Positions 1 to 64,000 of a stretch of 64,000 bases of DNA are shown here, one piece after another (the stretch's first letter is position 1; the number at the start of each line of letters is the position of its first letter). The stretch spans positions 1-64,000 of the forward strand of contig NZ_JPMX01000006.1 of the NCBI RefSeq assembly GCF_000761485.1. The letters run 5' to 3'. Below the pieces are notes generated by a model. That model made no database searches. It had not been told where the DNA came from and saw only the letters and a list, made by a program, of their open reading frames with translations. The DNA is from Modestobacter caceresii. Its GTDB lineage: Bacteria; Actinomycetota; Actinomycetes; Mycobacteriales; Geodermatophilaceae. The position numbers and the translations under genes are program-made.

Positions 1-52
1 GGACCCCAGCGGGTGTGTCACCGAAGCGGGGCGAAGGTTCGCAGCCGCGGCA

Positions 53-577
53 CTAGCTCTCCTCGGGGCCCAGCCGCGCCTGCTGGAGGCCGTAGGCGCC
101 GCGGTGGAACAGCAGCGGCGTGCGGGAGGCGTCGGCGCCGAGGTCGAGCACCCGCGCGACGACGATGGTGTGGTCACCGCCGTCGTACTCGGCCCACAGC
201 TCGCTGTCGATCCAGGCGACGACGTCGGCGAGCACGGGGGAGCCGTGCGGGCTGGGCGCCCACTGCACGCCCGCGTACTTGTCGGCGCCGGAGCGGGCGA
301 ACTGCCGGGACAGGCCGCTCTGCTCGTCGGCGAGCACGTTGACGCAGAACCGGCCGGCCTCGCGCAGCAACGGCCAGGTGCGGGACGTGCGGGCCGGGGC
401 GAACGCGACCAGCGGCGGGTCCAGGGACAGCGAGCTGAACGACTGGCAGGTGAAGCCCACCGGGCCGTCGGCGGCCATCGCCGTCACCACGGTGACGCCG
501 GAGACGAAGTGCCCGAGCACGTCCCGCATCACCGAGGGGTCGACCACTGCCGGGGGGACGTCCGCTCCTGGGTTCAC
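53..577 (-). CDS. flavin reductase family protein (FMN-binding split barrel)
   Basis: About 174 residues. The sequence VLGHFVSGVTVVTA, then SFSSLSLDPPLVAFAP and FCVNVLADEQ, is the typical signature of short-chain flavin reductases that reduce FMN or FAD with NAD(P)H and hand it to a partner monooxygenase; a conserved HRGAYG lies near the C-terminus. I chose GTG at 577 because it leaves a normal 16-residue lead before MRDVLGHF; an ATG at 529 is the fallback and would remove that lead. It is on the same strand as the HMG-CoA lyase, 47 bases downstream of it, so cotranscription is plausible. No partner monooxygenase is visible in the window, so the substrate is unknown. Confidence 0.85.
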   Translation of the reverse strand: MNPGADVPPAVVDPSVMRDVLGHFVSGVTVVTAMAADGPVGFTCQSFSSLSLDPPLVAFAPARTSRTWPLLREAGRFCVNVLADEQSGLSRQFARSGADKYAGVQWAPSPHGSPVLADVVAWIDSELWAEYDGGDHTIVVARVLDLGADASRTPLLFHRGAYGLQQARLGPEES

Positions 578-624
578 GCCGTCGATCCCATCACGCGCGA
601 CCCGGTGGGGCACCGTGCGACCAG

Positions 625-1566
625 TCACCCACCGCTGACCACCGCGCCGCGGGGCGCGTTGCGCCCACCGGCCCGGTACAGGGAGCTGGGCAGCTGATGA
701 CCGACGGCCCGCTCGGTGACCGCGGCCGCAGCCAGGACGGCGTCCAGGTCGATGCCGGTCGCCACGTCGGCGTCGGCCAGCCAGTAGACGAGCTCCTCGG
801 TGGCGATGTTGCCGCTGGCGCCCGGCGCGAACGGGCACCCGCCCAGGCCGCCGACCGAGGAGTCGAGCTGGGTGACGCCGGCCTGCAGGGCCGCCAGCGC
901 GTTGGCCTGGCCGGTGCCGCGGGTGTCGTGGAAGTGCACGCCCAGCGGCACGCCCGGGCAGGCCCGGCGGACCTCGTCCAGCAGCCGCACGACGCGCGCC
1001 GGGGTGGTCGTCCCGATGGTGTCGCCCAGGCACAGCTGGTCGGCGCCGGCGGTGACCGCGGCCCGGGTGACGTCGACGGTGCGGGCCACCGGCGTCCGCC
1101 CGTCGAACGGGCAGTCCCAGGCGGTGGCGACGATGACCTCCAGGGAGCCGCCGGCGCCGTGGGCGAGCTCGGCGATCTGCCCCACCGCGGCGACGGCCTC
1201 GGCGGTCGAGCGGCCGGCGTTGGCGCGGCTGTGCGAGTCGGCGGCGGAGACCACGTACTCCAGGTGCGCGATGCCCGCGTCGACCGCCCGGACCGCGCCC
1301 CGCGGGTTGGCCACCAGGGCGGAGAAGTGCACGCCGTCGAAGCGGTGCAGCTCGGCGGCGACCTGGTCGGCGTCGGCCAGGGCGGGCACCGCCTTCGGTG
1401 AGACGAAGGAGGTCACCTCGATCCGCCGGACGCCGGTGGCCACCAGCGACTCCAGCATGGCCAGCTTGTCGGCCAGGGGGACCGGGTCCTCCAGCTGGAG
1501 CCCGTCCCGCATCCCGACCTCACGGATGTCGACCGCCGTCGGCAGCACCAGGTCGAACTCGTTCAC
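625..1566 (-). CDS. mvaB: hydroxymethylglutaryl-CoA lyase
   Basis: 313 residues, a normal bacterial length. The N-terminal VGMRDGLQ motif, the HFHDTRGTG metal-site segment and the GGLGGCPFAPGASGN signature carrying the catalytic cysteine identify HMG-CoA lyase, a TIM-barrel enzyme that cleaves HMG-CoA to acetoacetate and acetyl-CoA at the end of leucine breakdown. The start is GTG at 1566, preceded by a strong GAGGAGG ribosome site (complement of 1571-1579). Acyl-CoA carboxylase or dehydrogenase genes that often accompany it would lie left of the window. The upstream gap to the exporter gene holds the 36-bp palindrome at 1601-1636. Confidence 0.92.
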   Translation of the reverse strand: MNEFDLVLPTAVDIREVGMRDGLQLEDPVPLADKLAMLESLVATGVRRIEVTSFVSPKAVPALADADQVAAELHRFDGVHFSALVANPRGAVRAVDAGIAHLEYVVSAADSHSRANAGRSTAEAVAAVGQIAELAHGAGGSLEVIVATAWDCPFDGRTPVARTVDVTRAAVTAGADQLCLGDTIGTTTPARVVRLLDEVRRACPGVPLGVHFHDTRGTGQANALAALQAGVTQLDSSVGGLGGCPFAPGASGNIATEELVYWLADADVATGIDLDAVLAAAAVTERAVGHQLPSSLYRAGGRNAPRGAVVSGG

Positions 1567-1600
1567 GCCAGGCCTCCTCGCCGTCGACCCCCATCCTGCC

Positions 1601-1636
1601 CCCGGGTCCCGGTTCCACGTGGAACCGGGACCCGGG
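1601..1636. repeat. 36-bp perfect palindrome centred on a parS-like site
   Basis: Read directly: CCCGGGTCCC at 1601-1610, then GGTTCCACGT|GGAACC, then GGGACCCGGG to 1636 is self-complementary over all 36 bases. Its core GTTCCACGTGGAAC (1612-1625) matches the ParB centromere site known from Pseudomonas and fits the general parS consensus TGTTNCACGTGAAACA. It lies 5 bases beyond the end of the MMPL exporter gene and 34 bases upstream of the HMG-CoA lyase start. As RNA it would form a strong hairpin, so it may also end exporter transcription. Confidence 0.75.
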
Positions 1637-1641
1637 TGTGC

Positions 1642-3882
1642 TCAGCTGCCCACCGGCTCCGGGATGCGCTCGGCCTCCACGGTCCGGCCGAGCTTGGCGC
1701 CCTCGACGTCCAGGTCGGGCAGCAGCCGGTCCAGCCAGCGCGGCAGCCACCAGGCCGAGCGGCCCAGCAGCGCCAGCACGGCGGGCACCAGCGTCATCCG
1801 GACGACGAACGCGTCGACCAGGACGCCGACCGCCAGCCCGAAGGCGATCGCCTTGACGGTCACGTCCTCGATGGTCACGAAGCTGCCGAACACCGAGAAC
1901 ATGATCAGTGCCGCCGCGACCACCACCCGGGACGCGTGCCGCATGCCGGCGACGACCGCCGCCTGCGGCGCCGCCCCGTGCACGAACTCCTCGCGCATCC
2001 GGGAGACGAGGAAGACCTCGTAGTCCATGGCCAGGCCGAAGAGGACCGCCATCAGCAGGATCGGCATGAAGCTGATGACCGGCCCCGTGGCCGGCACCCC
2101 GAAGACGTCCATCAGCCAGCCCCACTGGAACACCGCGACGACGGCGCCGAACGAGGCACCGACCGACAGCAGGAAGCCCAGCGCGGCCTTGATCGGCACC
2201 AGGACCGAGCGGAAGACCAGCAGCAGCAGGACCAGCGCCAGCCCCACGACGACCAGGGTGAACGGCAGCAGCGCGTCGCCCAGCCGGTCGGAGACGTCGA
2301 TGGCGACGGCGGTCTGCCCGGTCACCGTCACGTCGGCGCCGGTGTCGGCCGCCAGGTCGTCCGCGAGGTCGCGCAGCTCGGCGACGAGTGCGGTCGTCGC
2401 CTCGTCCTGCGGGCCGCTCTCCGGCACGACCTGGACGATCGCGGCGGTGCCGTCGGCCAGCACCTGGGGCGCGGCGAAGGCGACGTCGTCCAGGCCGCCG
2501 GTGAACTCCCCGGGCTGCCCGGTCGGCGTGCCGCCGATCGCGGCGGCGGCCTGGCCGGCCGCCTGCTCGGCGGTGGCCGGCTCCAGCCCGTCGAGGAAGA
2601 CGATGAGCGGGCCGTTGGCCCCGGGACCGAAGAACTCGCTGACCGCGTCGTAGGCCTGCCGGGTGGTGCTCTCCTCCGCGGCGGTGCTGGCGTCGGGCAG
2701 GGCCAGCCGCAGCTGCAGCGCGGGGATCGCGACCACCAGCAGACCGACGACCGTGACCAGCACGGTGAGCAGCGGCCGGCGGGTGACGAAGGCGCCCCAG
2801 CGGGCACCCCCGGTGCGGGCCGGCGCCCCCTCGTGCTCGGCGAGCGCGCGTTCGCGGCGGGCGGCGCGGGACCCCGGCTTGGGCACCAGTCGGGAGCCGG
2901 CGAAGCCCAGCAGCGCGGGCAGCAGGGTGAGCGCGACCAGGACGGCGACCAGCACGGTCCCGGCGGCGCCCAGGCCCATCACGGTGAGGAAGGGGATGCC
3001 GACGACGGCGAGCCCGGAGAGCGCGATGATCACGGTCAGGCCGGCGAAGACGACGGCGGACCCGGCCGTGCCGGCGGCCCGCCCCGCGGACTCCTCGGGG
3101 TCCATGCCGGCGGCCAGCTGGGAGCGGTGCCGGGACAGGATGAACAGCGTGTAGTCGATGCCGACCGCCAGGCCGATCATCAGCGCCAGCGTCGGGGCGG
3201 TCGAGGACAGCGTGATGAGCCCGGACGTCGCCAGCAGCCCGGTGAGCCCGATGCCCACGCCGACCAGCGCGGTCAGCAGGTTCATGCCGGCGGCGAGCAG
3301 GGAGCCGAAGGTGATCACGAGGACCAGGACGGCGACCACGACGCCGATGAGCTCCAGCGGGCCGACGGTGACCGCCCCGGTGTTGAAGGCGGCACCGCCG
3401 ACCTCGACCTCCAGGCCTGCGTCGGTGGCCGCGGTGGTGGCCGCCTGCATGTCCTCCAGGGCGGTCTCGCCGAGTTCGGGGCCCTGCACCGAGTACTGCA
3501 CCGGCGCCAGGGCTGCGCGCCCGTCCGGGCTGATCGACTGGGTGGCGAAGGGGTCCTGCACCCCGGCGACCTGGTCGACCTGGCCGGCCGCGGCCACGGT
3601 CTCCGCGATCGCGGCGGCGTACTGCGGGTCGGCCACCGTGGCGCCCTCGGGAGCGACGAACACCAGCTGCGCGCCGACCCCGGCGGCTGCGGGGGAGACC
3701 TCGTCGAGCCGGTCCAGCGCCGCCTGGGACTCCGAGCCGGGGATGGTGAACTCGTCGTCGAACTCCCCGCCGATGGTGAGGAAGAGCGTCACGACGAGGC
3801 CGAGGACCGCGAGCCAGGCCACGGAGAACAGCCCGCGGCGGCGGTAGGCCGCGCGGCCGATCCGGTAGAGCAGGGTGGACAT
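1642..3882 (-). CDS. MMPL family RND-type transporter
   Basis: 746 residues with the duplicated MMPL layout: an N-terminal membrane helix at about 18-40, a large outer domain, a helix bundle containing GIDYTLFILSRHR, a second outer domain and a second bundle containing GLAMDYEVFLVSRMREE. These DY..FL.SR signatures mark MMPL proteins, which use the proton gradient to move lipids or drugs outward. The gene lies 22 bases after the TetR gene on the same strand, so both are probably one repressor-controlled operon and the cargo may be the TetR ligand. The actual substrate cannot be read from sequence. Confidence 0.9.
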   Translation of the reverse strand: MSTLLYRIGRAAYRRRGLFSVAWLAVLGLVVTLFLTIGGEFDDEFTIPGSESQAALDRLDEVSPAAAGVGAQLVFVAPEGATVADPQYAAAIAETVAAAGQVDQVAGVQDPFATQSISPDGRAALAPVQYSVQGPELGETALEDMQAATTAATDAGLEVEVGGAAFNTGAVTVGPLELIGVVVAVLVLVITFGSLLAAGMNLLTALVGVGIGLTGLLATSGLITLSSTAPTLALMIGLAVGIDYTLFILSRHRSQLAAGMDPEESAGRAAGTAGSAVVFAGLTVIIALSGLAVVGIPFLTVMGLGAAGTVLVAVLVALTLLPALLGFAGSRLVPKPGSRAARRERALAEHEGAPARTGGARWGAFVTRRPLLTVLVTVVGLLVVAIPALQLRLALPDASTAAEESTTRQAYDAVSEFFGPGANGPLIVFLDGLEPATAEQAAGQAAAAIGGTPTGQPGEFTGGLDDVAFAAPQVLADGTAAIVQVVPESGPQDEATTALVAELRDLADDLAADTGADVTVTGQTAVAIDVSDRLGDALLPFTLVVVGLALVLLLLVFRSVLVPIKAALGFLLSVGASFGAVVAVFQWGWLMDVFGVPATGPVISFMPILLMAVLFGLAMDYEVFLVSRMREEFVHGAAPQAAVVAGMRHASRVVVAAALIMFSVFGSFVTIEDVTVKAIAFGLAVGVLVDAFVVRMTLVPAVLALLGRSAWWLPRWLDRLLPDLDVEGAKLGRTVEAERIPEPVGS

Positions 3883-3904
3883 CGGTTCTCCTGGTTTCAG
3901 CCGG

Positions 3905-4531
3905 TCAGGGGGTGGTCGAGGGGGGCGACACCGCGCCGCGGACGAGAGAGAGCAGGGCGGTGCGGCGCAGGGGCTCGAGGTCGCCCTGCGCGGTGAGCGA
4001 CATGACCGTGAGCCCGCTGAGCAACGCGGTGGCCGCCCCGATGAGGTCGGCGGCCGGCAGGGTGAAGGTCAGTCCCGCCTCGGCGGCCATCCGGTCGACG
4101 AGGTCGGCGAGCCGGCTGCCGAGCTGGTCGTCGTGTCGGCGCAGCACCTCGGCGGCCTCGGGGTTCCGGGCGGCGTGCAGCGTGTACTCGGTGACCACCA
4201 GGGCCCAGGTGCGGTCGCAGCGGAAGGCACCCAGCACCCGGTCGACCGCAGCGGCGAGGGGATCCGGCTCGTCGGCGAGACCGGTGAGGAGCTCGGCGAC
4301 CCGGGCGAGGTCGCGCTCGACCTCGCGGGTCATCAACGCCTCGAACAGCTCGTCCTTGGTCTTGAAGCTGGAGTAGAAGGCGCCGCGGGTGAACCCACCG
4401 CGGCTGCAGATGTCCTCGACGCTGGCCGCGGCGAAGCCCTGCTCGGCGAAGGTCTGCAGGGCGGCGTCCAACAGCCGCTCGACGGTCGCCTCGCGACGGC
4501 GCTTGGGCCGCTGCAGGTCGACGTCGGTCAC
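3905..4531 (-). CDS. TetR family transcriptional repressor
   Basis: 208 residues. The N-terminal helix-turn-helix runs from about residue 13 to 60 (LLDAALQTFAEQGFAAASVEDI, then GFTRGAFYSSFKTKDELF), the standard TetR_N fold; the rest is the variable ligand-binding half. The GTG start at 4531 fits the normal short basic lead (TDVDLQRPKRR). It is followed closely by the MMPL exporter gene, the common repressor-plus-pump arrangement. A nested palindrome at 4531-4565 abuts the start codon and is the likely autoregulatory operator. Confidence 0.9.
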   Translation of the reverse strand: MTDVDLQRPKRRREATVERLLDAALQTFAEQGFAAASVEDICSRGGFTRGAFYSSFKTKDELFEALMTREVERDLARVAELLTGLADEPDPLAAAVDRVLGAFRCDRTWALVVTEYTLHAARNPEAAEVLRRHDDQLGSRLADLVDRMAAEAGLTFTLPAADLIGAATALLSGLTVMSLTAQGDLEPLRRTALLSLVRGAVSPPSTTP

Positions 4532-4565
4532 GATGCAGGACTGTATTGGATACAGCCGTGCATCG
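4531..4565. promoter_or_regulatory. nested palindromic operator for the TetR-MMPL operon
   Basis: Two concentric inverted repeats: outer arms CGATGCA (4531-4537) and TGCATCG (4559-4565), inner arms CTGTA (4541-4545) and TACAG (4551-4555), all perfect and sharing one centre. It is AT-richer than its surroundings and touches the TetR start codon. Binding here would block the operon; that role is inferred from position and symmetry. Confidence 0.65.
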
Positions 4566-4620
4566 ACATGCGAACTGCGTCACCCCGGCCGGGCCGGCCG
4601 GGCCTCCTACCTGGCCCTGT

Positions 4621-4681
4621 GGGGACCTACCCGGCGGTCTGCCACCCGGTAGGTCCCCGTGGGATCAGGTCACCTGATCCC
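4621..4681 (-). terminator. double hairpin downstream of glpD
   Basis: Two perfect inverted repeats follow the glpD stop: GGGATCAGGT / ACCTGATCCC (4661-4670 and 4672-4681, one base between) and GGGGACCTACC / GGTAGGTCCCC (4621-4631 and 4648-4658). There is no T-run, as usual at this GC content. Their place between the glpD end and the TetR operator fits transcription termination of glpD. Confidence 0.6.
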
Positions 4682-4689
4682 GGCGGGGC

Positions 4690-6417
4690 TCAGCCCAGGG
4701 CGCGGCCGACGGCGACGGCGCGGGTGTCCGGTGCGGCGACCCGGGCGGCGTCGGCCTCCTGGTCGTCGGCAGCCTCCTGCGAGCGGCGCTCGGCTTCCAC
4801 CCGGGCCGTGTAGCTCTCGACCTCGCTGGCGATCCGCTCGTCGTCCCAGCCCAGCACCCCGGCGACCGCCCGGGCGACCGGCTCGGCGGACTCGACCCCG
4901 CGGTGCGGGGTCTCGATGGAGATCCGGGTGCGCCGGGCCAACAGGTCGTCCAGGTGCAGCGCGGCCTCGTGCGCGGCCGACCACACCATCTCCACCATCA
5001 GGTACTCCTCGGCGCCGGGCACCGGCTCGAGCAGCTCGGGGGCGTCGGTGGCCAGGTCGAGCACCTCGGGGGTGAGCGACCCGAACCGGTTGATCAGGTG
5101 CTCGGCGCGGAAGCGCGGGATGCCCCACCGGTCGGAGAGCCCGTCGAGGGAGTTGACCATCGCCGCGTAGCCCTCGGCGCCGACCAGCGGGATGTTCTCG
5201 GTGACGCTCGGCGGGACCCGGCGGGTGACGTCCTCGGCCACGGCGTCCACGGCGTCGGCGGCCATCGGCCGGTAGGTCGTGTACTTGCCGCCGGCGACGG
5301 CGATGACGCCGGGCATCGGCCGGGCGACCGCGTGCTCCCGGGAGAGCTGACTGGTCGACTCCTGCTCACCGGACAGCAGCGGGCGCAGCCCGGCGTAGAC
5401 CCCGGTGATGTCGGCGTGCGTCAGCGGGACCGACAGCACCTCGTTGACGTGCTCGAGGATGTAGTCGATGTCGGCCTTGCTGGCGGCCGGGTGGGCCTTG
5501 TCCAGCTCCCAGTCGGTGTCGGTCGTCCCGACGATCCAGTGGCTGCCCCACGGGATCACGAACAGCACGGACTTCTCGGTGCGCAGGATCAGGCCGGTCT
5601 CGCCGTTGATCCGGTCGCGGGGGACGACGATGTGCACGCCCTTGCTGGCCCGCACGTGGAACCGGCCGCGGCCGCCGACGAGGGTCTGGACGTCGTCGGT
5701 CCACACCCCGGTGGCGTTGACGACCACCTCGCTGCAGACGTCGACCTCGTTCCCGGTCTCGACGTCGCGCACCTTCGCCCCGACCACCCGGCCGCCGGCG
5801 TGCTCGAAGGAGACGACCTCGGCGGAGTTCAGCACCGTGGCCCCGTAGGCGGCGGCGGTGCGGGCGACGGTGAGCGTGTGGCGGGCGTCGTCGGCCTGCG
5901 CGTCGTAGTAGCGGATCGCGCCGACGAGGGACTCCGGCTTGAGCGCCGGGAACAGCCGCCGGGCACCGGTCCGGGTCAGCTGCTTCTGCGCGGGCATCGG
6001 ATCGGCCAGCCCGCCGAATCGGGCCAGCGCGTCGTACAGCGTGATCCCGGCGGTGACGTAGGGCCGCTCCCAGTGACGGGTCAGCGGGTAGAGGAAGGGC
6101 ACCGGCTTGACCAGGTGCGGGGCGATCCGGTTCACCGCGAGGTCGCGTTCGTGCAGCGCCTCCCGGACCAGCCCGAAGTCGAACTGCTCCAGGTAGCGCA
6201 GCCCGCCGTGGAAGAGCTTGGAGGAGCGCGAGGAGGTGCCGCTGGCGAAGTCGCGGGCCTCGACCAGCGCCGTCTTGAGGCCGCGGGTGGCCGCGTCCAG
6301 AGCGACCCCGGCGCCGGTCACCCCGCCACCGATCACCAGGACCTCGAAGTCACCGGCCGCGAGGTCGGCCCAGGCCTGGGCGCGCTGCTCGGGGCCGAGT
6401 GGGCGGACTGCCGTCAT
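4690..6417 (-). CDS. glpD: glycerol-3-phosphate dehydrogenase, FAD-dependent
   Basis: 575 residues from the ATG at 6417, which has a GAGGAG ribosome site at the right distance; upstream in-frame starts (to 6465) lack one. The FAD-binding VLVIGGGVTGAGVALDAATRG segment, the SSRSSKLFHGGLRYLEQ motif and IPWGSHWIVGTTDTDW identify GlpD. It oxidises glycerol 3-phosphate to dihydroxyacetone phosphate at the membrane, passing electrons to quinone. The C-terminal DAO_C domain starts near residue 420. It is divergent from the IclR-type regulator gene with glycerol kinase and facilitator genes beyond it, so this is one glycerol regulon. Confidence 0.95.
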   Translation of the reverse strand: MTAVRPLGPEQRAQAWADLAAGDFEVLVIGGGVTGAGVALDAATRGLKTALVEARDFASGTSSRSSKLFHGGLRYLEQFDFGLVREALHERDLAVNRIAPHLVKPVPFLYPLTRHWERPYVTAGITLYDALARFGGLADPMPAQKQLTRTGARRLFPALKPESLVGAIRYYDAQADDARHTLTVARTAAAYGATVLNSAEVVSFEHAGGRVVGAKVRDVETGNEVDVCSEVVVNATGVWTDDVQTLVGGRGRFHVRASKGVHIVVPRDRINGETGLILRTEKSVLFVIPWGSHWIVGTTDTDWELDKAHPAASKADIDYILEHVNEVLSVPLTHADITGVYAGLRPLLSGEQESTSQLSREHAVARPMPGVIAVAGGKYTTYRPMAADAVDAVAEDVTRRVPPSVTENIPLVGAEGYAAMVNSLDGLSDRWGIPRFRAEHLINRFGSLTPEVLDLATDAPELLEPVPGAEEYLMVEMVWSAAHEAALHLDDLLARRTRISIETPHRGVESAEPVARAVAGVLGWDDERIASEVESYTARVEAERRSQEAADDQEADAARVAAPDTRAVAVGRALG

Positions 6418-6476
6418 TGCGAACTCCTCGGTACGGGCCATCGCCGACGACGGCGCACGATGCACCCACGGTAGGT

Positions 6477-6523
6477 CGGTCCGTGACGGACCGTCGACGG
6501 CCGCTGTCTGACATGGTCGGACA
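6477..6523. promoter_or_regulatory. two palindromic operator candidates between glpD and the IclR-type regulator gene
   Basis: Site 1: CGGTCCG-TGA-CGGACCG at 6477-6493, perfect 7-base arms. Site 2: TGTCTGAC-ATG-GTCGGACA at 6505-6523, seven of eight arm positions paired. Both lie in the 160-base divergent region and their arms share GGTC/GGAC elements. IclR regulators of glycerol genes (GylR in Streptomyces) bind such regions; binding here is inferred. Confidence 0.5.
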
Positions 6524-6577
6524 ACTCACGTGCGCTGGGTCACCACCCGGGCCCGCGATGGCCTAGCGTCGGGCGCC

Positions 6578-7273
6578 GTGCCGGGCACCGTGCAGTCCAT
6601 CGAGCGGGCAGCGGCGATCCTGCGCGTGGTGGCCGGCTCCGGCGGCACGCTGGGCGTCACCGACATCGCCGCAGCGGTCGGGCTGGCCAAGACCACCGCG
6701 CACAGCCTGCTGCGCACCCTGCTGCACGTCGGCTTCGTGGCGCAGGACCCGGCCACCGGCCGCTACGCACTGGGCACCGGACTGCTCCGGCTGGGCACGC
6801 CCCTGGACGTCAACGAGCTGCGGGCCCGCTCCTCGAACTGGGCCGACGCCCTGGCGTCCCGCAGCGGGCAGGCGGTGCGGCTGGCCACCCTCGCCGGCAC
6901 GGAGGTCGTCGTCGTCCACCACGTCTTCCGCCCCGACGACTCCGCTCAGGTGCTCGAGGTCGGCACCGCCCTCCCTGCGCGCAGCACCGCACTGGGCAAG
7001 GTGCTGCTGGCGTACGGGGCCACCCACCCGCCCGAGCTGGCCGAGGTGCGCGCCCATGGCTGGGCGGCGGAGCGGGGCGAGCAGGAGCCGGGCGTGGGCG
7101 CGATCGCCGCTCCCGTCCGCGACGCGGGTGGCCTGGTGGTCGCCGCCCTGGGCGTCAGCGGGGCGCTGACCTCGCTGTTCGACGCTCGCGGCGTACCCCG
7201 CAGCCTGCTGCTGGCCATGGTCGTGGACGCCGCCCACGCGGTGTCCCGCGAGCTGGGGCACGGCGGTGGCTGA
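6578..7273 (+). CDS. IclR family regulator, GylR-like
   Basis: 231 residues from GTG at 6578. The sequence VQSIERAAAILRVVAG begins the winged helix (LGVTDIAAAVGLAKTTAHSLLRTLLHVGFV), followed by the IclR effector domain from about residue 75 with the PARSTALGKVLLAYG motif. An in-frame ATG at 6530 would add 16 residues unlike the family. Its stop overlaps the glpK start by 8 bases, so the two are translationally coupled. Position between glpD and glpK matches gylR of Streptomyces, the glycerol-operon repressor; ligand (glycerol or glycerol 3-phosphate) is inferred. Confidence 0.88.
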   Translation: MPGTVQSIERAAAILRVVAGSGGTLGVTDIAAAVGLAKTTAHSLLRTLLHVGFVAQDPATGRYALGTGLLRLGTPLDVNELRARSSNWADALASRSGQAVRLATLAGTEVVVVHHVFRPDDSAQVLEVGTALPARSTALGKVLLAYGATHPPELAEVRAHGWAAERGEQEPGVGAIAAPVRDAGGLVVAALGVSGALTSLFDARGVPRSLLLAMVVDAAHAVSRELGHGGG

Positions 7274-8768
7274 CCGCTACGTGCTGGCCGTCGACCAGGG
7301 GACGACGTCGACGCGGTCGCTGGTGTTCGACCGGGGCGGCCGGATGGTCGCCGTCCGCCAGCGCGAGCACCACCAGTACTTCCCCCGCCCCGGCTGGGTC
7401 GAGCACGACCCGATGGAGATCTGGGCGAACACCCAGCGGACCGCCGCGCAGGTGCTCGGCGACATGCCCGACGCCGGGGACGTCGTGGCACTGGGCATCG
7501 CCAACCAGCGGGAGACCACCGTGGTCTGGGACCGGGTCACCGGCCGGCCGGTGACCCGGGCGCTGGTCTGGCAGGACACCCGCACCGCCGACCTGGTGAC
7601 GGAGCTGGCCGCCCGGCCCGACGCCGGCCTGGTGGCCGAGCGCAGCGGGATGGCGATCGCCGGCTACTTCTCCGGCCCGCGGTTGCGCTGGATCCTCGAC
7701 CACGTGCCCCGCGCCCGGGAGCGCGCCGAACGCGGCGAGCTGCTGTTCGGCACCATGGAGACCTGGCTGATCTGGAACCTCACCGGCGGGCCGGACGGCG
7801 GCGTCCACGTCACCGACGTGACGAACGCGAGCCGCACCCTGCTGATGGACGTGCGCAGCTGCCGGTGGGACCCCGACCTGCTCGCCTTCTTCGACATCCC
7901 GGCGGAGATGCTGCCGGAGATCCGCCCGTCGGTCGGCGTCCTGGGCACGGCCACCGCGCTGAACCGGGCGCTGCCGATCGCCGGGGCACTGGGCGACCAG
8001 CAGGCGGCGCTGTTCGGCCAGGCCTGCTTCGCCCCCGGCGAGGCCAAGTGCACCTACGGCACGGGCAGCTTCCTGCTGCAGAACACCGGCACCGAACTGG
8101 TGCGCACCCGCTCCGGGTCGATCAGCACGGTGGCCTACCAGCTGGCCGGGGAGCCGGTCCGGTACGCGCTGGAGGGTTCGGTCGCCGTCGCCGGTGCACT
8201 GGTGCAGTGGCTGCGGGACGGGCTGGGCCTCATCAGCTCGGCCGCGGAGGTGGAGACCCTCGCCCGCACGGTCGGCGACAACGGCGGCTGCTACGTCGTC
8301 CCGGCGTTCTCCGGGCTGCTGGCCCCGCACTGGCGGGGGGAGGCCCGCGGCCTGGTCGCCGGGCTCACCTCCTACGTCACCAAGGGGCACCTGGCCCGCG
8401 CGGTGCTGGAGGCCACCGGCTGGCAGACCCGTGACGTGGTGCAGGCGATGGCCGCCGACTCCGGCCTGTCGTTGCCGGCCCTGCGGGTGGACGGCGGGAT
8501 GACCACCAACAACCTGCTCATGCAGTTCGTGGCCGACGCGCTGGACACCCCGGTCGTGCGGCCGATGGTGGGGGAGACGGTCTCCCTCGGGGCCGCCTAC
8601 GCCGCCGGCCTGGCCGTCGGGGTGTGGTCCGACGTCGAGGCGCTGCGCCGGAACTGGCACCGGTCGGCGCAGTGGACGCCGACGCCGGAGCGGGCGCGGG
8701 CACTGACCGCGGAGTACCCCCGCTGGGAGCGGGCGGTGGAGCTGAGCATCGCCTGGGGAGCCCCCTGA
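7266..8768 (+). CDS. glpK: glycerol kinase (copy 1)
   Basis: 500 residues, FGGY kinase family. [13 protein letters not shown] (phosphate 1 loop), PGWVEHDPMEIW, ANQRETTVVWDR, GDQQAALFGQACF and VDGGMTTNNLLMQ are standard GlpK motifs, so the protein should phosphorylate glycerol in the cytosol. The GTG start lies inside the end of the regulator gene. A second, closely similar kinase begins at 9726; this copy differs in having more Arg and Ala replacements and a shorter insert after the QDTRTADLVTEL segment. Which copy is the main enzyme cannot be told from sequence. Confidence 0.93.
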   Translation: MADRYVLAVDQGTTSTRSLVFDRGGRMVAVRQREHHQYFPRPGWVEHDPMEIWANTQRTAAQVLGDMPDAGDVVALGIANQRETTVVWDRVTGRPVTRALVWQDTRTADLVTELAARPDAGLVAERSGMAIAGYFSGPRLRWILDHVPRARERAERGELLFGTMETWLIWNLTGGPDGGVHVTDVTNASRTLLMDVRSCRWDPDLLAFFDIPAEMLPEIRPSVGVLGTATALNRALPIAGALGDQQAALFGQACFAPGEAKCTYGTGSFLLQNTGTELVRTRSGSISTVAYQLAGEPVRYALEGSVAVAGALVQWLRDGLGLISSAAEVETLARTVGDNGGCYVVPAFSGLLAPHWRGEARGLVAGLTSYVTKGHLARAVLEATGWQTRDVVQAMAADSGLSLPALRVDGGMTTNNLLMQFVADALDTPVVRPMVGETVSLGAAYAAGLAVGVWSDVEALRRNWHRSAQWTPTPERARALTAEYPRWERAVELSIAWGAP

Positions 8769-8927
8769 CGTCGTCGTCCGACGATGTCGCACCGCCACTG
8801 TTGTCCAGCTCACAGCCTGCCTCCTACGGTCCTCGCACGACGGGACGCGTGGTGACCACCGCCACAGCCCCGTCCTCGATCAGCACGGCCCGCGACGCCG
8901 CGGGCCCGTCGTGAGGAGCGCCTACTC

Positions 8928-9665
8928 GTGGACACCGTCGGTCTGTGGACCGTCTTCGGCAGTGAAGTACTCGGCACCGGGATCCTGCTGCTGCTCGGCG
9001 TCGGCGTGGTCGCCAACGTCGTGCTGCCGAAGACCAACGGCAACAACAGCGGCTGGATCGTCATCATCTTCGGCTGGGGGCTCGCCGTCTTCGCCGGCGT
9101 CTTCGCCGGGGCGACCTCCGGTGCGCACATCAACCCGGCCGTCACCGTCGGCCTGCTGGTCAGCGGGACCGAGGAGTACGCCCCCGGCGTCGAGGTCAGC
9201 GTCGCCAGCACGCTGGTGTACTTCGCCGGGCAGCTGCTCGGCGCCTTCCTCGGCGCGGTCGTGGCCTACCTGGCCTACTACGGGCACTACAACGACCCGG
9301 ATGCCGCCGGCACCCAGCTGGGCACCTTCGCCACCGGCCCGGCCATCGGCACGGTCAAGGACAACGTGGTGACCGAGGTCGTCGGCACGTTCGTCCTCGT
9401 CTACATCATCCTGCGGTTCGGCGACACCCCCAGCCAGCTCGGCCCGCTGGCCGTCGCCCTGCTCGTCGTCGGCATCGGCGCCTCGCTCGGTGGCCCGACC
9501 GGCTACGCCATCAACCCGGCCCGTGACCTCGGGCCCCGCCTCGCCCATGCCGTGCTGCCGATCCGCGGCAAGGGCGGCAGCAACTGGGGCTACGCCTGGG
9601 TGCCGATCGTCGGCCCGGTCATCGGCGCCGTCCTCGCCGGCCTGCTCTCCCACGTCAACGTCTGA
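8928..9665 (+). CDS. glpF: glycerol facilitator, MIP/aquaporin family
   Basis: 245 residues with six membrane helices and both pore half-helices: HINPAVTVG (first NPA) and YAINPARDLGPR (second NPA followed by Asp, the aquaglyceroporin mark). It passes glycerol across the membrane. The GTG start at 8928 follows a GAGGAG ribosome site. A 159-base gap separates it from copy 1 of glpK, and copy 2 follows 60 bases downstream, so glpF-glpK2 may have its own promoter. Confidence 0.93.
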   Translation: MDTVGLWTVFGSEVLGTGILLLLGVGVVANVVLPKTNGNNSGWIVIIFGWGLAVFAGVFAGATSGAHINPAVTVGLLVSGTEEYAPGVEVSVASTLVYFAGQLLGAFLGAVVAYLAYYGHYNDPDAAGTQLGTFATGPAIGTVKDNVVTEVVGTFVLVYIILRFGDTPSQLGPLAVALLVVGIGASLGGPTGYAINPARDLGPRLAHAVLPIRGKGGSNWGYAWVPIVGPVIGAVLAGLLSHVNV

Positions 9666-9725
9666 CCCGACCCCCGTCGGGGCCGGAGTCGCGACTCCAG
9701 CCCCTCCACCCGCAGGAGGAACCTC

Positions 9726-11243
9726 ATGGCCCAGTACGTAGCAGCGATCGACCAGGGCACCACCAGCACCCGGTGCATGATCTTCGACCACGACGGCGCC
9801 GTCGTGTCCGTCGGCCAGAAGGAGCACGAGCAGATCTTCCCGCGCGCCGGGTGGGTAGAGCACGACGCGATGGAGATCTGGCGCAACACCCGCGAGGTGG
9901 TCGGCCAGGCGCTGGCCCGCAGCGACGCCGGCACCTCCGACATCGTCGCCGTCGGGATCACCAACCAGCGGGAGACCGCGGTGGTCTGGGACCGGAGCAC
10001 CGGCGAGCCGGTCTACAACGCGATCGTCTGGCAGGACACCCGCACCACGAAGATCATCGAGGAGCTCGGCGCGCTGGGCGGCGGCGCCGACCGCTACAAG
10101 GACAAGGTCGGCCTGCCGCTGGCCACCTACTTCGCCGGCCCCAAGGTCCGCTGGATCCTGGACAACGTCGACGGCGCCCGGGAGCGCGCCGAGCGCGGCG
10201 AGCTGCTGATGGGCACCATCGACTCCTGGCTGATCTGGAACATGACCGGCGGCGCGGACGGCGGGCTGCACCTCACCGACGTCTCCAACGCCTCCCGCAC
10301 CATGCTGATGGACTACCGGAAGCTCGCCTGGGACGCCGACATCGCCGAGGAGATGGGCATCCCGATGTCCATGCTCCCGGAGATCCGCTCCAACTCCGAG
10401 GAGTACGGCAAGGGCCGCAAGGCCGGCTTCCTGGCCGGGGTGCCGATCGCCGGTTCCCTCGGCGACCAGCAGGCGGCGACGTTCGGCCAGGTCTGCTTCA
10501 CCAAGGGCATGGCCAAGAACACCTACGGCACCGGCAACTTCATGCTGCTCAACACCGGCGAGGAGGCCGTCCCGTCGCAGAACGGGCTGCTCACCACGCT
10601 GTGCTACCAGCTGGGGGACGCCAAGCCGGTGTACGCACTCGAGGGCTCGATCGCGGTCACCGGCTCGCTGGTGCAGTGGGTCCGGGACAACCTGGGGATG
10701 ATCTCGAGCGCCCCCGAGATCGAGGACCTGGCCCGCTCGGTCGACGACAACGGCGGCTCCTACTTCGTCCCGGCGTTCTCCGGCCTGTTCGCCCCGCACT
10801 GGCGTTCTGACGCCCGCGGCGCCGTCGTCGGGCTCACCCGGTTCGTCAACAAGGGGCACCTGGCCCGCGCCGTCCTGGAGGCGACCGCGTACCAGACCCG
10901 TGAGGTGCTGGACGCGATGAACGCCGACTCCGGGGTCGACCTCACCGAGCTCCGCGTGGACGGCGGGATGGTCGGCAACGAGCTGCTCATGCAGTTCCAG
11001 GCCGACCTGCTCGGCGTCCCGGTGATCCGGCCGAAGATCGCCGAGACGACGGCGCTGGGCGCGGCCTACGCGGCCGGCCTCGCCGTCGGCTTCTGGTCCG
11101 ACCTCGACGAGCTCACCGCCAAGTGGGCCGAGGACAAGCGCTGGGACCCGCAGATGGCCACCGACGAGCGGGAGCGGTTCTACCGCAACTGGCAGAAGGC
11201 GGTCACGAAGTCGCTGGACTGGGTGGACGAGGACGTCAGCTGA
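9726..11243 (+). CDS. glpK: glycerol kinase (copy 2)
   Basis: 505 residues starting at ATG 9726 with a strong AGGAGG ribosome site. All GlpK motifs are present ([67 protein letters not shown]). It is in the classic glpF-glpK order and its sequence is nearer to the usual actinobacterial GlpK (more Lys, [30 protein letters not shown]). It is probably the main kinase, and copy 1 the regulator-linked paralogue; that ranking is inference. Confidence 0.95.
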
Positions 11244-11262
11244 CGCCTCCTCGTCGCGCACT

Positions 11263-11296
11263 GCAGGCCCGTCGGAGTCCCCTCCGGCGGGCCTGC
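11263..11296 (+). terminator. terminator of glpF-glpK2
   Basis: GCAGGCCCGTCGGAG (11263-11277) and CTCCGGCGGGCCTGC (11282-11296) pair at 14 of 15 positions around a TCCC loop, 20 bases after the glpK stop. Confidence 0.75.
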
Positions 11297-11330
11297 CGTG
11301 CGTCCGGGCCCACCCAGCCGGGTGACTAGC

Positions 11331-11363
11331 TTGTGCGCCTGACTAGGCAGTCGTACTGTCTAG
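11331..11363 (+). promoter_or_regulatory. promoter and overlapping palindromic operator of the PadR gene
   Basis: TTGTGC at 11331-11336 and TACTGT at 11354-11359 are spaced 17 bases, a good -35/-10 pair. The -10 box lies in the palindrome CTAGGCAGT-CGT-ACTGTCTAG (11343-11363, eight of nine arm positions paired). The predicted start of transcription falls at or next to the GTG at 11367, so the mRNA should be leaderless and the PadR protein probably represses itself. Confidence 0.65.
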
Positions 11364-11366
11364 CGC

Positions 11367-11720
11367 GTGTCAGCAGAACGGTGGCCCGGGGAGTGGATGC
11401 GCGGCGTCCTGTCGTTGTGCGTGCTCCGCGTCGTCGCCGACGGCCCGACCTACGGCTACGCCATCGCCGCCCGGCTCGCCGAGGCCGGGCTCGGCCCGGT
11501 GAAGGGCGGCACGCTCTACCCGATCCTGGCCCGCCTGGAGACCGAGGGCCTGGTGTCCTCGTCGTGGGAGGCCGGCGACGGGGGCCCGGGCCGCAAGTTC
11601 TTCACCCTCACCGACGCCGGCGAGCAGTTCCTCCGCGAGCGGACCGAGCTCTGGCACGTCTTCACCGAGCGGGCCGCCGGCCTGCTGGCCCCCCTGCCCG
11701 CTGCGAGGAGCACGCCATGA
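11367..11720 (+). CDS. PadR family transcriptional regulator
   Basis: 117 residues. VLSLCVLRVVADGPTYGYAIAARL and KGGTLYPILARLETEGLVSS are the PadR winged-helix signature. No ribosome site precedes the GTG at 11367; the promoter geometry suggests leaderless translation. Its TGA overlaps the next ATG by four bases (ATGA), coupling it to the membrane protein. PadR genes paired with a small HAAS-type membrane protein are a known regulator-sensor arrangement. Confidence 0.9.
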   Translation: MSAERWPGEWMRGVLSLCVLRVVADGPTYGYAIAARLAEAGLGPVKGGTLYPILARLETEGLVSSSWEAGDGGPGRKFFTLTDAGEQFLRERTELWHVFTERAAGLLAPLPAARSTP

Positions 11721-12268
11721 AGAGCACCGACCAGGCCTGGAGCGACGACCTGCTGCTGGCGCTGCGGTTGCGCGAGGTCCCGGGCACCCGGATCGGCGAG
11801 GTCCTCGCCGAGGTGCAGAGCCACGTGGCCGAGACCGGGGAGGACCCGCGCCAGGCGTTCGGCGACCCGAAGCAGTACGCCGACGAGGTGGCCGAGGCGC
11901 TCGGTCTGCAGCGGGGCCGCGGCTGGCGCCACCTGCTCAGCGGCCTGTCGTGGGCGCACCTCGTCGTCACCGTGGTCATCGGCGTCGCCAGCTTCCTGCT
12001 CGCCGACAGCCTGTGGGGGCTCGGCGCGGGGGACGACGCGGCCTTCGGCGTCCCGTCCGGGCTGATGGCGGCCGGCGCCGTCGTCGTCCTGGCCGGCTGC
12101 GCCGCCTGGATCGCCGCCGCGACCCGCCGGGAGCCGGACGACACCGTGCGCGACCCGCGCACCGGCGAGGACATGGCCCGCCTCGGGCGATGGCAGCTCG
12201 CCGTCCTGATCGGCGCCCCGGTGCTGGCCCTGACCCTAATGCTCCTCGGCGGCCTCCTCACCCGCTGA
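11717..12268 (+). CDS. HAAS-domain-like membrane protein, PadR partner
   Basis: 183 residues. The first 70 or so are soluble and helical (LLLALRLREVPGTRIGEVLAEV, then DPRQAFGDPKQYADEVAEAL), resembling the HAAS/DUF1700 signalling domain found next to PadR regulators. Three membrane helices follow (about residues 78-98, 114-134 and 158-178). It may sequester or signal to the PadR protein; that is inferred from the pairing. The gene ends 19 bases before a palindrome core at 12288-12311. Confidence 0.75.
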   Translation: MKSTDQAWSDDLLLALRLREVPGTRIGEVLAEVQSHVAETGEDPRQAFGDPKQYADEVAEALGLQRGRGWRHLLSGLSWAHLVVTVVIGVASFLLADSLWGLGAGDDAAFGVPSGLMAAGAVVVLAGCAAWIAAATRREPDDTVRDPRTGEDMARLGRWQLAVLIGAPVLALTLMLLGGLLTR

Positions 12269-12287
12269 CAGCGCCGTCCTCCCCTCA

Positions 12288-12311
12288 CCACCAGAATGGC
12301 CATTTTGGTGG
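12288..12311. repeat. AT-core palindrome, left copy
   Basis: A 24-base inverted repeat with arms CCACCAGAATGG / CCATTTTGGTGG, one mismatch. It equals the core of the palindrome at 13234-13257 except for one base. Its low-GC centre (AATGGCCATT) is unlike the surroundings. It follows the HAAS gene and could act as a terminator. Confidence 0.7.
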
Positions 12312-12369
12312 GTCAGGCGCCTGTGGACGGCGACAGCGGGGACGACCTCACACCCGGCACTCTCTGCCG

Positions 12370-13233
12370 GTGCCTCGCGACCGTCACCTCACCGGAGTGT
12401 TCATCGGCAGCCACGCCATCGCCGAGGGCCGACTGACCCGCGAGCGGCTGCGTTCCCTCGGGTACCGGCGACTGGTCCAGGGCGTCTACGCAGATCCCGC
12501 GCTGGACGTCGACCACCGACTCCGCGCGTGCGGCGTCGCACTGCTCCTCCCGGCGGGCACCGCCATCGGCGGGCACTCCGCAGCCGCGTGGCACGGTGCC
12601 CCGTTCGCCGGCGTGCATGAGGCGGTGACCGTCGTCCGGCCGGCCGAGGTGGAGTGGAAAGGCCCACGGCAGGTGCGGGTGCACCGCACCGACCTGGCCA
12701 CGACGGACGTCGAGCTGGTGGACCACGTCCCCGTCACGACCGCACTGCGGACTGCGTGGGACGTCGCTGCACTGGAGCCGCTCGGCACAGCCGTGGCCGC
12801 CCTGGACGCGATGGTCCGGGCCGGGTCGGTCCGCCTTCCCCAGCTCGAGCACCTGGCCGAGCGTGGGACCGGACGTTGGGGCGTGGCGAAGGTCCGCCGG
12901 GCGTTCGGCCTGGTGGATCCACGGGCCGAGTCGGCGCCGGAGTCGAGGGTGCGGGTGGCGCTGGTGCTCGCCGGGCTGGCGCCGGTGCCGCAGTTCCACG
13001 TGCAACACCACGGCGAGTTCCTGGCCAAGGTCGACTTCGCCTGGCCGGAGGCGAAGCTCATCGTGGAGTACGAGGGAGCGCATCACTTCGAGGCGGAGCA
13101 GATCGTGGCGGACGACCAGCGCTACGCCGTCCTGGTCGCGGCAGGCTGGCGGGTCATCCGGCTGAGCGCTCCGGACCTGCGCGACCTGGACTCCGTCGTC
13201 CGCCGGGTCCGCGACGCCCTGGCGGGCTGCTGA
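12370..13233 (+). CDS. DUF559 (Vsr-like) protein with AbiEi-type N-terminal helix-turn-helix
   Basis: About 287 residues from GTG at 12370 (GTG at 12397 is the alternative; neither has a good ribosome site). The N-terminal part (AIAEGRLTRERLRSLGYRRLVQGVYAD) resembles the winged helix of AbiEi-type antitoxins. The C-terminal part (FLAKVDFAWPEAKLIVEYEG, then DDQRYAVLVAAGWRVIRL) is the DUF559 fold of the PD-(D/E)XK nuclease group, with the Asp and Glu positions intact. Such genes are commonly scattered and orphaned in actinobacteria; no toxin partner is visible. Palindrome copies lie on both sides. Confidence 0.75.
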   Translation: MPRDRHLTGVFIGSHAIAEGRLTRERLRSLGYRRLVQGVYADPALDVDHRLRACGVALLLPAGTAIGGHSAAAWHGAPFAGVHEAVTVVRPAEVEWKGPRQVRVHRTDLATTDVELVDHVPVTTALRTAWDVAALEPLGTAVAALDAMVRAGSVRLPQLEHLAERGTGRWGVAKVRRAFGLVDPRAESAPESRVRVALVLAGLAPVPQFHVQHHGEFLAKVDFAWPEAKLIVEYEGAHHFEAEQIVADDQRYAVLVAAGWRVIRLSAPDLRDLDSVVRRVRDALAGC

Positions 13234-13259
13234 CCACCAAAATGGCCATTTTGGTGGTC
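13232..13259. repeat. 28-bp perfect palindrome, right copy
   Basis: Arms GACCACCAAAATGG and CCATTTTGGTGGTC are exactly complementary with no spacer. It overlaps the stop codon of the DUF559 gene and precedes the end of pgm on the other strand by 14 bases, so it can serve as a two-way terminator. Its 24-base core matches 23 of 24 bases at 12288-12311. Confidence 0.8.
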
Positions 13260-13273
13260 GGCAGCGGGGCGGG

Positions 13274-14908
13274 TCAGGGGGTGAGGGCGGCGGAGACGAC
13301 GGCCTTGGCCTCCTCCTGGACCTGGGCGAGGTGCTCGGGCCCGCGGAAGGACTCGGCGTAGACCTTGTAGACGTCCTCGGTGCCGGACGGGCGGGCGGCG
13401 AACCAGGCGTTCTCCGTGGTGACCTTGAGGCCACCGATCGCGGCGTCGTTGCCCGGGGCCTTCGTGAGCTTGGCGGTGATCGGCTCGCCGGCCAGCTCGG
13501 TGGCGGTGACGGCGTCGGGGGAGAGCTTGCCGAGCGCGGCCTTCTCCTCCCGGGTCGCCGCGGCGTCGACCCGCGCGTAGGCCGACTCGCCGAACCGTTG
13601 CGTCAGTGACGCATGCAGCTCCGAGGGTGAGTTCCCGGTCACGGCCTGGATCTCCGAGGCCAACAGGGCGAGCAGGAGGCCGTCCTTGTCCGTGGTCCAC
13701 ACCCCGCCGTCGCGGCGGAGGAACGACGCCCCGGCCGACTCCTCGCCACCGAACCCGACCGACCCGTCGAGCAGCCCGGGCACGAACCACTTGAAGCCGA
13801 CCGGCACCTCCACCAGCCGGCGCCCCAGCGAGGCGACCACCCGGTCGATCAGGGACGACGACACGAGCGTCTTGCCCACCGCCGTCTCGGCGCCCCAGCC
13901 CTCGCGGTGGCTGAACAGGTAGGAGATCGCCACGGCCAGGAAGTGGTTGGGGTTCATCAGCCCGCCGTCGGGGGTGACGATGCCGTGCCGGTCGGCGTCG
14001 GCGTCGTTGCCGGTGGCGATCTGGAACTCGTCCTTCGCACCGATCAGCGAGGCCATCGCGGACGGCGAGGAGCAGTCCATCCGGATCTTGCCGTCCCAGT
14101 CCAGCGTCATGAACCGCCACGTCGGGTCGACCAGCGGGTTGACCACGGTGAGGTCGAGGCGGTGCCGTTCGGCGATCGCGCCCCAGTAGTCGACGCTCGC
14201 GCCGCCGAGGGGGTCGGCGCCGATCCGCACCCCGGCGGCCCGGACGGCGTCCAGGTCGAGCACGCTCGGCAGGTCGTCGACGTAGGTGCCCAGGAAGTCG
14301 TAGGACTGGGCCGCGGCGCGGGCCCGGGCGAACGGGACGCGGCGCCCCCCGTCCAGGCCGGCGGCCAGCAGCTCGTTGGCCCGCTTGGCGATCCAGCCGG
14401 TGGCGTCGGTGTCGGCCGGGCCGCCCGAGGGCGGGTTGTACTTGAAGCCGCCGTCCCGGGGCGGGTTGTGCGACGGGGTGACGACGATGCCGTCGGCCAG
14501 CCCGGTGGTCTTCCCCCGGTTGGCCCGCAGGATCGCGTGGCTGACCGCCGGGGTGGGCGTGTACCGGTCGGCGGCGTCGACGAGCACGGTGACGTCGTTG
14601 GCGACCAGCACCTCCAGGGCGCTCGCCCAGGCCGGCTCGCTGAGCCCGTGGGTGTCCCGGCCGACGAACAGCGGGCCGTCGTACCCCTGCTGCGCGCGGT
14701 ACTCGCAGATCGCCTGGGTGGTGGCCAGGATGTGCGGCTCGTTGAAGGCGCCGTCCAGCGAGGAGCCCCGGTGCCCGGAGGTGCCGAACGTGACCTGCTG
14801 GGCGACGTCGTCCGGATCCGGCTCGACCGTGTAGTACGCGGTGAGCAGGTGCGGGACGTCGACCAGGTCAGAGGGCTGGGCCGGCTGGCCGGCGCGGTCG
14901 GAGCTCAT
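13274..14908 (-). CDS. pgm: phosphoglucomutase (alpha-D-glucose 1,6-bisphosphate type)
   Basis: 544 residues, equal to the usual bacterial Pgm of about 546. The sequence includes [13 protein letters not shown], the active-site [12 protein letters not shown] with the phosphoserine, the metal loop [10 protein letters not shown], and GFGGEESAG for sugar specificity. It interconverts glucose 1-phosphate and glucose 6-phosphate, linking glycogen and cell-wall sugar synthesis to glycolysis. The start is ATG at 14908; in-frame codons upstream give a low-quality extension. It is divergent from the SNF2 helicase with a 76-base shared region. Confidence 0.95.
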
Positions 14909-14984
14909 GCAGTGATCTTCGCGCCGGAGCACCGGTGACCGCGACCCGGGCAGCTCTGTCGGTGCCTCGCCGTAGCCTGATCGG

Positions 14985-17900
14985 GTGCTCGGGGACTGGC
15001 GGGAGATGGTCACCGACGCGGCGTTGGCCGACGCCGTCGGACCGGAGGTGCTCGACCGGGCCCGCCGCTACGTCGCCCGCGGCGTCCTCGACCTCCGGCT
15101 GGCCGACGACGCACGCCGGCTCACCGGGCTGGTCCAAGGCGGCGCCGCCGAGCCCTACCGGACGACGGTCGTGCGCACCGACGGCGGCCGGGTGGGCTGG
15201 GCGGGTGCGTGCACCTGCCCGGTCGGCGACGACTGCAAGCACGCGGTCGCCGTCCTGCTGTCCCTGCGCTCGAACCTGAAGGCGTCCCCGGTGGCGGCCG
15301 GCTGGGAGGCCGAGCTCGAGGAGCTGGTGGCCGCCGCCGCCGACCGCCGACCGCGCACCGCGGTGCCGATCGGGCTGCAGTTCGAGCTGGTCGAGCAGGC
15401 GCCCGGGCGGGGCCGGAGCTCGGTCGGGGCACCGGGCACCCTGCAGCGGCTGGTGCGGCTGCGGCCGGTGGTCCCGGGCAAGCGGGGGCAGTGGGTGCGC
15501 AGCGGGATCTCCTGGCGTCAGCTGCAGTACGACAACAGCCGGTCCGGCTGGGACCCGGCGCACGTGGCGGCGATGCGCGCCCTGCACGCCACCCACCAGG
15601 CAGCGCGGAACCAGTTCTACTCGTACGCCCCGGTCGACGTGTACCTGCACGAGTTCGGTCCCGGGCTCTGGCGGCTGCTGGCCGAGGCGGTGGCCGACGG
15701 CGTCCCCCTGGTGACCGCCGACCGCCAGCCCCGTCCGGTGGTGCTGGCCGAGGGCGAGGCCGACGTGGCCGTCGACCTGCGCGACAGTGGTGATCGCACC
15801 GAGCTGTCGGCCGTGCTGCGGGTGGCCGGGCGGGCGGTCGACCCGGCGGCGCTCTCCTTCCTCGGCATGCCCCCGCACGGGGTCACCGTCGACGGTCCGG
15901 CCCGCGACGAGGCACCCGAGGGCGCGCCGGGGCTGGTGCTCGCGCGGCTGGACTCCCCGGTGCCCCCGGTGCTGGCCGGCCTGGTGGCCCGGGGTGGGGT
16001 GATCGGCATCCCGGCCGGCGACGTCGACCGCTTCCAGCGCGACTTCTACCCGGGGCTGCGACGCGCCGTCCCGGTGATCTCGGCCGACGGCTCGGTGGAG
16101 CTGCCCGACGTCGCACCCCCGAGGCTGGCCGCCGAGGTGACCTACCCCGGTGACGCGACGGTCACGGTGGCCTGGTCGGTGCGGTACGGCGACCGGTCGT
16201 TCGCCCCGTCGGCCACGGCCGGCCCGGCCGATGGCCGCGACCCGGCCGCCGAGCAGCTGCTGGTCGAGGCGCTGCCCGGCCCGGTCGGTGGGCTGCCGGA
16301 GCTGTGGACGCCGGAGCGGCGGCTGGCCGAGCGGGTCGAGCTGGCCGGCATGGAGGCGCTGGAGTTCACCACCGAGGTGCTCCCGGCCCTGCGCGCCGAC
16401 CCCGACGTCGACGTGACCGTGGTGGGCACCCCGACGTCCTACCGGCAGACCACCTCGGCGCCGCAGATCAGCTTCACCGCGAAGGACAGCCGGGAGTCCG
16501 ACTGGTTCGACCTCGGCATCTCGGTGACCATGGACGGCCAGCACGTGCCGTTCGCGACGCTGTTCTCCGCACTGGCCGCCGGCCGCACCCGGCTGGCGCT
16601 GATCAGCGGCACCTGGTTCTCCCTGCAGCGCCCGGAGTTCGAGCAGCTGCGGCTGCTGATCGAGGAGGCCCGCGAGCTGCGCGACCTGCCCGGTGACGAG
16701 GTGCAGGTCAGCCGCTTCTCCGCCGGGCTGTGGGAGCAGCTGCTGGGGCTGGGGGTGGTGACCGAGCAGAGCGACCGCTGGACCCGCGAGGTGCGGGGCC
16801 TGATCGACGTCGAGACGGCCGAGCCGCCACCGGTGCCGGCCGGGCTGGCCGCGGAGCTGCGGCCCTACCAGCGGGAGGGCTACGGCTGGCTGGCGTTCCT
16901 CTGGGACCACCGGCTCGGCGGGGTGCTCGCCGACGACATGGGGCTGGGCAAGACGCTGCAGACCCTCGCCCTGCTGTGCCGGGCGCACGAGGCCGGCGAG
17001 CTGGACGCCGCACCGGTGCTGGTGGTGGCGCCGACCAGCGTCGTCTCCACCTGGACCCGGGAGGCGGCCCGGTTCGCCCCGGGGCTGCGGGTGGTCGCCG
17101 TCGGCGAGACCGAGCGCAAGGCGGGCACCGCGCTGCACGACCGGGTCGCCGGCGCGCACGTCGTCGTCACCTCCTACGCGCTGTTCCGGATCGACGCCGA
17201 CTCGTGGACGTCGCTGTCCTGGCGCGGGCTGGTGCTCGACGAGGCGCAGTTCGTGAAGAACCACCAGGCCCGCACCTACCAGGTCGCCCGGATGCTGCCG
17301 GCGCCGGTGAAACTGGCGCTCACCGGGACGCCGCTGGAGAACAGCGTGATGGACCTCTGGGCACTGATGTCGATCGTCGCGCCCGGCCTCTTCCCCGACC
17401 CGGAGCGGTTCACCGAGTTCTACCGGATACCGATCGAGCGGGACGGCGACGCGGCGAAGCTGGCCCTGCTGCGCCGCCGGATCCGCCCGCTGGTGCGCCG
17501 GCGGACCAAGGAACTGGTCGCCGCAGAGCTGCCACCGAAGCAGGAGCAGGTGCTCGAGGTGGTGCTGAACCCGCGGCACGAGAAGCTGTACCAGACCCAC
17601 CTGCAGCGGGAGCGGAGCAAGGTCCTCGGGCTGGTCGAGGACATGTCGAAGAACCGGATGACCATCTTCCGGTCGCTCACCCTGCTGCGGCAGCTCAGCC
17701 TGGACCCGGCACTGATCGACCCGGCCTACGCCGACGTGCGCGCCAGCAAGACCGACGCGTTCCTCGACCACCTGCGCGAGGTGGTCGCCGAGGGGCACCG
17801 GGTGCTGGTCTTCAGCCAGTTCACCCGGTTCCTGGGCAGCATCCGTGACCGGCTGACCGCCGAGGGCATCGACTGGGTCTACCTGGACGGCCGGACCCGG

Positions 17901-18245
17901 GACCGGGACGCCCGGATCGAGGAGTTCCGCACCGGCAGCGCCCCGGTGTTCCTGATCAGCCTCAAGGCCGGCGGCTTCGGGCTCACCCTCACCGAGGCCG
18001 ACTACGTCTTCGTCCTCGACCCGTGGTGGAACCCGGCGAGCGAGGCCCAGGCCGTCGACCGGGCGCACCGGATCGGGCAGGACAAGACGGTGATGGTCTA
18101 CCGGCTGGTCGCCGTCGGCACCATCGAGGAGAAGGTGATGGAGCTCAAGGCGCGCAAGCAGGCCCTGTTCTCCCGCGTCGTCGACGACGGCGCGCTCGCG
18201 TCCGGTGCCCTCACCGCTGACGACGTGCGCGGTCTCTTCAGCTGA
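14985..18245 (+). CDS. SNF2-family helicase with N-terminal SWIM zinc finger
   Basis: 1086 residues. A SWIM finger lies at residues 76-86 (C-T-C, then C-K-H). The middle 500 residues are the bacterial SNF2-associated region. The C-terminal motor has motif [11 protein letters not shown] (about 650), motif II DEAQ (about 752), [10 protein letters not shown], and the second lobe with [29 protein letters not shown] and DRAHRIGQ. It should use ATP to move along or remodel DNA-protein complexes; its target is unknown. The start is GTG 14985. Its 3' end overlaps the convergent VOC gene by 8 bases. Confidence 0.92.
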
Positions 18246-18660
18246 CCTGGCGGGGTTCGCCCCGGTAGCTGCCCACGCTCCAGAGGTTGCCCTCCGGGTC
18301 CCGGACGGCGAACTCGCGCCCGCCGTAGTCGGTGTCCTGCAGTGGCCGGAAGACCTCGGCGCCGGCCGCGACCGCGCGATGGAACAGCACGTCGACGTCG
18401 TCGCTGACCAGGTAGCAGCCGGTGCTGCCCGGGGCGACCGTCCAGCCACCGTCGTCGCGCACCGAGCCCAGCATGATCCCGCCGCCGGGCGGCCAGTCCA
18501 GCTGCGCGTGCTGCACGACGTCGCCCTCGCCGTACACGGCGGTCTCCTCGAAGCCGAGCGCGTCGACGAGGAACCGGATCAGGGCGCGGGCGTCCCGGGC
18601 CCGGAAGGCGGGCCAGACGGTGGGCGGGGGAGCGGTGGTGATCTCAGTGGTGTCGGTCAT
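18238..18660 (-). CDS. VOC (glyoxalase/bleomycin resistance) family protein
   Basis: 140 residues. Two beta-alpha-beta-beta-beta repeats are visible: AFRARDARALIRFLVDALGF, and CYLVSDDVDVLFHRAVAAGAEVF ending in EFAVRDPEGNLWSVGSY. The family covers metal-dependent lyases, dioxygenases and resistance proteins, so the reaction is not assigned. It begins 4 bases after the AraC-type regulator stop, so the two form an operon. Confidence 0.88.
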   Translation of the reverse strand: MTDTTEITTAPPPTVWPAFRARDARALIRFLVDALGFEETAVYGEGDVVQHAQLDWPPGGGIMLGSVRDDGGWTVAPGSTGCYLVSDDVDVLFHRAVAAGAEVFRPLQDTDYGGREFAVRDPEGNLWSVGSYRGEPRQVS

Positions 18661-18664
18661 GGAC

Positions 18665-19510
18665 TCAGGATGTCGACACGGGCGTCGGGCCGTCTTGGAC
18701 GAATCCGAGCTCCGCAGCCAGCCACCGGGTCGGCGGGAGGCCGCTGAACGCCCGCCACTCGCGGGTCAGGTGCGCCTGGTCGGCGAAGCCGGTGGCGGCG
18801 GCCAGCCCGGCGAGGTCCAGCGGCCGGCCCGCCACAGCTCGAGCCTGGAGCAGCGAGCGCGCGCGGGAGAACCGGACGACGCGGGCCGCCTCCTTCGGGG
18901 TCAGGCCGGTCTCGGTGCGGAACCGGGCGAGCAGGTGCCGCTCCGACCAGCCCACCCGCCCGGCGACGTCGGCGACCCGGAGCCGCCCACCGGAGGCGAG
19001 GGTCAGCCGCCAGGCCTCGGTGACCTCGGGCGCGGGTCCGGCCCCCGTCCGCACCCGACGCAGCAGCACGTCCTCCACGGCGGCGAACCGGCCCGCCCAG
19101 TCCGGCGCGGACCGCACCCGCTCGGTCAGCTCCGCGCCGTCGGCCCCGAGCACGTCGGCGACCGGGCAGTCGAGGGAGGCCAGCTCTCCGGCCGGCAGGC
19201 CGAGGAGCGCCCGGGCGCCCAGCGGGGTGAGCGCCAGCTGGAGGCCGGTCTGCCGCCCGGTCTGGGTGATCAGCGCCGGGCGGGTGTGCAGCCCACCGAG
19301 CAGCGCGTCGTACCGGCCCGGCGCCTGCTGGGGATCGGGGTGCGCGACGAGCACGAGCGGCTCGTCGACGGTGACGACGAAGGTGAGGAAGGGGGAGGGC
19401 AGCCCCCGGTGCACCCCCGAGGCGGACCCGCCGTACCGGTAGCCCACCGCACTCGGGACGAACGGGCGCAGCGCCGGGTGCGGGCGGACGTGCACCCACT
19501 CGTCGGACAC
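18665..19510 (-). CDS. AraC family transcriptional regulator
   Basis: 281 residues from GTG at 19510, giving the family-like N-terminus SDEWVHVRPHPALRPFV; a start at 19564 would add unrelated residues. The N-terminal half is a sensing domain; the C-terminal AraC double helix-turn-helix runs from about residue 185 (VADVAGRVGWSERHLLARFRTETGLTPKEAARVVRF, then LAAATGFADQAHLTREWRAFSGLPPTRW). It probably controls the adjacent VOC gene. The 115 bases to the divergent phosphatase gene should contain both promoters. Confidence 0.9.
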   Translation of the reverse strand: MSDEWVHVRPHPALRPFVPSAVGYRYGGSASGVHRGLPSPFLTFVVTVDEPLVLVAHPDPQQAPGRYDALLGGLHTRPALITQTGRQTGLQLALTPLGARALLGLPAGELASLDCPVADVLGADGAELTERVRSAPDWAGRFAAVEDVLLRRVRTGAGPAPEVTEAWRLTLASGGRLRVADVAGRVGWSERHLLARFRTETGLTPKEAARVVRFSRARSLLQARAVAGRPLDLAGLAAATGFADQAHLTREWRAFSGLPPTRWLAAELGFVQDGPTPVSTS

Positions 19511-19625
19511 CGCACCAGGATGGCCGTCGCGATCCGGCACGTCACCTCTCGCGGCACCGGCCACCGGTCGTCGTCCCTGCTGTGTTCAATGGTGCCGTGC
19601 ACCCCGGAGACCCGACGGCTCGTCC

Positions 19626-21446
19626 GTGCCCCACCCGGTGACCGCTGCGGAGAGCGCCGGTACCCGGGCGAGGGTGGCCGCGGTACGCGCCACCGAGCTG
19701 CTCGACGCGGCCGCCGAGGAGTCCTTCGACCGGCTGACCGCCCTCGCCCGGCGGTTGACCGGGGCACCGGTGGCCTTGCTCACCGTCGTCGACGACCAGC
19801 GGTCCTACTGGCTGAGCCGCCAGGGCACGGAGCCGGGTGGCCCGGTGCAGAGCACCCTCGAGGAGTCCTTCTGCCAGTACGTGCTGGGCGGGGAGCCCCT
19901 GGTCCTGGACGACGTGACCGCCGACGAGCGGACGAAGCGGAACCCACATGTCGACGAGCTGGGCGTCCGCGCCTGGGCCGGTTTCCCGGTGCACACCCCC
20001 GACGGGGAGGTGCTGGGCAGTTTCTGCGTGGTCGACACCGCCGCCCACGAGTGGACCGCGGGCGACATCGAGCTGCTGGAGGACCTCGCGGCCATCGCCT
20101 CGCGGGAGGTCGCGCTCCGGGTGTCCAGCGCCCGCGCCGAGCAGGCCCGCGCCGAGGCCCGGGCGGAAGCGGACCGGGCCGCGCTGCTGGCCCGCATCGG
20201 CGAGCTGCTCACCGCGGGCCTGGAGCCGGCGGGCGTGTGGCAGGCGATCGCCCGGCTGGCCGTCCCGGCCCTCGGCGACTTCGCCTACGTCTGCACCGTG
20301 GAGCGCGATGGCAGTCTCGCCCCGGTGGCCGTCCGCCACGTCGACCCCGCGCGGCTCGCCGACCTGGAGGAGTGGGTGCACGGCGCCGGACGTCGGGTGG
20401 GGGAGTCCTCGGGGCCGGGTCGCGTCGCCGCCACCGGCCGGGTGGAGCTGATCGACGTCCCGACCGTCACCGACCTGACCTCCGCCCAGCAGGCCGCCGC
20501 CGCCCGGCTCGGGGTGCGCAGCGCGCTCATCGCGCCGTTGACCAGCCGTGGTGCCGTACTGGCCGTCCTGGCGGTGGCCAGGACCGGGGCAGCGGTGCCC
20601 TACACCGCGGTCGAGCAGGAACTGGTCACCGCGATGGCCGACCGGGCCGCACTCGTGGTGGACAACGCCCTCGCCTACGCCTGGCAGCGCTCGGTGTCCG
20701 AGACGATGCAGCGGGCGCTGCTGCCACCGGTGCTGCCCCGGCCCGCCCACCTGCAGCTGTCCGCCCGGTACCAGCCCGCCGGCGACGCCCAGCTGGTCGG
20801 CGGCGACTGGTACGACGCCTTCCTGGACGCGCGCGGCACCACCAGCCTGGTCATCGGCGACGTCGCCGGCCACGACATCGACGCGGCGGCCACCATGGGG
20901 CAGCTGCGCACGATGCTGCGGATGGCCGGCCACGACGGCACGGCCTCCTCCGGCGCCGTGCTGACCGCCGTGGACGCCGCCTGCGACACCCTGGAGCACG
21001 GGGTGTTCGCCACCGCCCTGGTCGCCCAGATCGACGGCGACCCCGCGGCCGCACCGGGTGGGGCCCGGGCCATCCGCTGGTCCTCGGCCGGGCACCCGCC
21101 GCCGCTGCTGCTGCACGCCGACGGCCGCGTCGACGTCCTCACCGACCCGGTGGGGCTGCCGCTGGGCGTGCTGCCCGACCAGCCGCGTCCGGAGCACCGG
21201 TGTGCGCTGCCGGCCGGGTCCACGCTGCTGCTCTACACCGACGGCCTGATCGAGAACGGCGCCGGCCCCGCCGGCGCCCGGGACCTCGACCAGGGTCTGG
21301 AGCGTCTGGTCGAGGCGCTCACCGACGCCGCCGCCCTGGGGCTGGACGAGCTCTGCGACCGGGTGGTCGGGACGCTGCTGCCCGCCGCCGGGGCCGACGA
21401 CGACGTCGCCCTCATCGCCATCCGGGTCGGCGCCGCGCCGCCCTAG
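19626..21446 (+). CDS. GAF-GAF-SpoIIE phosphatase (PP2C-type)
   Basis: 606 residues. GAF 1 is at about 25-160 (with FCQYVLGGEPLVLDDV and GFPVHTPDGEVLGSFCVVD), a short coiled coil of Ala/Glu/Arg at about 160-185, GAF 2 at about 190-345, and the SpoIIE/PP2C phosphatase at about 370-603 with GGDWYDAF, VIGDVAGHDIDAAATMGQLR, SAGHPPPLLL, LYTDGLIE and DDDVALIAIR. Such proteins dephosphorylate anti-anti-sigma factors in response to small molecules. No RsbW-type kinase or STAS partner lies nearby. The GTG start lacks a clear ribosome site. Confidence 0.92.
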   Translation: MPHPVTAAESAGTRARVAAVRATELLDAAAEESFDRLTALARRLTGAPVALLTVVDDQRSYWLSRQGTEPGGPVQSTLEESFCQYVLGGEPLVLDDVTADERTKRNPHVDELGVRAWAGFPVHTPDGEVLGSFCVVDTAAHEWTAGDIELLEDLAAIASREVALRVSSARAEQARAEARAEADRAALLARIGELLTAGLEPAGVWQAIARLAVPALGDFAYVCTVERDGSLAPVAVRHVDPARLADLEEWVHGAGRRVGESSGPGRVAATGRVELIDVPTVTDLTSAQQAAAARLGVRSALIAPLTSRGAVLAVLAVARTGAAVPYTAVEQELVTAMADRAALVVDNALAYAWQRSVSETMQRALLPPVLPRPAHLQLSARYQPAGDAQLVGGDWYDAFLDARGTTSLVIGDVAGHDIDAAATMGQLRTMLRMAGHDGTASSGAVLTAVDAACDTLEHGVFATALVAQIDGDPAAAPGGARAIRWSSAGHPPPLLLHADGRVDVLTDPVGLPLGVLPDQPRPEHRCALPAGSTLLLYTDGLIENGAGPAGARDLDQGLERLVEALTDAAALGLDELCDRVVGTLLPAAGADDDVALIAIRVGAAPP

Positions 21447-21451
21447 GAGCC

Positions 21452-23179
21452 CTAGGAGTCGACCCGGGCGGTCTCCCGGCGCATCCGCAGCCCATGCAGG
21501 AGCAGGCCGGCGGCGAGCACCGCCCCGACGCCCTCGCCTGCGCGCAGCCGCAGGTCCAGCAGCGGCTCGCAGCCGAGGGCCTGCAGGACGGCGTCGCTGC
21601 CGCGCTCCCGGCTCCGCTGCCCGGCCACCAGCGCCGACTGCGCTGCGGGCTCCAGCAGCACGGCGACCAGCGCCGCGACCGCGGTGGCGAAACCGTCGAG
21701 GACGACGACCGCCCCGGCCTCCGCCGACCCCAGCACCACCCCGGCGAGCACGGCGAGCTCGGGTCCGCCCAGCTCGGCCAGCGCCGTCAGCGGGTCCAGG
21801 TCGGTGCCGGCCCGGGTCAGCGCCGCCGCGACGACGTCCCGCTTGCGCTCGACCATGGCCGCGTCCGCGCCGGACCCGAGCCCGGCCACCACGGCTGGTT
21901 CCACGTGCAACAGCGCGGCGGCCAGTGCGGCGGCGACCGTGGTGTTGCCGACGCCGACCTCACCGAGGGCCACCAGCCCCGCCCGGCCGTGCTCGACGCC
22001 CAGTGCCCGGCCGGCCGCCAGCAGCGCAGCGGCGTCCGCCGCGGTCATCGCCGGCTCGGTCACCAGGTCCCCGCGGACTCCCGACGGCCGGGCCACGACC
22101 GCACCGGGCACCGGCGGGCCGGTGACCCCGGCGTCCACCACGACCAGGTCCAGCCCCGCCGACCGGGCGGCGGTCGCCCCCATCGCCACCCCGGCGACCG
22201 CGGCGGTGACGACGTCCCGGGTGGCCGAGGCCGGGTAGGCCGAGACGCGGTGCGCGGTGACCGGGTGGTCGGCGGCGGCGAGCACTAGCACACCACCGGT
22301 CAGACCTCCCCGGCCCAGCGCCACCGCCCGGGCGACCGCGCCGTCCAGCACGCCGAGCGACCCCGGCGGGGTGAGCAGCCGGTCGGCGTCGTCCCGGGCG
22401 CCGACCACCTGCTCGGGCACCGGGCTGCGCAGCCGGGACGGCGGTGGTGCGGGCGCGGCCTCCTCCGCCGGCCACCGGTCGGCCAGGACGACGTCGGAGA
22501 GCGGCTGCCGGCGCGACCAGGCGGCCCGCTCCAGACCCGGCGCCGGCGGGCGCTCGTCGGGCCAGCCCAGGCACAGCCAGCCCAGCGTGACCACCCCGTC
22601 GGGCAGGCCGAGCAGCGCGGCGAGCTCCTCGGGGCGGAACAGCGTCACCCAGCCGACGCCCAGGCCCTCCGCCCGGGCGGCCAGCCACAGGTTCTGGACG
22701 GCGGTGGCGCAGCTCCACAGGTCGGCGTCGGGGAAGGTCGCCCGGCCCAGCACGCCGGCCGCGGGCGCCCGCCGGTCGCAGCAGACGACGACGCCCAGCG
22801 GCGCCTCCCGCACACCGGCCAGCTGCAGGTCCAGCAGCCGGGCGGCGGCGTCGGGGTCGAGCTGGGCGGCCTGGCGCAGCCGCTCGCGGTCGGTGAGGAC
22901 GGCGGCGGTGTCCCGGATGCCGGCGTCCCGGACGACGACGAAGCGCCACGGCTGGCTGTGCCCCACCGACGGCGCCTGGTGCGCGGCCGTGAGCACCCGG
23001 GTGAGCACCTCGTCGGGCACCGGGTCCGGGCGGTAGCGGCGGACGTCGCGGCGGGCCTCGACCGTGCGGTACAGCCCGGCCCGGTCGGCGTCCGGCAGCG
23101 CCCAGCCGGCGGGGTCGGCGGCGCGCTCGGTGGCCGCGGTGCCGTCGCCGATCAGCGGCACCGGCCGCGGGTACGTCAT
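21452..23179 (-). CDS. cobT: BluB-CobT fusion: DMB synthase and nicotinate-nucleotide DMB phosphoribosyltransferase
   Basis: 575 residues from ATG at 23179. Residues about 25-235 are a BluB nitroreductase-fold domain (LYRTVEARRDVRRY, APSVGHSQPWRFVVV, GLGVGWVTLF), which makes 5,6-dimethylbenzimidazole (DMB) from reduced FMN. Residues about 250-570 are CobT, with GVLVLAAADHPVTAH, GEVGVGNTT and RAGEGVGA, the last holding the catalytic Glu. The pair makes and activates the lower ligand of vitamin B12. A BluB/CobT2 fusion is known in Propionibacterium freudenreichii. The start overlaps the hydrolase stop by 4 bases. Other cobalamin genes are not in the window. Confidence 0.92.
   Translation of the reverse strand: MTYPRPVPLIGDGTAATERAADPAGWALPDADRAGLYRTVEARRDVRRYRPDPVPDEVLTRVLTAAHQAPSVGHSQPWRFVVVRDAGIRDTAAVLTDRERLRQAAQLDPDAAARLLDLQLAGVREAPLGVVVCCDRRAPAAGVLGRATFPDADLWSCATAVQNLWLAARAEGLGVGWVTLFRPEELAALLGLPDGVVTLGWLCLGWPDERPPAPGLERAAWSRRQPLSDVVLADRWPAEEAAPAPPPSRLRSPVPEQVVGARDDADRLLTPPGSLGVLDGAVARAVALGRGGLTGGVLVLAAADHPVTAHRVSAYPASATRDVVTAAVAGVAMGATAARSAGLDLVVVDAGVTGPPVPGAVVARPSGVRGDLVTEPAMTAADAAALLAAGRALGVEHGRAGLVALGEVGVGNTTVAAALAAALLHVEPAVVAGLGSGADAAMVERKRDVVAAALTRAGTDLDPLTALAELGGPELAVLAGVVLGSAEAGAVVVLDGFATAVAALVAVLLEPAAQSALVAGQRSRERGSDAVLQALGCEPLLDLRLRAGEGVGAVLAAGLLLHGLRMRRETARVDS
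21898..21911. other. near-match to parS (one mismatch)
   Basis: GTTCCACGTGCAAC, inside the CobT half of the fusion gene, differs from the perfect palindrome by one base. The same variant occurs at 12993-13006 inside the DUF559 gene. Weak ParB sites with one mismatch are known in other species, but both may be codon coincidence. Confidence 0.3.
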
Positions 23180-24018
23180 CCCTCCACCTGCCGCAGGAAC
23201 CGGCGGACCGTCTCCAGGAAGACCTCGGGCTGCTCGGAGTGCACCCAGTGCCCGGCGTTCTTCACCCGCACCAGCCGGGTCGTCGGGAACAGCTCGTCCA
23301 TCCGCGGCCGGTCGCTGTCGAGGACGTAGGTGGAGTTGGCCCCGGCGATCCAGAGGACCGGACCCTCGTAGCTGGCCCCCGGCGGTGGGTCGGGGAACCG
23401 GCGCAGCTCGCCCAGGTCGCGGGCCAGGGTCTCCAGGTTCAGCCGCCAGCGCCAGCCGTCGCCCTCCCCGACGCCGTCCCGGACCAGGCTCTGCAGCAGG
23501 AACGACCGCACCATCGTGCTGGGGACGGCGGCGCGCAGCGCCTCGTCGGCGTCCTCCCGGGTCTCCAGCCGGTCGAGGTCCATGCCCTGCATCGCGGTGA
23601 TGAACGCGGCGAACGGGGAGGCCTCCTCGTCGGGGTCCTCGGTTCGGCCGCCGGACTCGGGGTAGTCGGTCGGGGCGATGTCGACGACGACGAGGGCGCG
23701 CAGCAGCTCGGGACGGCGCAGCGCCAGCTGCATCGCCACCTTGCCGCCCATCGAGTGCCCGACCAGCGTCACCGGCTCGCCCAGCTGGGCCAGCTCGGCG
23801 GCGACGAACTCGGCCATGTCGACGTAGTCGACCCGGTCGGTCCACGGGGAGTGCCCGTGGTTGGGCAGGTCGAGCAGGGTGACCCGGTGTCCGTCGGCGG
23901 CCAGCGCCTTGGCGATCGTCGTCCAGTTGCGGCCCTGGCCGAACAGTCCGTGCACGAAGACCACGCGGGGCCCGGTGTCGCCGAGCGTGCGGGCCGACAG
24001 GCGGATGTCCTCGGTCAT
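23176..24018 (-). CDS. alpha/beta fold hydrolase
   Basis: 280 residues from ATG at 24018. VVFVHGLFGQGRNW holds the oxyanion loop, GHSMGGKVAMQLAL the nucleophile Ser, and AGHWVHSEQP the catalytic His, with an Asp expected in the strand before it. The sequence resembles the YbfF-type esterase group. The stop overlaps the bluB-cobT start by 4 bases, so it is cotranscribed with the B12 lower-ligand gene. Whether it acts in cobamide metabolism is not known. Confidence 0.88.
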   Translation of the reverse strand: MTEDIRLSARTLGDTGPRVVFVHGLFGQGRNWTTIAKALAADGHRVTLLDLPNHGHSPWTDRVDYVDMAEFVAAELAQLGEPVTLVGHSMGGKVAMQLALRRPELLRALVVVDIAPTDYPESGGRTEDPDEEASPFAAFITAMQGMDLDRLETREDADEALRAAVPSTMVRSFLLQSLVRDGVGEGDGWRWRLNLETLARDLGELRRFPDPPPGASYEGPVLWIAGANSTYVLDSDRPRMDELFPTTRLVRVKNAGHWVHSEQPEVFLETVRRFLRQVEG

Positions 24019-24109
24019 GCGCTGATCGCAGCACATGTCGCTGCGCCTGGCTGTCGGTGGGCGCCCGTAGCGTCGGGTGGACCGGTCGTCGACCCCCAGG
24101 AGAACACCC

Positions 24110-25906
24110 GTGCCCGGACGCCGACGGCGCTCCACCAGCTCGACCCGCAGCACCACGACGACCACCCGGACGGCGGCGCCGCGGAAGGCAGCCGCGAAGA
24201 AGGCTGCCCCCCGGAAGGCTGCCCCGAAGACCGCACAGAAGGCCGGGAGCGAGCTGCCGGTCGCCGGGCCGGGGGAGCGGGTCTGGGTGCTCGCCGTCCC
24301 GTTCCGCGCCCCGGCACCGGGGGCCAGCTGGCACGCCGGCCTGTCCGCGCACGTGTACGTGGGCGCAACCCTGCCCGCGGCGCTGGCGCCCTACGACCCG
24401 CCGCCGTACAGCCTGGAGCGGTTCCTCGAGGACGAGCTGAACGCCGAGCCCCGCCCGGTGCCGACCGGCCGCCCCATGTCCCCGCGGCCGGAGCAGGTCA
24501 CCGGTGCGGCGGTCATCGCCGCGCACGAGGCCGCGGGCGGGCGGATGTTCCTGCTCGGCGACGACCCGGGCGTGGGCAAGACCGGCACCGCCGTCCTCGC
24601 GATCCAGCAGATCGCCGCCCGACGGCCGGTGCGCACCGTGCTCGTGGTCGCCGACCGGCCGGCCGCCATCACGGTGCCGCACTGGGCCCGCTCGATCGCG
24701 GCCTTCGGGGGCACCGCAGCTGAGGGGCAGGGCCTGCGCTGGTGCGTGACCACCTGGGACCGGCTGGGCAAGGTCGCCGGGCTGACGAAGGCCACCGGGC
24801 AGCGGTTCGACGTCGTGGTCGCCGACGAGGCGCACATGGTCCGGCACACCACCACGCAGCGGTGGAAGCACTGGCGGTCGGTGTCCGGCGCCGGCCGGGT
24901 CAAGGACGCCCCCTACGTGCTGCTGGCGACCGCGACCCCGGCGCACACCCCGCTGGAGCTGCCCTACCTCGCGCCGCACTTCGCCGCGGTGCACGGCGAG
25001 CCCCTGAAGGACTGGAACGACCTGCCCAGCCGGCTCGCGGCGCACGGGTTCCACGTGGAACGTGCCCGGTACGGCTGGAGCTGGACCGAGGACGCCGAGG
25101 AGCGGCGGGCCGACCTGACCCGACTGCGCAGCTGGCTGGCCGACACCGACCCGCCCGCCACGCTGCACCGCCCCGCTCCGTGGGGGCCGGTCTCGGTCAC
25201 CGGCACCCCGGTCGAGCTGACCCCGGCCGAGCGCGCGCAGTACGAGGCGGAGTGGTCGGAGTTCCGCGCGGAGATGCAGCTGGCCCGCCGGAAGCGGGAG
25301 ACCGCCCGCGGCCGCGCCGCGCTGCTGCGGTTCCGGCAGAAGGCCGGGCTGATCCGCGCGCAGGCCACGGTCGACTGGGCGAAGGCTCAGGTGGAGGCCG
25401 ACCGGCAGGTCGCGGTGTCGGTGGAGTTCGTCGAGACCGCAGCCGACCCGATCCGCGAGGCGCTGCTGGACGGCGGGGTGGCCGTCGCCTCGATCTACGG
25501 TCGGGACCGCTTCGACGTGGAGGCCGAGCGGCTCCGCTTCCAGACGGGGGAGGCGCCGGTCTGCGTGTTCACGGTGACCGCGTCGATCAGCCTGCACGCC
25601 GGGGAGGTGCTGCCCGGCGGGCACACCGCGTCGACCACGCCGCGGGTCGGGCTGTTCCACCAGCCGCGGTTCTCCGGGATCGCCGCCCGCCAGGTCACCG
25701 GCCGCACGCACCGCGACCACCAGGTCTCACCGTGGCGGGTCGCGTTCGCGCAGGACACCGTGGAGGAGGACGTCGCCCGGGTGATGGTCGAGCGGCTGGC
25801 CGTCACCGGCTCGACCGCCGGCGGCGACACCGCCGGGCTGCAGCAGATCGCCGAACTGCTCGACGCCGACTGGCTGCCCACCACCTCGCTGACCGGAGCC
25901 GACTAG
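24110..25906 (+). CDS. SF2 DEAH-type helicase with histone-like basic N-terminal tail
   Basis: 598 residues from GTG at 24110, which has a CAGGAG ribosome site. Residues 1-45 are a low-complexity tail rich in Arg, Thr, then Lys-Ala-Ala-Pro repeats, like the C-terminal tails of actinobacterial HU. The motor has Walker A GDDPGVGKTG (about 150-159), DEAH (about 239) and LLATATP (about 272), and a C-terminal lobe ending with GRTHRDHQVSPWRVAF, which matches the place of helicase motif VI. Similar short SF2 proteins occur in actinophages; this could be of phage origin. A perfect parS-like site lies within codons near residue 314. The stop overlaps the convergent acetyltransferase stop. Confidence 0.8.
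   Translation: MPGRRRRSTSSTRSTTTTTRTAAPRKAAAKKAAPRKAAPKTAQKAGSELPVAGPGERVWVLAVPFRAPAPGASWHAGLSAHVYVGATLPAALAPYDPPPYSLERFLEDELNAEPRPVPTGRPMSPRPEQVTGAAVIAAHEAAGGRMFLLGDDPGVGKTGTAVLAIQQIAARRPVRTVLVVADRPAAITVPHWARSIAAFGGTAAEGQGLRWCVTTWDRLGKVAGLTKATGQRFDVVVADEAHMVRHTTTQRWKHWRSVSGAGRVKDAPYVLLATATPAHTPLELPYLAPHFAAVHGEPLKDWNDLPSRLAAHGFHVERARYGWSWTEDAEERRADLTRLRSWLADTDPPATLHRPAPWGPVSVTGTPVELTPAERAQYEAEWSEFRAEMQLARRKRETARGRAALLRFRQKAGLIRAQATVDWAKAQVEADRQVAVSVEFVETAADPIREALLDGGVAVASIYGRDRFDVEAERLRFQTGEAPVCVFTVTASISLHAGEVLPGGHTASTTPRVGLFHQPRFSGIAARQVTGRTHRDHQVSPWRVAFAQDTVEEDVARVMVERLAVTGSTAGGDTAGLQQIAELLDADWLPTTSLTGAD
25048..25061. promoter_or_regulatory. parS-like ParB binding site
   Basis: Exact 14-base palindrome GTTCCACGTGGAAC inside the helicase gene, encoding FHVER. 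Identical to the core at 1612-1625 and to the site at 51802-51815. ParB of the conserved parAB locus is expected just right of the window. Confidence 0.65.
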
Positions 25907-26349
25907 CGGGGAGCGAGCCGCATCGGCAGGTGCGGGATGCCGTCCTCGACGTAGTCCGGCCCCGAGCGGCGGAACCCGAACCGCTCGTACCAGGACTCCA
26001 GGTACGCCTGGGCGCCGATGTCGACGGTGCGGCCCTCGCACAGCTCGATGCCGCGAGCGACGAGCTGGGCCGACAGGCCCCGACCCCGGGCGCCCTCCGC
26101 CGTCGCGACCCGGCCGATCGCGCGGTCCTCGCCGTTGCTCAGCACCCGGATCGTGGACAGCACCGTGCCGTCGTCCGCCTCGTGCCAGAGGTGCACGGTG
26201 GTCGGCTCGGCATCCCGGCCGTCCAGCTCCGGGTACGGGCAGGCCTGCTCCACGACGAAGACGTCGACCCGGAGCCGCAGGATCCCGTAGAGCTCGGCCG
26301 GGGTCAGCTCGGCGAAGGCCGCCTCGCGCAGGGCGGGTGCATCGGTCAC
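25903..26349 (-). CDS. GNAT family N-acetyltransferase, ElaA type
   Basis: 148 residues from GTG at 26349. FAELTPAELYGILRLRVDVFVVEQACPYPELDGRD is the ElaA N-terminal signature (given in shortened form: LRLRVDVFVVEQ), and IGRVATAEGARGRGLSAQLV is the acetyl-CoA binding motif A, followed by AQAYLESWYERFGFRR. The substrate of ElaA proteins is unknown. It ends on the helicase stop (shared CTAG). Confidence 0.88.
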   Translation of the reverse strand: MTDAPALREAAFAELTPAELYGILRLRVDVFVVEQACPYPELDGRDAEPTTVHLWHEADDGTVLSTIRVLSNGEDRAIGRVATAEGARGRGLSAQLVARGIELCEGRTVDIGAQAYLESWYERFGFRRSGPDYVEDGIPHLPMRLAPR

Positions 26350-26369
26350 CGGTGCATCGTCGCAAGCGG

Positions 26370-27782
26370 TCAGGACGCCGCCCGCCGCAGGTGCTCGCGG
26401 TGGGCCAGCAGCGCCCAGACGACGTGCCCGAGGTCCATCCGCTCCCCGCCGGCCGGCCAGGCGCCCGGTAGCGCGGCGTCCGGCACCAGGGTCAGCAGCG
26501 GCCGCGGCGACGTGGCCTCCCTCGCGGGCAGACCGACGGCGAAGGCCGGGTCGGCCGGACCCCAGACCCGCTGCCCGGCCCGGTCGTGGGCCACGAGCTC
26601 CCGGCTCCGGCGGTCCAGCACCAGGTCCTCGTCGTGCACCAGGCCGTGGTCGACGTCGCAGAGCAGCACCATCGCCGACACGTCGGTGCGACCACCCAGC
26701 CGCCACGGCGTCAGGTGGTGGGCGTGCAGCCGCTCGATCCGGGTCTCGGTGCAGCCCGGCCGGGCACAGCCGCCGTCCCAGGCCAGCAGCGCCCGTCGCT
26801 GCGTCACGGTGGCCAGCCGCCGGCGCCGTCCGAGCGCGAGCGGCTGACCGTTCCGCTCGACGATCACCGTCAGCGCCGCCTCGCAGGCCATCCGCCGCAC
26901 CTGCGCCGGGGTGAGCGCCGGGCCGCCCTCCAGGTGCGCCCGCCCCGCGGCGGCGTCGTCGGCCAGGACGTCGGCGTCCACGTGCACCACCACCTCCCGG
27001 CGCGGCGGGTCGCCCGCCCGTCGCCCAGTGTCGGCGGCGACCTCGGCCAGCTGGGCCAGCGCCCGGCAGCGACGCGCGCTCATCCGTTCCCGCGGGAACG
27101 TCTCCGGGTCCGCCGGGCAGTCGGCGGCGGCAGCGGCCCGGGTCGTGGCGGCGCGTTCCCGGCGGGCGTCGCGTTCCCGGCGGGCGTCGCGCTCGGCCAG
27201 CGACTCGACCGACGCCAGCAGCGCCGCACCGGCCTCGCCGTCCATCCGGACCTGCAGCACGAGCATCCCGTCGGCGTCCCAGTGCCACTGGAAGGACCGC
27301 TTCTCCGCGACCAGCTCCTCGTCGACGGCGTCCGACCGGCGCCATGCGCGCACCACCCGCTCCACCTGGGACGCCGTGGCGTGCCGCGCCAGCTCGACCA
27401 GCTCGACCTCGGTGCCGGCGTCGGCCACCCGGCTGATCGCCCGCACCTTGGAGTACGACAACCGCCCCGCGGCGAACGCCTCCGCCGTCACCGGCAGCGA
27501 GCCCAGTGCCCGGGCGACCCGCACGTGCTCCCGCGCGGCGCCCGGGCTCATCCCGCACTGCCAGGCCAGCCAGTGCGCACAGCTCTGCACGCCGACCTCG
27601 CCCCAGCCCTCGCGGGCGTCGAACTCCGCGACCAGATGCAGCCAGGCCGCGGTCGCCGCCGCCAGCCGCACCGCCCCCGACCGGATCTCCCGGGCCAGCT
27701 CCTCGACCGACCGCTGACCCGTCAGGTCGAGCTCCGTCACGTCGAACCCAGACACGTCCTGCACCGCCACGGCTGCACCCAT
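26370..27782 (-). CDS. DUF222 / HNH endonuclease domain protein (13E12 repeat type)
   Basis: 470 residues from ATG at 27782. The N-terminal DUF222 region contains GWGEVGVQSCAHWLAWQCGMSPG and RLSYSKVRAISRVA; the C-terminal HNH domain has CARPGCTETRIERLHAHHLTPW and LLCDVDHGLVHD. Such genes are multicopy and variable in actinobacteria, including the 13E12 family of mycobacteria, and their role is unclear. An 18-base unit is repeated in tandem at 27153-27188, giving DARRERDARRER, which suggests slippage. The gene stands alone, upstream-adjacent to the divergent thiamine riboswitch. Confidence 0.88.
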   Translation of the reverse strand: MGAAVAVQDVSGFDVTELDLTGQRSVEELAREIRSGAVRLAAATAAWLHLVAEFDAREGWGEVGVQSCAHWLAWQCGMSPGAAREHVRVARALGSLPVTAEAFAAGRLSYSKVRAISRVADAGTEVELVELARHATASQVERVVRAWRRSDAVDEELVAEKRSFQWHWDADGMLVLQVRMDGEAGAALLASVESLAERDARRERDARRERAATTRAAAAADCPADPETFPRERMSARRCRALAQLAEVAADTGRRAGDPPRREVVVHVDADVLADDAAAGRAHLEGGPALTPAQVRRMACEAALTVIVERNGQPLALGRRRRLATVTQRRALLAWDGGCARPGCTETRIERLHAHHLTPWRLGGRTDVSAMVLLCDVDHGLVHDEDLVLDRRSRELVAHDRAGQRVWGPADPAFAVGLPAREATSPRPLLTLVPDAALPGAWPAGGERMDLGHVVWALLAHREHLRRAAS

Positions 27783-27856
27783 GCCGCGACGCTGGCACCC
27801 GGGTACGACAGAACCGCAGCTCAGCGACCCGTCGGTGGAAGGGCCGCCGGGAGCGG

Positions 27857-27865
27857 TGTTAGCGT
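27857..27865 (+). promoter_or_regulatory. extended -10 promoter element of thiMED
   Basis: TGTTAGCGT fits the extended -10 pattern TGNTANNNT and lies 6 bases before the riboswitch, placing the transcription start near 27871. No clear -35 box was found. Confidence 0.45.
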
Positions 27866-27870
27866 CGGGA

Positions 27871-27951
27871 GCTGACACGGGGTGTCCCACCGGGGACTGA
27901 GAGCACACCCGTCGAACCTGCTCCAGTTGGTACTGGCGAAGGGATGTCACG
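27871..27951 (+). ncRNA. TPP riboswitch (THI element)
   Basis: The conserved THI blocks are in order: CGGGGTG (27879-27885), ACTGAGA (27896-27902), ACCCGTCGAACCTG (27907-27920) and ACTGGCGAAGGGA (27932-27944). The outer P1 stem is TGACA (27873-27877) with TGTCA (27945-27949). The GAAGGGA block lies about 11 bases before the thiM ATG and can act as its ribosome site, so thiamine pyrophosphate binding should block translation initiation. Confidence 0.92.
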
Positions 27952-27954
27952 GCG

Positions 27955-28749
27955 ATGGACGCCATCGATCTGCGTGCCGCCGGCACGGCGCTGCGCGACT
28001 CCGCACCCCTGGTGCACTGCCTGACCAACACGGTCGTGCAGACGATCACCGCCAACGCGCTGCTGGCGATCGGCGCTGCACCGGCCATGGTCGACGACCC
28101 CGCCGAGGCCGGCGAGTTCGCCGCCGTCGCCTCCGCGGTGCTGGTCAACGTGGGCACGGTGCAGCAGCGCACCGCCGAGGCGATGCGGCTCGCCGCCCGC
28201 ACCGCCGGCGAGGTGGGCACCCCGTGGGTGCTGGACCCGGTGGCCGTCGGCGGGCTCACCTTCCGCACCGAGCTCGCCGCCGACCTGGTCGAGCTGCGCC
28301 CGACCGTCGTCCGGGGCAACGCCTCGGAGGTGCTGGCCCTGGCCGGCGCCGGCAAGGGCGGCCGTGGCGTGGAGAGCACCGACTCCCCGGAGGCCGCGCT
28401 GGAGACGGCGCAGGAGCTGGCCCGCCGGACCGGCGGCGTCGTCGCGGTCAGCGGCCCGGTCGACGTCGTCACCGACGGGGAGCGGGTCGTCCGGGTGGGC
28501 GGCGGCTCCCCGCTGCTCACCCGCACCACCGGCGCCGGCTGCGCGCTGGGCGGCATCGTCGCCGCCTACGCCGCCACCACCGGTGACCCGCTCACCGCCG
28601 TGGTCGCCGCCCACGCGCACGTGGCGCTGGCCGCCGAGGCCGCCGCCGGGCTCGCCGCCGGGCCGGGCACGTTCGCCGCGCTGTGGCTGGACGCGCTGGA
28701 CGCGGTCGACGGCGACGCGCTCGCCCGCGCCGACGTCCGCAGCGCATGA
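27955..28749 (+). CDS. thiM: hydroxyethylthiazole kinase
   Basis: 264 residues, the usual length. [50 protein letters not shown] and TGAGCALGG are the ThiM signatures, the last with the catalytic Cys. It phosphorylates 4-methyl-5-hydroxyethyl-thiazole salvaged from the surroundings. It is the first gene after the TPP riboswitch and its TGA overlaps the thiE ATG. Confidence 0.96.
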
Positions 28750-29411
28750 GGGCCGGCTTCGACCCGCGGCTCTACCTCGTCACCGACACGCTGCTCTGCG
28801 CGCCCCGGTCGGTGCCCGAGGTGGTCGCCGCCGCCGTCTCCGGTGGGGTGACCGCCGTCCAGGTGCGGGACAAGACCGCCGGCCGGCGCGACCTGCTGGC
28901 CCTCACCCGCGCGGTGCAGGAGGTGCTCCGGCCCACCCCGCACGTGCGGCTGGTCGTCAACGACGCCGTCGACGTCGCGCTGCTCACCGGGGCCGACGGC
29001 GTGCACGTGGGCCAGGACGACCTGCCGGCCACCGACGTCCGGACGCTGCTGGGCCCCGACGCCCTGATCGGCGTCTCCGTCGGCAGCCCGGCCGAGCTGG
29101 ACGAGGTGCTCGCCCTCCCAGCCGGCACCGCCGACCTGGTCGGCCTCAGCCCGGTCTGGTCGACCCCCACCAAGCCGGACGCCGGCGCCGCCCTGGAGCT
29201 CGACGGCACCCGAGCACTGGCCTCCCGCGCCCGCGCCGGGGGCCTGCTGTCGGTGGCCATCGGCGGCATCTCCGCCGCCACGGCCGCCGCGGTGGCCGGC
29301 ACCGGGGTCGACGGCATCTGCGTGGTCTCCGACATCTGCGCCGCCGCCGACCCGGCGGCCGCCGCCCGCACGCTGCGCGCCGCGATGGCCGGGGAGCTGG
29401 TGGCCCGATGA
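28746..29411 (+). CDS. thiE: thiamine-phosphate synthase
   Basis: 221 residues. [52 protein letters not shown] and [15 protein letters not shown] are ThiE motifs. It joins HMP pyrophosphate with thiazole phosphate to make thiamine phosphate, using the products of the genes on both sides. ATGA overlaps occur at both ends, so the operon is tightly coupled. Confidence 0.96.
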
Positions 29412-30226
29412 ACGCAGCAGTGGCGCTGACCGTGGCCGGCAGTGACCCCAGCGGCGGCGCCGGCATCCAGGCCGACCTGAAGACCTTCAGCGCGCTCGGC
29501 GTCTACGGCACCGCAGTGCTCACCGCACTCACCGCACAGAACACCCGCGGGGTGACCGGGGTGCACCCGGTGCCGGCCGACTTCGTCGGCGCGCAGCTGG
29601 CCACCCTGCTGGACGACGTGACCGTGCACGCCACCAAGCTCGGCATGCTGGGCACCGCCGACGTCGTGCGGACGGTCGCCGCCGCGCTGGCCGACCGCCC
29701 GGGCGGTCCCGTGGTCTGCGATCCGGTGATGGTGGCGACCAGCGGTGACCGGCTGATCTCGGTGGAGGCGGTGGACGCCGTCCGCACCGACCTGCTGCCG
29801 GTCACGGACCTGCTCACCCCGAACGTGCCCGAGGCCGCGGCCCTGCTGGACGTCGCGCCCGCGACGACGGTCGAGGAGCTGGCCCCGCAGGCCCGCGCGC
29901 TGCTGGAGATGGGGCCGGCGGCGGTGCTGCTCAAGGGCGGGCACCTGGGCGGGGACGAGAGCGTCGACGTGCTGGCGACGGCGGCCGGGGTGCTGGAGAC
30001 CCGGCGGCCGCGGGTGGCGACGACGTCGACCCACGGCACCGGCTGCACGCTGTCCTCGGCGCTCGCGGCGCTGGCCGCCCGCGCACGGCTCGCGGGGGAC
30101 GACCTGGACTGGGCGCCGCTGGTCGACGGGGCCCGGGACTACCTGCAGGCCGCGCTCGAGGCCGGCGAGTCCCTCGGCGTCGGCTCCGGGCACGGTCCGG
30201 TGCACCACTTCGCCGGCCGGTGGTGA
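29408..30226 (+). CDS. thiD: bifunctional hydroxymethylpyrimidine kinase / phosphomethylpyrimidine kinase
   Basis: 272 residues. ALTVAGSDPSGGAGIQADLK, TALTAQNTRGV, VCDPVMVATSG, LTPNVPEAAALL and STHGTGCTLSSALAA are ThiD signatures of the ribokinase family. It phosphorylates HMP twice to HMP pyrophosphate. Together with thiM and thiE it completes salvage of both thiamine halves. No thiC or thiG is present here. It ends 15 bases before a convergent TPR gene. Confidence 0.95.
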   Translation: MNAAVALTVAGSDPSGGAGIQADLKTFSALGVYGTAVLTALTAQNTRGVTGVHPVPADFVGAQLATLLDDVTVHATKLGMLGTADVVRTVAAALADRPGGPVVCDPVMVATSGDRLISVEAVDAVRTDLLPVTDLLTPNVPEAAALLDVAPATTVEELAPQARALLEMGPAAVLLKGGHLGGDESVDVLATAAGVLETRRPRVATTSTHGTGCTLSSALAALAARARLAGDDLDWAPLVDGARDYLQAALEAGESLGVGSGHGPVHHFAGRW

Positions 30227-30241
30227 GCCGAACCCGCTGAC

Positions 30242-31180
30242 TCAGCTGTCGCCGAGGACCTCGCGCAGCACCCGGGCGGCCAGCTCGTCGCCGCCGGCGG
30301 CGGCGATGGAGAAGTGCTCGACGGCGGAGTCGACGTCGCCGGTCTCCAGCAGCAGCACGGCCAGGTTGTGGTGGGCGTGCAGGTCACCGCCCTCGACCCC
30401 GGCCCGGTAGGCGGCCTCGGCGGCGACGGCGTCGTCCAGCTCGTCGCGGTACAGGTTGCCCAACGGGAGCCAGGTGGCGACCTCACCACGGGCCGCGCCC
30501 CGCTCCAGGACAGCCCGGGCCTCCTCGACCCGTCCGGTGCTCCGCAGCAGGTCGGCCAGGCCGGTACGGGCGTGCTGGTGGTGGTCGGCGCCCGCCCGCA
30601 GCTCCGGCTCCAGAGCCCGGTCGTGGCTCTCCTGCCAGCGCCAGCAGGCCAGGGTGGCGCGGGCCACCGGGTTGCCGGCGTCCGCAGCGACCTGCGCCCA
30701 GTGCCAGGCCGCCAGTTGCCGCCCGGACGACCGCAGCAGGTACGCCAGCTCCAGCGCCGCCGGGTGCGCGCCGCGCTCGGCAGCCACCCGGAACGTCCGC
30801 TCGGCCTCGGCCGACCGGTCCTGGCCCTGCAGCGCCACGCTCAGCGCAGCCCAGCCTCCCGGCTCCCCCCGGTCCACCGCGGTGCGGGCGGCGGTCTCCG
30901 CCTCCGACCAGCACCCCAGCCGCAGCAGCGCCCGCGCCAGGTCCAGCCAGGCGTCGTCCTGTCCGGCGTCGGCCGCCCGGCGGTACGCCACGGCGGCCTC
31001 CGCCCAGCGTCCGAGGACGCCCAGGCAGCCGGCCAGGTGGCGGAGGGCGACCGGGTCGCCGTGTGCTGCCGCCGTCCCGAGGAGCTCGACCGCCTGCTCG
31101 TGGTCGCCCAGGTCGGCGAGCGCGCAGCCCCGGTCGACGAGGGCGTCGACGTCGGGGCCGTTCTCGGGGTCCAGGGGCAC
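30242..31180 (-). CDS. tetratricopeptide/Sel1-like repeat protein
   Basis: 312 residues from GTG at 31180. The whole protein is helical repeats: ALADLGDHEQAVELLGTAAAHGD, AEAAVAYRRAADAGQDDAWLDLARALL, AERTFRVAAERGAHPAALELAYLL and so on, about eight TPR or Sel1 units. There is no signal peptide or enzyme domain, so it is likely a cytosolic interaction scaffold. Partners are unknown. The stop faces thiD. Confidence 0.8.
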   Translation of the reverse strand: MPLDPENGPDVDALVDRGCALADLGDHEQAVELLGTAAAHGDPVALRHLAGCLGVLGRWAEAAVAYRRAADAGQDDAWLDLARALLRLGCWSEAETAARTAVDRGEPGGWAALSVALQGQDRSAEAERTFRVAAERGAHPAALELAYLLRSSGRQLAAWHWAQVAADAGNPVARATLACWRWQESHDRALEPELRAGADHHQHARTGLADLLRSTGRVEEARAVLERGAARGEVATWLPLGNLYRDELDDAVAAEAAYRAGVEGGDLHAHHNLAVLLLETGDVDSAVEHFSIAAAGGDELAARVLREVLGDS

Positions 31181-31241
31181 GTCGGCAGTCTGTCGTGATC
31201 ATCGGGTCCGGCGCATGCCCCGAAGGGGCGGGTCCACCCGT

Positions 31242-32576
31242 TCAGGGGGTCCAGTCCGGTGGGTCGGCCGGCTGGAGGTCCGGGTCGTCGGCGGCCAGCG
31301 TGCGCACCGGACCGGGCGTCGTGCGCGGGCCCTCGAACCGGACGGTCACCCGGTTGAGCCCGCTGCCCCACACCCAGCCGGAGCCGAGGTCGGGGTGGAC
31401 GACGTCCTGCCCCGGGTACCAGGCGACGACGGCGGGACCCGGCTCCGGGTCGGCCGGCAGCTCCGCGGGCTCGACCACCTCGACGGGCTCGACCACCTCG
31501 GTGGGCTCGGCGAACAGGTCGCCCTGCGCGTACGGCGACAGCCCCGAGACGCCGACGCCGAGCAGCCGCAGGCCACCGCTGCGGTCCACGGCGCCGAGCA
31601 GCCGGTGGGCGATCTCGGCGATCTGCCGCGGGTCGTCGACGGCGTGGGCCAGCGTTTGCGACCGGGTGAGGGTGCTGAAGTCGTAGCGGCGGACCTTCAG
31701 CGTCACGGTGCGCCCCGAGGTCCCCGAGCGCTGCAGCCGGCTGCCCACCCGGATCGCCAGCGCCTCGATCTCGGTGGCCAGCCGGGCCGGGTCGGTCAGG
31801 TCGCGGGCGAAGGTCTCCTCGGCGCTGACCGACTTGGCCTCCCGGTCGGTGACGACCGGCCGGTCGTCGTCCGCGCGGGCCAGCCGGTAGAGCCCGGCGC
31901 CGTGCGCCTGGCCGACCAGGCTGGTCAGGTCGACCAGCGACAGCCGGTGCAGGTCGCCGATCGTCTTCACCCCGATCTGGGCCAGCCGCTCGGCCGTCGC
32001 CGGCCCGACGCCGCCCAGCGCGCGCACCGGCAGGGGGTGCAGGACGGCGAGCTCCTCCCCGGGCGGGACGACGGTCAGCCCGTCCGGCTTGTCCAGCTCC
32101 GAGCCGATCTTCGCCACCGCCTTGGAGGTGCCGATCCCGACCGACCCGGTGACGCCGCCGGTCGCGACGGCGATCCGGGCCTTGAGGTCGGCCGCCAGCG
32201 CGGTGACGCCGGGGACCGACAGGTCGTGGTCACCGGCGGCCAGGTCGACGTAGGCCTCGTCGATGGAGACCGGCTCGACCAGCGGGGAGAGCTCGCGCAG
32301 CAGCGCCATCACCACCTCCGACGTCCGCCGGTAGGCGGCGAAGCGGCCGCCGAGGAAGGCGGTGCCCGGCGGGCAGAGCCGGCGTGCCTCGGCGGTGGGC
32401 ATGGCGCTGCGGGCGCCGAACGCCCGGGCCTCGTAGGAGGCGGTGGAGACGACGCCGCGGCCGCCCGTTCCCCCGACGACGACCGGGCGGCCGCGCAGCG
32501 AGGGCTTGTCCCGCTGCTCGACGGCGGCGAAGAACGCATCGAGGTCCAGGTGCAGGATGCTGGGCTCCCGACGCAC
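31242..32576 (-). CDS. dinB: DNA polymerase IV (Y family)
   Basis: 444 residues from GTG at 32576. ILHLDLDAFFAAVEQRD and PVSIDEAYVDL hold the catalytic acids, followed by GIGTSKAVAKIGSELDKPDG and the little-finger domain. The last 90 residues are an actinobacterial extension: an acidic EPTEVVEPVEVVEPAEL linker, then a small domain with DVVHPDLGSGWVWG. It performs error-prone lesion bypass. No beta-clamp pentapeptide at the very end and no LexA box upstream were clear to me. Confidence 0.93.
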   Translation of the reverse strand: MRREPSILHLDLDAFFAAVEQRDKPSLRGRPVVVGGTGGRGVVSTASYEARAFGARSAMPTAEARRLCPPGTAFLGGRFAAYRRTSEVVMALLRELSPLVEPVSIDEAYVDLAAGDHDLSVPGVTALAADLKARIAVATGGVTGSVGIGTSKAVAKIGSELDKPDGLTVVPPGEELAVLHPLPVRALGGVGPATAERLAQIGVKTIGDLHRLSLVDLTSLVGQAHGAGLYRLARADDDRPVVTDREAKSVSAEETFARDLTDPARLATEIEALAIRVGSRLQRSGTSGRTVTLKVRRYDFSTLTRSQTLAHAVDDPRQIAEIAHRLLGAVDRSGGLRLLGVGVSGLSPYAQGDLFAEPTEVVEPVEVVEPAELPADPEPGPAVVAWYPGQDVVHPDLGSGWVWGSGLNRVTVRFEGPRTTPGPVRTLAADDPDLQPADPPDWTP

Positions 32577-32611
32577 GCCTCCATGATGCCGCGCCGTGCA
32601 CGGGGGCGGGG

Positions 32612-33532
32612 TCAGCCGCGCGCGACCACCCAGCTCACGCACTGCCCCTGGTTGCGGAACGACGGGTTGTTGAAGCCGGCCCAGCCGCCCTGCTTGCACT
32701 CGTCCTTGCCGGCCGGGGGTGCGGTGTCGGCGGTGCCGTCGCAGTCGCCGTCGATGAAGGTCTCACCGGTCGCCTGGTCCCAGACGGTGAGGCAGTCGTT
32801 GGCCGCGCCGAGCGCCTGGACGTCGTAGGGCGTCTCGTTCACCGCGAAGACGACGATGCCCCACTCGCTGGGCAGGCTCGGGTCGCCCGCGCTGTTGCCG
32901 GCGATCTCGAAGTCGGCCTGCTCGCCGAGGAGGTAGTCGCCCTTGGTGTTCCAGGTGACGTTGCCGGCGATCACCCCGGAGCCGCCGTCGACGTACCCGC
33001 CGGTGCGCAGGGTGTGCAGGGTGTTGCCGGTGACGGTGAGCCCGTCGACGTCGTTGTTGGTCCAGGCGCGGTTGGTGACCCAGCCGCTCATCGGCCCCTG
33101 CTGGACCGGGCCGTGGACCGTGTTGCCGGAGATCGTCACGTCGTCGGCGCCGTTGACCCCGATGAACTCCCCGCGGACCAGGTCGGCGCTGGTCAGCTCG
33201 AGACCGGAGATCGTCGCCCCGCTGCCGGCCGGGGTGACGGTGAAGGTGCGGGCGTTGGTGCCGGTCTGAGTGACCGTCACCCCGGCGTCGGCGGTGATCG
33301 TGACCGCCTTGCCGACCGTGGTGGCACCGGCGACCGTCAGGTCCTCGGTGACCCGGATCGTGTCGCCGGCGGACGCCGCCGACACGGCGGCCGCGAGGGT
33401 CGGGTGGTCGCAGCCGGCGGTGCAGACGGTGAGCTCCTCGGCCGCGGAGGCCACCGAGGGGGTCCCGAGGACGGCGGCGGCGGTGACGACCGCCCCGGCG
33501 AGAACGCGCTTGGACACGGGGACTCCAGTCAT
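32612..33532 (-). CDS. secreted right-handed beta-helix protein
   Basis: 306 residues from ATG at 33532. A Sec signal peptide (SKRVLAGAVVTAAAVLGTPSVASAA) is followed by CTAGCDHPTLAAAVSAASAGDTIRV, the start of many parallel beta-helix surface proteins, and Asn/Gly-rich coils (ISGNTVHG, VTGNTLHTL, IAGNVTWN). The C-terminal segment KDECKQGGWAGFNNPSFRNQGQCVSWVVA has paired Cys and is a cap seen in other secreted actinobacterial proteins (only described, not identified further). Function is unknown; pectate-lyase-like sugar binding is possible. Confidence 0.78.
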   Translation of the reverse strand: MTGVPVSKRVLAGAVVTAAAVLGTPSVASAAEELTVCTAGCDHPTLAAAVSAASAGDTIRVTEDLTVAGATTVGKAVTITADAGVTVTQTGTNARTFTVTPAGSGATISGLELTSADLVRGEFIGVNGADDVTISGNTVHGPVQQGPMSGWVTNRAWTNNDVDGLTVTGNTLHTLRTGGYVDGGSGVIAGNVTWNTKGDYLLGEQADFEIAGNSAGDPSLPSEWGIVVFAVNETPYDVQALGAANDCLTVWDQATGETFIDGDCDGTADTAPPAGKDECKQGGWAGFNNPSFRNQGQCVSWVVARG

Positions 33533-33642
33533 CGGGGGACCTGGACACCGTTTCGCCGGCAGCCGGGGTGGGAGGAAGCTACGGGGGACCGGTGCAACCG
33601 TCAACGACCGGCCCGCACCCGAACAGAGGAGTCCAGATCCGC

Positions 33643-34248
33643 ATGGTCGAGCAGAGCAGCTGGAGCCGGATGTCCCAGGAGGACCCGGCGCACTCCACCG
33701 CCTACGTCGAGCGGTTCCGCCGGCTGGCCGCCCAGGGCACCGACCTGGCGGGGGAGGCGCGGCTGGTCGATGCGCTGCTGCCTCGCGGCGCCCGGGTGCT
33801 GGACGCCGGCTGCGGTCCCGGCCGGGTCGGCGCCGTCCTGTTCGACGCCGGGCACGAGGTGGTCGGGGTGGACGCCGACCCGGTGCTGATCGCCGCCGCC
33901 GAGGCCGACCACCCCGGGCCCCGCTGGCTCGTCGGTGACCTCGCCGAGCTCGACCTCCCCTCCCTGGGCATCACGGACCGGTTCGACGGGATCGTCTGCG
34001 CCGGCAACGTGATGGCCTTCCTCGCACCGAGCACCCGCGGCGAGGTGCTCCGCCGGCTGCGCACCCACCTGCGCCCGGACGGGCGGGCGGCGATCGGCTT
34101 CGGTGCCGGGCGCGGCTACGCCTTCGAGGAGTTCCTGGCCGACGCCGACGCCGCCGGGCTGACCCCCGACGTCCTGCTGTCCACCTGGGACCTGCGGCCC
34201 TACTCCCCGGACGCCGACTTCCTGGTCGCCGTCCTGCGTCCGGCATGA
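33643..34248 (+). CDS. class I SAM-dependent methyltransferase
   Basis: 201 residues from ATG at 33643, with AGAGGAG upstream. VLDAGCGPGRVGAVLFDAGHEVVGVDAD is motif I and post-I for S-adenosylmethionine binding; FDGIVCAGNVMAFL is motif II/III. The substrate is unknown. The stop overlaps the cupin gene start (ATGA). Confidence 0.9.
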   Translation: MVEQSSWSRMSQEDPAHSTAYVERFRRLAAQGTDLAGEARLVDALLPRGARVLDAGCGPGRVGAVLFDAGHEVVGVDADPVLIAAAEADHPGPRWLVGDLAELDLPSLGITDRFDGIVCAGNVMAFLAPSTRGEVLRRLRTHLRPDGRAAIGFGAGRGYAFEEFLADADAAGLTPDVLLSTWDLRPYSPDADFLVAVLRPA

Positions 34249-34703
34249 CCCTGCTGCCGGACCCGGCGACCTTCTCCCGGCGCGACGCCCAGCGCGCGGC
34301 GGGCCGGACCCGGTTCGTCGCCACCGGCGCGCAGACCCGCGGGGACTTCGGGCTGTTCGAGGTGACCATGGCCCCGGGCGGCAGCGGCCCCGGGCCGCAC
34401 CTGCACCGCACGTTCAGCGAGTCCTTCCACGTGCTGGAGGGGTCGCTGGCGGTGCTGGCGAACGGCGAGTGGACGACGGCGCACGCCGGCGACCTGGTCT
34501 ACGTCCCCCGTTCCGGGGTGCACGGCTTCCGGTCGGTGGGCCCGGAGGTCGGAGCCCGCTTCCTCATCCTCTTCACCCCCGGCATCCCGCGGGAGGAGTA
34601 CTTCACCGGGCTGCTGGAGCTGCACGCGAACGGGCGGACCCCGACCCCTGCGGAGATCGACGCGTTCGCGCTCCGGCACGACCAGCTCAACCTGCGGGAC
34701 TGA
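34245..34703 (+). CDS. cupin domain protein
   Basis: 152 residues. GPGPHLHRTFSESFHVLEGSLAVL is cupin motif 1 with its His-His-Glu-type metal ligands, and HAGDLVYVPRSGVHGFRS is motif 2. The protein is a single small beta-barrel, enzyme or sensor unknown. It is translationally coupled to the methyltransferase before it and 8 bases from the DUF488 gene after it, so the three probably form one operon. Confidence 0.85.
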   Translation: MTLLPDPATFSRRDAQRAAGRTRFVATGAQTRGDFGLFEVTMAPGGSGPGPHLHRTFSESFHVLEGSLAVLANGEWTTAHAGDLVYVPRSGVHGFRSVGPEVGARFLILFTPGIPREEYFTGLLELHANGRTPTPAEIDAFALRHDQLNLRD

Positions 34704-34711
34704 ACCCGATC

Positions 34712-35236
34712 GTGCCGCTGCTGACCGTCGGCCACGGGCCCGGGGACCAGGCCCGCCTGCTCGCCCGGCTCGCCGGCGCGGGGGTGGAGCAGCTCGTCGA
34801 CGTCCGGCGGTTCCCGGGCAGCCGGGTCAACCCCGACGTCCGGCGCGAGGCGCTCAGCGAGTGGCTCCCGGCGGCGGGCGTCGCCTACCGCTGGGAGGAG
34901 CGGCTGGGCGGTCGGCGCCGGCTGCCCGCGGACGAGCCGGTCGCCGACGGCTGGTGGACGGTGGCCCAGTTCGCCGCGTACGCCGCGCACACCCGCACCG
35001 CCGAGTTCGCCGACGCCCTGGACGAGGTGCTGGCCGCCGCGGCCGACCGCACGGTGGCGGTGATGTGCAGCGAGAGCGTGTGGTGGCGCTGCCACCGACG
35101 GCTCATCGCGGACGTCGTCGTGCTGGGCCGGGAGCTGCCGGTGGACCACCTGATGCCCGACGGACGGCTGACCCTCCACCGCCCGGCCGAGGGCGCCGTG
35201 CGCGGAGCCGACGGGTCGGTGCGCTGGCCGGGGTGA
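34712..35236 (+). CDS. DUF488 family protein
   Basis: 174 residues from GTG at 34712. LLTVGHG, LVDVRRFPGSRVNPDVRREALSEWL and VMCSESVWWRCHRRLIAD, with its conserved Cys residues, are the DUF488 signature. The fold is unlike known enzymes and its role is unknown. It ends 1 base before the convergent nuclease gene. Confidence 0.85.
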   Translation: MPLLTVGHGPGDQARLLARLAGAGVEQLVDVRRFPGSRVNPDVRREALSEWLPAAGVAYRWEERLGGRRRLPADEPVADGWWTVAQFAAYAAHTRTAEFADALDEVLAAAADRTVAVMCSESVWWRCHRRLIADVVVLGRELPVDHLMPDGRLTLHRPAEGAVRGADGSVRWPG

Positions 35237-35237
35237 G

Positions 35238-36113
35238 TCACTCGCAGGCGGTGCCGTCCCCGTCGCCGTCCATCCGGTCGGACCACCCCGGGTCGCCGCG
35301 GTGCAGGGGTGCCGCGCCGGCTGACCGGGCGGCGTCGCAGTTGGCGAAGGGCTCGACCGCGGTGGACGTTCCCGCGGGAACGTCCACCGGGACCGGCGCG
35401 GTCGACGTCGGGACCGGCTCGCCCGGGCAGGTGTCCAGCACCCGGGCGATGGCGTCGTGCTCGGCCTGGGTGACCCACAGCCCGTAGGTGGCCTTCACCG
35501 CGACCTGGCGGGCGACGTAGGCGCAGCGGTAGCCGCGGTGGGCCGGCAGCCAGGTGGCGGCGTCGCCGTCGCCCTTCTGCCGGTTCGCCGCGTAGTCGAC
35601 GGCCAGCAGGTTGAGCGGGTCGTTGGCGAAGGCGGTGCGCCGGGTCTCGTCCCAGCCGAACGCGCCGGTCTGCCAGCCGTTGCTGAGCGCGACGACGTGG
35701 TCGATGTCGACGCTGCTGCCATCACCCTTCTCGAACGCGATGGTCTGTGCGGTGTACGGGTCGACCAGGGTGCCGCTGACCACCACGCAGTCCTGGGTGC
35801 CCGGCCGGAACTGCTCCTGCGTCAGGTCGCGGGCCAGTACGTCGTTGCGGGTGTCGCAGCCGTTGCGGTCGACGTCGGCCCAGGTGGCGCCGAACTCGTC
35901 ACGGTCGTAACCGGTCTTCACCGCGCGGCCCTTGACCGGGAGGGTGGCCAGCACGTCGGCGGCGGGCTGCCCGGCCGTGGGGGCGCCGGATGTCGACTGC
36001 TGGGCGGCCTCGGAGACGGCGTCCGCGGCCGGGGTCGCTGGGGTGTCGGCCGGCGCGCAGGCGGCGGTGCCGACGACGGCGAGCGCGGCCAGCGCGGTGA
36101 TGCGGTGTTTCAC
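35238..36113 (-). CDS. exported HNH nuclease with C-terminal Excalibur domain (probable lipoprotein)
   Basis: 291 residues. The N-terminus MKHRITALAALAVVGTAAC is a signal with a possible lipobox. Residues about 60-215 are a DUF1524-type HNH nuclease (GYDRDEFGATWADVDRNGCDTRNDVL, VDIDHVVALSNGW with the HNH Asp-His, NDPLNLLAVDYAANRQKGDGDAATWLP). The last 36 residues (FANCDAARSAGAAPLHRGDP to DGDGDGTACE) are an Excalibur calcium-binding domain. The protein probably cuts nucleic acid outside the cell. Homologues of this domain pair are common in actinobacteria. Confidence 0.88.
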   Translation of the reverse strand: MKHRITALAALAVVGTAACAPADTPATPAADAVSEAAQQSTSGAPTAGQPAADVLATLPVKGRAVKTGYDRDEFGATWADVDRNGCDTRNDVLARDLTQEQFRPGTQDCVVVSGTLVDPYTAQTIAFEKGDGSSVDIDHVVALSNGWQTGAFGWDETRRTAFANDPLNLLAVDYAANRQKGDGDAATWLPAHRGYRCAYVARQVAVKATYGLWVTQAEHDAIARVLDTCPGEPVPTSTAPVPVDVPAGTSTAVEPFANCDAARSAGAAPLHRGDPGWSDRMDGDGDGTACE

Positions 36114-36217
36114 GTGGAGCCCCCGGGAGTCGGCCAGCCCCGACGGTAGGTTCCGTGCGGCCCGGATCGGCGGACCTGCCGGGCGCGCCGGGCGACGTGT
36201 CGCCCGGCGCTGGGCGA

Positions 36218-36814
36218 TCAGCCCCGACCACCCCGACCGTTGCCGTTGCCGTTGCCGGTTGCGTCAGCGGTGCTGGCGACCTCGACGGCCTCGGCAGTGT
36301 CGGCCTCGGGGGCGGGCACGGGGGCAGGAGCGGGCTCGTTCTTGCTCGCCTTGTTGCGCGCTGCGGAGGAGACGGCCTCGCCGTGCTCCCGGCCCGTGGC
36401 GAAGCTGGACTTGGCGACCGACGAGACGGCCTGCCCGTGGTTGGCCGGGGCCGACGGCTCGGCCGGCACCTCGGGGGCCGTGGGCTCCTCGGTCCCCTCC
36501 GGCTCCGGCTCGGGCGCCGGCTCGGTGACCGGGTCGGCCGTGGGCTCCTCGGTCTCCGGCGCCTCGGGGGTGGCGGTCGGCTCCGTGGTCTCCGGGGTCA
36601 CGGTCGGGTCACCGACGTCCGTGGGGTCGGTGACGTCGGTGTCCTCCGTGGTGCTGACCTCCGACGTCGTCGGCTCGGCGGCGGCGGTGACCACCTGGGT
36701 GGTCACAGCAGCGCCGCCACCGGCCACGACGACGGCCGTCGCGCCGGCGGCCACCTTGGCGGCCAATGAGGCGGAGAGGGCCTTGGCGAGCAGGCCGGAG
36801 AGGAGCGAGAACAC
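36218..36814 (-). CDS. low-complexity exported or membrane-anchored protein of unknown function
   Basis: 198 residues. A hydrophobic N-terminus (LLAKALSASLAAKVAAGATAVVVAGGGAAV) could be a signal or anchor. Then comes a Thr/Glu/Pro-rich stretch of about 75 residues (TPETTEPTATPEAPETEEPT type), then two related segments NHGQAVSSVAKSSFATG and EHGEAVSSAARNKASK, and a Gly-Asn tail. I do not recognise a family. It is just downstream of dnaB on the same strand, 104 bases away, and the window has no other copy. Confidence 0.6.
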   Translation of the reverse strand: MFSLLSGLLAKALSASLAAKVAAGATAVVVAGGGAAVTTQVVTAAAEPTTSEVSTTEDTDVTDPTDVGDPTVTPETTEPTATPEAPETEEPTADPVTEPAPEPEPEGTEEPTAPEVPAEPSAPANHGQAVSSVAKSSFATGREHGEAVSSAARNKASKNEPAPAPVPAPEADTAEAVEVASTADATGNGNGNGRGGRG

Positions 36815-36918
36815 AGGTGACCTCCAGGTCGTGGATGGAGCGTTGCCTGGAGCATCGGCAGCAGGGCGCCGCAGGTTGAGTCGCCCGGGTCTCGTATCCC
36901 CGATCGAGTGAACGCCGG

Positions 36919-38289
36919 TCAGTTGGCCATGTCGACGAAGCGGCTGTAGTGGCCCTGGAAGGCGACGGTGACGTTCGCGGTGGGGCCGTTGCGGTGCTTG
37001 ACCAGCATGATGTCGGCCTCGCCGGCCCGCGGGGACTCCTTCTCGTACATGTCCTCGCGGTGGATCATCATCACCATGTCGGCGTCCTGCTCGATCGAGC
37101 CGGACTCACGGAGGTCGGAGAGCATCGGCTTCTTGTCCTGACGCTGCTCCGAGCCACGGTTCAGCTGGCTCATCGCGATCACCGGCAGCTCGAGCTCCTT
37201 GGCCAGCAGCTTCAGCGCACGGGAGAACTCCGAGACCTCCTGCTGGCGGCTCTCCACCTTCTTGCCCGACGTCATCAGCTGCAGGTAGTCGATGACGATG
37301 AGCTTGAGGTCGTTGCGCTGCTTGAGCCGCCGCGCCTTGGCCCGGATCTCCATCATCGTCATGTTCGGTGAGTCGTCGATGTAGAGCGGGGCGTCGGCGA
37401 TCTCGCCCATCCGGCGGGCCAGCTTCGACCAGTCCTCGTCCGACAGCGTGCCGGCGCGCATGTGGTGCAGCGGCACCTTCGCCTCGGCCGACAGCAGACG
37501 CATGGTGATCTCGTGCTTGCTCATCTCGAGCGAGAAGATCGCCGCCGGCATGTGGTGCTTCACCGTGGCCGAGCGGGCGATGTCCAGCCCCAGCGTGCTC
37601 TTGCCGACACCGGGACGGGCGGCGATGACCACCATCTGGCCGGACTGCAGGCCGTTGGTGAGCTCGTCGAGGTCACGGATGCCGGTGGGGACACCCCGCG
37701 CCGTCCCGCCACGGGAGGCGATCGCGTCGAGCTCGTCCATCGTCGGCTGCAAGACGTCGGCGAGGCGGGAGTAGTCCTCGCTCATCCGCTTCTCGGTGAC
37801 GTCGTAGATCTCCTGCTGGGCACGGTCGACGATGTCGTCGACGTCGCCCTTCCCGCCGGCCGCGCCGTAACCGAGCTGCACGACCCGGGTGCCGGCCTCG
37901 ACCAGCCGCCGCAGCACCGCCTGCTCCGCGACGATCGCCGCGTAGTACCCGGCGTTCGCCGCGGTCGGGGTGGAGGCGATGAGCGTGTGCAGGTAGACCG
38001 CGCCGCCCATCTTCGACAGCTGGTCGGTGCGGTTCAGCTCCGCGGCGACGGTGATCGCGTCGGCGGGCTCACCCCGGCCGTACAGGTCGAGGATGACGTC
38101 GAAGACGACCTGGTGGGCCGGGCGGTAGAAGTCCGGGCCCGCCAGGACCTCGACCACGTCGGCGATCGCGTCCTTGCTCATCAGCATGCCGCCCAGGACC
38201 GACTGCTCGGCAGCGACGTCCTGAGGGGGCTGCCGGTCGTACTCCGGAGCCGTGACCCTCGGCCTGCTGATGTCGTCGACGACCGCCAC
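36919..38289 (-). CDS. dnaB: replicative DNA helicase DnaB
   Basis: 456 residues from GTG at 38289, which has a GAGGAG ribosome site; upstream in-frame codons do not. The N-terminal domain (PPQDVAAEQSVLGGMLMSKDAI) joins the RecA-type motor with Walker A ARPGVGKSTLGL, IVIDYLQLM (Walker B) and SQLNRGSEQR. It is the ring helicase loaded at oriC and is intein-free here. It follows the rpsF-ssb-rpsR-rplI operon after a 554-base gap. A LexA-like box lies 37 bases upstream of the start. Confidence 0.97.
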   Translation of the reverse strand: MAVVDDISRPRVTAPEYDRQPPQDVAAEQSVLGGMLMSKDAIADVVEVLAGPDFYRPAHQVVFDVILDLYGRGEPADAITVAAELNRTDQLSKMGGAVYLHTLIASTPTAANAGYYAAIVAEQAVLRRLVEAGTRVVQLGYGAAGGKGDVDDIVDRAQQEIYDVTEKRMSEDYSRLADVLQPTMDELDAIASRGGTARGVPTGIRDLDELTNGLQSGQMVVIAARPGVGKSTLGLDIARSATVKHHMPAAIFSLEMSKHEITMRLLSAEAKVPLHHMRAGTLSDEDWSKLARRMGEIADAPLYIDDSPNMTMMEIRAKARRLKQRNDLKLIVIDYLQLMTSGKKVESRQQEVSEFSRALKLLAKELELPVIAMSQLNRGSEQRQDKKPMLSDLRESGSIEQDADMVMMIHREDMYEKESPRAGEADIMLVKHRNGPTANVTVAFQGHYSRFVDMAN

Positions 38290-38325
38290 GCTGATGTTCT
38301 CCTCGTCCCCTGCTCTTGCTGCCGT

Positions 38326-38341
38326 TCGAACGTGCGTTCGG
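38326..38341 (-). promoter_or_regulatory. LexA-like SOS box upstream of dnaB
   Basis: TCGAAC-GTGC-GTTCGG matches the actinobacterial SOS box TCGAAC-N4-GTTCGA at 11 of 12 fixed positions. It lies 37-52 bases before the dnaB start codon. Damage control of dnaB is inferred. Confidence 0.5.
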
Positions 38342-38346
38342 ACAAC

Positions 38347-38387
38347 AGCTACCACCGGGCGCCGACAGTTCGTGCCCGGCGGTAGCT
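38347..38387 (-). other. large inverted repeat upstream of dnaB
   Basis: AGCTACCACCGGGC (38347-38360) pairs with GCCCGGCGGTAGCT (38374-38387) at 13 of 14 positions around a 13-base loop. It may be a 5' leader hairpin or a protein-binding site; nothing decides between these. Confidence 0.45.
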
Positions 38388-38454
38388 GGGGGTGACGTTA
38401 GGAACCCGGGAGGGGGCGCGTCCAACACCGCTGTGCACGCCGATCTGCACAACT

Positions 38455-38463
38455 TGTGGACAA
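38455..38463 (-). promoter_or_regulatory. DnaA box upstream of dnaB
   Basis: TTGTCCACA on the minus strand is an exact actinobacterial-type DnaA box; it lies in the symmetric ACTTGTGGACAAGT. CTGTCCACA at 38565-38573 is one base off. This is too few for an origin, but DnaA regulation of dnaB is possible. Confidence 0.45.
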
Positions 38464-38788
38464 GTCGGTGGACAGAGGCGGTCACCGTGTGGAGACCGTG
38501 GTGGACCCGCGGACGTCGCGTCCCCGCCATCCCCTCGTCACCTGCGCCGGAGCCTCTCCCGGGGTGTGGACAGGAGAAATCCGGGAACTCGTCGCAGAAC
38601 TCGCCGCCCGGGCGTGTCGGCGGATCCCCGCAGGTCACACGCGTAACGGGTCGGTGGTAGGGGCGTCGTCCCCGAGGCTCGGCGGCGCTGCGCGGTGCCA
38701 CCCGGGTCGGGGGCGCCGTTCACCTGCCGTCCACGGAGGGACGGCGCCCGTGTCGACACGGGAGGACGCCCAGGAGACCCCGGGAACG

Positions 38789-38828
38789 CCACGAGGGGCG
38801 CCGGACCGGAGTCCGACGCCCCTCGTGG
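38789..38828 (-). terminator. terminator of the rpsF-ssb-rpsR-rplI operon
   Basis: CCACGAGGGGCG (38789-38800) and CGCCCCTCGTGG (38817-38828) are perfectly complementary, 15 bases beyond the rplI stop. It separates the ribosomal operon from dnaB. Confidence 0.75.
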
Positions 38829-38843
38829 GGACAGTGCTGTGGA

Positions 38844-39290
38844 TCAGCCGGCGACGACGTCCACGGTCACCGGCACGGAGACCTCGGGGTGGACCCGCAC
38901 CGTGACGGTGTGGGTGCCGAGGCTCTTGATGCTGCTGGGCAGCTCGATCCGGCGACGGTCGAGCTCCGGGCCACCGGCCGAGGTCACCGCGGCGGCGACG
39001 TCGGCGGTGGTGATGCGGCCGAAGAGCCGGCCACCGTCACCGGAGCGGGCCGGCAGCGTGACGGTCAGCTGCGCGAGCTGACCGGCGACCGCCTGGGCCT
39101 CCTCGAGCGAACGCACGTCGCGCGCAGCGCGCGCCCGGCGCAGGCTGTTGACCTGCTTCTCGGCACCTCGGGTGGCCAGCATGGCCAGCCCGCGGGGCAG
39201 GAGGTAGTTGCGGGCGTACCCGCCCTTGACCTCGACAGTGTCGCCGGAGGACCCGAGACCGGTGACCTCCTGCGTGAGGATCAGCTTCAT
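38844..39290 (-). CDS. rplI: 50S ribosomal protein L9
   Basis: 148 residues from ATG at 39290. MKLILTQEVTGLGSSGD and KGGYARNYLLPRGLA are the L9 N-domain signature; the C-domain includes GRLFGRITTADVA. An ATG at 39299 is in frame and would add three residues. It follows rpsR by about 11 bases, the fourth gene of the operon. Confidence 0.96.
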   Translation of the reverse strand: MKLILTQEVTGLGSSGDTVEVKGGYARNYLLPRGLAMLATRGAEKQVNSLRRARAARDVRSLEEAQAVAGQLAQLTVTLPARSGDGGRLFGRITTADVAAAVTSAGGPELDRRRIELPSSIKSLGTHTVTVRVHPEVSVPVTVDVVAG

Positions 39291-39301
39291 GGTGCTCATG
39301 A

Positions 39302-39538
39302 TCAGCGCGCCGTGGAGGTGTAGGGCAGCAGTGCCATCTCGCGGCTGTTCTTCACGGCCACGGCGACGTCACGCTGGTGCTGGCTGCAGTTGCCGCTGAC
39401 GCGGCGGGCACGGATCTTGCCGCGGTCGGAGATGAACTTCCGCAGCAGGGTCGTGTCCTTGTAGTCGATGTAGGTCGCCTTGTCCTTGCAGAACTGGCAG
39501 ACCTTCTTCTTGATCTTGCGGGGGGGAGGCTTGGGCAC
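39302..39538 (-). CDS. rpsR: 30S ribosomal protein S18, zinc-binding (C+) form
   Basis: 78 residues. CQFCKDK and the later [10 protein letters not shown] give a C-x2-C and C-x2-H zinc site, the mark of the C+ form of S18. [20 protein letters not shown] is the usual core. It is part of rpsF-ssb-rpsR-rplI. Many actinobacteria keep a second, cysteine-free S18 under Zur control elsewhere in the genome. Confidence 0.96.
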
Positions 39539-39570
39539 TGGGTTCTCCAGAGATCAGTACAGAGGGGGGA

Positions 39571-40077
39571 TCAAAAAGGCGGTTCGTCGGAGGACGCCGG
39601 CGGGGTGGACCAGGGGTCGCTGGCTCCGCCACCGGAGAAGCCACCGCCACCGCCACTGCCGCCACCGCTGTTGCCGCCGCCGCCGCCGAACCCGCCGCCG
39701 CCACCCTCGCTGCGCGCAGCGCGGGTGACCTTGGCGGTGGCGTACCGCAGGGAGGGGCCGATCTCGTCGACCTCCAGCTCGATGACGGTGCGCTTCTCGC
39801 CTTCCTTCGTGTCGAAGGACCGCTGCTTCAGCCGGCCCGACACGATGACCCGCGAACCGCGGGTGAGCGACTCGGCGACGTTCTCCGCCGCCTGGCGCCA
39901 GACGTTGCAGCGGAGGAACAGCGCTTCGCCGTCCTTCCACTCCTGCGACTGACGGTCGAAGGTGCGGGGCGTCGAGGCGACGGTGAAGTTGGCGACGGCG
40001 GCACCGGACGGGGTGAACCGCAGCTCCGGGTCGGCCGTCAGGTTCCCGATGACGGTGATGACGGTCTCGCCGGCCAT
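39571..40077 (-). CDS. ssb: single-stranded DNA-binding protein
   Basis: 168 residues. The OB fold ([72 protein letters not shown]) covers residues 1-115. A Gly-rich linker follows, ending in DEPPF, the acidic tip that binds other repair and replication proteins. It begins 2 bases after the rpsF stop and coats single-stranded DNA at the fork. Confidence 0.97.
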
Positions 40078-40079
40078 GG

Positions 40080-40367
40080 TCAGTGAGCCTCGGGGCGCAT
40101 CAGCTTGGTGCGCAGGATGGACTCGTTGAGGTTCAGCTGACGGTCCAGCTCGGCGACGGCGGCCGGCTCGGCCTGGATGTCGACGATGGCGTAGATGCCC
40201 TCGGCCTTCTTGTCGATCTCGTAGGCCAGCCGACGGCGGCCCCAGATCTCCGTCTTGACGGTGCCACCGGAGTTCGTGACGACGGTCAGGAAACGATCCA
40301 GGCTGGGAGCGATGGTCCGCTCCTCGAGCTCAGGGTCGAGGATGATCATCAGTTCGTAGTTACGCAC
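40080..40367 (-). CDS. rpsF: 30S ribosomal protein S6
   Basis: 95 residues from GTG at 40367, preceded by AGAGGAGG at about 11 bases. [17 protein letters not shown] and [27 protein letters not shown] are S6 signatures. It opens the rpsF-ssb-rpsR-rplI operon, whose promoter should be in 40368-40538. Confidence 0.97.
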
Positions 40368-40538
40368 GGAGAACCCCACCTCCTCTGGTCTCAGCGGCCG
40401 CAGGGTGTCTGCAGCAGGAGGGTCGTACATGCGTCGCGCGCCCGGACCTGCTTCGGAGCAGGAGAGGACGCGCACCGGCCACGATACCAGCGCCCTCGAC
40501 AGGACGTATGCGTCGGACCGGCGATCTACGCTCCCCGG

Positions 40539-41354
40539 GTGACCGAACAGCTGATCGGCGTACACGTCGGACCGGGCCTGAGCGAGGACAACGAGCTGGC
40601 CGACGGCGGCCCGCTGGCCCGCGCCGCCGAGCTGGACGCCGACGCGGTGCAGGTGTTCCTCGCCGATCCCCAGGGCTGGAAGGCACCCAAGCCGCGCCCG
40701 GACGCCGAGGCGCTGCTCGACTCCGACGTCGCCGTGTTCGTGCACGCCCCGTACGTGCTCAACGTCGCCTCGACGAACAACCGGATCCGGATCCCCAGCC
40801 GCAAGCTGCTCGGCCAGCACGCCCAGGCGTCGGCCGCCGTCGGGGCCCGGGGCATGGTGGTGCACGGCGGGCACGTGCTGGCGAAGGACGACCCGTCGGC
40901 CGGGGTCGACAACTGGCGGAAGACCTTCGCCCGGCAGGCCGACGAGGGCGGCTTCGGCCTCCCGGTGCTCATCGAGAACACCGCCGGCGGGGACAACGCG
41001 ATGGCCCGCGAGCTCGACGCCGTCGCCCGGCTGTGGGAGGCCGTGGGCGAGTTCGGCGCGGGGTTCGTGCTGGACACCTGCCACGCCTGGGCCGCGGGCT
41101 GGGACCTGACCCGGGTCGTGGACGACGTCCGGGCGATCACCGGCCGGATCGACCTGGTGCACCTGAACAACAGCCGCGACCCCGCCGGCTCCGGTCGCGA
41201 CCGGCATGCACCGCTGACCGCCGGGGAGATCCCGCTGGAGCTGCTGGTGGGCGTGGCGCGCTCCGCCGGCGCCCCCGTCGTCCTGGAGACCCCTGGGGAC
41301 ACCGCGGGTCACGCCGAGGAGATCACCCTGCTGCGCGGAGCGCTCGCCGGCTGA
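40539..41354 (+). CDS. nfo: endonuclease IV / AP-endonuclease family TIM barrel
   Basis: 271 residues from GTG at 40539. [67 protein letters not shown] and [21 protein letters not shown] follow the zinc-ligand order of endonuclease IV, which cuts DNA at abasic sites. It is divergent from rpsF, as in mycobacteria near rpsF-ssb. The 3' end overlaps the convergent DUF2029 gene by 46 bases. A sugar-isomerase role is less likely. Confidence 0.85.
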
Positions 41355-42826
41355 GGCCTGCGGCGCAACGTGAACCGGTCGGGGGCCTGGTCCAGGACGC
41401 CGCCGGCGGGGTCGTCGGTGCCCGGCCAGCTGCGCCGCACCAGGTCCCGGTCCGGGGACCACACCTCCCGCACGACCAGCGCCATCAGGACGAGGACGGC
41501 GACGTCGCGCACCACCACGGCGAGGTAGAACCACTCCACGTCCAGGCCGTTCTCGTCCGCCCCGAGGTAATAGAGCATGGTCGTCATCCAGACCAGCACC
41601 TCGGTCGCCTGCCAGAGCAGCAGCGCACGCCACCGCGGACGGGCCAGCACGGCCAGCGGCAGCAGCCACAGCGAGAACTGCGGGCTCCACACCTTGTTCA
41701 GCAGCAGGAAGGCCGCCACCAGCAGGAACGCCAGCTGGGGCAGCCGTGGCCGCAGCGGGGCCGCCAGGGCCAGCCAGGCCACGGCAGCGGCCGACAGCAG
41801 GAGCACGACCGCGACGGTCGTGTTGAGCACCGACGGCGTCTGCCCCTCGGCCAGCGGACCGTCCAGGATCCGGTCACCGGTCAGGTCCAGGGCGATCGCC
41901 CAGACGCTCTCCGGGTTCGCCGGCCGGACGTCGCTGAAGGTGAAGAACCGGGCCCAGTTCTCCGGCGCGGCGAGGGCGACGGGCAGGTTCACCGCCAGCC
42001 AGGCCAGCCCGGCGGCGACGATCGCCGACAGCCACGCCCGCAGCCGGCCGGCGCGCAGGCACAGCACGAAGAGCACGCCGAGGACGATCACCGGGTAGAG
42101 CTTCGCCGCGATCCCCAGCCCGATCAGCACGCCGGCCAGCACCGGGTGCCGGCGCGCCCAGGCCCACATGCCGAGGGTGGTCAGGGCGATGGCGAGCAGG
42201 TCCCAGTTGGTGAAGGCGTGCACCAGCAGCAGCGGCGACAGCGCGACCATCGCGGCGTCCCAGGGTCGGCGGCCGGCCAGACCCAGGACGCCGCGGGTCA
42301 CCAGGAGCGCCAGTGACGACAGCAGCAGACAGGTGACGACGTAGAAGCTCGCCACCGGCACGGTGGAGATGCCCGCCGCGAGCCCGTCCCAGCCCCGTGC
42401 GACCACCGCGGCGAGCTGCATCAGCGCACCGGTGAGCACCGGGTACTCGACGGCGGAGTCGAGGTAGGGCACCTGCCCGTCGTCGATCCCGTGGGTGAAG
42501 AACAGCGGGACGGCGTCGTTGTAGCAGAAGTGGGTGTACTGCTTGCTGCCCGTCCAGTTGCCGGTGGCGCACGGCGCCTGCTTGGCCCAGGCCAGCCCGA
42601 GCACCACCACGGTGAACAGCAGGCACACCCGCAGCGGCGTCCAGAAGCGGGCGCCCCCGGTGACGGCGTGCCGACCCCAGGGACCGCCCACTGCCTCGCT
42701 GGCCTGGATCGCCACCGGGTCGGTCCAGGACGGCACGATGCGGTCCGGTCCCGGCGGTGCAGACACCTCGGGCCCGCCCCCCGGCCGGTCGGCCGGGACG
42801 GACGGGCCCGTCGGTGTCGCACTCAC
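41309..42826 (-). CDS. DUF2029 / glycosyltransferase 87 family membrane protein
   Basis: 505 residues, about ten membrane helices from residue 65 on. The outer loop [24 protein letters not shown] holds the conserved Asp/Glu-Tyr-Pro of polyprenyl-phosphate-mannose-dependent mannosyltransferases, and [16 protein letters not shown] is a second family motif. It matches by place the mycobacterial Rv0051 gene next to ponA1 and the rpsF operon. It should transfer mannose to lipid or polymer outside the membrane; the acceptor is unknown. The start is GTG 42826. Confidence 0.85.
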
Positions 42827-42851
42827 CGGGTCAGTCTGCCTGCTGCCCCGG

Positions 42852-45320
42852 TCAGCCGTTCGGACCCGTGGGGGACGGTGCCGTCGTCGACGGGACCGGG
42901 GTGACCGACGGCGCCGGTGCGACCGTCTCCTCCACCTCGGGCGCCTGACTGGTGACCGGAGCCGAACTGCTGCTCGGTGCCCTGGTGGGGGCCGGAGCCT
43001 GCCTGGTGACCGGTGCCGGCTCCGGCGCCGGCGCCTCGCTCGTGGTCGGGGCCGGGGTCTCCGTCGTCGGCTCCGGGATGCTCCGGTCCGGGTCGCCCTG
43101 GATCAGCGCCTTCGACGGGAGGGGCTGCTCCGGCGTGCCCTCGAGCACGGTGTTCATGAACTGCTGCCAGATCTCCCCCGGCAGCCCTGACCCGTAGATG
43201 ATGTTGCCCCGGGCGTTCGTGATGGCCTCGGTGCCCTTCGCCCCGATCCACACCGCGGTGGAGATCGACGGCGTGTACCCCACCATCCAGGCGTCGGAGT
43301 TGTCGGTGCGGTCCAGGCCCTGGGTGCCGGTCTTCGCCGCGACCGGCCGGTTGCCGTCCAGCGCGAGCTTCGAGCTCGCGGCCACGTCGGTCAGCGCGAA
43401 GGTGACGTCGTTGGCCACCTCGGGCGAGATCGCCTGCGTGGAGGCGGTCGTCCCCGTGCCCAGCACCGTCCCGGCGCTGTCGGCGACCGAGGCGACGAAG
43501 TGCGTCGCGTGGTGCACCCCGCCGGCGGCGAAGGTGGCGAAGCCGGCGGCCTGCTGGATCGGCCGGACCGCGTACTCCCCGATGCCGATCGAGCCACCGG
43601 TGGTGTTGGTCGTCGGGATGCTGAGCGTCTCGAACCCGGTCAGGTCCGTGGGCACGGTCGGGTCGTCCCGGTTCGGGTCCCACGTCGCCGGGAGACCGGC
43701 GATCTCCCGGGCCGTCTCGGCGACCACCTCGGGGCCGACCTCGTAGGCGAGCCCGTAGTACGTGGTGTTCAGCGACCTGGTCATCGCCTCCTTGAGCGTG
43801 CAGTTTCCGCACTGCGCGTTGCCGGAGTTGACCACCGGCAGCCCGGGCCGGTCCTCGAACTCCTGCGGCGAGCTGCCGTCGCGACGGGTGCTGACGCTGT
43901 AGCCGTTCTCCAGCGCGGCCGCGAGGGTGTACGGCTTGAACGACGAGCCCGGCGGCTTGAGCGCCTGCGCGTAGTCGGTGGTGTCGACCGCCGGGTCCTC
44001 GCTGCTGCTCAACGCGTTGCCGTAGTAGGCGAGCACGCCGCCGGTCGCCGGGTCGACCGCGACCAGTGCCTCCTGCAGGTTCTGCGGTTCACCGGCCATC
44101 ACGTCGTTCACCGCGGCGACCGCGGCGTCCTGCTTGGCCTTGTCCACGGTCGTGGTGATCCGCAGGCCGGCGGAGTAGATGTCGTCGCGCGAGTAGCTGA
44201 ACGGCTGCCGCTGCAGCTCGTCGAGGACCTGGCGCACGATCAGCCCCTCGGGGCCCTCCGGGATGCCGGAGCTGCTGCCGGTGTTGGGCAGCACCGCCGG
44301 GTAGACGGCGGCCTCGCGTGCCGCGGCGTCCAGCCAGCCCTGCTCGACCATCGCGTCCAGCACCGGGCCCCAGCGCTGCTGGGCACCCTCCGGGTTGGTC
44401 TCCGGGTCGTTGGCGCTGGGGTTCCGGATGAGGACGGCGAGCACCGCGCCCTGCTCGGGGGTGAGCTGCGCGGCGGACACCCCGAAGTAGGTGTTGGCCG
44501 CCGCCTCGATGCCGTACGCCCCGCGGCCGAAGTAGATCGTGTTGAGGTAGTTCTCGAGGATCTGCTCCTTCGAGTACTCGTTGTCCAGCTTGACGGCGAG
44601 GAAGAGCTCCTTGAACTTCCGGCTGAACGTCTGGTCGGAGGTCAGGAAGGCGTTCTTCACGTACTGCTGGGTGATGGTGGAGCCACCCTGGGTCGAGCCA
44701 CCGGTCAGGTTGTTCCACGCCGCCCGCACGATGCCGGTGAAGGAGATGCCCGGGTCGGTGTAGAAAGCGCGGTTCTCCGCGGCCAGGATGGCGTTCTGGG
44801 CCGGCTCGGAGACCTGCCCGAGGGTGACGTTCGTCCGGTTCTCGTTGCCCAGCCGGGCCATCTCGGTGACGCCGTCGGCGTAGTACACGACCGTCGTCTG
44901 GTCGTTCTGCACCGACTCCGGCGTGGGCACCTCGGTCGTGGCGTAGACGACGCCGACGAAGACGCCCAGCAGCACCAGCATGCTCAGGAACGCCCCGGCG
45001 AGCACCTTCGGCCAGCGCCGGCGCTTCTGCTTCGCACCCTTCTTCTTCCCACCACCGGGCGGCCGGCTGCTGCCCCCGGGCCGTCGACCGCCCGTCGGCG
45101 GCTTCACCGGGGGACGGCCACCGCCACCGCCGCCACCGGACCGGGCCGCCGGACGCCCACCACCGTCACGGGACGCCGTCGTCCGGGCCCGGGCGGGCGG
45201 CGGGCGGCGGACACCGCCGGCACCACTGCCGCCGGAGCCGGCGCGGCCCCGGGCCGGCGGGGGACGGCGGACCGCGCCGCCACCGGGGGTGACGCGGGCG
45301 GTCTCGTCGTGGGGAGGCAC
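42852..45320 (-). CDS. ponA: class A penicillin-binding protein (PBP1A type)
   Basis: 822 residues from GTG at 45320. Residues 1-95 are a Pro/Gly/Arg-rich cytoplasmic tail, then one membrane helix (VLAGAFLSMLVLLGVFVGVVY). The GT51 glycosyltransferase follows (AAENRAFYTDPGISF, GGSTITQQYVKN), then the transpeptidase with PGSSFKPYT (catalytic Ser), SLN and AKTGT. The last 85 residues are a Pro/Thr/Ser-rich outer tail. It polymerises and crosslinks peptidoglycan. The conserved order with PadR and ino1 on one side and DUF2029 and rpsF on the other matches other actinobacteria. Confidence 0.95.
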   Translation of the reverse strand: MPPHDETARVTPGGGAVRRPPPARGRAGSGGSGAGGVRRPPPARARTTASRDGGGRPAARSGGGGGGGRPPVKPPTGGRRPGGSSRPPGGGKKKGAKQKRRRWPKVLAGAFLSMLVLLGVFVGVVYATTEVPTPESVQNDQTTVVYYADGVTEMARLGNENRTNVTLGQVSEPAQNAILAAENRAFYTDPGISFTGIVRAAWNNLTGGSTQGGSTITQQYVKNAFLTSDQTFSRKFKELFLAVKLDNEYSKEQILENYLNTIYFGRGAYGIEAAANTYFGVSAAQLTPEQGAVLAVLIRNPSANDPETNPEGAQQRWGPVLDAMVEQGWLDAAAREAAVYPAVLPNTGSSSGIPEGPEGLIVRQVLDELQRQPFSYSRDDIYSAGLRITTTVDKAKQDAAVAAVNDVMAGEPQNLQEALVAVDPATGGVLAYYGNALSSSEDPAVDTTDYAQALKPPGSSFKPYTLAAALENGYSVSTRRDGSSPQEFEDRPGLPVVNSGNAQCGNCTLKEAMTRSLNTTYYGLAYEVGPEVVAETAREIAGLPATWDPNRDDPTVPTDLTGFETLSIPTTNTTGGSIGIGEYAVRPIQQAAGFATFAAGGVHHATHFVASVADSAGTVLGTGTTASTQAISPEVANDVTFALTDVAASSKLALDGNRPVAAKTGTQGLDRTDNSDAWMVGYTPSISTAVWIGAKGTEAITNARGNIIYGSGLPGEIWQQFMNTVLEGTPEQPLPSKALIQGDPDRSIPEPTTETPAPTTSEAPAPEPAPVTRQAPAPTRAPSSSSAPVTSQAPEVEETVAPAPSVTPVPSTTAPSPTGPNG

Positions 45321-45694
45321 GCGGTGGGCCCCTTCCTGCAGGTCGTGGGGTGCTCAGGCGCCGGACTGCTCGCGGTGCCTGCGCGCCCAGGGTGGCGTCT
45401 TCAGCTGTGTGTCGGCTGGGAGCACGTCAGCTCAGCCGGGCGGGACGACGCCTTGCGGCGGTCCTCACGTGGTGCGCGTCCCGGCGACCCAGTGCGTGGT
45501 CCACCACCGAACGACGTCCGGGCACGGCCGCCAATGTACGCACTGACCAGCGGTTCACGACCTCCTCCACAGGTCGACATGGGACGGGTGGGACACCCGT
45601 CAACTGGCTGTCCGACTTGCGTGCAGTGCAGCGCTCGGATGTATCGTGCCGATACATCGATCCGGTGAACGCCGGCAGACCAGGAGGTGGCGCC
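45321..45694. other. 374-base divergent region between ponA and PadR
   Basis: No gene is supported. Two inverted repeats are seen: ACGGGTG-GGA-CACCCGT (45584-45600) and the 21-base perfect palindrome at 45638-45658. A TACATT in minus-strand reading (near 45535) is a possible ponA -10 box, not proven. Confidence 0.6.
45638..45658. promoter_or_regulatory. PadR operator candidate
   Basis: GATGTATCG-TGC-CGATACATC is a perfect inverted repeat with 9-base arms and a 3-base spacer, and is AT-rich for this genome. It lies 37 bases upstream of the PadR start codon. The arms contain ATGT and ACAT, the half-sites of many PadR proteins. Confidence 0.65.
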
Positions 45695-46342
45695 GTGCTC
45701 GAGTTCGCCATCCTGGGCCTGTTGCAGCAGTCGCCCATGCACGGCTACGAGCTCCGCAAGGAACTGGCCGCCGTCCTCGGTGGGCTCCGCTCGATCTCCT
45801 ACGGCTCGCTCTACCCGGCGCTCAAGCGCCTGCAGGCGGCCGGCCTGATCGCCAGCGACGACCCGACCCCGCGGTCCCTGCTGCCTGCCGACGCCCCGGC
45901 GCTCACCGGTCGTCGCGGGAAGGTCGTCTACGCGATCACCGCCGAGGGCAAGGAGCGCTTCGCCGACCTGGTCAGCCAGACCGGTCCCGAGGCCTACGAC
46001 GACGAGGGCCGGTTCGGCGTCCACCTCGCCTTCTTCCGGCACACCGCCGCCGACGTGCGGCTGCGCATCCTGGAGGGCCGCCGGCGCACCGTCGAGCGCC
46101 AGCGCGACCGGCTCATGGACTCCCTGCGCCGCACCCAGGAGAAGCTCGACCGCTACACCCTCGAGCTGCAGCGGCACGGTCTGGACTCGGTCGACCGCGA
46201 GGTCCGCTGGCTCACCGAGCTCATCGACAGCGAACGCGACGACGCACGCGCCGAAGCAGCCCGGGCTGAGCAGTCGCCCACCCGTACCCCCCCAGCGCAG
46301 ACGCCCACCCCGCCTCCACCACCGAACGACGGCACCACCTGA
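45695..46342 (+). CDS. PadR family transcriptional regulator, ino1-linked
   Basis: 215 residues from GTG at 45695 with an AGGAGG ribosome site. [21 protein letters not shown] and [20 protein letters not shown] are the PadR winged helix; the C-terminal half ([28 protein letters not shown], then [19 protein letters not shown]) is the PadR-C dimerising domain, longer than in small PadR proteins. It sits directly before ino1, as Rv0047c does beside ino1 in M. tuberculosis, and may control ino1 and ponA. Confidence 0.92.
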
Positions 46343-46416
46343 ACCACCGCACCGCCAGCACCACGTCCACGCACATCGTCCGGGCCCGGGTCGGGTCCGT
46401 CGGAGGGAGTCAGTCC

Positions 46417-47496
46417 ATGGCATCGGTCAAGGTCGCCATCGTCGGCGTCGGCAACTGCGCCGCGTCGCTCGTCCAGGGCGTCGAGTACTACCGGGACGCC
46501 GACGAGACCGCGTCGGTCCCCGGCCTCATGCACGTCCGGTTCGGCGACTACCACGTCTCCGACGTCGAGTTCGTCGCCGCGTTCGACGTCGACGCCAAGA
46601 AGGTCGGCCGCGACCTCTCCGAGGCGATCGTCGCCAGCGAGAACAACACCATCAAGATCGCCGACGTGCCGCCGCTGGGCGTCACCGTGCAGCGCGGCAC
46701 CACCCTCGACGGGCTGGGCAAGTACTACCGCGAGATCGTCGAGGAGTCCGACGACCAGCCGGTCGACATGGTCACCGCGCTGCGGGAGTCCGGCGCCGAC
46801 GTCGTCGTCTGCTACCTCCCGGTCGGCTCCCAGCTGGCCGCGGAGTTCTACGCCCAGGCCGCGATCGACGCCGGCGTCGCCTTCGTCAACGCGCTGCCGG
46901 TCTTCCTCGCCGGCACCAAGGAGTGGGCGGACAAGTTCACCGCCGCCGGGGTGCCGATCGTCGGTGACGACATCAAGAGCCAGGTCGGCGCCACCATCAC
47001 CCACCGGGTGCTGGCCAAGCTGTTCGAGGACCGCGGCGTGCAGCTGGACCGCACGATGCAGCTCAACGTCGGCGGCAACATGGACTTCAAGAACATGCTC
47101 GAGCGGGAGCGCCTGGAGTCCAAGAAGATCTCCAAGACCCAGTCGGTCACCAGCCAGGTCGACCGGGACATGGGCAAGGGCAACGTGCACATCGGCCCGT
47201 CGGACCACGTGCCGTGGCTCTCGGACCGCAAGTGGGCCTACGTCCGCCTGGAGGGGCGCGCGTTCGGCGACGTCCCGCTGAACCTGGAGTACAAGCTCGA
47301 GGTCTGGGACTCCCCGAACTCGGCCGGCATCATCATCGACGCCGTCCGGGCCGCGAAGATCGCCAAGGACCGGGGCATCGGCGGGCCGATCCTGTCCGCG
47401 TCGTCCTACTTCATGAAGAGCCCGCCGGAGCAGTACAGCGACAGCGAGGCCCGGGACGCCGTCGAGGCCTTCATCCGCGGGGACGTCGAGCGCTGA
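46417..47496 (+). CDS. ino1: inositol-3-phosphate synthase
   Basis: 359 residues from ATG at 46417 with GGAGGGAG upstream. [20 protein letters not shown] is the NAD-binding loop; [32 protein letters not shown] and [13 protein letters not shown] are the active-site motifs of the short actinobacterial type. It converts glucose 6-phosphate to inositol 3-phosphate, the first step to phosphatidylinositol and mycothiol. It is 74 bases after the PadR gene. Confidence 0.97.
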
Positions 47497-47516
47497 CGAA
47501 GCACCACGGTCAGCGG

Positions 47517-47549
47517 ACGGCCCGTGCCCCCTCGGGGGGTGCGGGCCGT
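47517..47549 (+). terminator. terminator of ino1
   Basis: ACGGCCCG (47517-47524) pairs with CGGGCCGT (47542-47549), with an inner CCCCC/GGGGG stem, 20 bases after the ino1 stop. Confidence 0.65.
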
Positions 47550-47588
47550 TCCGCGTCCGGGCCCCGGCCCGGCTCCTAGTGTTGGGGC

Positions 47589-48353
47589 ATGCCGCTGCGT
47601 CGCCCGCCCCTGGTCGTGCCCTCCCTGCTGGTGGCACTGGCCCTGCTGGCCGGGTGCGGGGACGACGAGACCGCCGAGCGCGTGCCCGGCGACCCCGTGA
47701 CCACCCAGGAGGCCGAGGTCCTCGGTCAGGTGCTCGCCGCCGACCTCGAGGAGGGCGGCGCCGACTTCGAGGTGACCGCCCCCTATGCCGAGGGCGCCGT
47801 CCTCACGCTCACCGGCGAGATCGACTTCGCCGAGGGGATCGGGCGGGCGCAGGCCGTCACCAGCTACGCCGACGGGCGCCCCGAGGACACCCGCACCCTC
47901 TTCTTCACCGGTGAGGACCTGTGGCAGGGCGACGTCCCCGGGCTGACCGAGGCGCTCGAGGAGGCCGGCCTCCCGCCCGCCACGTACGTGCGCCGCCCGA
48001 TCGCCACCACGCAGGCCGGCGGCACGGCCTCGCTGCTGGACGTGCTGGTCCAGATGGTGCCCAAGCTCGCCGCCCCGACGGCCGACGACCCGCGGTCCTT
48101 CGCGGGCTACACCTGGGCGGGCAGCCAGTCGATCAACGGGGAGCTGGCCTCGGTCTTCCAGAACCCGACGGGGACGACGATCGCCGTGGCCGCCGACAGC
48201 GAGCTGCTGGTCCAGTACTCCACCACGCTGCAGGACGTCCCGGTCACCATCACCCTGGCCGACCACGGCGAGCGGGAGATCACGCTCCCGGCCGACAGCG
48301 ACACGGTGAGCCTCGTCGAGCACCCGGACCTCGCGGCGGCGCTGGGCCTGTAG
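47589..48353 (+). CDS. lipoprotein, LppX/LprG-like
   Basis: 254 residues. A lipoprotein signal ends in the lipobox LLAGC (Cys at about 23). The mature part (LGQVLAADLEEGGADFEVTAPYAEG, VTSYADGRPEDTRTLFFTGEDLWQGDVPGL, LLVQYSTTLQDVPVTITLADHGE) is beta-rich and resembles the LppX/LprAFG half-barrel fold loosely. It would be anchored outside the membrane; lipid carriage is a guess. It lies alone between ino1 and YqgE. Confidence 0.7.
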   Translation: MPLRRPPLVVPSLLVALALLAGCGDDETAERVPGDPVTTQEAEVLGQVLAADLEEGGADFEVTAPYAEGAVLTLTGEIDFAEGIGRAQAVTSYADGRPEDTRTLFFTGEDLWQGDVPGLTEALEEAGLPPATYVRRPIATTQAGGTASLLDVLVQMVPKLAAPTADDPRSFAGYTWAGSQSINGELASVFQNPTGTTIAVAADSELLVQYSTTLQDVPVTITLADHGEREITLPADSDTVSLVEHPDLAAALGL

Positions 48354-48374
48354 CCACGACCGGCTGGAGACAGA

Positions 48375-48415
48375 GCAGGAGGGGGCGGCCTCTTCCCCAG
48401 GTCGCCCCCTCCTGC
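48375..48415. terminator. strong hairpin between convergent lipoprotein and YqgE genes
   Basis: GCAGGAGGGGGCG (48375-48387) and CGCCCCCTCCTGC (48403-48415) are perfectly complementary over 13 bases. It can end transcription from both sides. Confidence 0.75.
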
Positions 48416-48485
48416 GGTCCCCTTCCTACCAGCCCGCGACCGGATCCGGGAGTCGACACGCGGTCATGGCTGCCCGGGAGTGGGT

Positions 48486-49157
48486 TCAGTTGGCGGAGGG
48501 GTCCGCCGGGGCGGTGGAGAGCACGGCCAGCCGGCCCGACTGGCGGCGCAGCACCGACCGCCACAGCTCGGGCCCGGACGCGCCGGTCAGCACGTCGGCG
48601 GGGATCCCGGTGACGCAGGCCCAGGCGCCCTCGGCCAGCTCGCCGGCCAGCTGCCCGGCCGACCACCCGGCGTAGCCGGCGAACACCCGCAGGCCACCGA
48701 TCTCGCCGTCCAGCTCCGCCGGGTCGCTGTCCAGGTCGACCAGGTGCACCGCGCCGGCGACCTCACGGAGCCCGCTGTCGTCCGGCAGCGGCGTGCTGCC
48801 CCGGCGGGTGGCCAGGCACAGGGCGGTGTCGGCCTCGCAGGGCCCGCCCACGTGGAAGACACCCGGCTCGACGGCCAGCTCCGACCACCCCGGCAGGACG
48901 TCGCCGATCCGGACCTCGCTCGGCCGGCCGAGCACGACGCCGATGGTGCCGGTGTCGGCGTGGTCCAGGACGTAGACGACCGCCCCGGCGAAGGTGGGAT
49001 CGGTCAGGGCCGGCATCGCGACCAGCAGGGAGCCCGGCCGGACGTCGTCCAGCGAGCCGACCGACAGGGCCGGTACGCCGGCACGCCGGCCCGGCCCCGC
49101 AGCCTGATCAGCTGCGGGACGACGTTCGGGGTCGGGTGACGAGGGCACCGGGTTCAT
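48486..49157 (-). CDS. YqgE/AlgH family protein
   Basis: 223 residues from ATG at 49157 with GGGAGG upstream. PGSLLVAMPALTDPTFAGAVVYVLDHAD, GTIGVVLGRPSEV, VFHVGGPCEADTALCL and LRVFAGYAGWSAGQLAGELAEGAW are the family signatures. The fold is known, the biochemical role is not. Here it lies between ino1 and pcnA, a region shared with Streptomyces. The upstream 100 bases are divergent with the MFS gene. Confidence 0.92.
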   Translation of the reverse strand: MNPVPSSPDPERRPAADQAAGPGRRAGVPALSVGSLDDVRPGSLLVAMPALTDPTFAGAVVYVLDHADTGTIGVVLGRPSEVRIGDVLPGWSELAVEPGVFHVGGPCEADTALCLATRRGSTPLPDDSGLREVAGAVHLVDLDSDPAELDGEIGGLRVFAGYAGWSAGQLAGELAEGAWACVTGIPADVLTGASGPELWRSVLRRQSGRLAVLSTAPADPSAN

Positions 49158-49266
49158 CGCCTCCCAGTGTGCATCAGGGAGGACCCGGAGGGGTGGCCGA
49201 TCCGCCCGCCTCCTGACCGCCCGACCTCGGCTGCCGCCCGGCCACGGGCGACGTAGTGTGGCTGGG

Positions 49267-50592
49267 ATGCAGCAGGCGCCCACCACCGTGCGGCACCTGC
49301 TGCTGCGCGCCGACTTCCGCCGGCTGCTGGCCACCCGGCTGTCCTCGCAGTTCGGTGACGGCGTCTTCCAGGCCGCGCTGGCCGGCACGGTGCTGTTCAA
49401 CCCCCAGCAGGCCACGAACCCCATCGACGTCGCGGCCGGCTTCGCCGTGCTGCTGCTGCCGTACTCGCTGGTCGGTCCGTTCGCCGGGGTGTGGCTGGAC
49501 CGCTGGAGCCGCCGGCAGGTGCTGCTGGTCGCCAACGTGGTGCGCGCGGTCCTCGTGGTGGCGGTCGCTGCGCTCGTGCTGGCCGGGATCCAGGGGATCG
49601 GGTTCTACGTCGCCGGGCTGCTGGTGTTCTCGGTCAACCGCTTCGTGCTCTCCGCGCTCTCCGCCGGGCTGCCGCACGTCACCGACGCACCCTCGCTGGT
49701 CTCGGCGAACGCGCTGTCCACGACGTCCGGGGCGGTGGCCGGCGTGCTGGGCGGTGGGGTCGCCATCGGCGCGACCGCGCTCGTCGGCTCCGGCAGCGGC
49801 GGCTACGCCGGCCTGGCCCTGGCCTCGGCGGTGCCCTACCTGGTGGCCTCCGCCGTCGTCTCCCGCTTCCCGCGCGGCCACCTCGGCCCCGACCACCTCA
49901 GCCTGGCCGCCACGGTCAGCGCCCGTGACGTGCTGCACGGGATGGTGGCCGGCGCCCGGCACATGCTGGCGCACCCCCCGGCGACGGCCATCCTGTCGGT
50001 GATGGCGGTGCACCGGCTCATGTACGGGCTGCTCACCCTTATGACGCTGCTGCTCTACCGCAACTCCTTCGCCGACGTCACCGGGCTCTTCCCGGGCGGG
50101 CTGGCCGGGCTGGGGCAGGTGCTCGCGGCGGGCGCCGGCGGCACCCTCCTGGCGGCCGCGGTGACGCCGTGGGCGGTGCGCCGGTGGGGCAAGGCGGCCT
50201 GGGTGGTCGGGCTGCTGGTGGTCGGCGGCACCGGCCAGCTGGTGCTGGGCGGGCTGTTCCGGCCGGTGGCGATCGTGGCCGCCGTCCTCGTCCTGGGGTT
50301 CGTCGCCCAGGGCATCAAGATCTGCGTCGACACCACGCTCCAGGAGGCGGTGGACGACGACTTCCGCGGCCGGGTCTTCTCCGTGTACGACACCCTGTTC
50401 AACGCCACGTTCGTGGTGGCGCTGCTGGCCGGGGCGTTCCTGATGCCGGCGTCGGGGGTCAGCTGGGTGCTGCTGGTCGGCATCGCCGCCGGCTACCTGC
50501 TCACCGCCGTGGTGTTCAGCCGCTGGGCCCGCGCCGAGGCCCGGCGCACCGACGACGCCCCGCTCGCCCTGCGGGTGTCGCTCACCCCGTAG
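49267..50592 (+). CDS. major facilitator superfamily transporter
   Basis: 441 residues from ATG at 49267, with twelve predicted membrane helices. FGDGVFQAALAGTVLFNPQQA starts helix 1; GVWLDRWSRRQVLLVANVVRAVLV is the family's D..SRR loop between helices 2 and 3; IKICVDTTLQEAVDDDFRGRVFSVYDTLFN is the matching loop of the second half. It resembles the MFS_3/enterobactin-exporter subgroup. TAGTGT at 49253-49258 may be a -10 box, giving a near-leaderless message. Substrate unknown. Confidence 0.88.
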   Translation: MQQAPTTVRHLLLRADFRRLLATRLSSQFGDGVFQAALAGTVLFNPQQATNPIDVAAGFAVLLLPYSLVGPFAGVWLDRWSRRQVLLVANVVRAVLVVAVAALVLAGIQGIGFYVAGLLVFSVNRFVLSALSAGLPHVTDAPSLVSANALSTTSGAVAGVLGGGVAIGATALVGSGSGGYAGLALASAVPYLVASAVVSRFPRGHLGPDHLSLAATVSARDVLHGMVAGARHMLAHPPATAILSVMAVHRLMYGLLTLMTLLLYRNSFADVTGLFPGGLAGLGQVLAAGAGGTLLAAAVTPWAVRRWGKAAWVVGLLVVGGTGQLVLGGLFRPVAIVAAVLVLGFVAQGIKICVDTTLQEAVDDDFRGRVFSVYDTLFNATFVVALLAGAFLMPASGVSWVLLVGIAAGYLLTAVVFSRWARAEARRTDDAPLALRVSLTP

Positions 50593-52104
50593 TCAGCTGA
50601 CCTGGTCGCGGCCCCGCCACCAGGCGAGCAGCTCCGCCTCGGCCTCCTCCGGCTCCAGCGGCCCGCGCTCCAGGCGCAGGTCCTTGAGGAAGCGCCAGGC
50701 CTCCCCGACCTCGCGACCCGGCGGGATCTCCAGCAGCTCCATGATCCGGTTGCCGTCCAGGTCCGGCCGCACCCGGGCCAGGTCCTCCAGCTCCGAGAGC
50801 TCCTGGATCCGCTGCTCCAGCGAGTCGTACGTCGCCGACAGCGCCGCCGCCCGCTTCCGGTTGCGGGTGGTGCAGTCGGACCGGACCAGCTTGTGCAGTC
50901 GCGACAGCAGGTCACCGGCGTCGGTGACGTACCGGCGGACGGCGGAGTCGGTCCACTCGCCGCGGCCGTACCCGTGGAAGCGCAGGTGCAGGAAGGTCAG
51001 CCGGGACACCGCCTCGACGACGTCCTTCGGGTACTTCAACGCCAGCAGCCGCTTGCGCACCAGCTTCGCGCCGACCACCTCGTGGTGGTGGAAGGAGACC
51101 CGGCCCCGGGACTCGTGCCGGCGGGTGGCCGGCTTGCCGACGTCGTGCAGCAGCGCCGCCAGCCGCAGCACCAGGTCGGGGGACCCCGCAGCAGGGTCGG
51201 CCTTCTCCAGCGCGATCGCCTGGTCCAGCACGGTCAGCGAGTGGACGTAGACGTCCTTGTGCTGGTGGTGCTCGTCGATCTCCATCCGCAGCGCGGACAG
51301 CTCGGGCAGGACGACGTCGGCCAGCCCGGTGGAGACGAAGAGGTCCAGCGCCGGGCCGGGGGCGTCGTTGAGCAGCGTGCGGGAGAACTCGTGCTGCACC
51401 CGCTCGGCGGTGATCCGGCCGAGCTCGGGGGCGAGGGCGGTCATCGCCTCGACCACCTCGTCGTCCGGGGTCAGCCCCAGCTGGGCGACGAACCGGACGG
51501 CACGCAGCATCCGGAGCGGGTCGTCGGCGAAGGAGTCGACCGCCCGCCCCGGGGTGCGCAGCCGCCGCGCCAGCAGGTCGCCCAGCCCACCGAAGGGGTC
51601 GGTGACCGTCCGGTCGGGGCCCAGCGAGACCGCCATCGCGTTGACGGTGAAGTCGCGCCGGGCCAGGTCGTCGGTGAGCGAGGTGCCCCAGGCGACCTCC
51701 GGGTTGCGGGACTCCCGGTCGTAGCGGTCGGCGCGGAACGTGGTGATCTCCACCCGCTCGCCGCGCACCTCGGCGCCGACGGTGCCGAAGGCGATGCCGG
51801 TGTTCCACGTGGAACTGGCCCAGCCCCGGAGCACCTCGAGGGTCTGCTCCGGCCGCGCGTCGGTGGTCAGGTCCAGGTCGCCGGTGGGCAGCGGCCGTCC
51901 CGTCCCGGCCGCCAGCAGGGCGTCGCGCACCGAACCGCCCACGAGGTGCACCTTGTGGCCGGCTGCGGTGAACCGTTCGCCGAGAGCGACCAGCACGGGG
52001 GAGACCTCGACGAGCTCGCGCACCGTCTGCTGCACCGCCGCGGGGACGGGCGGGGGTGGTTGGGTCGGGCCGGAGGGGGCGCGACGCGACGGCTCGGTTG
52101 ACAC
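50593..52104 (-). CDS. pcnA: CCA tRNA nucleotidyltransferase
   Basis: 503 residues from GTG at 52104. VHLVGGSVRDALLA and GDLDLTTDARPEQTL hold the catalytic acids; RRDFTVNAMAVSLG and DDPLRMLRAVRFVAQLGL are class II signature motifs. A C-terminal HD domain follows (LLHDVGKPATRRHE, VSFHHHEVVGAKL). It adds CCA to tRNA 3' ends. Its gene contains a perfect parS-like site that encodes SSTWN in a loop before GIAFGTVG. It is divergent from the Nudix gene, as pcnA is beside mutT4 in mycobacteria. Confidence 0.94.
   Translation of the reverse strand: MSTEPSRRAPSGPTQPPPPVPAAVQQTVRELVEVSPVLVALGERFTAAGHKVHLVGGSVRDALLAAGTGRPLPTGDLDLTTDARPEQTLEVLRGWASSTWNTGIAFGTVGAEVRGERVEITTFRADRYDRESRNPEVAWGTSLTDDLARRDFTVNAMAVSLGPDRTVTDPFGGLGDLLARRLRTPGRAVDSFADDPLRMLRAVRFVAQLGLTPDDEVVEAMTALAPELGRITAERVQHEFSRTLLNDAPGPALDLFVSTGLADVVLPELSALRMEIDEHHQHKDVYVHSLTVLDQAIALEKADPAAGSPDLVLRLAALLHDVGKPATRRHESRGRVSFHHHEVVGAKLVRKRLLALKYPKDVVEAVSRLTFLHLRFHGYGRGEWTDSAVRRYVTDAGDLLSRLHKLVRSDCTTRNRKRAAALSATYDSLEQRIQELSELEDLARVRPDLDGNRIMELLEIPPGREVGEAWRFLKDLRLERGPLEPEEAEAELLAWWRGRDQVS
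51802..51815. promoter_or_regulatory. parS-like ParB binding site within pcnA
   Basis: Exact GTTCCACGTGGAAC, flanked by T and T, identical to the sites at 1612 and 25048. It is the closest of the three to the expected parAB locus on the right. Confidence 0.65.
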
Positions 52105-52146
52105 GACGGTCGAGGGTAGTGCCGTGTCGCGCGCTACCCTGCTGAC

Positions 52147-52623
52147 ATGGCTGGGACGGGCGGGCGGCAGCGCCCCGGCCGCCGGCTGCGTCGGGTCGAC
52201 GAGACCTCGGCGGGGGGGCTGGTGGTCGCAGACGACGAGGTCACCGGGCCGCGCGCCGCGCTGATCGGCCGCACCGACCGCCGCGGGCGCCTGCTCTGGT
52301 CGCTGCCCAAGGGGCACATCGAGCAGGGCGAGACCCCGGAGGACACCGCCGTCCGCGAGGTCGCGGAGGAGACCGGCATCATCGGCCAGGTCGTCGCCCC
52401 GCTGGGCATCATCGACTTCTGGTTCGTCGCCGACGGCCGCCGCGTGCACAAGACGGTCCACCACTTCCTGCTCCGGGCCACCGGCGGCGCCCTGTCCGAC
52501 GCCGACGTCGAGGTCACCGAGGTCGCCTGGGTGCCGCTGACCGAGCTCGGCGGGCGTCTGGCCTACGCCGACGAGCGTGCGCTGGTCGAGCGCGCGCCCG
52601 GCCTCCTGGCCGACAGCGCGTGA
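52147..52623 (+). CDS. Nudix hydrolase, MutT4-like
   Basis: 158 residues. The Nudix box is [17 protein letters not shown] followed by AEETGI, with all catalytic Glu in place. [11 protein letters not shown] and [10 protein letters not shown] are typical of this actinobacterial group. It hydrolyses a nucleoside diphosphate linked to another group; substrate unproven. Its stop overlaps the next gene's GTG, and it is in the place of Rv3908. Confidence 0.92.
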
Positions 52624-54902
52624 CCCGGCGGGCCGCCGGCCGCGCCGGCGGCCGGCAAGTGCTGCTCGGCGCCCTCGTGACCGTGGTCGGCGGGCTGCTG
52701 GGCGTCCCGGCCGCGTCCGCCGCGCCCGGCGACACCGGCCGCGCGACCGGCTCGTCGGCCGACCGGCCCCTGGAGCTGACCCTGGACCGGCTGGAGCCGC
52801 GCGCCGTCACCCCCGGTGCCGCCGTCGAGGTCACCGCCACCCTGCGCAACGAGAGCACCGAGACCTACGAGGACCTGGAGGTGCGGCTGCAGCGGGGAGA
52901 GGTGCTGACCTCGCGCGGCCGGCTCGCCGCCGACCTCGCCCGGCCCGGTGACCACACCGCGGCGACCACGCCCTTCCTCGGGGTGTCCCCGGACGAGCTC
53001 GAGCCAGGGGAGGAGGTCTCGTTCACCTACCCCAGCACCGCCGACGCCCTGCAGCTCACCGCCGACGGCGTGTACCCGCTCCTGGTCAACGTCAACGGCA
53101 CCCGGTCCGACGGGGTCACCGAGCGGGTGGCCGAGCTGTCCACCCACCTCGTCGTCCAGCCTGCGGTGCCGGCCACCCGGACGGGCGTGGCGTGGCTCTG
53201 GCCGATCACCGACCGCCCGCACCGGGACGCCACCGGCGCCTTCACCGACGACGCGCTGGCCGCCCAGGTGGCCGAGGGCGGCCGGCTGGACCGGGTCCTG
53301 GAGACCGTCGAGCAGCTGCCGCGCACCACGGCCCCGACGCCGGCGGAGACCGAGCCCGTCGTGCCGGTGACCCTCGCCGTCGACCCGGCGCTGCTCGAGG
53401 AGCTGTCGGCCATGGCCGCCGGCCCCTACCTGGTGACCGGCCAGGAGGGCACGGGCACCGCCGACGCGGCCGGACTGCTGGAGCGACTGCGCCGGCTGGC
53501 CGCCGACCACGACGTGGTGGCCCTCCCGTACGCCGACGCCGACGCCGACGCCCTGGTCGCGGCCGGCCGGCCGGATGCACTCCTCCGCACGTTGCCCGGT
53601 GAGGGCACCGCCCGTCAGCCCAGCACCGCAGACGGCGCCCTGGTCCCGGCGCCCGCGGCGGCCGGTCCGGCCGGGGAGACCGGCGCCGGGGCCGCGATCG
53701 TGGAGGAGGTGCTCGGGGTGGAGCCGCGCACCGACCTGGTCTGGCCGGCCGGTGGCACCGTCGACGAGACCACCCTCGCCACCCTGGTCGCCGGCGGGAT
53801 CCGCGCCGCGGTGCTGGCCGAGGACGCGCTGACCGACGGCAGCCGGGCGGTGGGGGACGACGGTGACCCGGCCGCCGCCCGCGGCGACCTGACGACCGAC
53901 GGCGGGCCGGTCACCGCGCTGGTCGCCGACGGGGAACTGGCCGAGGCCGTCGAGGCCGCGGCCCTCCAGCCGGGGGCGAGCCGACTGGTCGAACAGCGCT
54001 ACCTGGCCGAGCTCGCGGCGCTGCACGCCCAGCAGGCCGACGGCGTCGGCTCCACCGTGCTCGTCGCCCCACCCCGCTGGGTCGACCCGGACCCGGACAC
54101 CGTGGCCGCGATGATGACCGACACGTACACCCAACCGTGGCTGGTCCCGCTCTCGGTGGCCGCAGCGGCCGACGGCCCGGCCGCCGACGTCGGGGAGCTG
54201 ACCGGCACCGACCCGGACGTCCGGCTGCCGGCCGCGACGGTGGCCGGGATCGTGGAGACCTCGCGGGTGCGGGACGACTTCGCCGCCGCCGTGGTCGGCG
54301 ACGCCGACGAGGCGCTCGCCGGGTACGACGCGGCGATCGCCCGGGCGGCGTCCGCGCAGTGGCGGCGGGAGCCGGAGGTGTTCCCGTCCGTGGTCACCGA
54401 CCTGCAGGGCACCGTCGCCCGGCTCCGCGAGCAGGTCACCCTGGTCTCCCCGGCCGATGGCACCTACACCCTCGCCTCCAGCGACGCCCCGCTGGTGCTC
54501 ACCGTGCGCAACGACCTGCCCTTCGCCGTCGACGTGCGGCTGGACCTGCAGACCCGCAGCAACGTCGGTCTCGCCACCGAGGACATCGGCGTGCAGACGC
54601 TGGGGCCGGAGTCGCTCACCACGGTCGAGGTGCCCGCCGACGTCCAGCAGTCCGGGGGGTTCACCGTCACCGCACGGCTGACCACGCCGGCCGGTGGCCC
54701 GCTGGGCGAGCCGGTGCAGCTGCAGGTGCGGAGCACCGCGTACGGCCCGATCACCCTGGCGATCACCCTCGGCGCCGCCGCGCTGCTGGCCCTGCTCTTC
54801 CTCCGCCGGGCGGTGCGCTTCGTGCTGCGCCGCCGGCGCGGTGAGCCGGTCCCCACCGCCGACGGGGCGGCCGGCCTGCCGCCCACCCGGAGCCCGGTGT
54901 GA
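52620..54902 (+). CDS. DUF6049 family exported membrane protein (Rv3909-like)
   Basis: 760 residues from GTG at 52620. An Arg-rich N-terminus and signal ([22 protein letters not shown]) is followed by a large outer region with beta-sandwich-like ends and one C-terminal membrane helix ([22 protein letters not shown]) and a basic tail. Position between Nudix and murJ matches Rv3909, essential in M. tuberculosis. Its work is unknown; partnership with MurJ in cell-wall building is inferred from conserved linkage. Overlaps murJ by 4 bases. Confidence 0.85.
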
Positions 54903-56926
54903 GCGGCGGCCCACCGGCCGGGTCGGAGGACCAGCGCAGCGGGTCACCCGACGCCCGGCCCCGGACGCCCGCACCGCTGCCCCCGCCTCCGTACCGCGGG
55001 GCACAGCCCGGTCCGCCGCCCACCGCCGTCCCGGCGCCGGTGGTCGGCAACCAGCCCGAGACGCTGGCCCCCTCGCTCTCCCCGCGACCGTTGCCACCGC
55101 CACCCGCCGGCTACCCGGCGGCGCGGCCGACGGGGGACCGCTCGGCCGACGCCGCCCGCCGGCGTGCCGTGCTGCCCCCGGTGCCGCCACCGGCGCGGCC
55201 CCGGCGCTTCGTGCCCGGCCCGGACGACACCCAGCTCATCCCGGTCATCCCGGCGGTGCCGCGCTACCTCGAGGACGAGCCGGAGGACCCCGAGGTCCGC
55301 CAGGGTCGCTCCGGTGGCAGCGGCGGCATCCTGCGCGCGGCCGGGACGATGGCCGTGGCGAGCCTGGTCTCCCGGCTGACCGGCTTCCTGCGCACCGTGG
55401 TGCTCACCGCCGCGCTGGGCTTCGGGCTGGTCGGCAACGCCTACACCGTGGCGAACACGCTGCCCAACATCGTCTACGAGCTGCTGCTCGGCGGGGTGCT
55501 GACGTCTGTCGTCGTCCCCTTGCTGGTCAGCGCCCAGGAACGGGACGCCGACGGCGGCGTGCGGTACACCCAGCGGCTGCTCACCCTGGCCACCGTCGGC
55601 CTGGCCGCGCTCACCGTCGTCGCCGTGCTCGCGGCCCCCGCGCTGACCTGGCTGATGGGCATCCGGGAGGACCCGGGGCAGGTGGAGCTGGCCAACTGGC
55701 TGGCCCGGATCCTGCTGGTCGAGATCGTCTTCTACGGGATCGGTGCGCTGGCGACGGCGGTGCTCAACTCCCGGCAGGTGTTCGGGCCGCCCGCCTGGGC
55801 ACCGGTGCTCAACAACGTCGTGGTCATCGCCACCGGCGCGGTGTTCCTCCTGGCGTCCGGGCCGGGTGACCTGACGCCGGTCACCATCAGCGCCTTCCAG
55901 GTCTGGCTGCTCGGCATCGGCACCACCCTGGGCATCGCCGTGCAGGCGTTCGTGCTGCTGCCGCTGCTGGGCCGCAACGGCGTGCCGCTGCGGCCCAGCT
56001 GGGGGCTGCGGGGCACCGGCCTGGGCGAGGCCGGCACGCTCGGGCTCTGGGTGATCGGTTACGTACTGGTCAGCCAGATCGGGGTCGTCGTCGCCAGCAT
56101 CGTGGCCAACGCCGCAGCCGACGCCGGCGGCCTCGGGCCGATGGCGTTCGCCAACGCCAGCCTGCTGTTCCAGATGCCCTACGGGATCATCGGCGTCGCA
56201 CTGCTCACCGCACTCCTGCCCCGGATGAGCCGGGCGGCAGCGCGCCGCGACATGGACGGCGTCGTCTCCGACCTCTCGCTGGGCACCCGCCTGTCGGCGA
56301 CCGGCCTGCTGCCGGTGACCGCCCTGCTGATGGTGCTGGGCCCCGCCGTGGGCATCGTGGCCTTCGCCCGGGGGAACGCCGACGTCGCCGATGCCCGCGG
56401 GGTGGGCGTCGCCCTCGCGCTCGGCGCGTTCGGGCTGCTGCCGATGGCGGTGACGCTGCTCCAGCTGCGGGTGTTCTACGCCATGAAGGACGCCCGGACC
56501 CCGACGCTCATCCAGGTGGCGATGGTCGCCGTCCGGGTGCCGCTGCTGCTGCTCGTGCCGGTGCTGGTCGACCCGGAGCACGTCGTGGCCGGGCTGATGA
56601 TCGCGACCAGCGCCACCTACGTGGCCGGCTGGGTGGTGGGCGCGATCGCCCTGGAGCGCAAGCTCGGGGTGCGGGCCAGCGCCGAGGCAGGCACCACGGT
56701 GCTGCGGATGACCGCGGTCTCGGCCGTCGCCGGGGCCCTCGGCTGGGCCGCCGTGTCGCTCGCGGGCAGGTCACTGGGCACCTCGGTACCGGGCTCGCTC
56801 GGGACGGTCGTCCTCGGTACCGTGGTCATCGGCAGCGCGGTCGTCGCGGGTGCCGTGATGGCCGGTGTCCCGGAGCTCCGTGGGGTGCTGGCCGGGGTCC
56901 GGGCTCGACTCGGCCGCTCACGGTGA
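54899..56926 (+). CDS. murJ: lipid II flippase MurJ
   Basis: 675 residues. The first 145 are a Pro-rich cytoplasmic lead, followed by about 14 membrane helices starting at AGTMAVASLVSRLTGFLRTVVLTAALG. The Arg in VSRLTGFLR and the MPYGIIGVALLTALLPRMSRAA segment are MurJ/MviN family marks. It moves lipid II to the outer face for peptidoglycan synthesis. In mycobacteria the pseudokinase is fused to MviN; here it is the next gene. A separate start is shown by GTG in the DUF6049 stop. Confidence 0.94.
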   Translation: MSGGPPAGSEDQRSGSPDARPRTPAPLPPPPYRGAQPGPPPTAVPAPVVGNQPETLAPSLSPRPLPPPPAGYPAARPTGDRSADAARRRAVLPPVPPPARPRRFVPGPDDTQLIPVIPAVPRYLEDEPEDPEVRQGRSGGSGGILRAAGTMAVASLVSRLTGFLRTVVLTAALGFGLVGNAYTVANTLPNIVYELLLGGVLTSVVVPLLVSAQERDADGGVRYTQRLLTLATVGLAALTVVAVLAAPALTWLMGIREDPGQVELANWLARILLVEIVFYGIGALATAVLNSRQVFGPPAWAPVLNNVVVIATGAVFLLASGPGDLTPVTISAFQVWLLGIGTTLGIAVQAFVLLPLLGRNGVPLRPSWGLRGTGLGEAGTLGLWVIGYVLVSQIGVVVASIVANAAADAGGLGPMAFANASLLFQMPYGIIGVALLTALLPRMSRAAARRDMDGVVSDLSLGTRLSATGLLPVTALLMVLGPAVGIVAFARGNADVADARGVGVALALGAFGLLPMAVTLLQLRVFYAMKDARTPTLIQVAMVAVRVPLLLLVPVLVDPEHVVAGLMIATSATYVAGWVVGAIALERKLGVRASAEAGTTVLRMTAVSAVAGALGWAAVSLAGRSLGTSVPGSLGTVVLGTVVIGSAVVAGAVMAGVPELRGVLAGVRARLGRSR

Positions 56927-56996
56927 CCAGACGATCTCGGGCCAGAACCGGGGGCGCCGTTCCCGGCCGTGAACGAGCAGGGGGTCGGCAGCGTCC

Positions 56997-58628
56997 GTGA
57001 CGTCGACGACAACCGGCCTGCCCGACCGCTACCGCCCGCTGGACCAGGTGGCGCCCGACGAGGAGACGCCCACCGGCGTCATCCGCACCTGGCGCGCCCG
57101 TGACCGGGTGCTCAACCGTGACGTGGCGTTGCGGGTGCACACCCCCGGCGGCCCGGCCGCGCGGGAGTGGATCAACCGCGCGCTGACCGCCGGTGGGCTG
57201 GCCACCCCCGCGCTGGCGATGGTCTACGACGCCGCCGAGGGCACCGGCCGCACCGAGCCCGGCGGCGCCGCCTACGTCGTCAACGAGTGGATCGAGGGCA
57301 TCCGGCTCTCCGACCGGCTCGCCACCGAGGGCCCGCTGTCCGAGCGCGAGGCGCGCGCGGTGGTCCGCCGGCTGGCCGAGGGGGTCGCGGAGGCCCATCG
57401 GGTGGGCCTGGCCGTCGGCGGCCTCACGCCCGAGCACGTCGTGCTGCGTCCCGGCGGCCTGGTCGGCCTGCTCTCGGTGCCGGCGGCCAGCGGCACCGAG
57501 AAGGGCGACATCACCGCCCTGGGGGCGCTGCTGGAGCTGTGCCTGACCGGCCTGCCCGGCGCCCAGCCCGCCGAGATCTCCTCGCCCGACCTCGCCGCGC
57601 TGGTGCGCCGGGCCCGGTCCACCGACCCGGCCACCGGGCTGTCGAGCGTGACCACGATGGTCTCGCTGCTCGTCGAGCGTCCCCGTACCGGCCCGCAGGA
57701 GACCGCCCGGCCCGACGGCCTCACCGACAGCGGGTGGGTGCGCCGCCTGCGCGACCGGCGCGACCTGGCCGATGCCGACGAGGCCGACGACGACTCGGAC
57801 CAGCCGGTCCGCCTGGTGCGGAACCACCTGCCGCCCGTCCCCGGGGCCTCGCTGCCCCGCCCGCTGTCCGCCGGCCCCGCCGGGTACGGCGCCGACGCCG
57901 AGCGCGACCTCGTCCTCGACGAGACCTTCGTGGCCGAGGACGACGGCGTCGCCGAGCGCGAGACGGCGTCGTCCGCCCGGCGGCGACTGGCCGTGATCGG
58001 GCTGCCGGTGCTGGCGCTGGCCCTGGTCGTGGCCATCGGCTGGTGGTTCGGCACGAACGTGCTCTCCGTGGCCGGCAGCGTCGAGGGCGGTCCGAGCGGG
58101 TCGACGCCGGAGTCCAGCACGACCGCCGCGGCCGCCCCTGCACCCGGTGAGGAGCCGGCACCGGCGCCGCCGGCCGCCGGCGCCCCGGTGCCCCTCACCG
58201 GCGCTGCGGTGTTCGACCCGTTCGGCGACGGCGAGCCCGAGAACGACGCCGAGGTCCCGCTGTCCTTCGACGGCGACCCGGGCACCGCGTGGTCGACGCT
58301 GAACTACCGGGGCTCGGCCGACTTCGGCAACCTGAAGCCCGGGGTCGGCGTGCTGTACGACCTGGGCAGCGAGCAGACGGTGAGCAGCGTCGCGCTGCAG
58401 ACGACCCGCCCCGGGTCGACCGTGGAGGTGCGCACCGGCGGCTCACCGGAGGCCGGGCTGGAGGCGTTCGACGTCGCCGCCTCCGCGGAGCTGACCGGCG
58501 AGGACGTGCTGGAGTTCGCCGAGCCGGCGACCACCCGGTACGTGCTGGTGTGGGTGACCAGCCTGGTCCCCGTCGACGAGGGCTTCAGCGCCGACCTGGC
58601 CGAGGTCGGCGTCACCGCAGCCGGCTGA
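56997..58628 (+). CDS. pseudokinase - membrane helix - discoidin-like outer domain protein
   Basis: 543 residues from GTG at 56997. Residues 10-240 have a protein-kinase-like fold: [21 protein letters not shown] replaces the ATP-binding Lys by Arg, [18 protein letters not shown] replaces the HRD loop, and no DFG is seen. A membrane helix is at about 325-350 ([22 protein letters not shown]). The outer part from about 400 ([48 protein letters not shown]) resembles a galactose-binding/discoidin domain. It matches the C-terminal half of mycobacterial MviN, whose pseudokinase recruits FhaA. It probably regulates MurJ. Confidence 0.85.
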
Positions 58629-58641
58629 GGGGGAACCCGCA

Positions 58642-58668
58642 GGGAATGCCCGACCTACCCTGTCCGTT
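58642..58668 (+). promoter_or_regulatory. sigma-R type promoter of trxBA
   Basis: GGGAAT (58642-58647) and GTT (58666-58668) with exactly 18 bases between match the SigR/SigH thiol-stress promoter GGGAAT-N18-GTT. Transcription should begin near 58676-58679, so the GTG at 58678 is favoured as a leaderless start. Confidence 0.75.
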
Positions 58669-58677
58669 GTGCCGCCT

Positions 58678-59685
58678 GTGACGAGCAACGACCCCACTCC
58701 CGGCCTGACGGTCCCGACCAGTGCCGCCCCGGAGATCCCTCCGGCCGAGCACGACGGGATCCGCGACCTGATCATCATCGGGTCCGGTCCCGCCGGGTAC
58801 ACCGCTGCCACGTACGCCGCCCGCGCGAACCTGCACCCCCTCGTGTTCGAGGGGTCCCAGTTCGGCGGTGCACTGATGACCACCACCGAGGTCGAGAACT
58901 TCCCCGGCTTCCCCGAGGGCGTCCAGGGCCCGCAGCTCATGGACGACATGCGCACCCAGGCCGAGCGCTTCGGCGCCGAGCTGGTCGCCCGGGACGTCAC
59001 CGAGGTCGACCTCACCGTCGACCCGAAGATCGTCAAGGTCGGCGACGAGGTGCACCGCGCGCACGCCGTCATCGTCGCCACCGGCTCCAAGTACCGGTAC
59101 CTCGGGCTGGACAACGAGCAGCGACTGCTCGGCCGCGGCGTCTCCGCCTGCGCCACCTGCGACGGCTTCTTCTTCCGCGACCAGGACATCGCGGTCGTCG
59201 GCGGCGGCGACTCGGCGATGGAGGAGGCCACCTTCCTCACCCGCTTCGCCAAGTCGGTCACCGTGGTGCACCGCCGCGAGGAGCTGCGCGCGTCGAAGAT
59301 CATGGTCAAGCGCGCGCAGGACAACGAGAAGATCCGCTGGGCGCTGGGCAAGCAGGTCACCGAGGTGCACGGTGACACCACCGTCGAGGCGGTCGAGCTG
59401 ACCGACGTGGCCACCGGCGCGACGGAGCAGCTCCCGGTCTCCGGCATGTTCGTCGCCATCGGCCACGACCCCCGCACCGAGCTCTTCGTCGGGCAGCTGA
59501 AGCTGGACGACGAGGGGTACGTGGTGGTCTCCCACCCGACGACCGACACCAGCATCAACGGCGTCTTCGCCTGCGGCGACGTCGTCGACCACATCTACCG
59601 GCAGGCGATCACCTCGGCCGGCACCGGCGCCGCCGCGGCCATCGACGCCGAGCGCTGGCTCGCCGAGACCTTCGACGAGCGCTGA
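58678..59685 (+). CDS. trxB: thioredoxin reductase
   Basis: 335 residues from GTG at 58678, chosen because the sigma-R promoter leaves no room for the GTG at 58669. [23 protein letters not shown] is the FAD site, CATC (in [12 protein letters not shown]) the redox cysteines, and [15 protein letters not shown] the NADPH site. It reduces TrxA with NADPH. A 17-base tandem duplication covers its stop codon. The neighbouring trxA should be cotranscribed. Confidence 0.95.
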
Positions 59686-59714
59686 ACCACAGACTGCGCT
59701 GAACCACAGACTGC
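59681..59714. repeat. 17-base tandem duplication at the trxB stop
   Basis: GCTGAACCACAGACTGC occurs at 59681-59697 and again at 59698-59714 with no change. The first copy contains the trxB TGA. It looks like a recent slip. Confidence 0.9.
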
Positions 59715-59743
59715 ACCGTCCCCTCTGAGCAAGGAGCAGCACC

Positions 59744-60073
59744 ATGGCAGGCAAGAACACCGTGACCGTCACCGACTCGAGCTTCGCCACTGACGTCCTG
59801 GGCAGCGACAAGCCCGTGCTGGTCGACTTCTGGGCCGAGTGGTGCGGGCCGTGCAAGATGGTCGCCCCCGTGCTGGAGGAGATCGCGGCCGAGCACGCCG
59901 ACAAGCTGACGATCGCCAAGCTCAACATCGACGAGAACCCGCAGATCGCCCGCGACTACCAGGTCATGTCGATCCCGACCATGACGGTCTTCCAGGGTGG
60001 CAAGCCGGTCAAGAGCATCATCGGCGCCAAGCCCAAGGGCGCCATCCTGTCGGACCTGTCCGACTACCTCTGA
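59744..60073 (+). CDS. trxA: thioredoxin
   Basis: 109 residues from ATG at 59744 with AAGGAG upstream. VLVDFWAEWCGPCKMVAPVLEEIA holds the redox WCGPC; IPTMTVFQGGK has the cis-Pro. It reduces disulfides in the cytosol and is served by TrxB. It follows trxB by 58 bases. Confidence 0.97.
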   Translation: MAGKNTVTVTDSSFATDVLGSDKPVLVDFWAEWCGPCKMVAPVLEEIAAEHADKLTIAKLNIDENPQIARDYQVMSIPTMTVFQGGKPVKSIIGAKPKGAILSDLSDYL

Positions 60074-60136
60074 TCCGTCGGGCCGGCCACCGGCCGACGC
60101 GGCACCGCAGCTCCCGCGCTGCGGCGCGGATCGCAT

Positions 60137-60176
60137 GGTGAGGCCCGCCCGTCCCCCCGGACCGGCGGGCCTCACC
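60137..60176 (+). terminator. terminator of trxBA
   Basis: GGTGAGGCCCGCC (60137-60149) and GGCGGGCCTCACC (60164-60176) are perfectly complementary over 13 bases, 63 bases after the trxA stop. Confidence 0.78.
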
Positions 60177-60309
60177 CGTTGCGGGGACGGTCACCCGGAC
60201 AGGGGAGCCGGGTCACCCGGTGCACTGCCCGGTCGTGCGCACCCGCCACAATCGTCTCCAGCGGCCGCAACCGGCCGTCCTGACCCGAGCGAGGAGCGAC
60301 GACCTGCGC

Positions 60310-61440
60310 ATGGACGTCCTGCGACCTGGCAGCACCGGTCCCGCCGTGGCGGAGGTGCAGGCCATGCTCCGTTCCCTCGGCCTGCTGACCGATGAGCCGG
60401 AGCGACCAGAGCGTCCGGACGACGCGGGCTACGACGCAGCGACCGAGCTCGCCGTCCGGCACTTCCAGCAGGTGCGCGGGCTCTCCGTCGACGGCCGGGT
60501 GGGTGACGAGACCTACCGGGCACTGCACGAGGCACGCTGGTCCCTGGGGGACCGGCTGCTGCGGTTCGACCCCGAGCGGCCGAGCCGGGGGGACGACGTC
60601 CGCCGGCTGCAGGAGCTGCTCCTCGAGCTCGGCTACGACGCCGGCCGGGCCGACGGCATGCTGGGCGCCGACACGGAGCTGGGCCTGCGGGCCTTCCAGC
60701 GCGACTACGGGTTGACCGCCGACGGCACGTGCGGTCCGGCGACGCTGCGCGCGCTCAAGCAGCTGGGTCGCCGGGTCACTGGCGGCCGGCCGCAGTTGCT
60801 GCGGCAGAGCGCCTCGCTGGTCGACTCCGGGCCACACCTCATCGGCCGGGTCATCGTCATCGACCCCGGCCACGGCGGTGCGGACAGCGGGTACACGGCC
60901 GGGGAGACCACCGAGGCCGACCTGGTCTTCGACCTCGCCTCCCGGATCGAGGGCCGGCTGGCCGCCGCGGGTGCCACGGTGTACCTCACCCGCGGCCGCA
61001 CCGTGGGCCAGACCGCCGAGGACCGCACCGCCTTCGCCAACCAGGCTCGTGCCGACCTCTTCCTCTCCCTGCACATGGAGGCCCACGGGTCGGCGCACGC
61101 CCGCGGCGTCGCCAGCTACTACTACGGCACCGGCTCCGGGGCGAGCTCCACGGTCGGCGAGGAGTTCGCCAACCTGGTGCGCCGCGAGGTCATCGCCCGC
61201 ACCGGCATGCTCGACTGTGGCTCCCACCCGAAGACCTGGGACATCCTGCGGATGACGAGGATGCCCGCCGTCCGGATCGACTGCGGCTACCTCTCCCACC
61301 CGGTCGACCGGCTGCTGCTGCTGGACGCCCGGCTCCGCAGCACCGTCGCCCAGGCCGTGGTGGCCGCCGTCCAGCGGCTCTTCCTGCCCGCCGACGCCGA
61401 CCCGGCCACCGGCACCTTCCTGCTGCCCGCCCGCGGCTGA
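60310..61440 (+). CDS. cwlM: CwlM-type peptidoglycan-binding / amidase_3 protein
   Basis: 376 residues from ATG at 60310 with GAGGAG about 14 bases upstream. Two peptidoglycan-binding repeats (about 1-70 and 85-150), then amidase_3 from about 185 with IDPGHGGADSG, ETTEADLVFDLA and FLSLHMEAHGS. No signal peptide, so cytosolic. In the last motif (VRIDCGYLSHPVD) Asp stands where active amidases have Glu. In mycobacteria CwlM is a cytosolic non-enzyme that activates MurA when phosphorylated; the position after trxA is the same. Confidence 0.9.
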   Translation: MDVLRPGSTGPAVAEVQAMLRSLGLLTDEPERPERPDDAGYDAATELAVRHFQQVRGLSVDGRVGDETYRALHEARWSLGDRLLRFDPERPSRGDDVRRLQELLLELGYDAGRADGMLGADTELGLRAFQRDYGLTADGTCGPATLRALKQLGRRVTGGRPQLLRQSASLVDSGPHLIGRVIVIDPGHGGADSGYTAGETTEADLVFDLASRIEGRLAAAGATVYLTRGRTVGQTAEDRTAFANQARADLFLSLHMEAHGSAHARGVASYYYGTGSGASSTVGEEFANLVRREVIARTGMLDCGSHPKTWDILRMTRMPAVRIDCGYLSHPVDRLLLLDARLRSTVAQAVVAAVQRLFLPADADPATGTFLLPARG

Positions 61441-61476
61441 ACGGCCGACGGCGACCCGGGGCATAGACTCCGAGAG

Positions 61477-62919
61477 GTGACCCCTCCTGTGCCCGGCCCC
61501 TTGGTCGGAACCGGTCAGGGCGGGGCGCACTCCACCGGTGCGTCCCCGCACGTCTCCCCGCGGCACCCGCGGCTGGACCCCTTGGCCGACCGGTACGCAG
61601 CACGCACCCACGGCATGAAGAGCTCGGAGATCCGGGCGCTGTTCTCCGTGGTCAGCCGACCCGAGGTCGTCTCGCTCGCCGGGGGCATGCCCGCGGTCAC
61701 CGCCCTGCCGCTGGACGCCGTCGGGTCGATGATCGGCGAGCTGGTGTCCGGGATGGGCGCCCAGACCCTGCAGTACGGCTCCGGCCAGGGTGACCCCCGG
61801 CTGCGGGAGCGGATCTGCGACGTCATGGCCCTGGAGGGCATCTCCGACGCCTCGCCCAGCGAGGTGGTCGTCACCGTCGGCTCCCAGCAGGGGCTCGACC
61901 TGGTCACCCGGGTCTTCGTCGACCCCGGTGACGTCATCCTCGCCGAGGCGCCCTCCTACGTCGGGGCCCTCGGCGTCTTCCAGGCCGCCCAGGCCCAGGT
62001 CCGGCACGTCGCGATGGACGACGACGGGCTGATCCCCGAGGCGCTGGAGGAGGCCCTGCTGGAGTGCCGGGCCCGCGGTGACCGGGTGAAGTTCCTGTAC
62101 ACGGTGCCGAACTTCCACAACCCTGCCGGCGTCACGCTGACCGAGGTCCGCCGCGAGGCGGTCATGGCGATCGCCGAGCAGTACGACCTGCTGGTCATCG
62201 AGGACAACCCGTACGGCCTGCTCGGTTTCGACAAGGAGCCGATGCGTGCCCTGCGCGCCCGCAACGAGCACCGGGTCATCTACCTGGGGTCGTTCTCGAA
62301 GACCTTCTCCCCGGGCCTGCGCGTGGGCTGGGTGCTGGCCCCGCTGGCCGTGCGGGAGAAGCTGGTGCTCGCCACCGAGGCGCAGGTCCTCTGCCCGCCC
62401 TCGCTCACCCAGTACGCGGTCGCCCGGTACCTGGACACCCAGCCCTGGCGCGAGCAGATCAAGGTCTTCACCGAGCTCTACCGCGAGCGCCGGGACGCCA
62501 CGCTGGAGTCGCTCACCGCGCTCATGCCGCCGGGCACCACCTGGACCAAGCCGGACGGCGGGTTCTACGTCTGGCTGAAGCTGCCCAACGGCCTGGACGC
62601 CAAGCTCATGCAGCCCCGCGCGGTCGCCGCCCACGTCGCCTACGTGCCCGGGATCGGCTTCTACGCCGATGGTGGCGGCCGGGAGCACATGCGGCTCTCC
62701 TACTGCTACCCCGAGCCGCACCAGATCCGCGAGGGCGTGCGCCGGCTGGCCCGGGTGATCGAGGCCGAGCTGGACCTGCACTCCACGTTCGACGCCGTCG
62801 ACACCGGGACGTTCCGCGCGGTGGGCCCGGCCACGGCCCGGCCGGAGCGCAGTCGACCGACCCCGCCGCCGATCATCGGGCCGGCGAACAGCGACCAGAG
62901 CGAGGACCGTCAGCCATGA
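61477..62919 (+). CDS. PLP-dependent aminotransferase, class I/II
   Basis: 480 residues from GTG at 61477. RALFSVVSRPEVVSLAGGMPAVTALPLDA, LQYGSGQGDPRLRERI, VPNFHNPAGVTLT and LGSFSKTFSPGLRVGW (PLP Lys) match the 2-aminoadipate/MocR-like group of fold type I enzymes. There is a 35-residue lead and a 60-residue C-terminal tail outside the fold. The substrate is not assigned. Its stop overlaps the ligase start by 4 bases. Confidence 0.88.
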   Translation: MTPPVPGPLVGTGQGGAHSTGASPHVSPRHPRLDPLADRYAARTHGMKSSEIRALFSVVSRPEVVSLAGGMPAVTALPLDAVGSMIGELVSGMGAQTLQYGSGQGDPRLRERICDVMALEGISDASPSEVVVTVGSQQGLDLVTRVFVDPGDVILAEAPSYVGALGVFQAAQAQVRHVAMDDDGLIPEALEEALLECRARGDRVKFLYTVPNFHNPAGVTLTEVRREAVMAIAEQYDLLVIEDNPYGLLGFDKEPMRALRARNEHRVIYLGSFSKTFSPGLRVGWVLAPLAVREKLVLATEAQVLCPPSLTQYAVARYLDTQPWREQIKVFTELYRERRDATLESLTALMPPGTTWTKPDGGFYVWLKLPNGLDAKLMQPRAVAAHVAYVPGIGFYADGGGREHMRLSYCYPEPHQIREGVRRLARVIEAELDLHSTFDAVDTGTFRAVGPATARPERSRPTPPPIIGPANSDQSEDRQP

Positions 62920-63920
62920 CCGACCAGGCGGCCGCACCGGAGGCGGCACCCGGCGCTCCGACGACCCCGCTGCGGGCCCTGGTGCTCGCCGGTGGGCTCA
63001 CCTTCGAGCGGGAGGTCAGCATCAACTCCGGCGGGCAGGTGGTCGAGGCGCTGACCCGGGCCGGGGTGGACGCGGAGATGCACGACGCCGACGCCGAGCT
63101 GCTGCCCGGCCTGGCCGGGTCGCCGGCCGACGCGGTGTTCATCGCGCTGCACGGCGCCACCGGCGAGGACGGCGCGCTCCGGGCCGTGCTGGACCTGGCC
63201 GGCGTGCCCTACGTCGGCTCCCCGGCCGCTGCCTGCCGGCTGGCCTGGGACAAGCCGGCTGCCAAGTCGGTCGTGCGCACCGCCGGGGTCACGACGCCGG
63301 ACTGGGTCGCCCTGCCGCACAGCACCTTCCGCGAGCTGGGCGCCGGCGCCGTCCTGGACCTCATCGTGGCCCGGCTCGGACTCCCGCTCATGGTGAAGCC
63401 GGCCTCGGGTGGCTCGTCGCTCGGCGTGCAGAAGGTCAGCCGGGTCGAGGACCTGCCGGCCGCGATGGTCAGCTGCTTCGCCTACGGCGACACCGTGATG
63501 GTGGAGCGGTTCGTCGACGGCGTGGAGCTGGCCCTGTCGGTGATCGACCTGGGGAACGGCCCGGAAGCGCTGCCTGCGGTCGAGATCGCCCCCGAGTCCG
63601 GCGTCTTCGACTACACCTCCCGGTACACCCCCGGCATGACGGAGTACCACTCCCCGGCGCGGGTCTCCGACGAGGTCGCCGCTCGCGCGGCGGAGGTGGC
63701 CCTGCGGGTGCACGAGGTGCTGGGGCTGGCCGGCCTGTCCCGCACCGACGCGATCGTCACTCCCGACGGCGCGGTGCAGTTCCTCGAGGTGAACGTCTCC
63801 CCGGGGCTGACGGAGACGTCGATGTTCCCGATGGCGGTCGAGGCAGCCGGGTACGGGCTCGGCGACGTCCTCGGCCGGTTGCTCGCGCGCGCAGCGGCCG
63901 AGGGGCCGATCACCGGGTGA
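62916..63920 (+). CDS. D-alanine-D-alanine ligase-like ATP-grasp protein
   Basis: 334 residues. LVLAGGLTFEREVSINSGGQVVEAL is the N-domain start of Ddl-type ligases; VFIALHGATGEDGALRAVLDLAGVPYVGS, MVKPASGGSSLGVQKV (ATP loop) and FLEVNVSPGLTETSMFP (metal site) follow. It is the same length as Ddl, but its FEREVS replaces the usual ERDVS. The main Ddl in actinobacteria lies elsewhere, so this may be a paralogue of other dipeptide specificity. It is coupled to the aminotransferase. Confidence 0.85.
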   Translation: MTDQAAAPEAAPGAPTTPLRALVLAGGLTFEREVSINSGGQVVEALTRAGVDAEMHDADAELLPGLAGSPADAVFIALHGATGEDGALRAVLDLAGVPYVGSPAAACRLAWDKPAAKSVVRTAGVTTPDWVALPHSTFRELGAGAVLDLIVARLGLPLMVKPASGGSSLGVQKVSRVEDLPAAMVSCFAYGDTVMVERFVDGVELALSVIDLGNGPEALPAVEIAPESGVFDYTSRYTPGMTEYHSPARVSDEVAARAAEVALRVHEVLGLAGLSRTDAIVTPDGAVQFLEVNVSPGLTETSMFPMAVEAAGYGLGDVLGRLLARAAAEGPITG

Positions 63921-63948
63921 GGTGGTCGTCCGGACGGACGACCACCTC
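63919..63948 (+). terminator. terminator after the ligase gene
   Basis: GAGGTGGTCGTCCG (63919-63932) and CGGACGACCACCTC (63935-63948) are perfectly complementary, overlapping the stop codon of the ligase gene. Confidence 0.75.
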
Positions 63949-63956
63949 CCACCGCA

Positions 63957-63973
63957 TTACGTCTGTGACGTAA
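63957..63973. promoter_or_regulatory. 17-base palindrome at the window edge
   Basis: TTACGTC-TGT-GACGTAA is a perfect inverted repeat of 7-base arms and is AT-rich for the region. It may be an operator or promoter element of a gene beyond the window. Confidence 0.4.
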
Positions 63974-64000
63974 CTGCGGCGCTCACTCCTGTTGGCTGCG

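Follow-up and report, generated by a model that had tools for sequence, protein, structure and literature searches.

The window analysed here, a 64,000-nucleotide (64-kb) stretch of Modestobacter caceresii DNA (contig NZ_JPMX01000006.1), carries a DUF559 gene bracketed by two copies of a 24-base palindrome (Table 1). This arrangement, with 23 of 24 bases identical between the two copies and a single gene between them, had been described in the original prediction, and was indeed confirmed at 12288-12311 and 13234-13257. The upstream copy, CCACCAGAATGGCCATTTTGGTGG, is centred 70 nt 5' of the DUF559 start and lies 19 nt past the stop of the membrane-protein-like gene, while the downstream copy forms a perfect 24-nt core, CCACCAAAATGGCCATTTTGGTGG, directly 3' of the DUF559 stop codon. 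The DUF559 gene is the only one between the palindromes; our own simple gene caller prefers GTG 12397 over 12370 as its start. The arm CCACCAAAATGG occurs in the 64 kb, with at most one mismatch allowed, as these four arms only, where 0.01 were expected, and four arms were reached in 0 of 100 shuffles of the window, which rules out a chance palindrome. For the downstream palindrome, RNA folding gave z values of -5.6 on one strand and -5.8 on the other. No terminator-like site (hairpin followed by a T run) was found in 11200-14200, and no Rfam match in 11500-14500. The pgm-type gene, with limits set by our own gene caller, served as context for finding orthologous loci. Elsewhere in the window, the stretches 7278-8644 and 9735-11113, about 2.46 kb apart, are 72-83% alike in register; the latter falls within gene 9726-11243, taken for glycerol kinase (glpK) by sequence, and the window seems to hold two glpK-type genes.

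Table 1. Features of the DUF559 locus in the window, and palindromes of classes A to E found around DUF559 genes.
Feature	Position	Strand	Description
Upstream neighbour	11717-12268	+	Membrane-protein-like gene, preceded by a PadR-type regulator gene
Upstream palindrome	12288-12311	.	CCACCAGAATGGCCATTTTGGTGG, class A with one A-to-G difference
DUF559 gene	12370-13233	+	287 aa, GTG start; Pfam DUF559, E = 3.9e-8
Downstream palindrome	13226-13265 (about)	.	40 nt, extended arms, one mismatched pair
Convergent neighbour	13274-14908	-	Phosphoglucomutase/phosphomannomutase-type gene (pgm); Pfam PGM_PMM domains
Class A palindrome			CCACCAAAATGGCCATTTTGGTGG
Class B palindrome			GGGGCCAAAGTCGCGACTTTGGCCCC
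Class C palindrome			GGGCAGAAATGGCCATTTCTGCCC
Class D palindrome			GGGGCCATGTTGGCCAACATGGCCCC
Class E palindrome			CCCGCTTTCGGCGCCGAAAGCGGG

The DUF559 Protein

The window protein combines an AbiEi-like part, matched by PADLOC AbiEi models over residues 45-189 (E = 2.9e-7), with a Vsr/EDxHD-type nuclease domain at about residues 190-283; weaker PADLOC matches were to DpdF and to a homing endonuclease. When 45 homologs were scanned with Pfam, DUF559 was found in 44 and AbiEi_1 in 6, and none of the five families listed was a transposase family. The profile built from these homologs matches PDB 3r3p, "Mobile intron protein" (E = 8.1e-6), which we take to be I-Bth0305I, as well as 3hrl (E = 8e-4). 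Across the 45 rows, D222, E233 and H239 are invariant, conservation reaches at least 90% for E191 and D248, and the letters of the EDxHD motif may be assigned to E191, D222, E233, H239 and D248. The gene is predicted to encode a homing-type nuclease. No AbiEii toxin gene was seen beside the DUF559 gene, either in the window or in the units mapped. Five viral-contig stretches matched a peptide pattern, and none was confirmed as a relative. An AlphaFold model built from two nearly identical rows reached a mean pLDDT of 36, too low to be of use.

Dispersed Palindromes in Modestobacter

In the genome to which the window belongs, the 18-mer CCAAAATGGCCATTTTGG recurs at 45 places when up to two mismatches are allowed (control, 0), one of which is a copy of the related TCGCGA class, and 48 places fit CCNCCNNNATGGCCATNNNGGNGG (reversed-pattern control, 0). 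The genome-wide search proposed in the original prediction thus yielded about 48 places, most of them not beside a DUF559 gene (Pfam gives 6 DUF559 matches genome-wide). As most copies are solo, an element confined to DUF559 neighbourhoods is ruled out. A dispersed terminator-like repeat had been one of the two readings offered, and the copies are indeed dispersed and mostly placed at 3' ends, but they number about 48, far from hundreds. The exact 24-mer occurs in 30 stretches of the GTDB collection, namely 29 from Modestobacter and one from a Frankiales MAG, and the exact 18-mer in 11 of 23 Modestobacter genomes and in 0 of the 36 other genomes searched.

Base-by-base analysis of 44 superimposed class A copies showed CCACC and ATGG in 43 or 44 of 44 at each base, an invariance partly fixed by the search pattern, of which the outermost three bases are free. 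Three bases between the half-site blocks vary, and both arms do so independently: position 6 forms 24 Watson-Crick pairs, vs. a mean of 24.5 after the arms were re-dealt, and no covariation between arms was detected at core positions 5-7 in these 44 copies. Such independent variation of the arms around invariant half-sites points to the recognition of two half-sites by sequence. Beyond the 24-mer, the sequence varies among copies yet pairs more than chance would give, with a mean extension of 2.9 vs. 1.05 expected (maximum of 2.14 in 1000 re-deals), and these outer arms change together between orthologs, which suggests a hairpin function in RNA or DNA, and that the intergenic copies also work as hairpins.

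Among the 36 class A copies that are intergenic according to our own gene caller and have both neighbours known, 14 lie between convergent, 18 between tandem (32/36 for the two together) and 4 between divergent genes; for comparison, the gaps of the window are 9 convergent, 36 tandem and 10 divergent. The remaining 8 of the 44 copies comprise one without a left neighbour and 7 inside called genes, some near the called gene end; two of the latter, in cobG and chlD, were examined closely. In the tandem copies with a single transition between arms (n = 7, scored by eye), 6 G-U and 1 A-C pairs were counted in the transcribed direction, which suggests a leaning to RNA pairing, in numbers too few for a claim. 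Class B (GGCCAAAGTCGCGACTTTGGCC, at most three mismatches) occupies 23 places, 7 of which start within 45 nt of a class A copy. A DNA-uptake sequence was considered and rejected, as single half-sites (at most one mismatch) are absent from the 64-kb window. A variant palindrome of the same genome, CCCGCGACAGAGATGGCCATTTCTGTCGCGGG (L039:1783-1814), is near class C.

Matched Flanks Around DUF559 Genes

DUF559 homologs in the genus and in the family are bracketed too, but by differing palindromes, of classes A to E (Table 1) and of further classes. This was evaluated with a flank test that makes no use of palindromy, in which the longest match (at most one mismatch, either strand) was sought between the 150 nt upstream and the 150 nt downstream of each gene. 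A match of at least 16 nt was found at 62 of 78 deduplicated DUF559-family loci of Geodermatophilaceae: 28/37 at identities of at least 60% to the window protein, 27/31 at 50-60%, and 7/10 at 30-50%. The loci fetched are part of some 150 listed DUF559 matches, with more in a later list; L110, L111 and L214 are absent from the homolog hit list behind them, and L101, L107 and L162 were left out of the test for their short flanks, L101 having class B on both sides. By this test 16 of the 78 loci gave no match, and two of these (L150 and L169) are flanked by class C upstream and downstream, with a downstream copy that overlaps the stop codon. The controls gave 0/79 for other genes in the same loci and 3/348 for genes of two syntenic stretches, half of the pieces taken from these stretches being used (3/427 in total). 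Two of the three matching controls represent the same gene from two species, and this gene lies between class A or class B palindromes. A simple repeat without a gene link is ruled out by these flank matches, together with the class agreement described below.

Regarding the layout of the units, most loci of the clade to which the window belongs have their upstream palindrome at -54 to -78 relative to the gene start, and our own gene caller placed no gene other than DUF559 in any of the five units mapped. The 68 loci compared, two of which lack one neighbour, represent 27 neighbour pairs, and convergent genes flank 42 of 66 units. Outside the family, matched flanks, mostly of a kind other than the AT-core palindrome, were found at 8 of 20 DUF559 loci picked by hand from the match list (controls, 0/22). 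The original prediction had also considered that gene and palindromes form a small mobile cassette, a reading supported in part by homologs found at differing loci, in several genera, bracketed by matched palindromes. Bracketing was also noted around other genes: the non-DUF559 gene mentioned above lies at L232:11276-12700 in G019 (class A on both sides) and at L254:716-2137 in G014 (class B), and a hydrolase-like gene of G098 (L152:1981-3102) lies between two class C palindromes whose 34-nt arms are nearly identical.

Association of Palindrome Class With the Gene

Of the 78 loci, 38 could be classed on both sides, and both flanks were of the same class in all 38, against a chance mean of 5.4 and a maximum of 15; the class patterns were written after seeing matched flanks, so that this 38/38 is not blind, and the class-free flank test is cleaner. 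Paralogs of one genome differ in class (H, C and F in G074; D, I and E in G007; C2 and E in G018), and the class therefore belongs to the gene, not to the genome. In line with this, classes cluster on the protein tree, with 13 changes over 38 labelled rows vs. a minimum of 22 and a mean of 26 in 500 shuffles. At a single place the unit varies with the species: three A and three C units were found between glpK and pgm (one of each classed on one side), and one A and two B units between the membrane-protein gene and pgm. Gene orientation between pgm and glpK also differs, G009 and G003 being opposed to G005 and G001. The palindrome class thus goes with the individual DUF559 gene and changes on both sides together, a point that the original prediction had missed.

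The dispersed copies were also compared with the bracketed genes. Class C, counted with one 22-mer pattern, has 5-25 copies in all 8 genomes (from four genera) where a class-C-bracketed DUF559 gene was found, the class being present on at least one side and the bracketing copies being counted if they fit the pattern. Among the other 104 genomes, in which only part of the DUF559 genes was looked at, 10 hold any copy (p = 9e-8, kinship being ignored). Two of these, G075 and G098, hold 15 and 17 copies, and no class-C-bracketed gene was found in them among the DUF559 genes looked at. Class A fits less neatly, in that four genomes have 25-32 class A places and bracketed genes of class C (G009, G001) or class B (G014, G019); such off-class A and B copies may be relics of earlier units. 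In G098, a class C palindrome also lies in a called ureF-like gene, near its 3' part (L154:1428-1467).

Empty, Replaced and In-Frame Copies at Orthologous Places

The empty sites that the original prediction had proposed to look for in sister strains were found at orthologous loci of other species: pgm lies directly against the membrane-protein gene in G006 and G007, and adjoins glpK in G011, G008 and G022, with no unit between. Hundreds of copies unrelated to DUF559 genes, together with a lack of empty-site alleles, had been named as the mark of a simple repeat; what was found is some 48 copies and several empty loci, most copies being, all the same, located away from DUF559 genes.

Solo copies were compared between G019 and G014 over 400 kb of the former. 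Three places carry class A in one genome and class B in the other, one place carries B plus A in both, and another an identical B in both; a further place has B plus A vs. B, with a clean block missing, and the flank of one B plus A pair of G019 could not be aligned in G014. In other genomes, a class B block of about 33 bp is absent in G005 and a class A copy is absent in G001, and one orthologous place carries class A in G000 and G001, class B in G019 and, in G014, a palindrome that is C-like. The presence/absence blocks measure about 46 and 33 bp, without evident target-site duplication in these few cases. Many A-to-A pairs were also seen among orthologous A copies, in a list biased by loci mostly chosen for A. 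Differential loss from tandem A plus B pairs can explain some of the intergenic swaps.

Exchange was also observed inside reading frames. Two of the 44 class A copies examined lie in frame, in cobG and in chlD (Mg-chelatase-like), at positions conserved between species. At one codon position of cobG, a palindrome is present in 15 of 21 orthologs and none is recognisable in six; it belongs to class A in G000, G019 and G009 (a variant of A in G002) and to class B in G014, G005, G004 and G020 (decayed in G001), is C-like in G012, and is, in our reading, a decayed D-like palindrome in G017, G007, G011, G006 and G003. No tandem A plus B pair was seen in these 21 orthologs. The chlD linker, compared in 20 orthologs (two partial), carries A, B, D-like and E-like types and, in G002, twice the E palindrome that brackets the second DUF559 gene of this genome. 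Net length in cobG and chlD differs little from that of orthologs without a palindrome, which argues for replacement or decay as much as for clean insertion. The chlD linkers of G013, G008, G003 and G012 (L272, L276, L277, and L280) contain a recurring AAAGGAACCAATACCGG-like or AAAGGAAGCTCT-like motif, which is not a palindrome of the classes described.

Proposed Mechanism and Rival Explanations

In these genomes we observed matched flanks that are specific to the gene and agree in class upstream and downstream, as well as dispersed copies, their turnover and in-frame copies within genes. On balance, we favour slightly the proposal that a DUF559 gene and its cognate palindromes form one unit, in which the nuclease drives the spread or replacement of its own palindrome, and the 0.97-kb segment of the window is, with a chance somewhat better than even, such a palindrome-nuclease unit. 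From a mechanistic point of view, the AbiEi-like part would recognise the cognate palindrome, the nuclease domain would cut at or near palindromic sites, and repair of the break may copy the nuclease's own palindrome, or the whole unit, into the cut place, older palindromes being presumably overwritten by the incoming one. Palindromes of the same, earlier or other units would persist as scattered elements, each about 24-40 bp long, that lie at gene 3' ends or, in some cases, in frame within a gene, and the intergenic ones may then serve the host as hairpins. Binding, cutting and movement by the DUF559 protein are thus proposed from sequence comparison. The original prediction had suggested that such a cassette moves by a non-autonomous route; as the class goes with the individual gene, and the gene encodes a predicted homing-type nuclease, this gene is more likely the driver than the cargo. 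We hold more tentatively, as a possibility that falls a little short of even, that each nuclease recognises its own palindrome and cuts places of other classes, into which repair then writes the palindrome of the nuclease, so that successive lineages overwrite each other, also in coding sequence, across Geodermatophilaceae and perhaps in other Actinobacteria.

Three other explanations were weighed. The palindromes may act as bidirectional transcription terminators or insulators whose cores are specific to the lineage, and a DUF559 gene between convergent genes would then have one at either end. This would account for the stable RNA hairpins, for outer arms that pair beyond chance and differ together between orthologs, for the convergent (14/36) and tandem (18) placement of intergenic copies and for the excess, by eye, of G-U (6) over A-C (1) in the 7 tandem copies scored, but it is at odds with the copies in frame in two genes at places conserved between species, with the different classes around paralogs of one genome, with matched flanks in only 3 of 427 control genes, with core positions 5-7 that do not covary between arms and with the 4 of 36 copies that separate divergent genes. 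A strict terminator is further weakened, in-frame copies aside, by the missing T run in 11200-14200, and we regard this explanation as unlikely. A shade less probable still, in our view, is that the palindromes are operators: the AbiEi-like part would bind them and repress its own gene through the upstream copy, and the scattered copies would form a regulon or act as titration sites. AbiEi antitoxins are known to bind inverted repeats that precede their own operon, and an operator would fit the position of the upstream palindrome (-54 to -78) in most loci of the window's clade, the invariant half-sites and the class that goes with the protein. By contrast, it does not fit the matching copy 3' of the stop codon or the scattered copies, most of which lie at 3' ends of genes and two of which are in frame within a gene, and it leaves class replacement at orthologous places unexplained.

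The copies that occur without a matching gene, and the bracketing of the G098 hydrolase gene and of one other gene (G019, G014), would also agree with REP- or MITE-like palindromes mobilised by some other transposase that escaped notice, with the DUF559 gene as a passenger captured between two copies. The association, however, is with a single protein family, found in at least four genera, in which every homolog has its own class; no other gene was called inside the five units mapped, and no transposase family was matched in the 45 DUF559 homologs, so that we consider a passenger quite improbable. The nuclease-palindrome unit is preferred because it covers gene-specific classes, two-sided replacement and in-frame copies together, while each of these rivals explains parts of them.

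Comparison With Known Systems

The closest organisation is that of REP-RAYT systems (REPtrons, TnpA-REP), in which one gene lies between two cognate palindromes that are also dispersed, RAYT genes being "always flanked by two REPs" (PMC2817692), and in which REP and RAYT coevolve (PMC8266576), so that gene and palindrome class go together, with copies near and inside genes. Unlike the Y1 HUH (IS200/IS605-like) transposase of these systems, the gene described here encodes, in the 45 homologs scanned, a DUF559/EDxHD-type nuclease. The palindromes differ as well: a GTAG head there, CCACC...GGTGG with variable bases outside in class A here; hundreds of copies there, tens in the genomes counted here; and here a perfectly palindromic core, free of bulges and of loop asymmetry. 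Earlier work describes palindromes located within genes, as well as repeats that have no transposase, including CGTC repeats that "apparently lack a dedicated transposase" (PMC3733652). Like these and the Rickettsia palindromic elements (RPE), the palindromes studied here occur in frame in protein genes and have no apparent HUH partner (PMC3733652), but they are shorter (24-40 bp), belong to Actinobacteria, lack a CGTC end in class A and have a candidate partner gene.

Dispersed bacterial palindromes have so far been tied to HUH transposases (REP-RAYT) or left without a known partner. Here, members of a nuclease family whose annotation names no function are paired individually with palindromes of their own, which offers a testable role for DUF559 and a possible engine other than HUH enzymes for small palindromes. 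Short palindromes are also seen to be swapped within the coding sequences of conserved enzymes. No description of such a palindrome-nuclease system was found in the open-access library searched, which lacks most subscription papers, and the unit looks like a tiny form of mobile DNA that is absent from the literature searched.

As for the protein itself, sequence similarity to the AbiEi antitoxin (of a type IV abortive-infection toxin-antitoxin) extends over residues 45-189, while the unit differs in having no second gene, a fused nuclease domain and palindromes on both sides. The Caulobacter protein VsrA, which shares the DUF559 domain with a Vsr-like fold, leads to DNA damage if the methylase is absent, which is functional evidence for such damage in vivo; it differs by a link to cytosine methylation, and "palindrom" occurs 0 times in the text (PMC12907096). 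EDxHD homing endonucleases (I-Bth0305I; PMC3943268) share the nuclease domain, according to profile comparison, and a gene found at differing places and absent from orthologous loci of other species. The genes described here differ from them in lying outside introns, with a whole palindrome on both sides, apparently in place of a split target, and in having an AbiEi-like part in place of the known DNA-binding modules.
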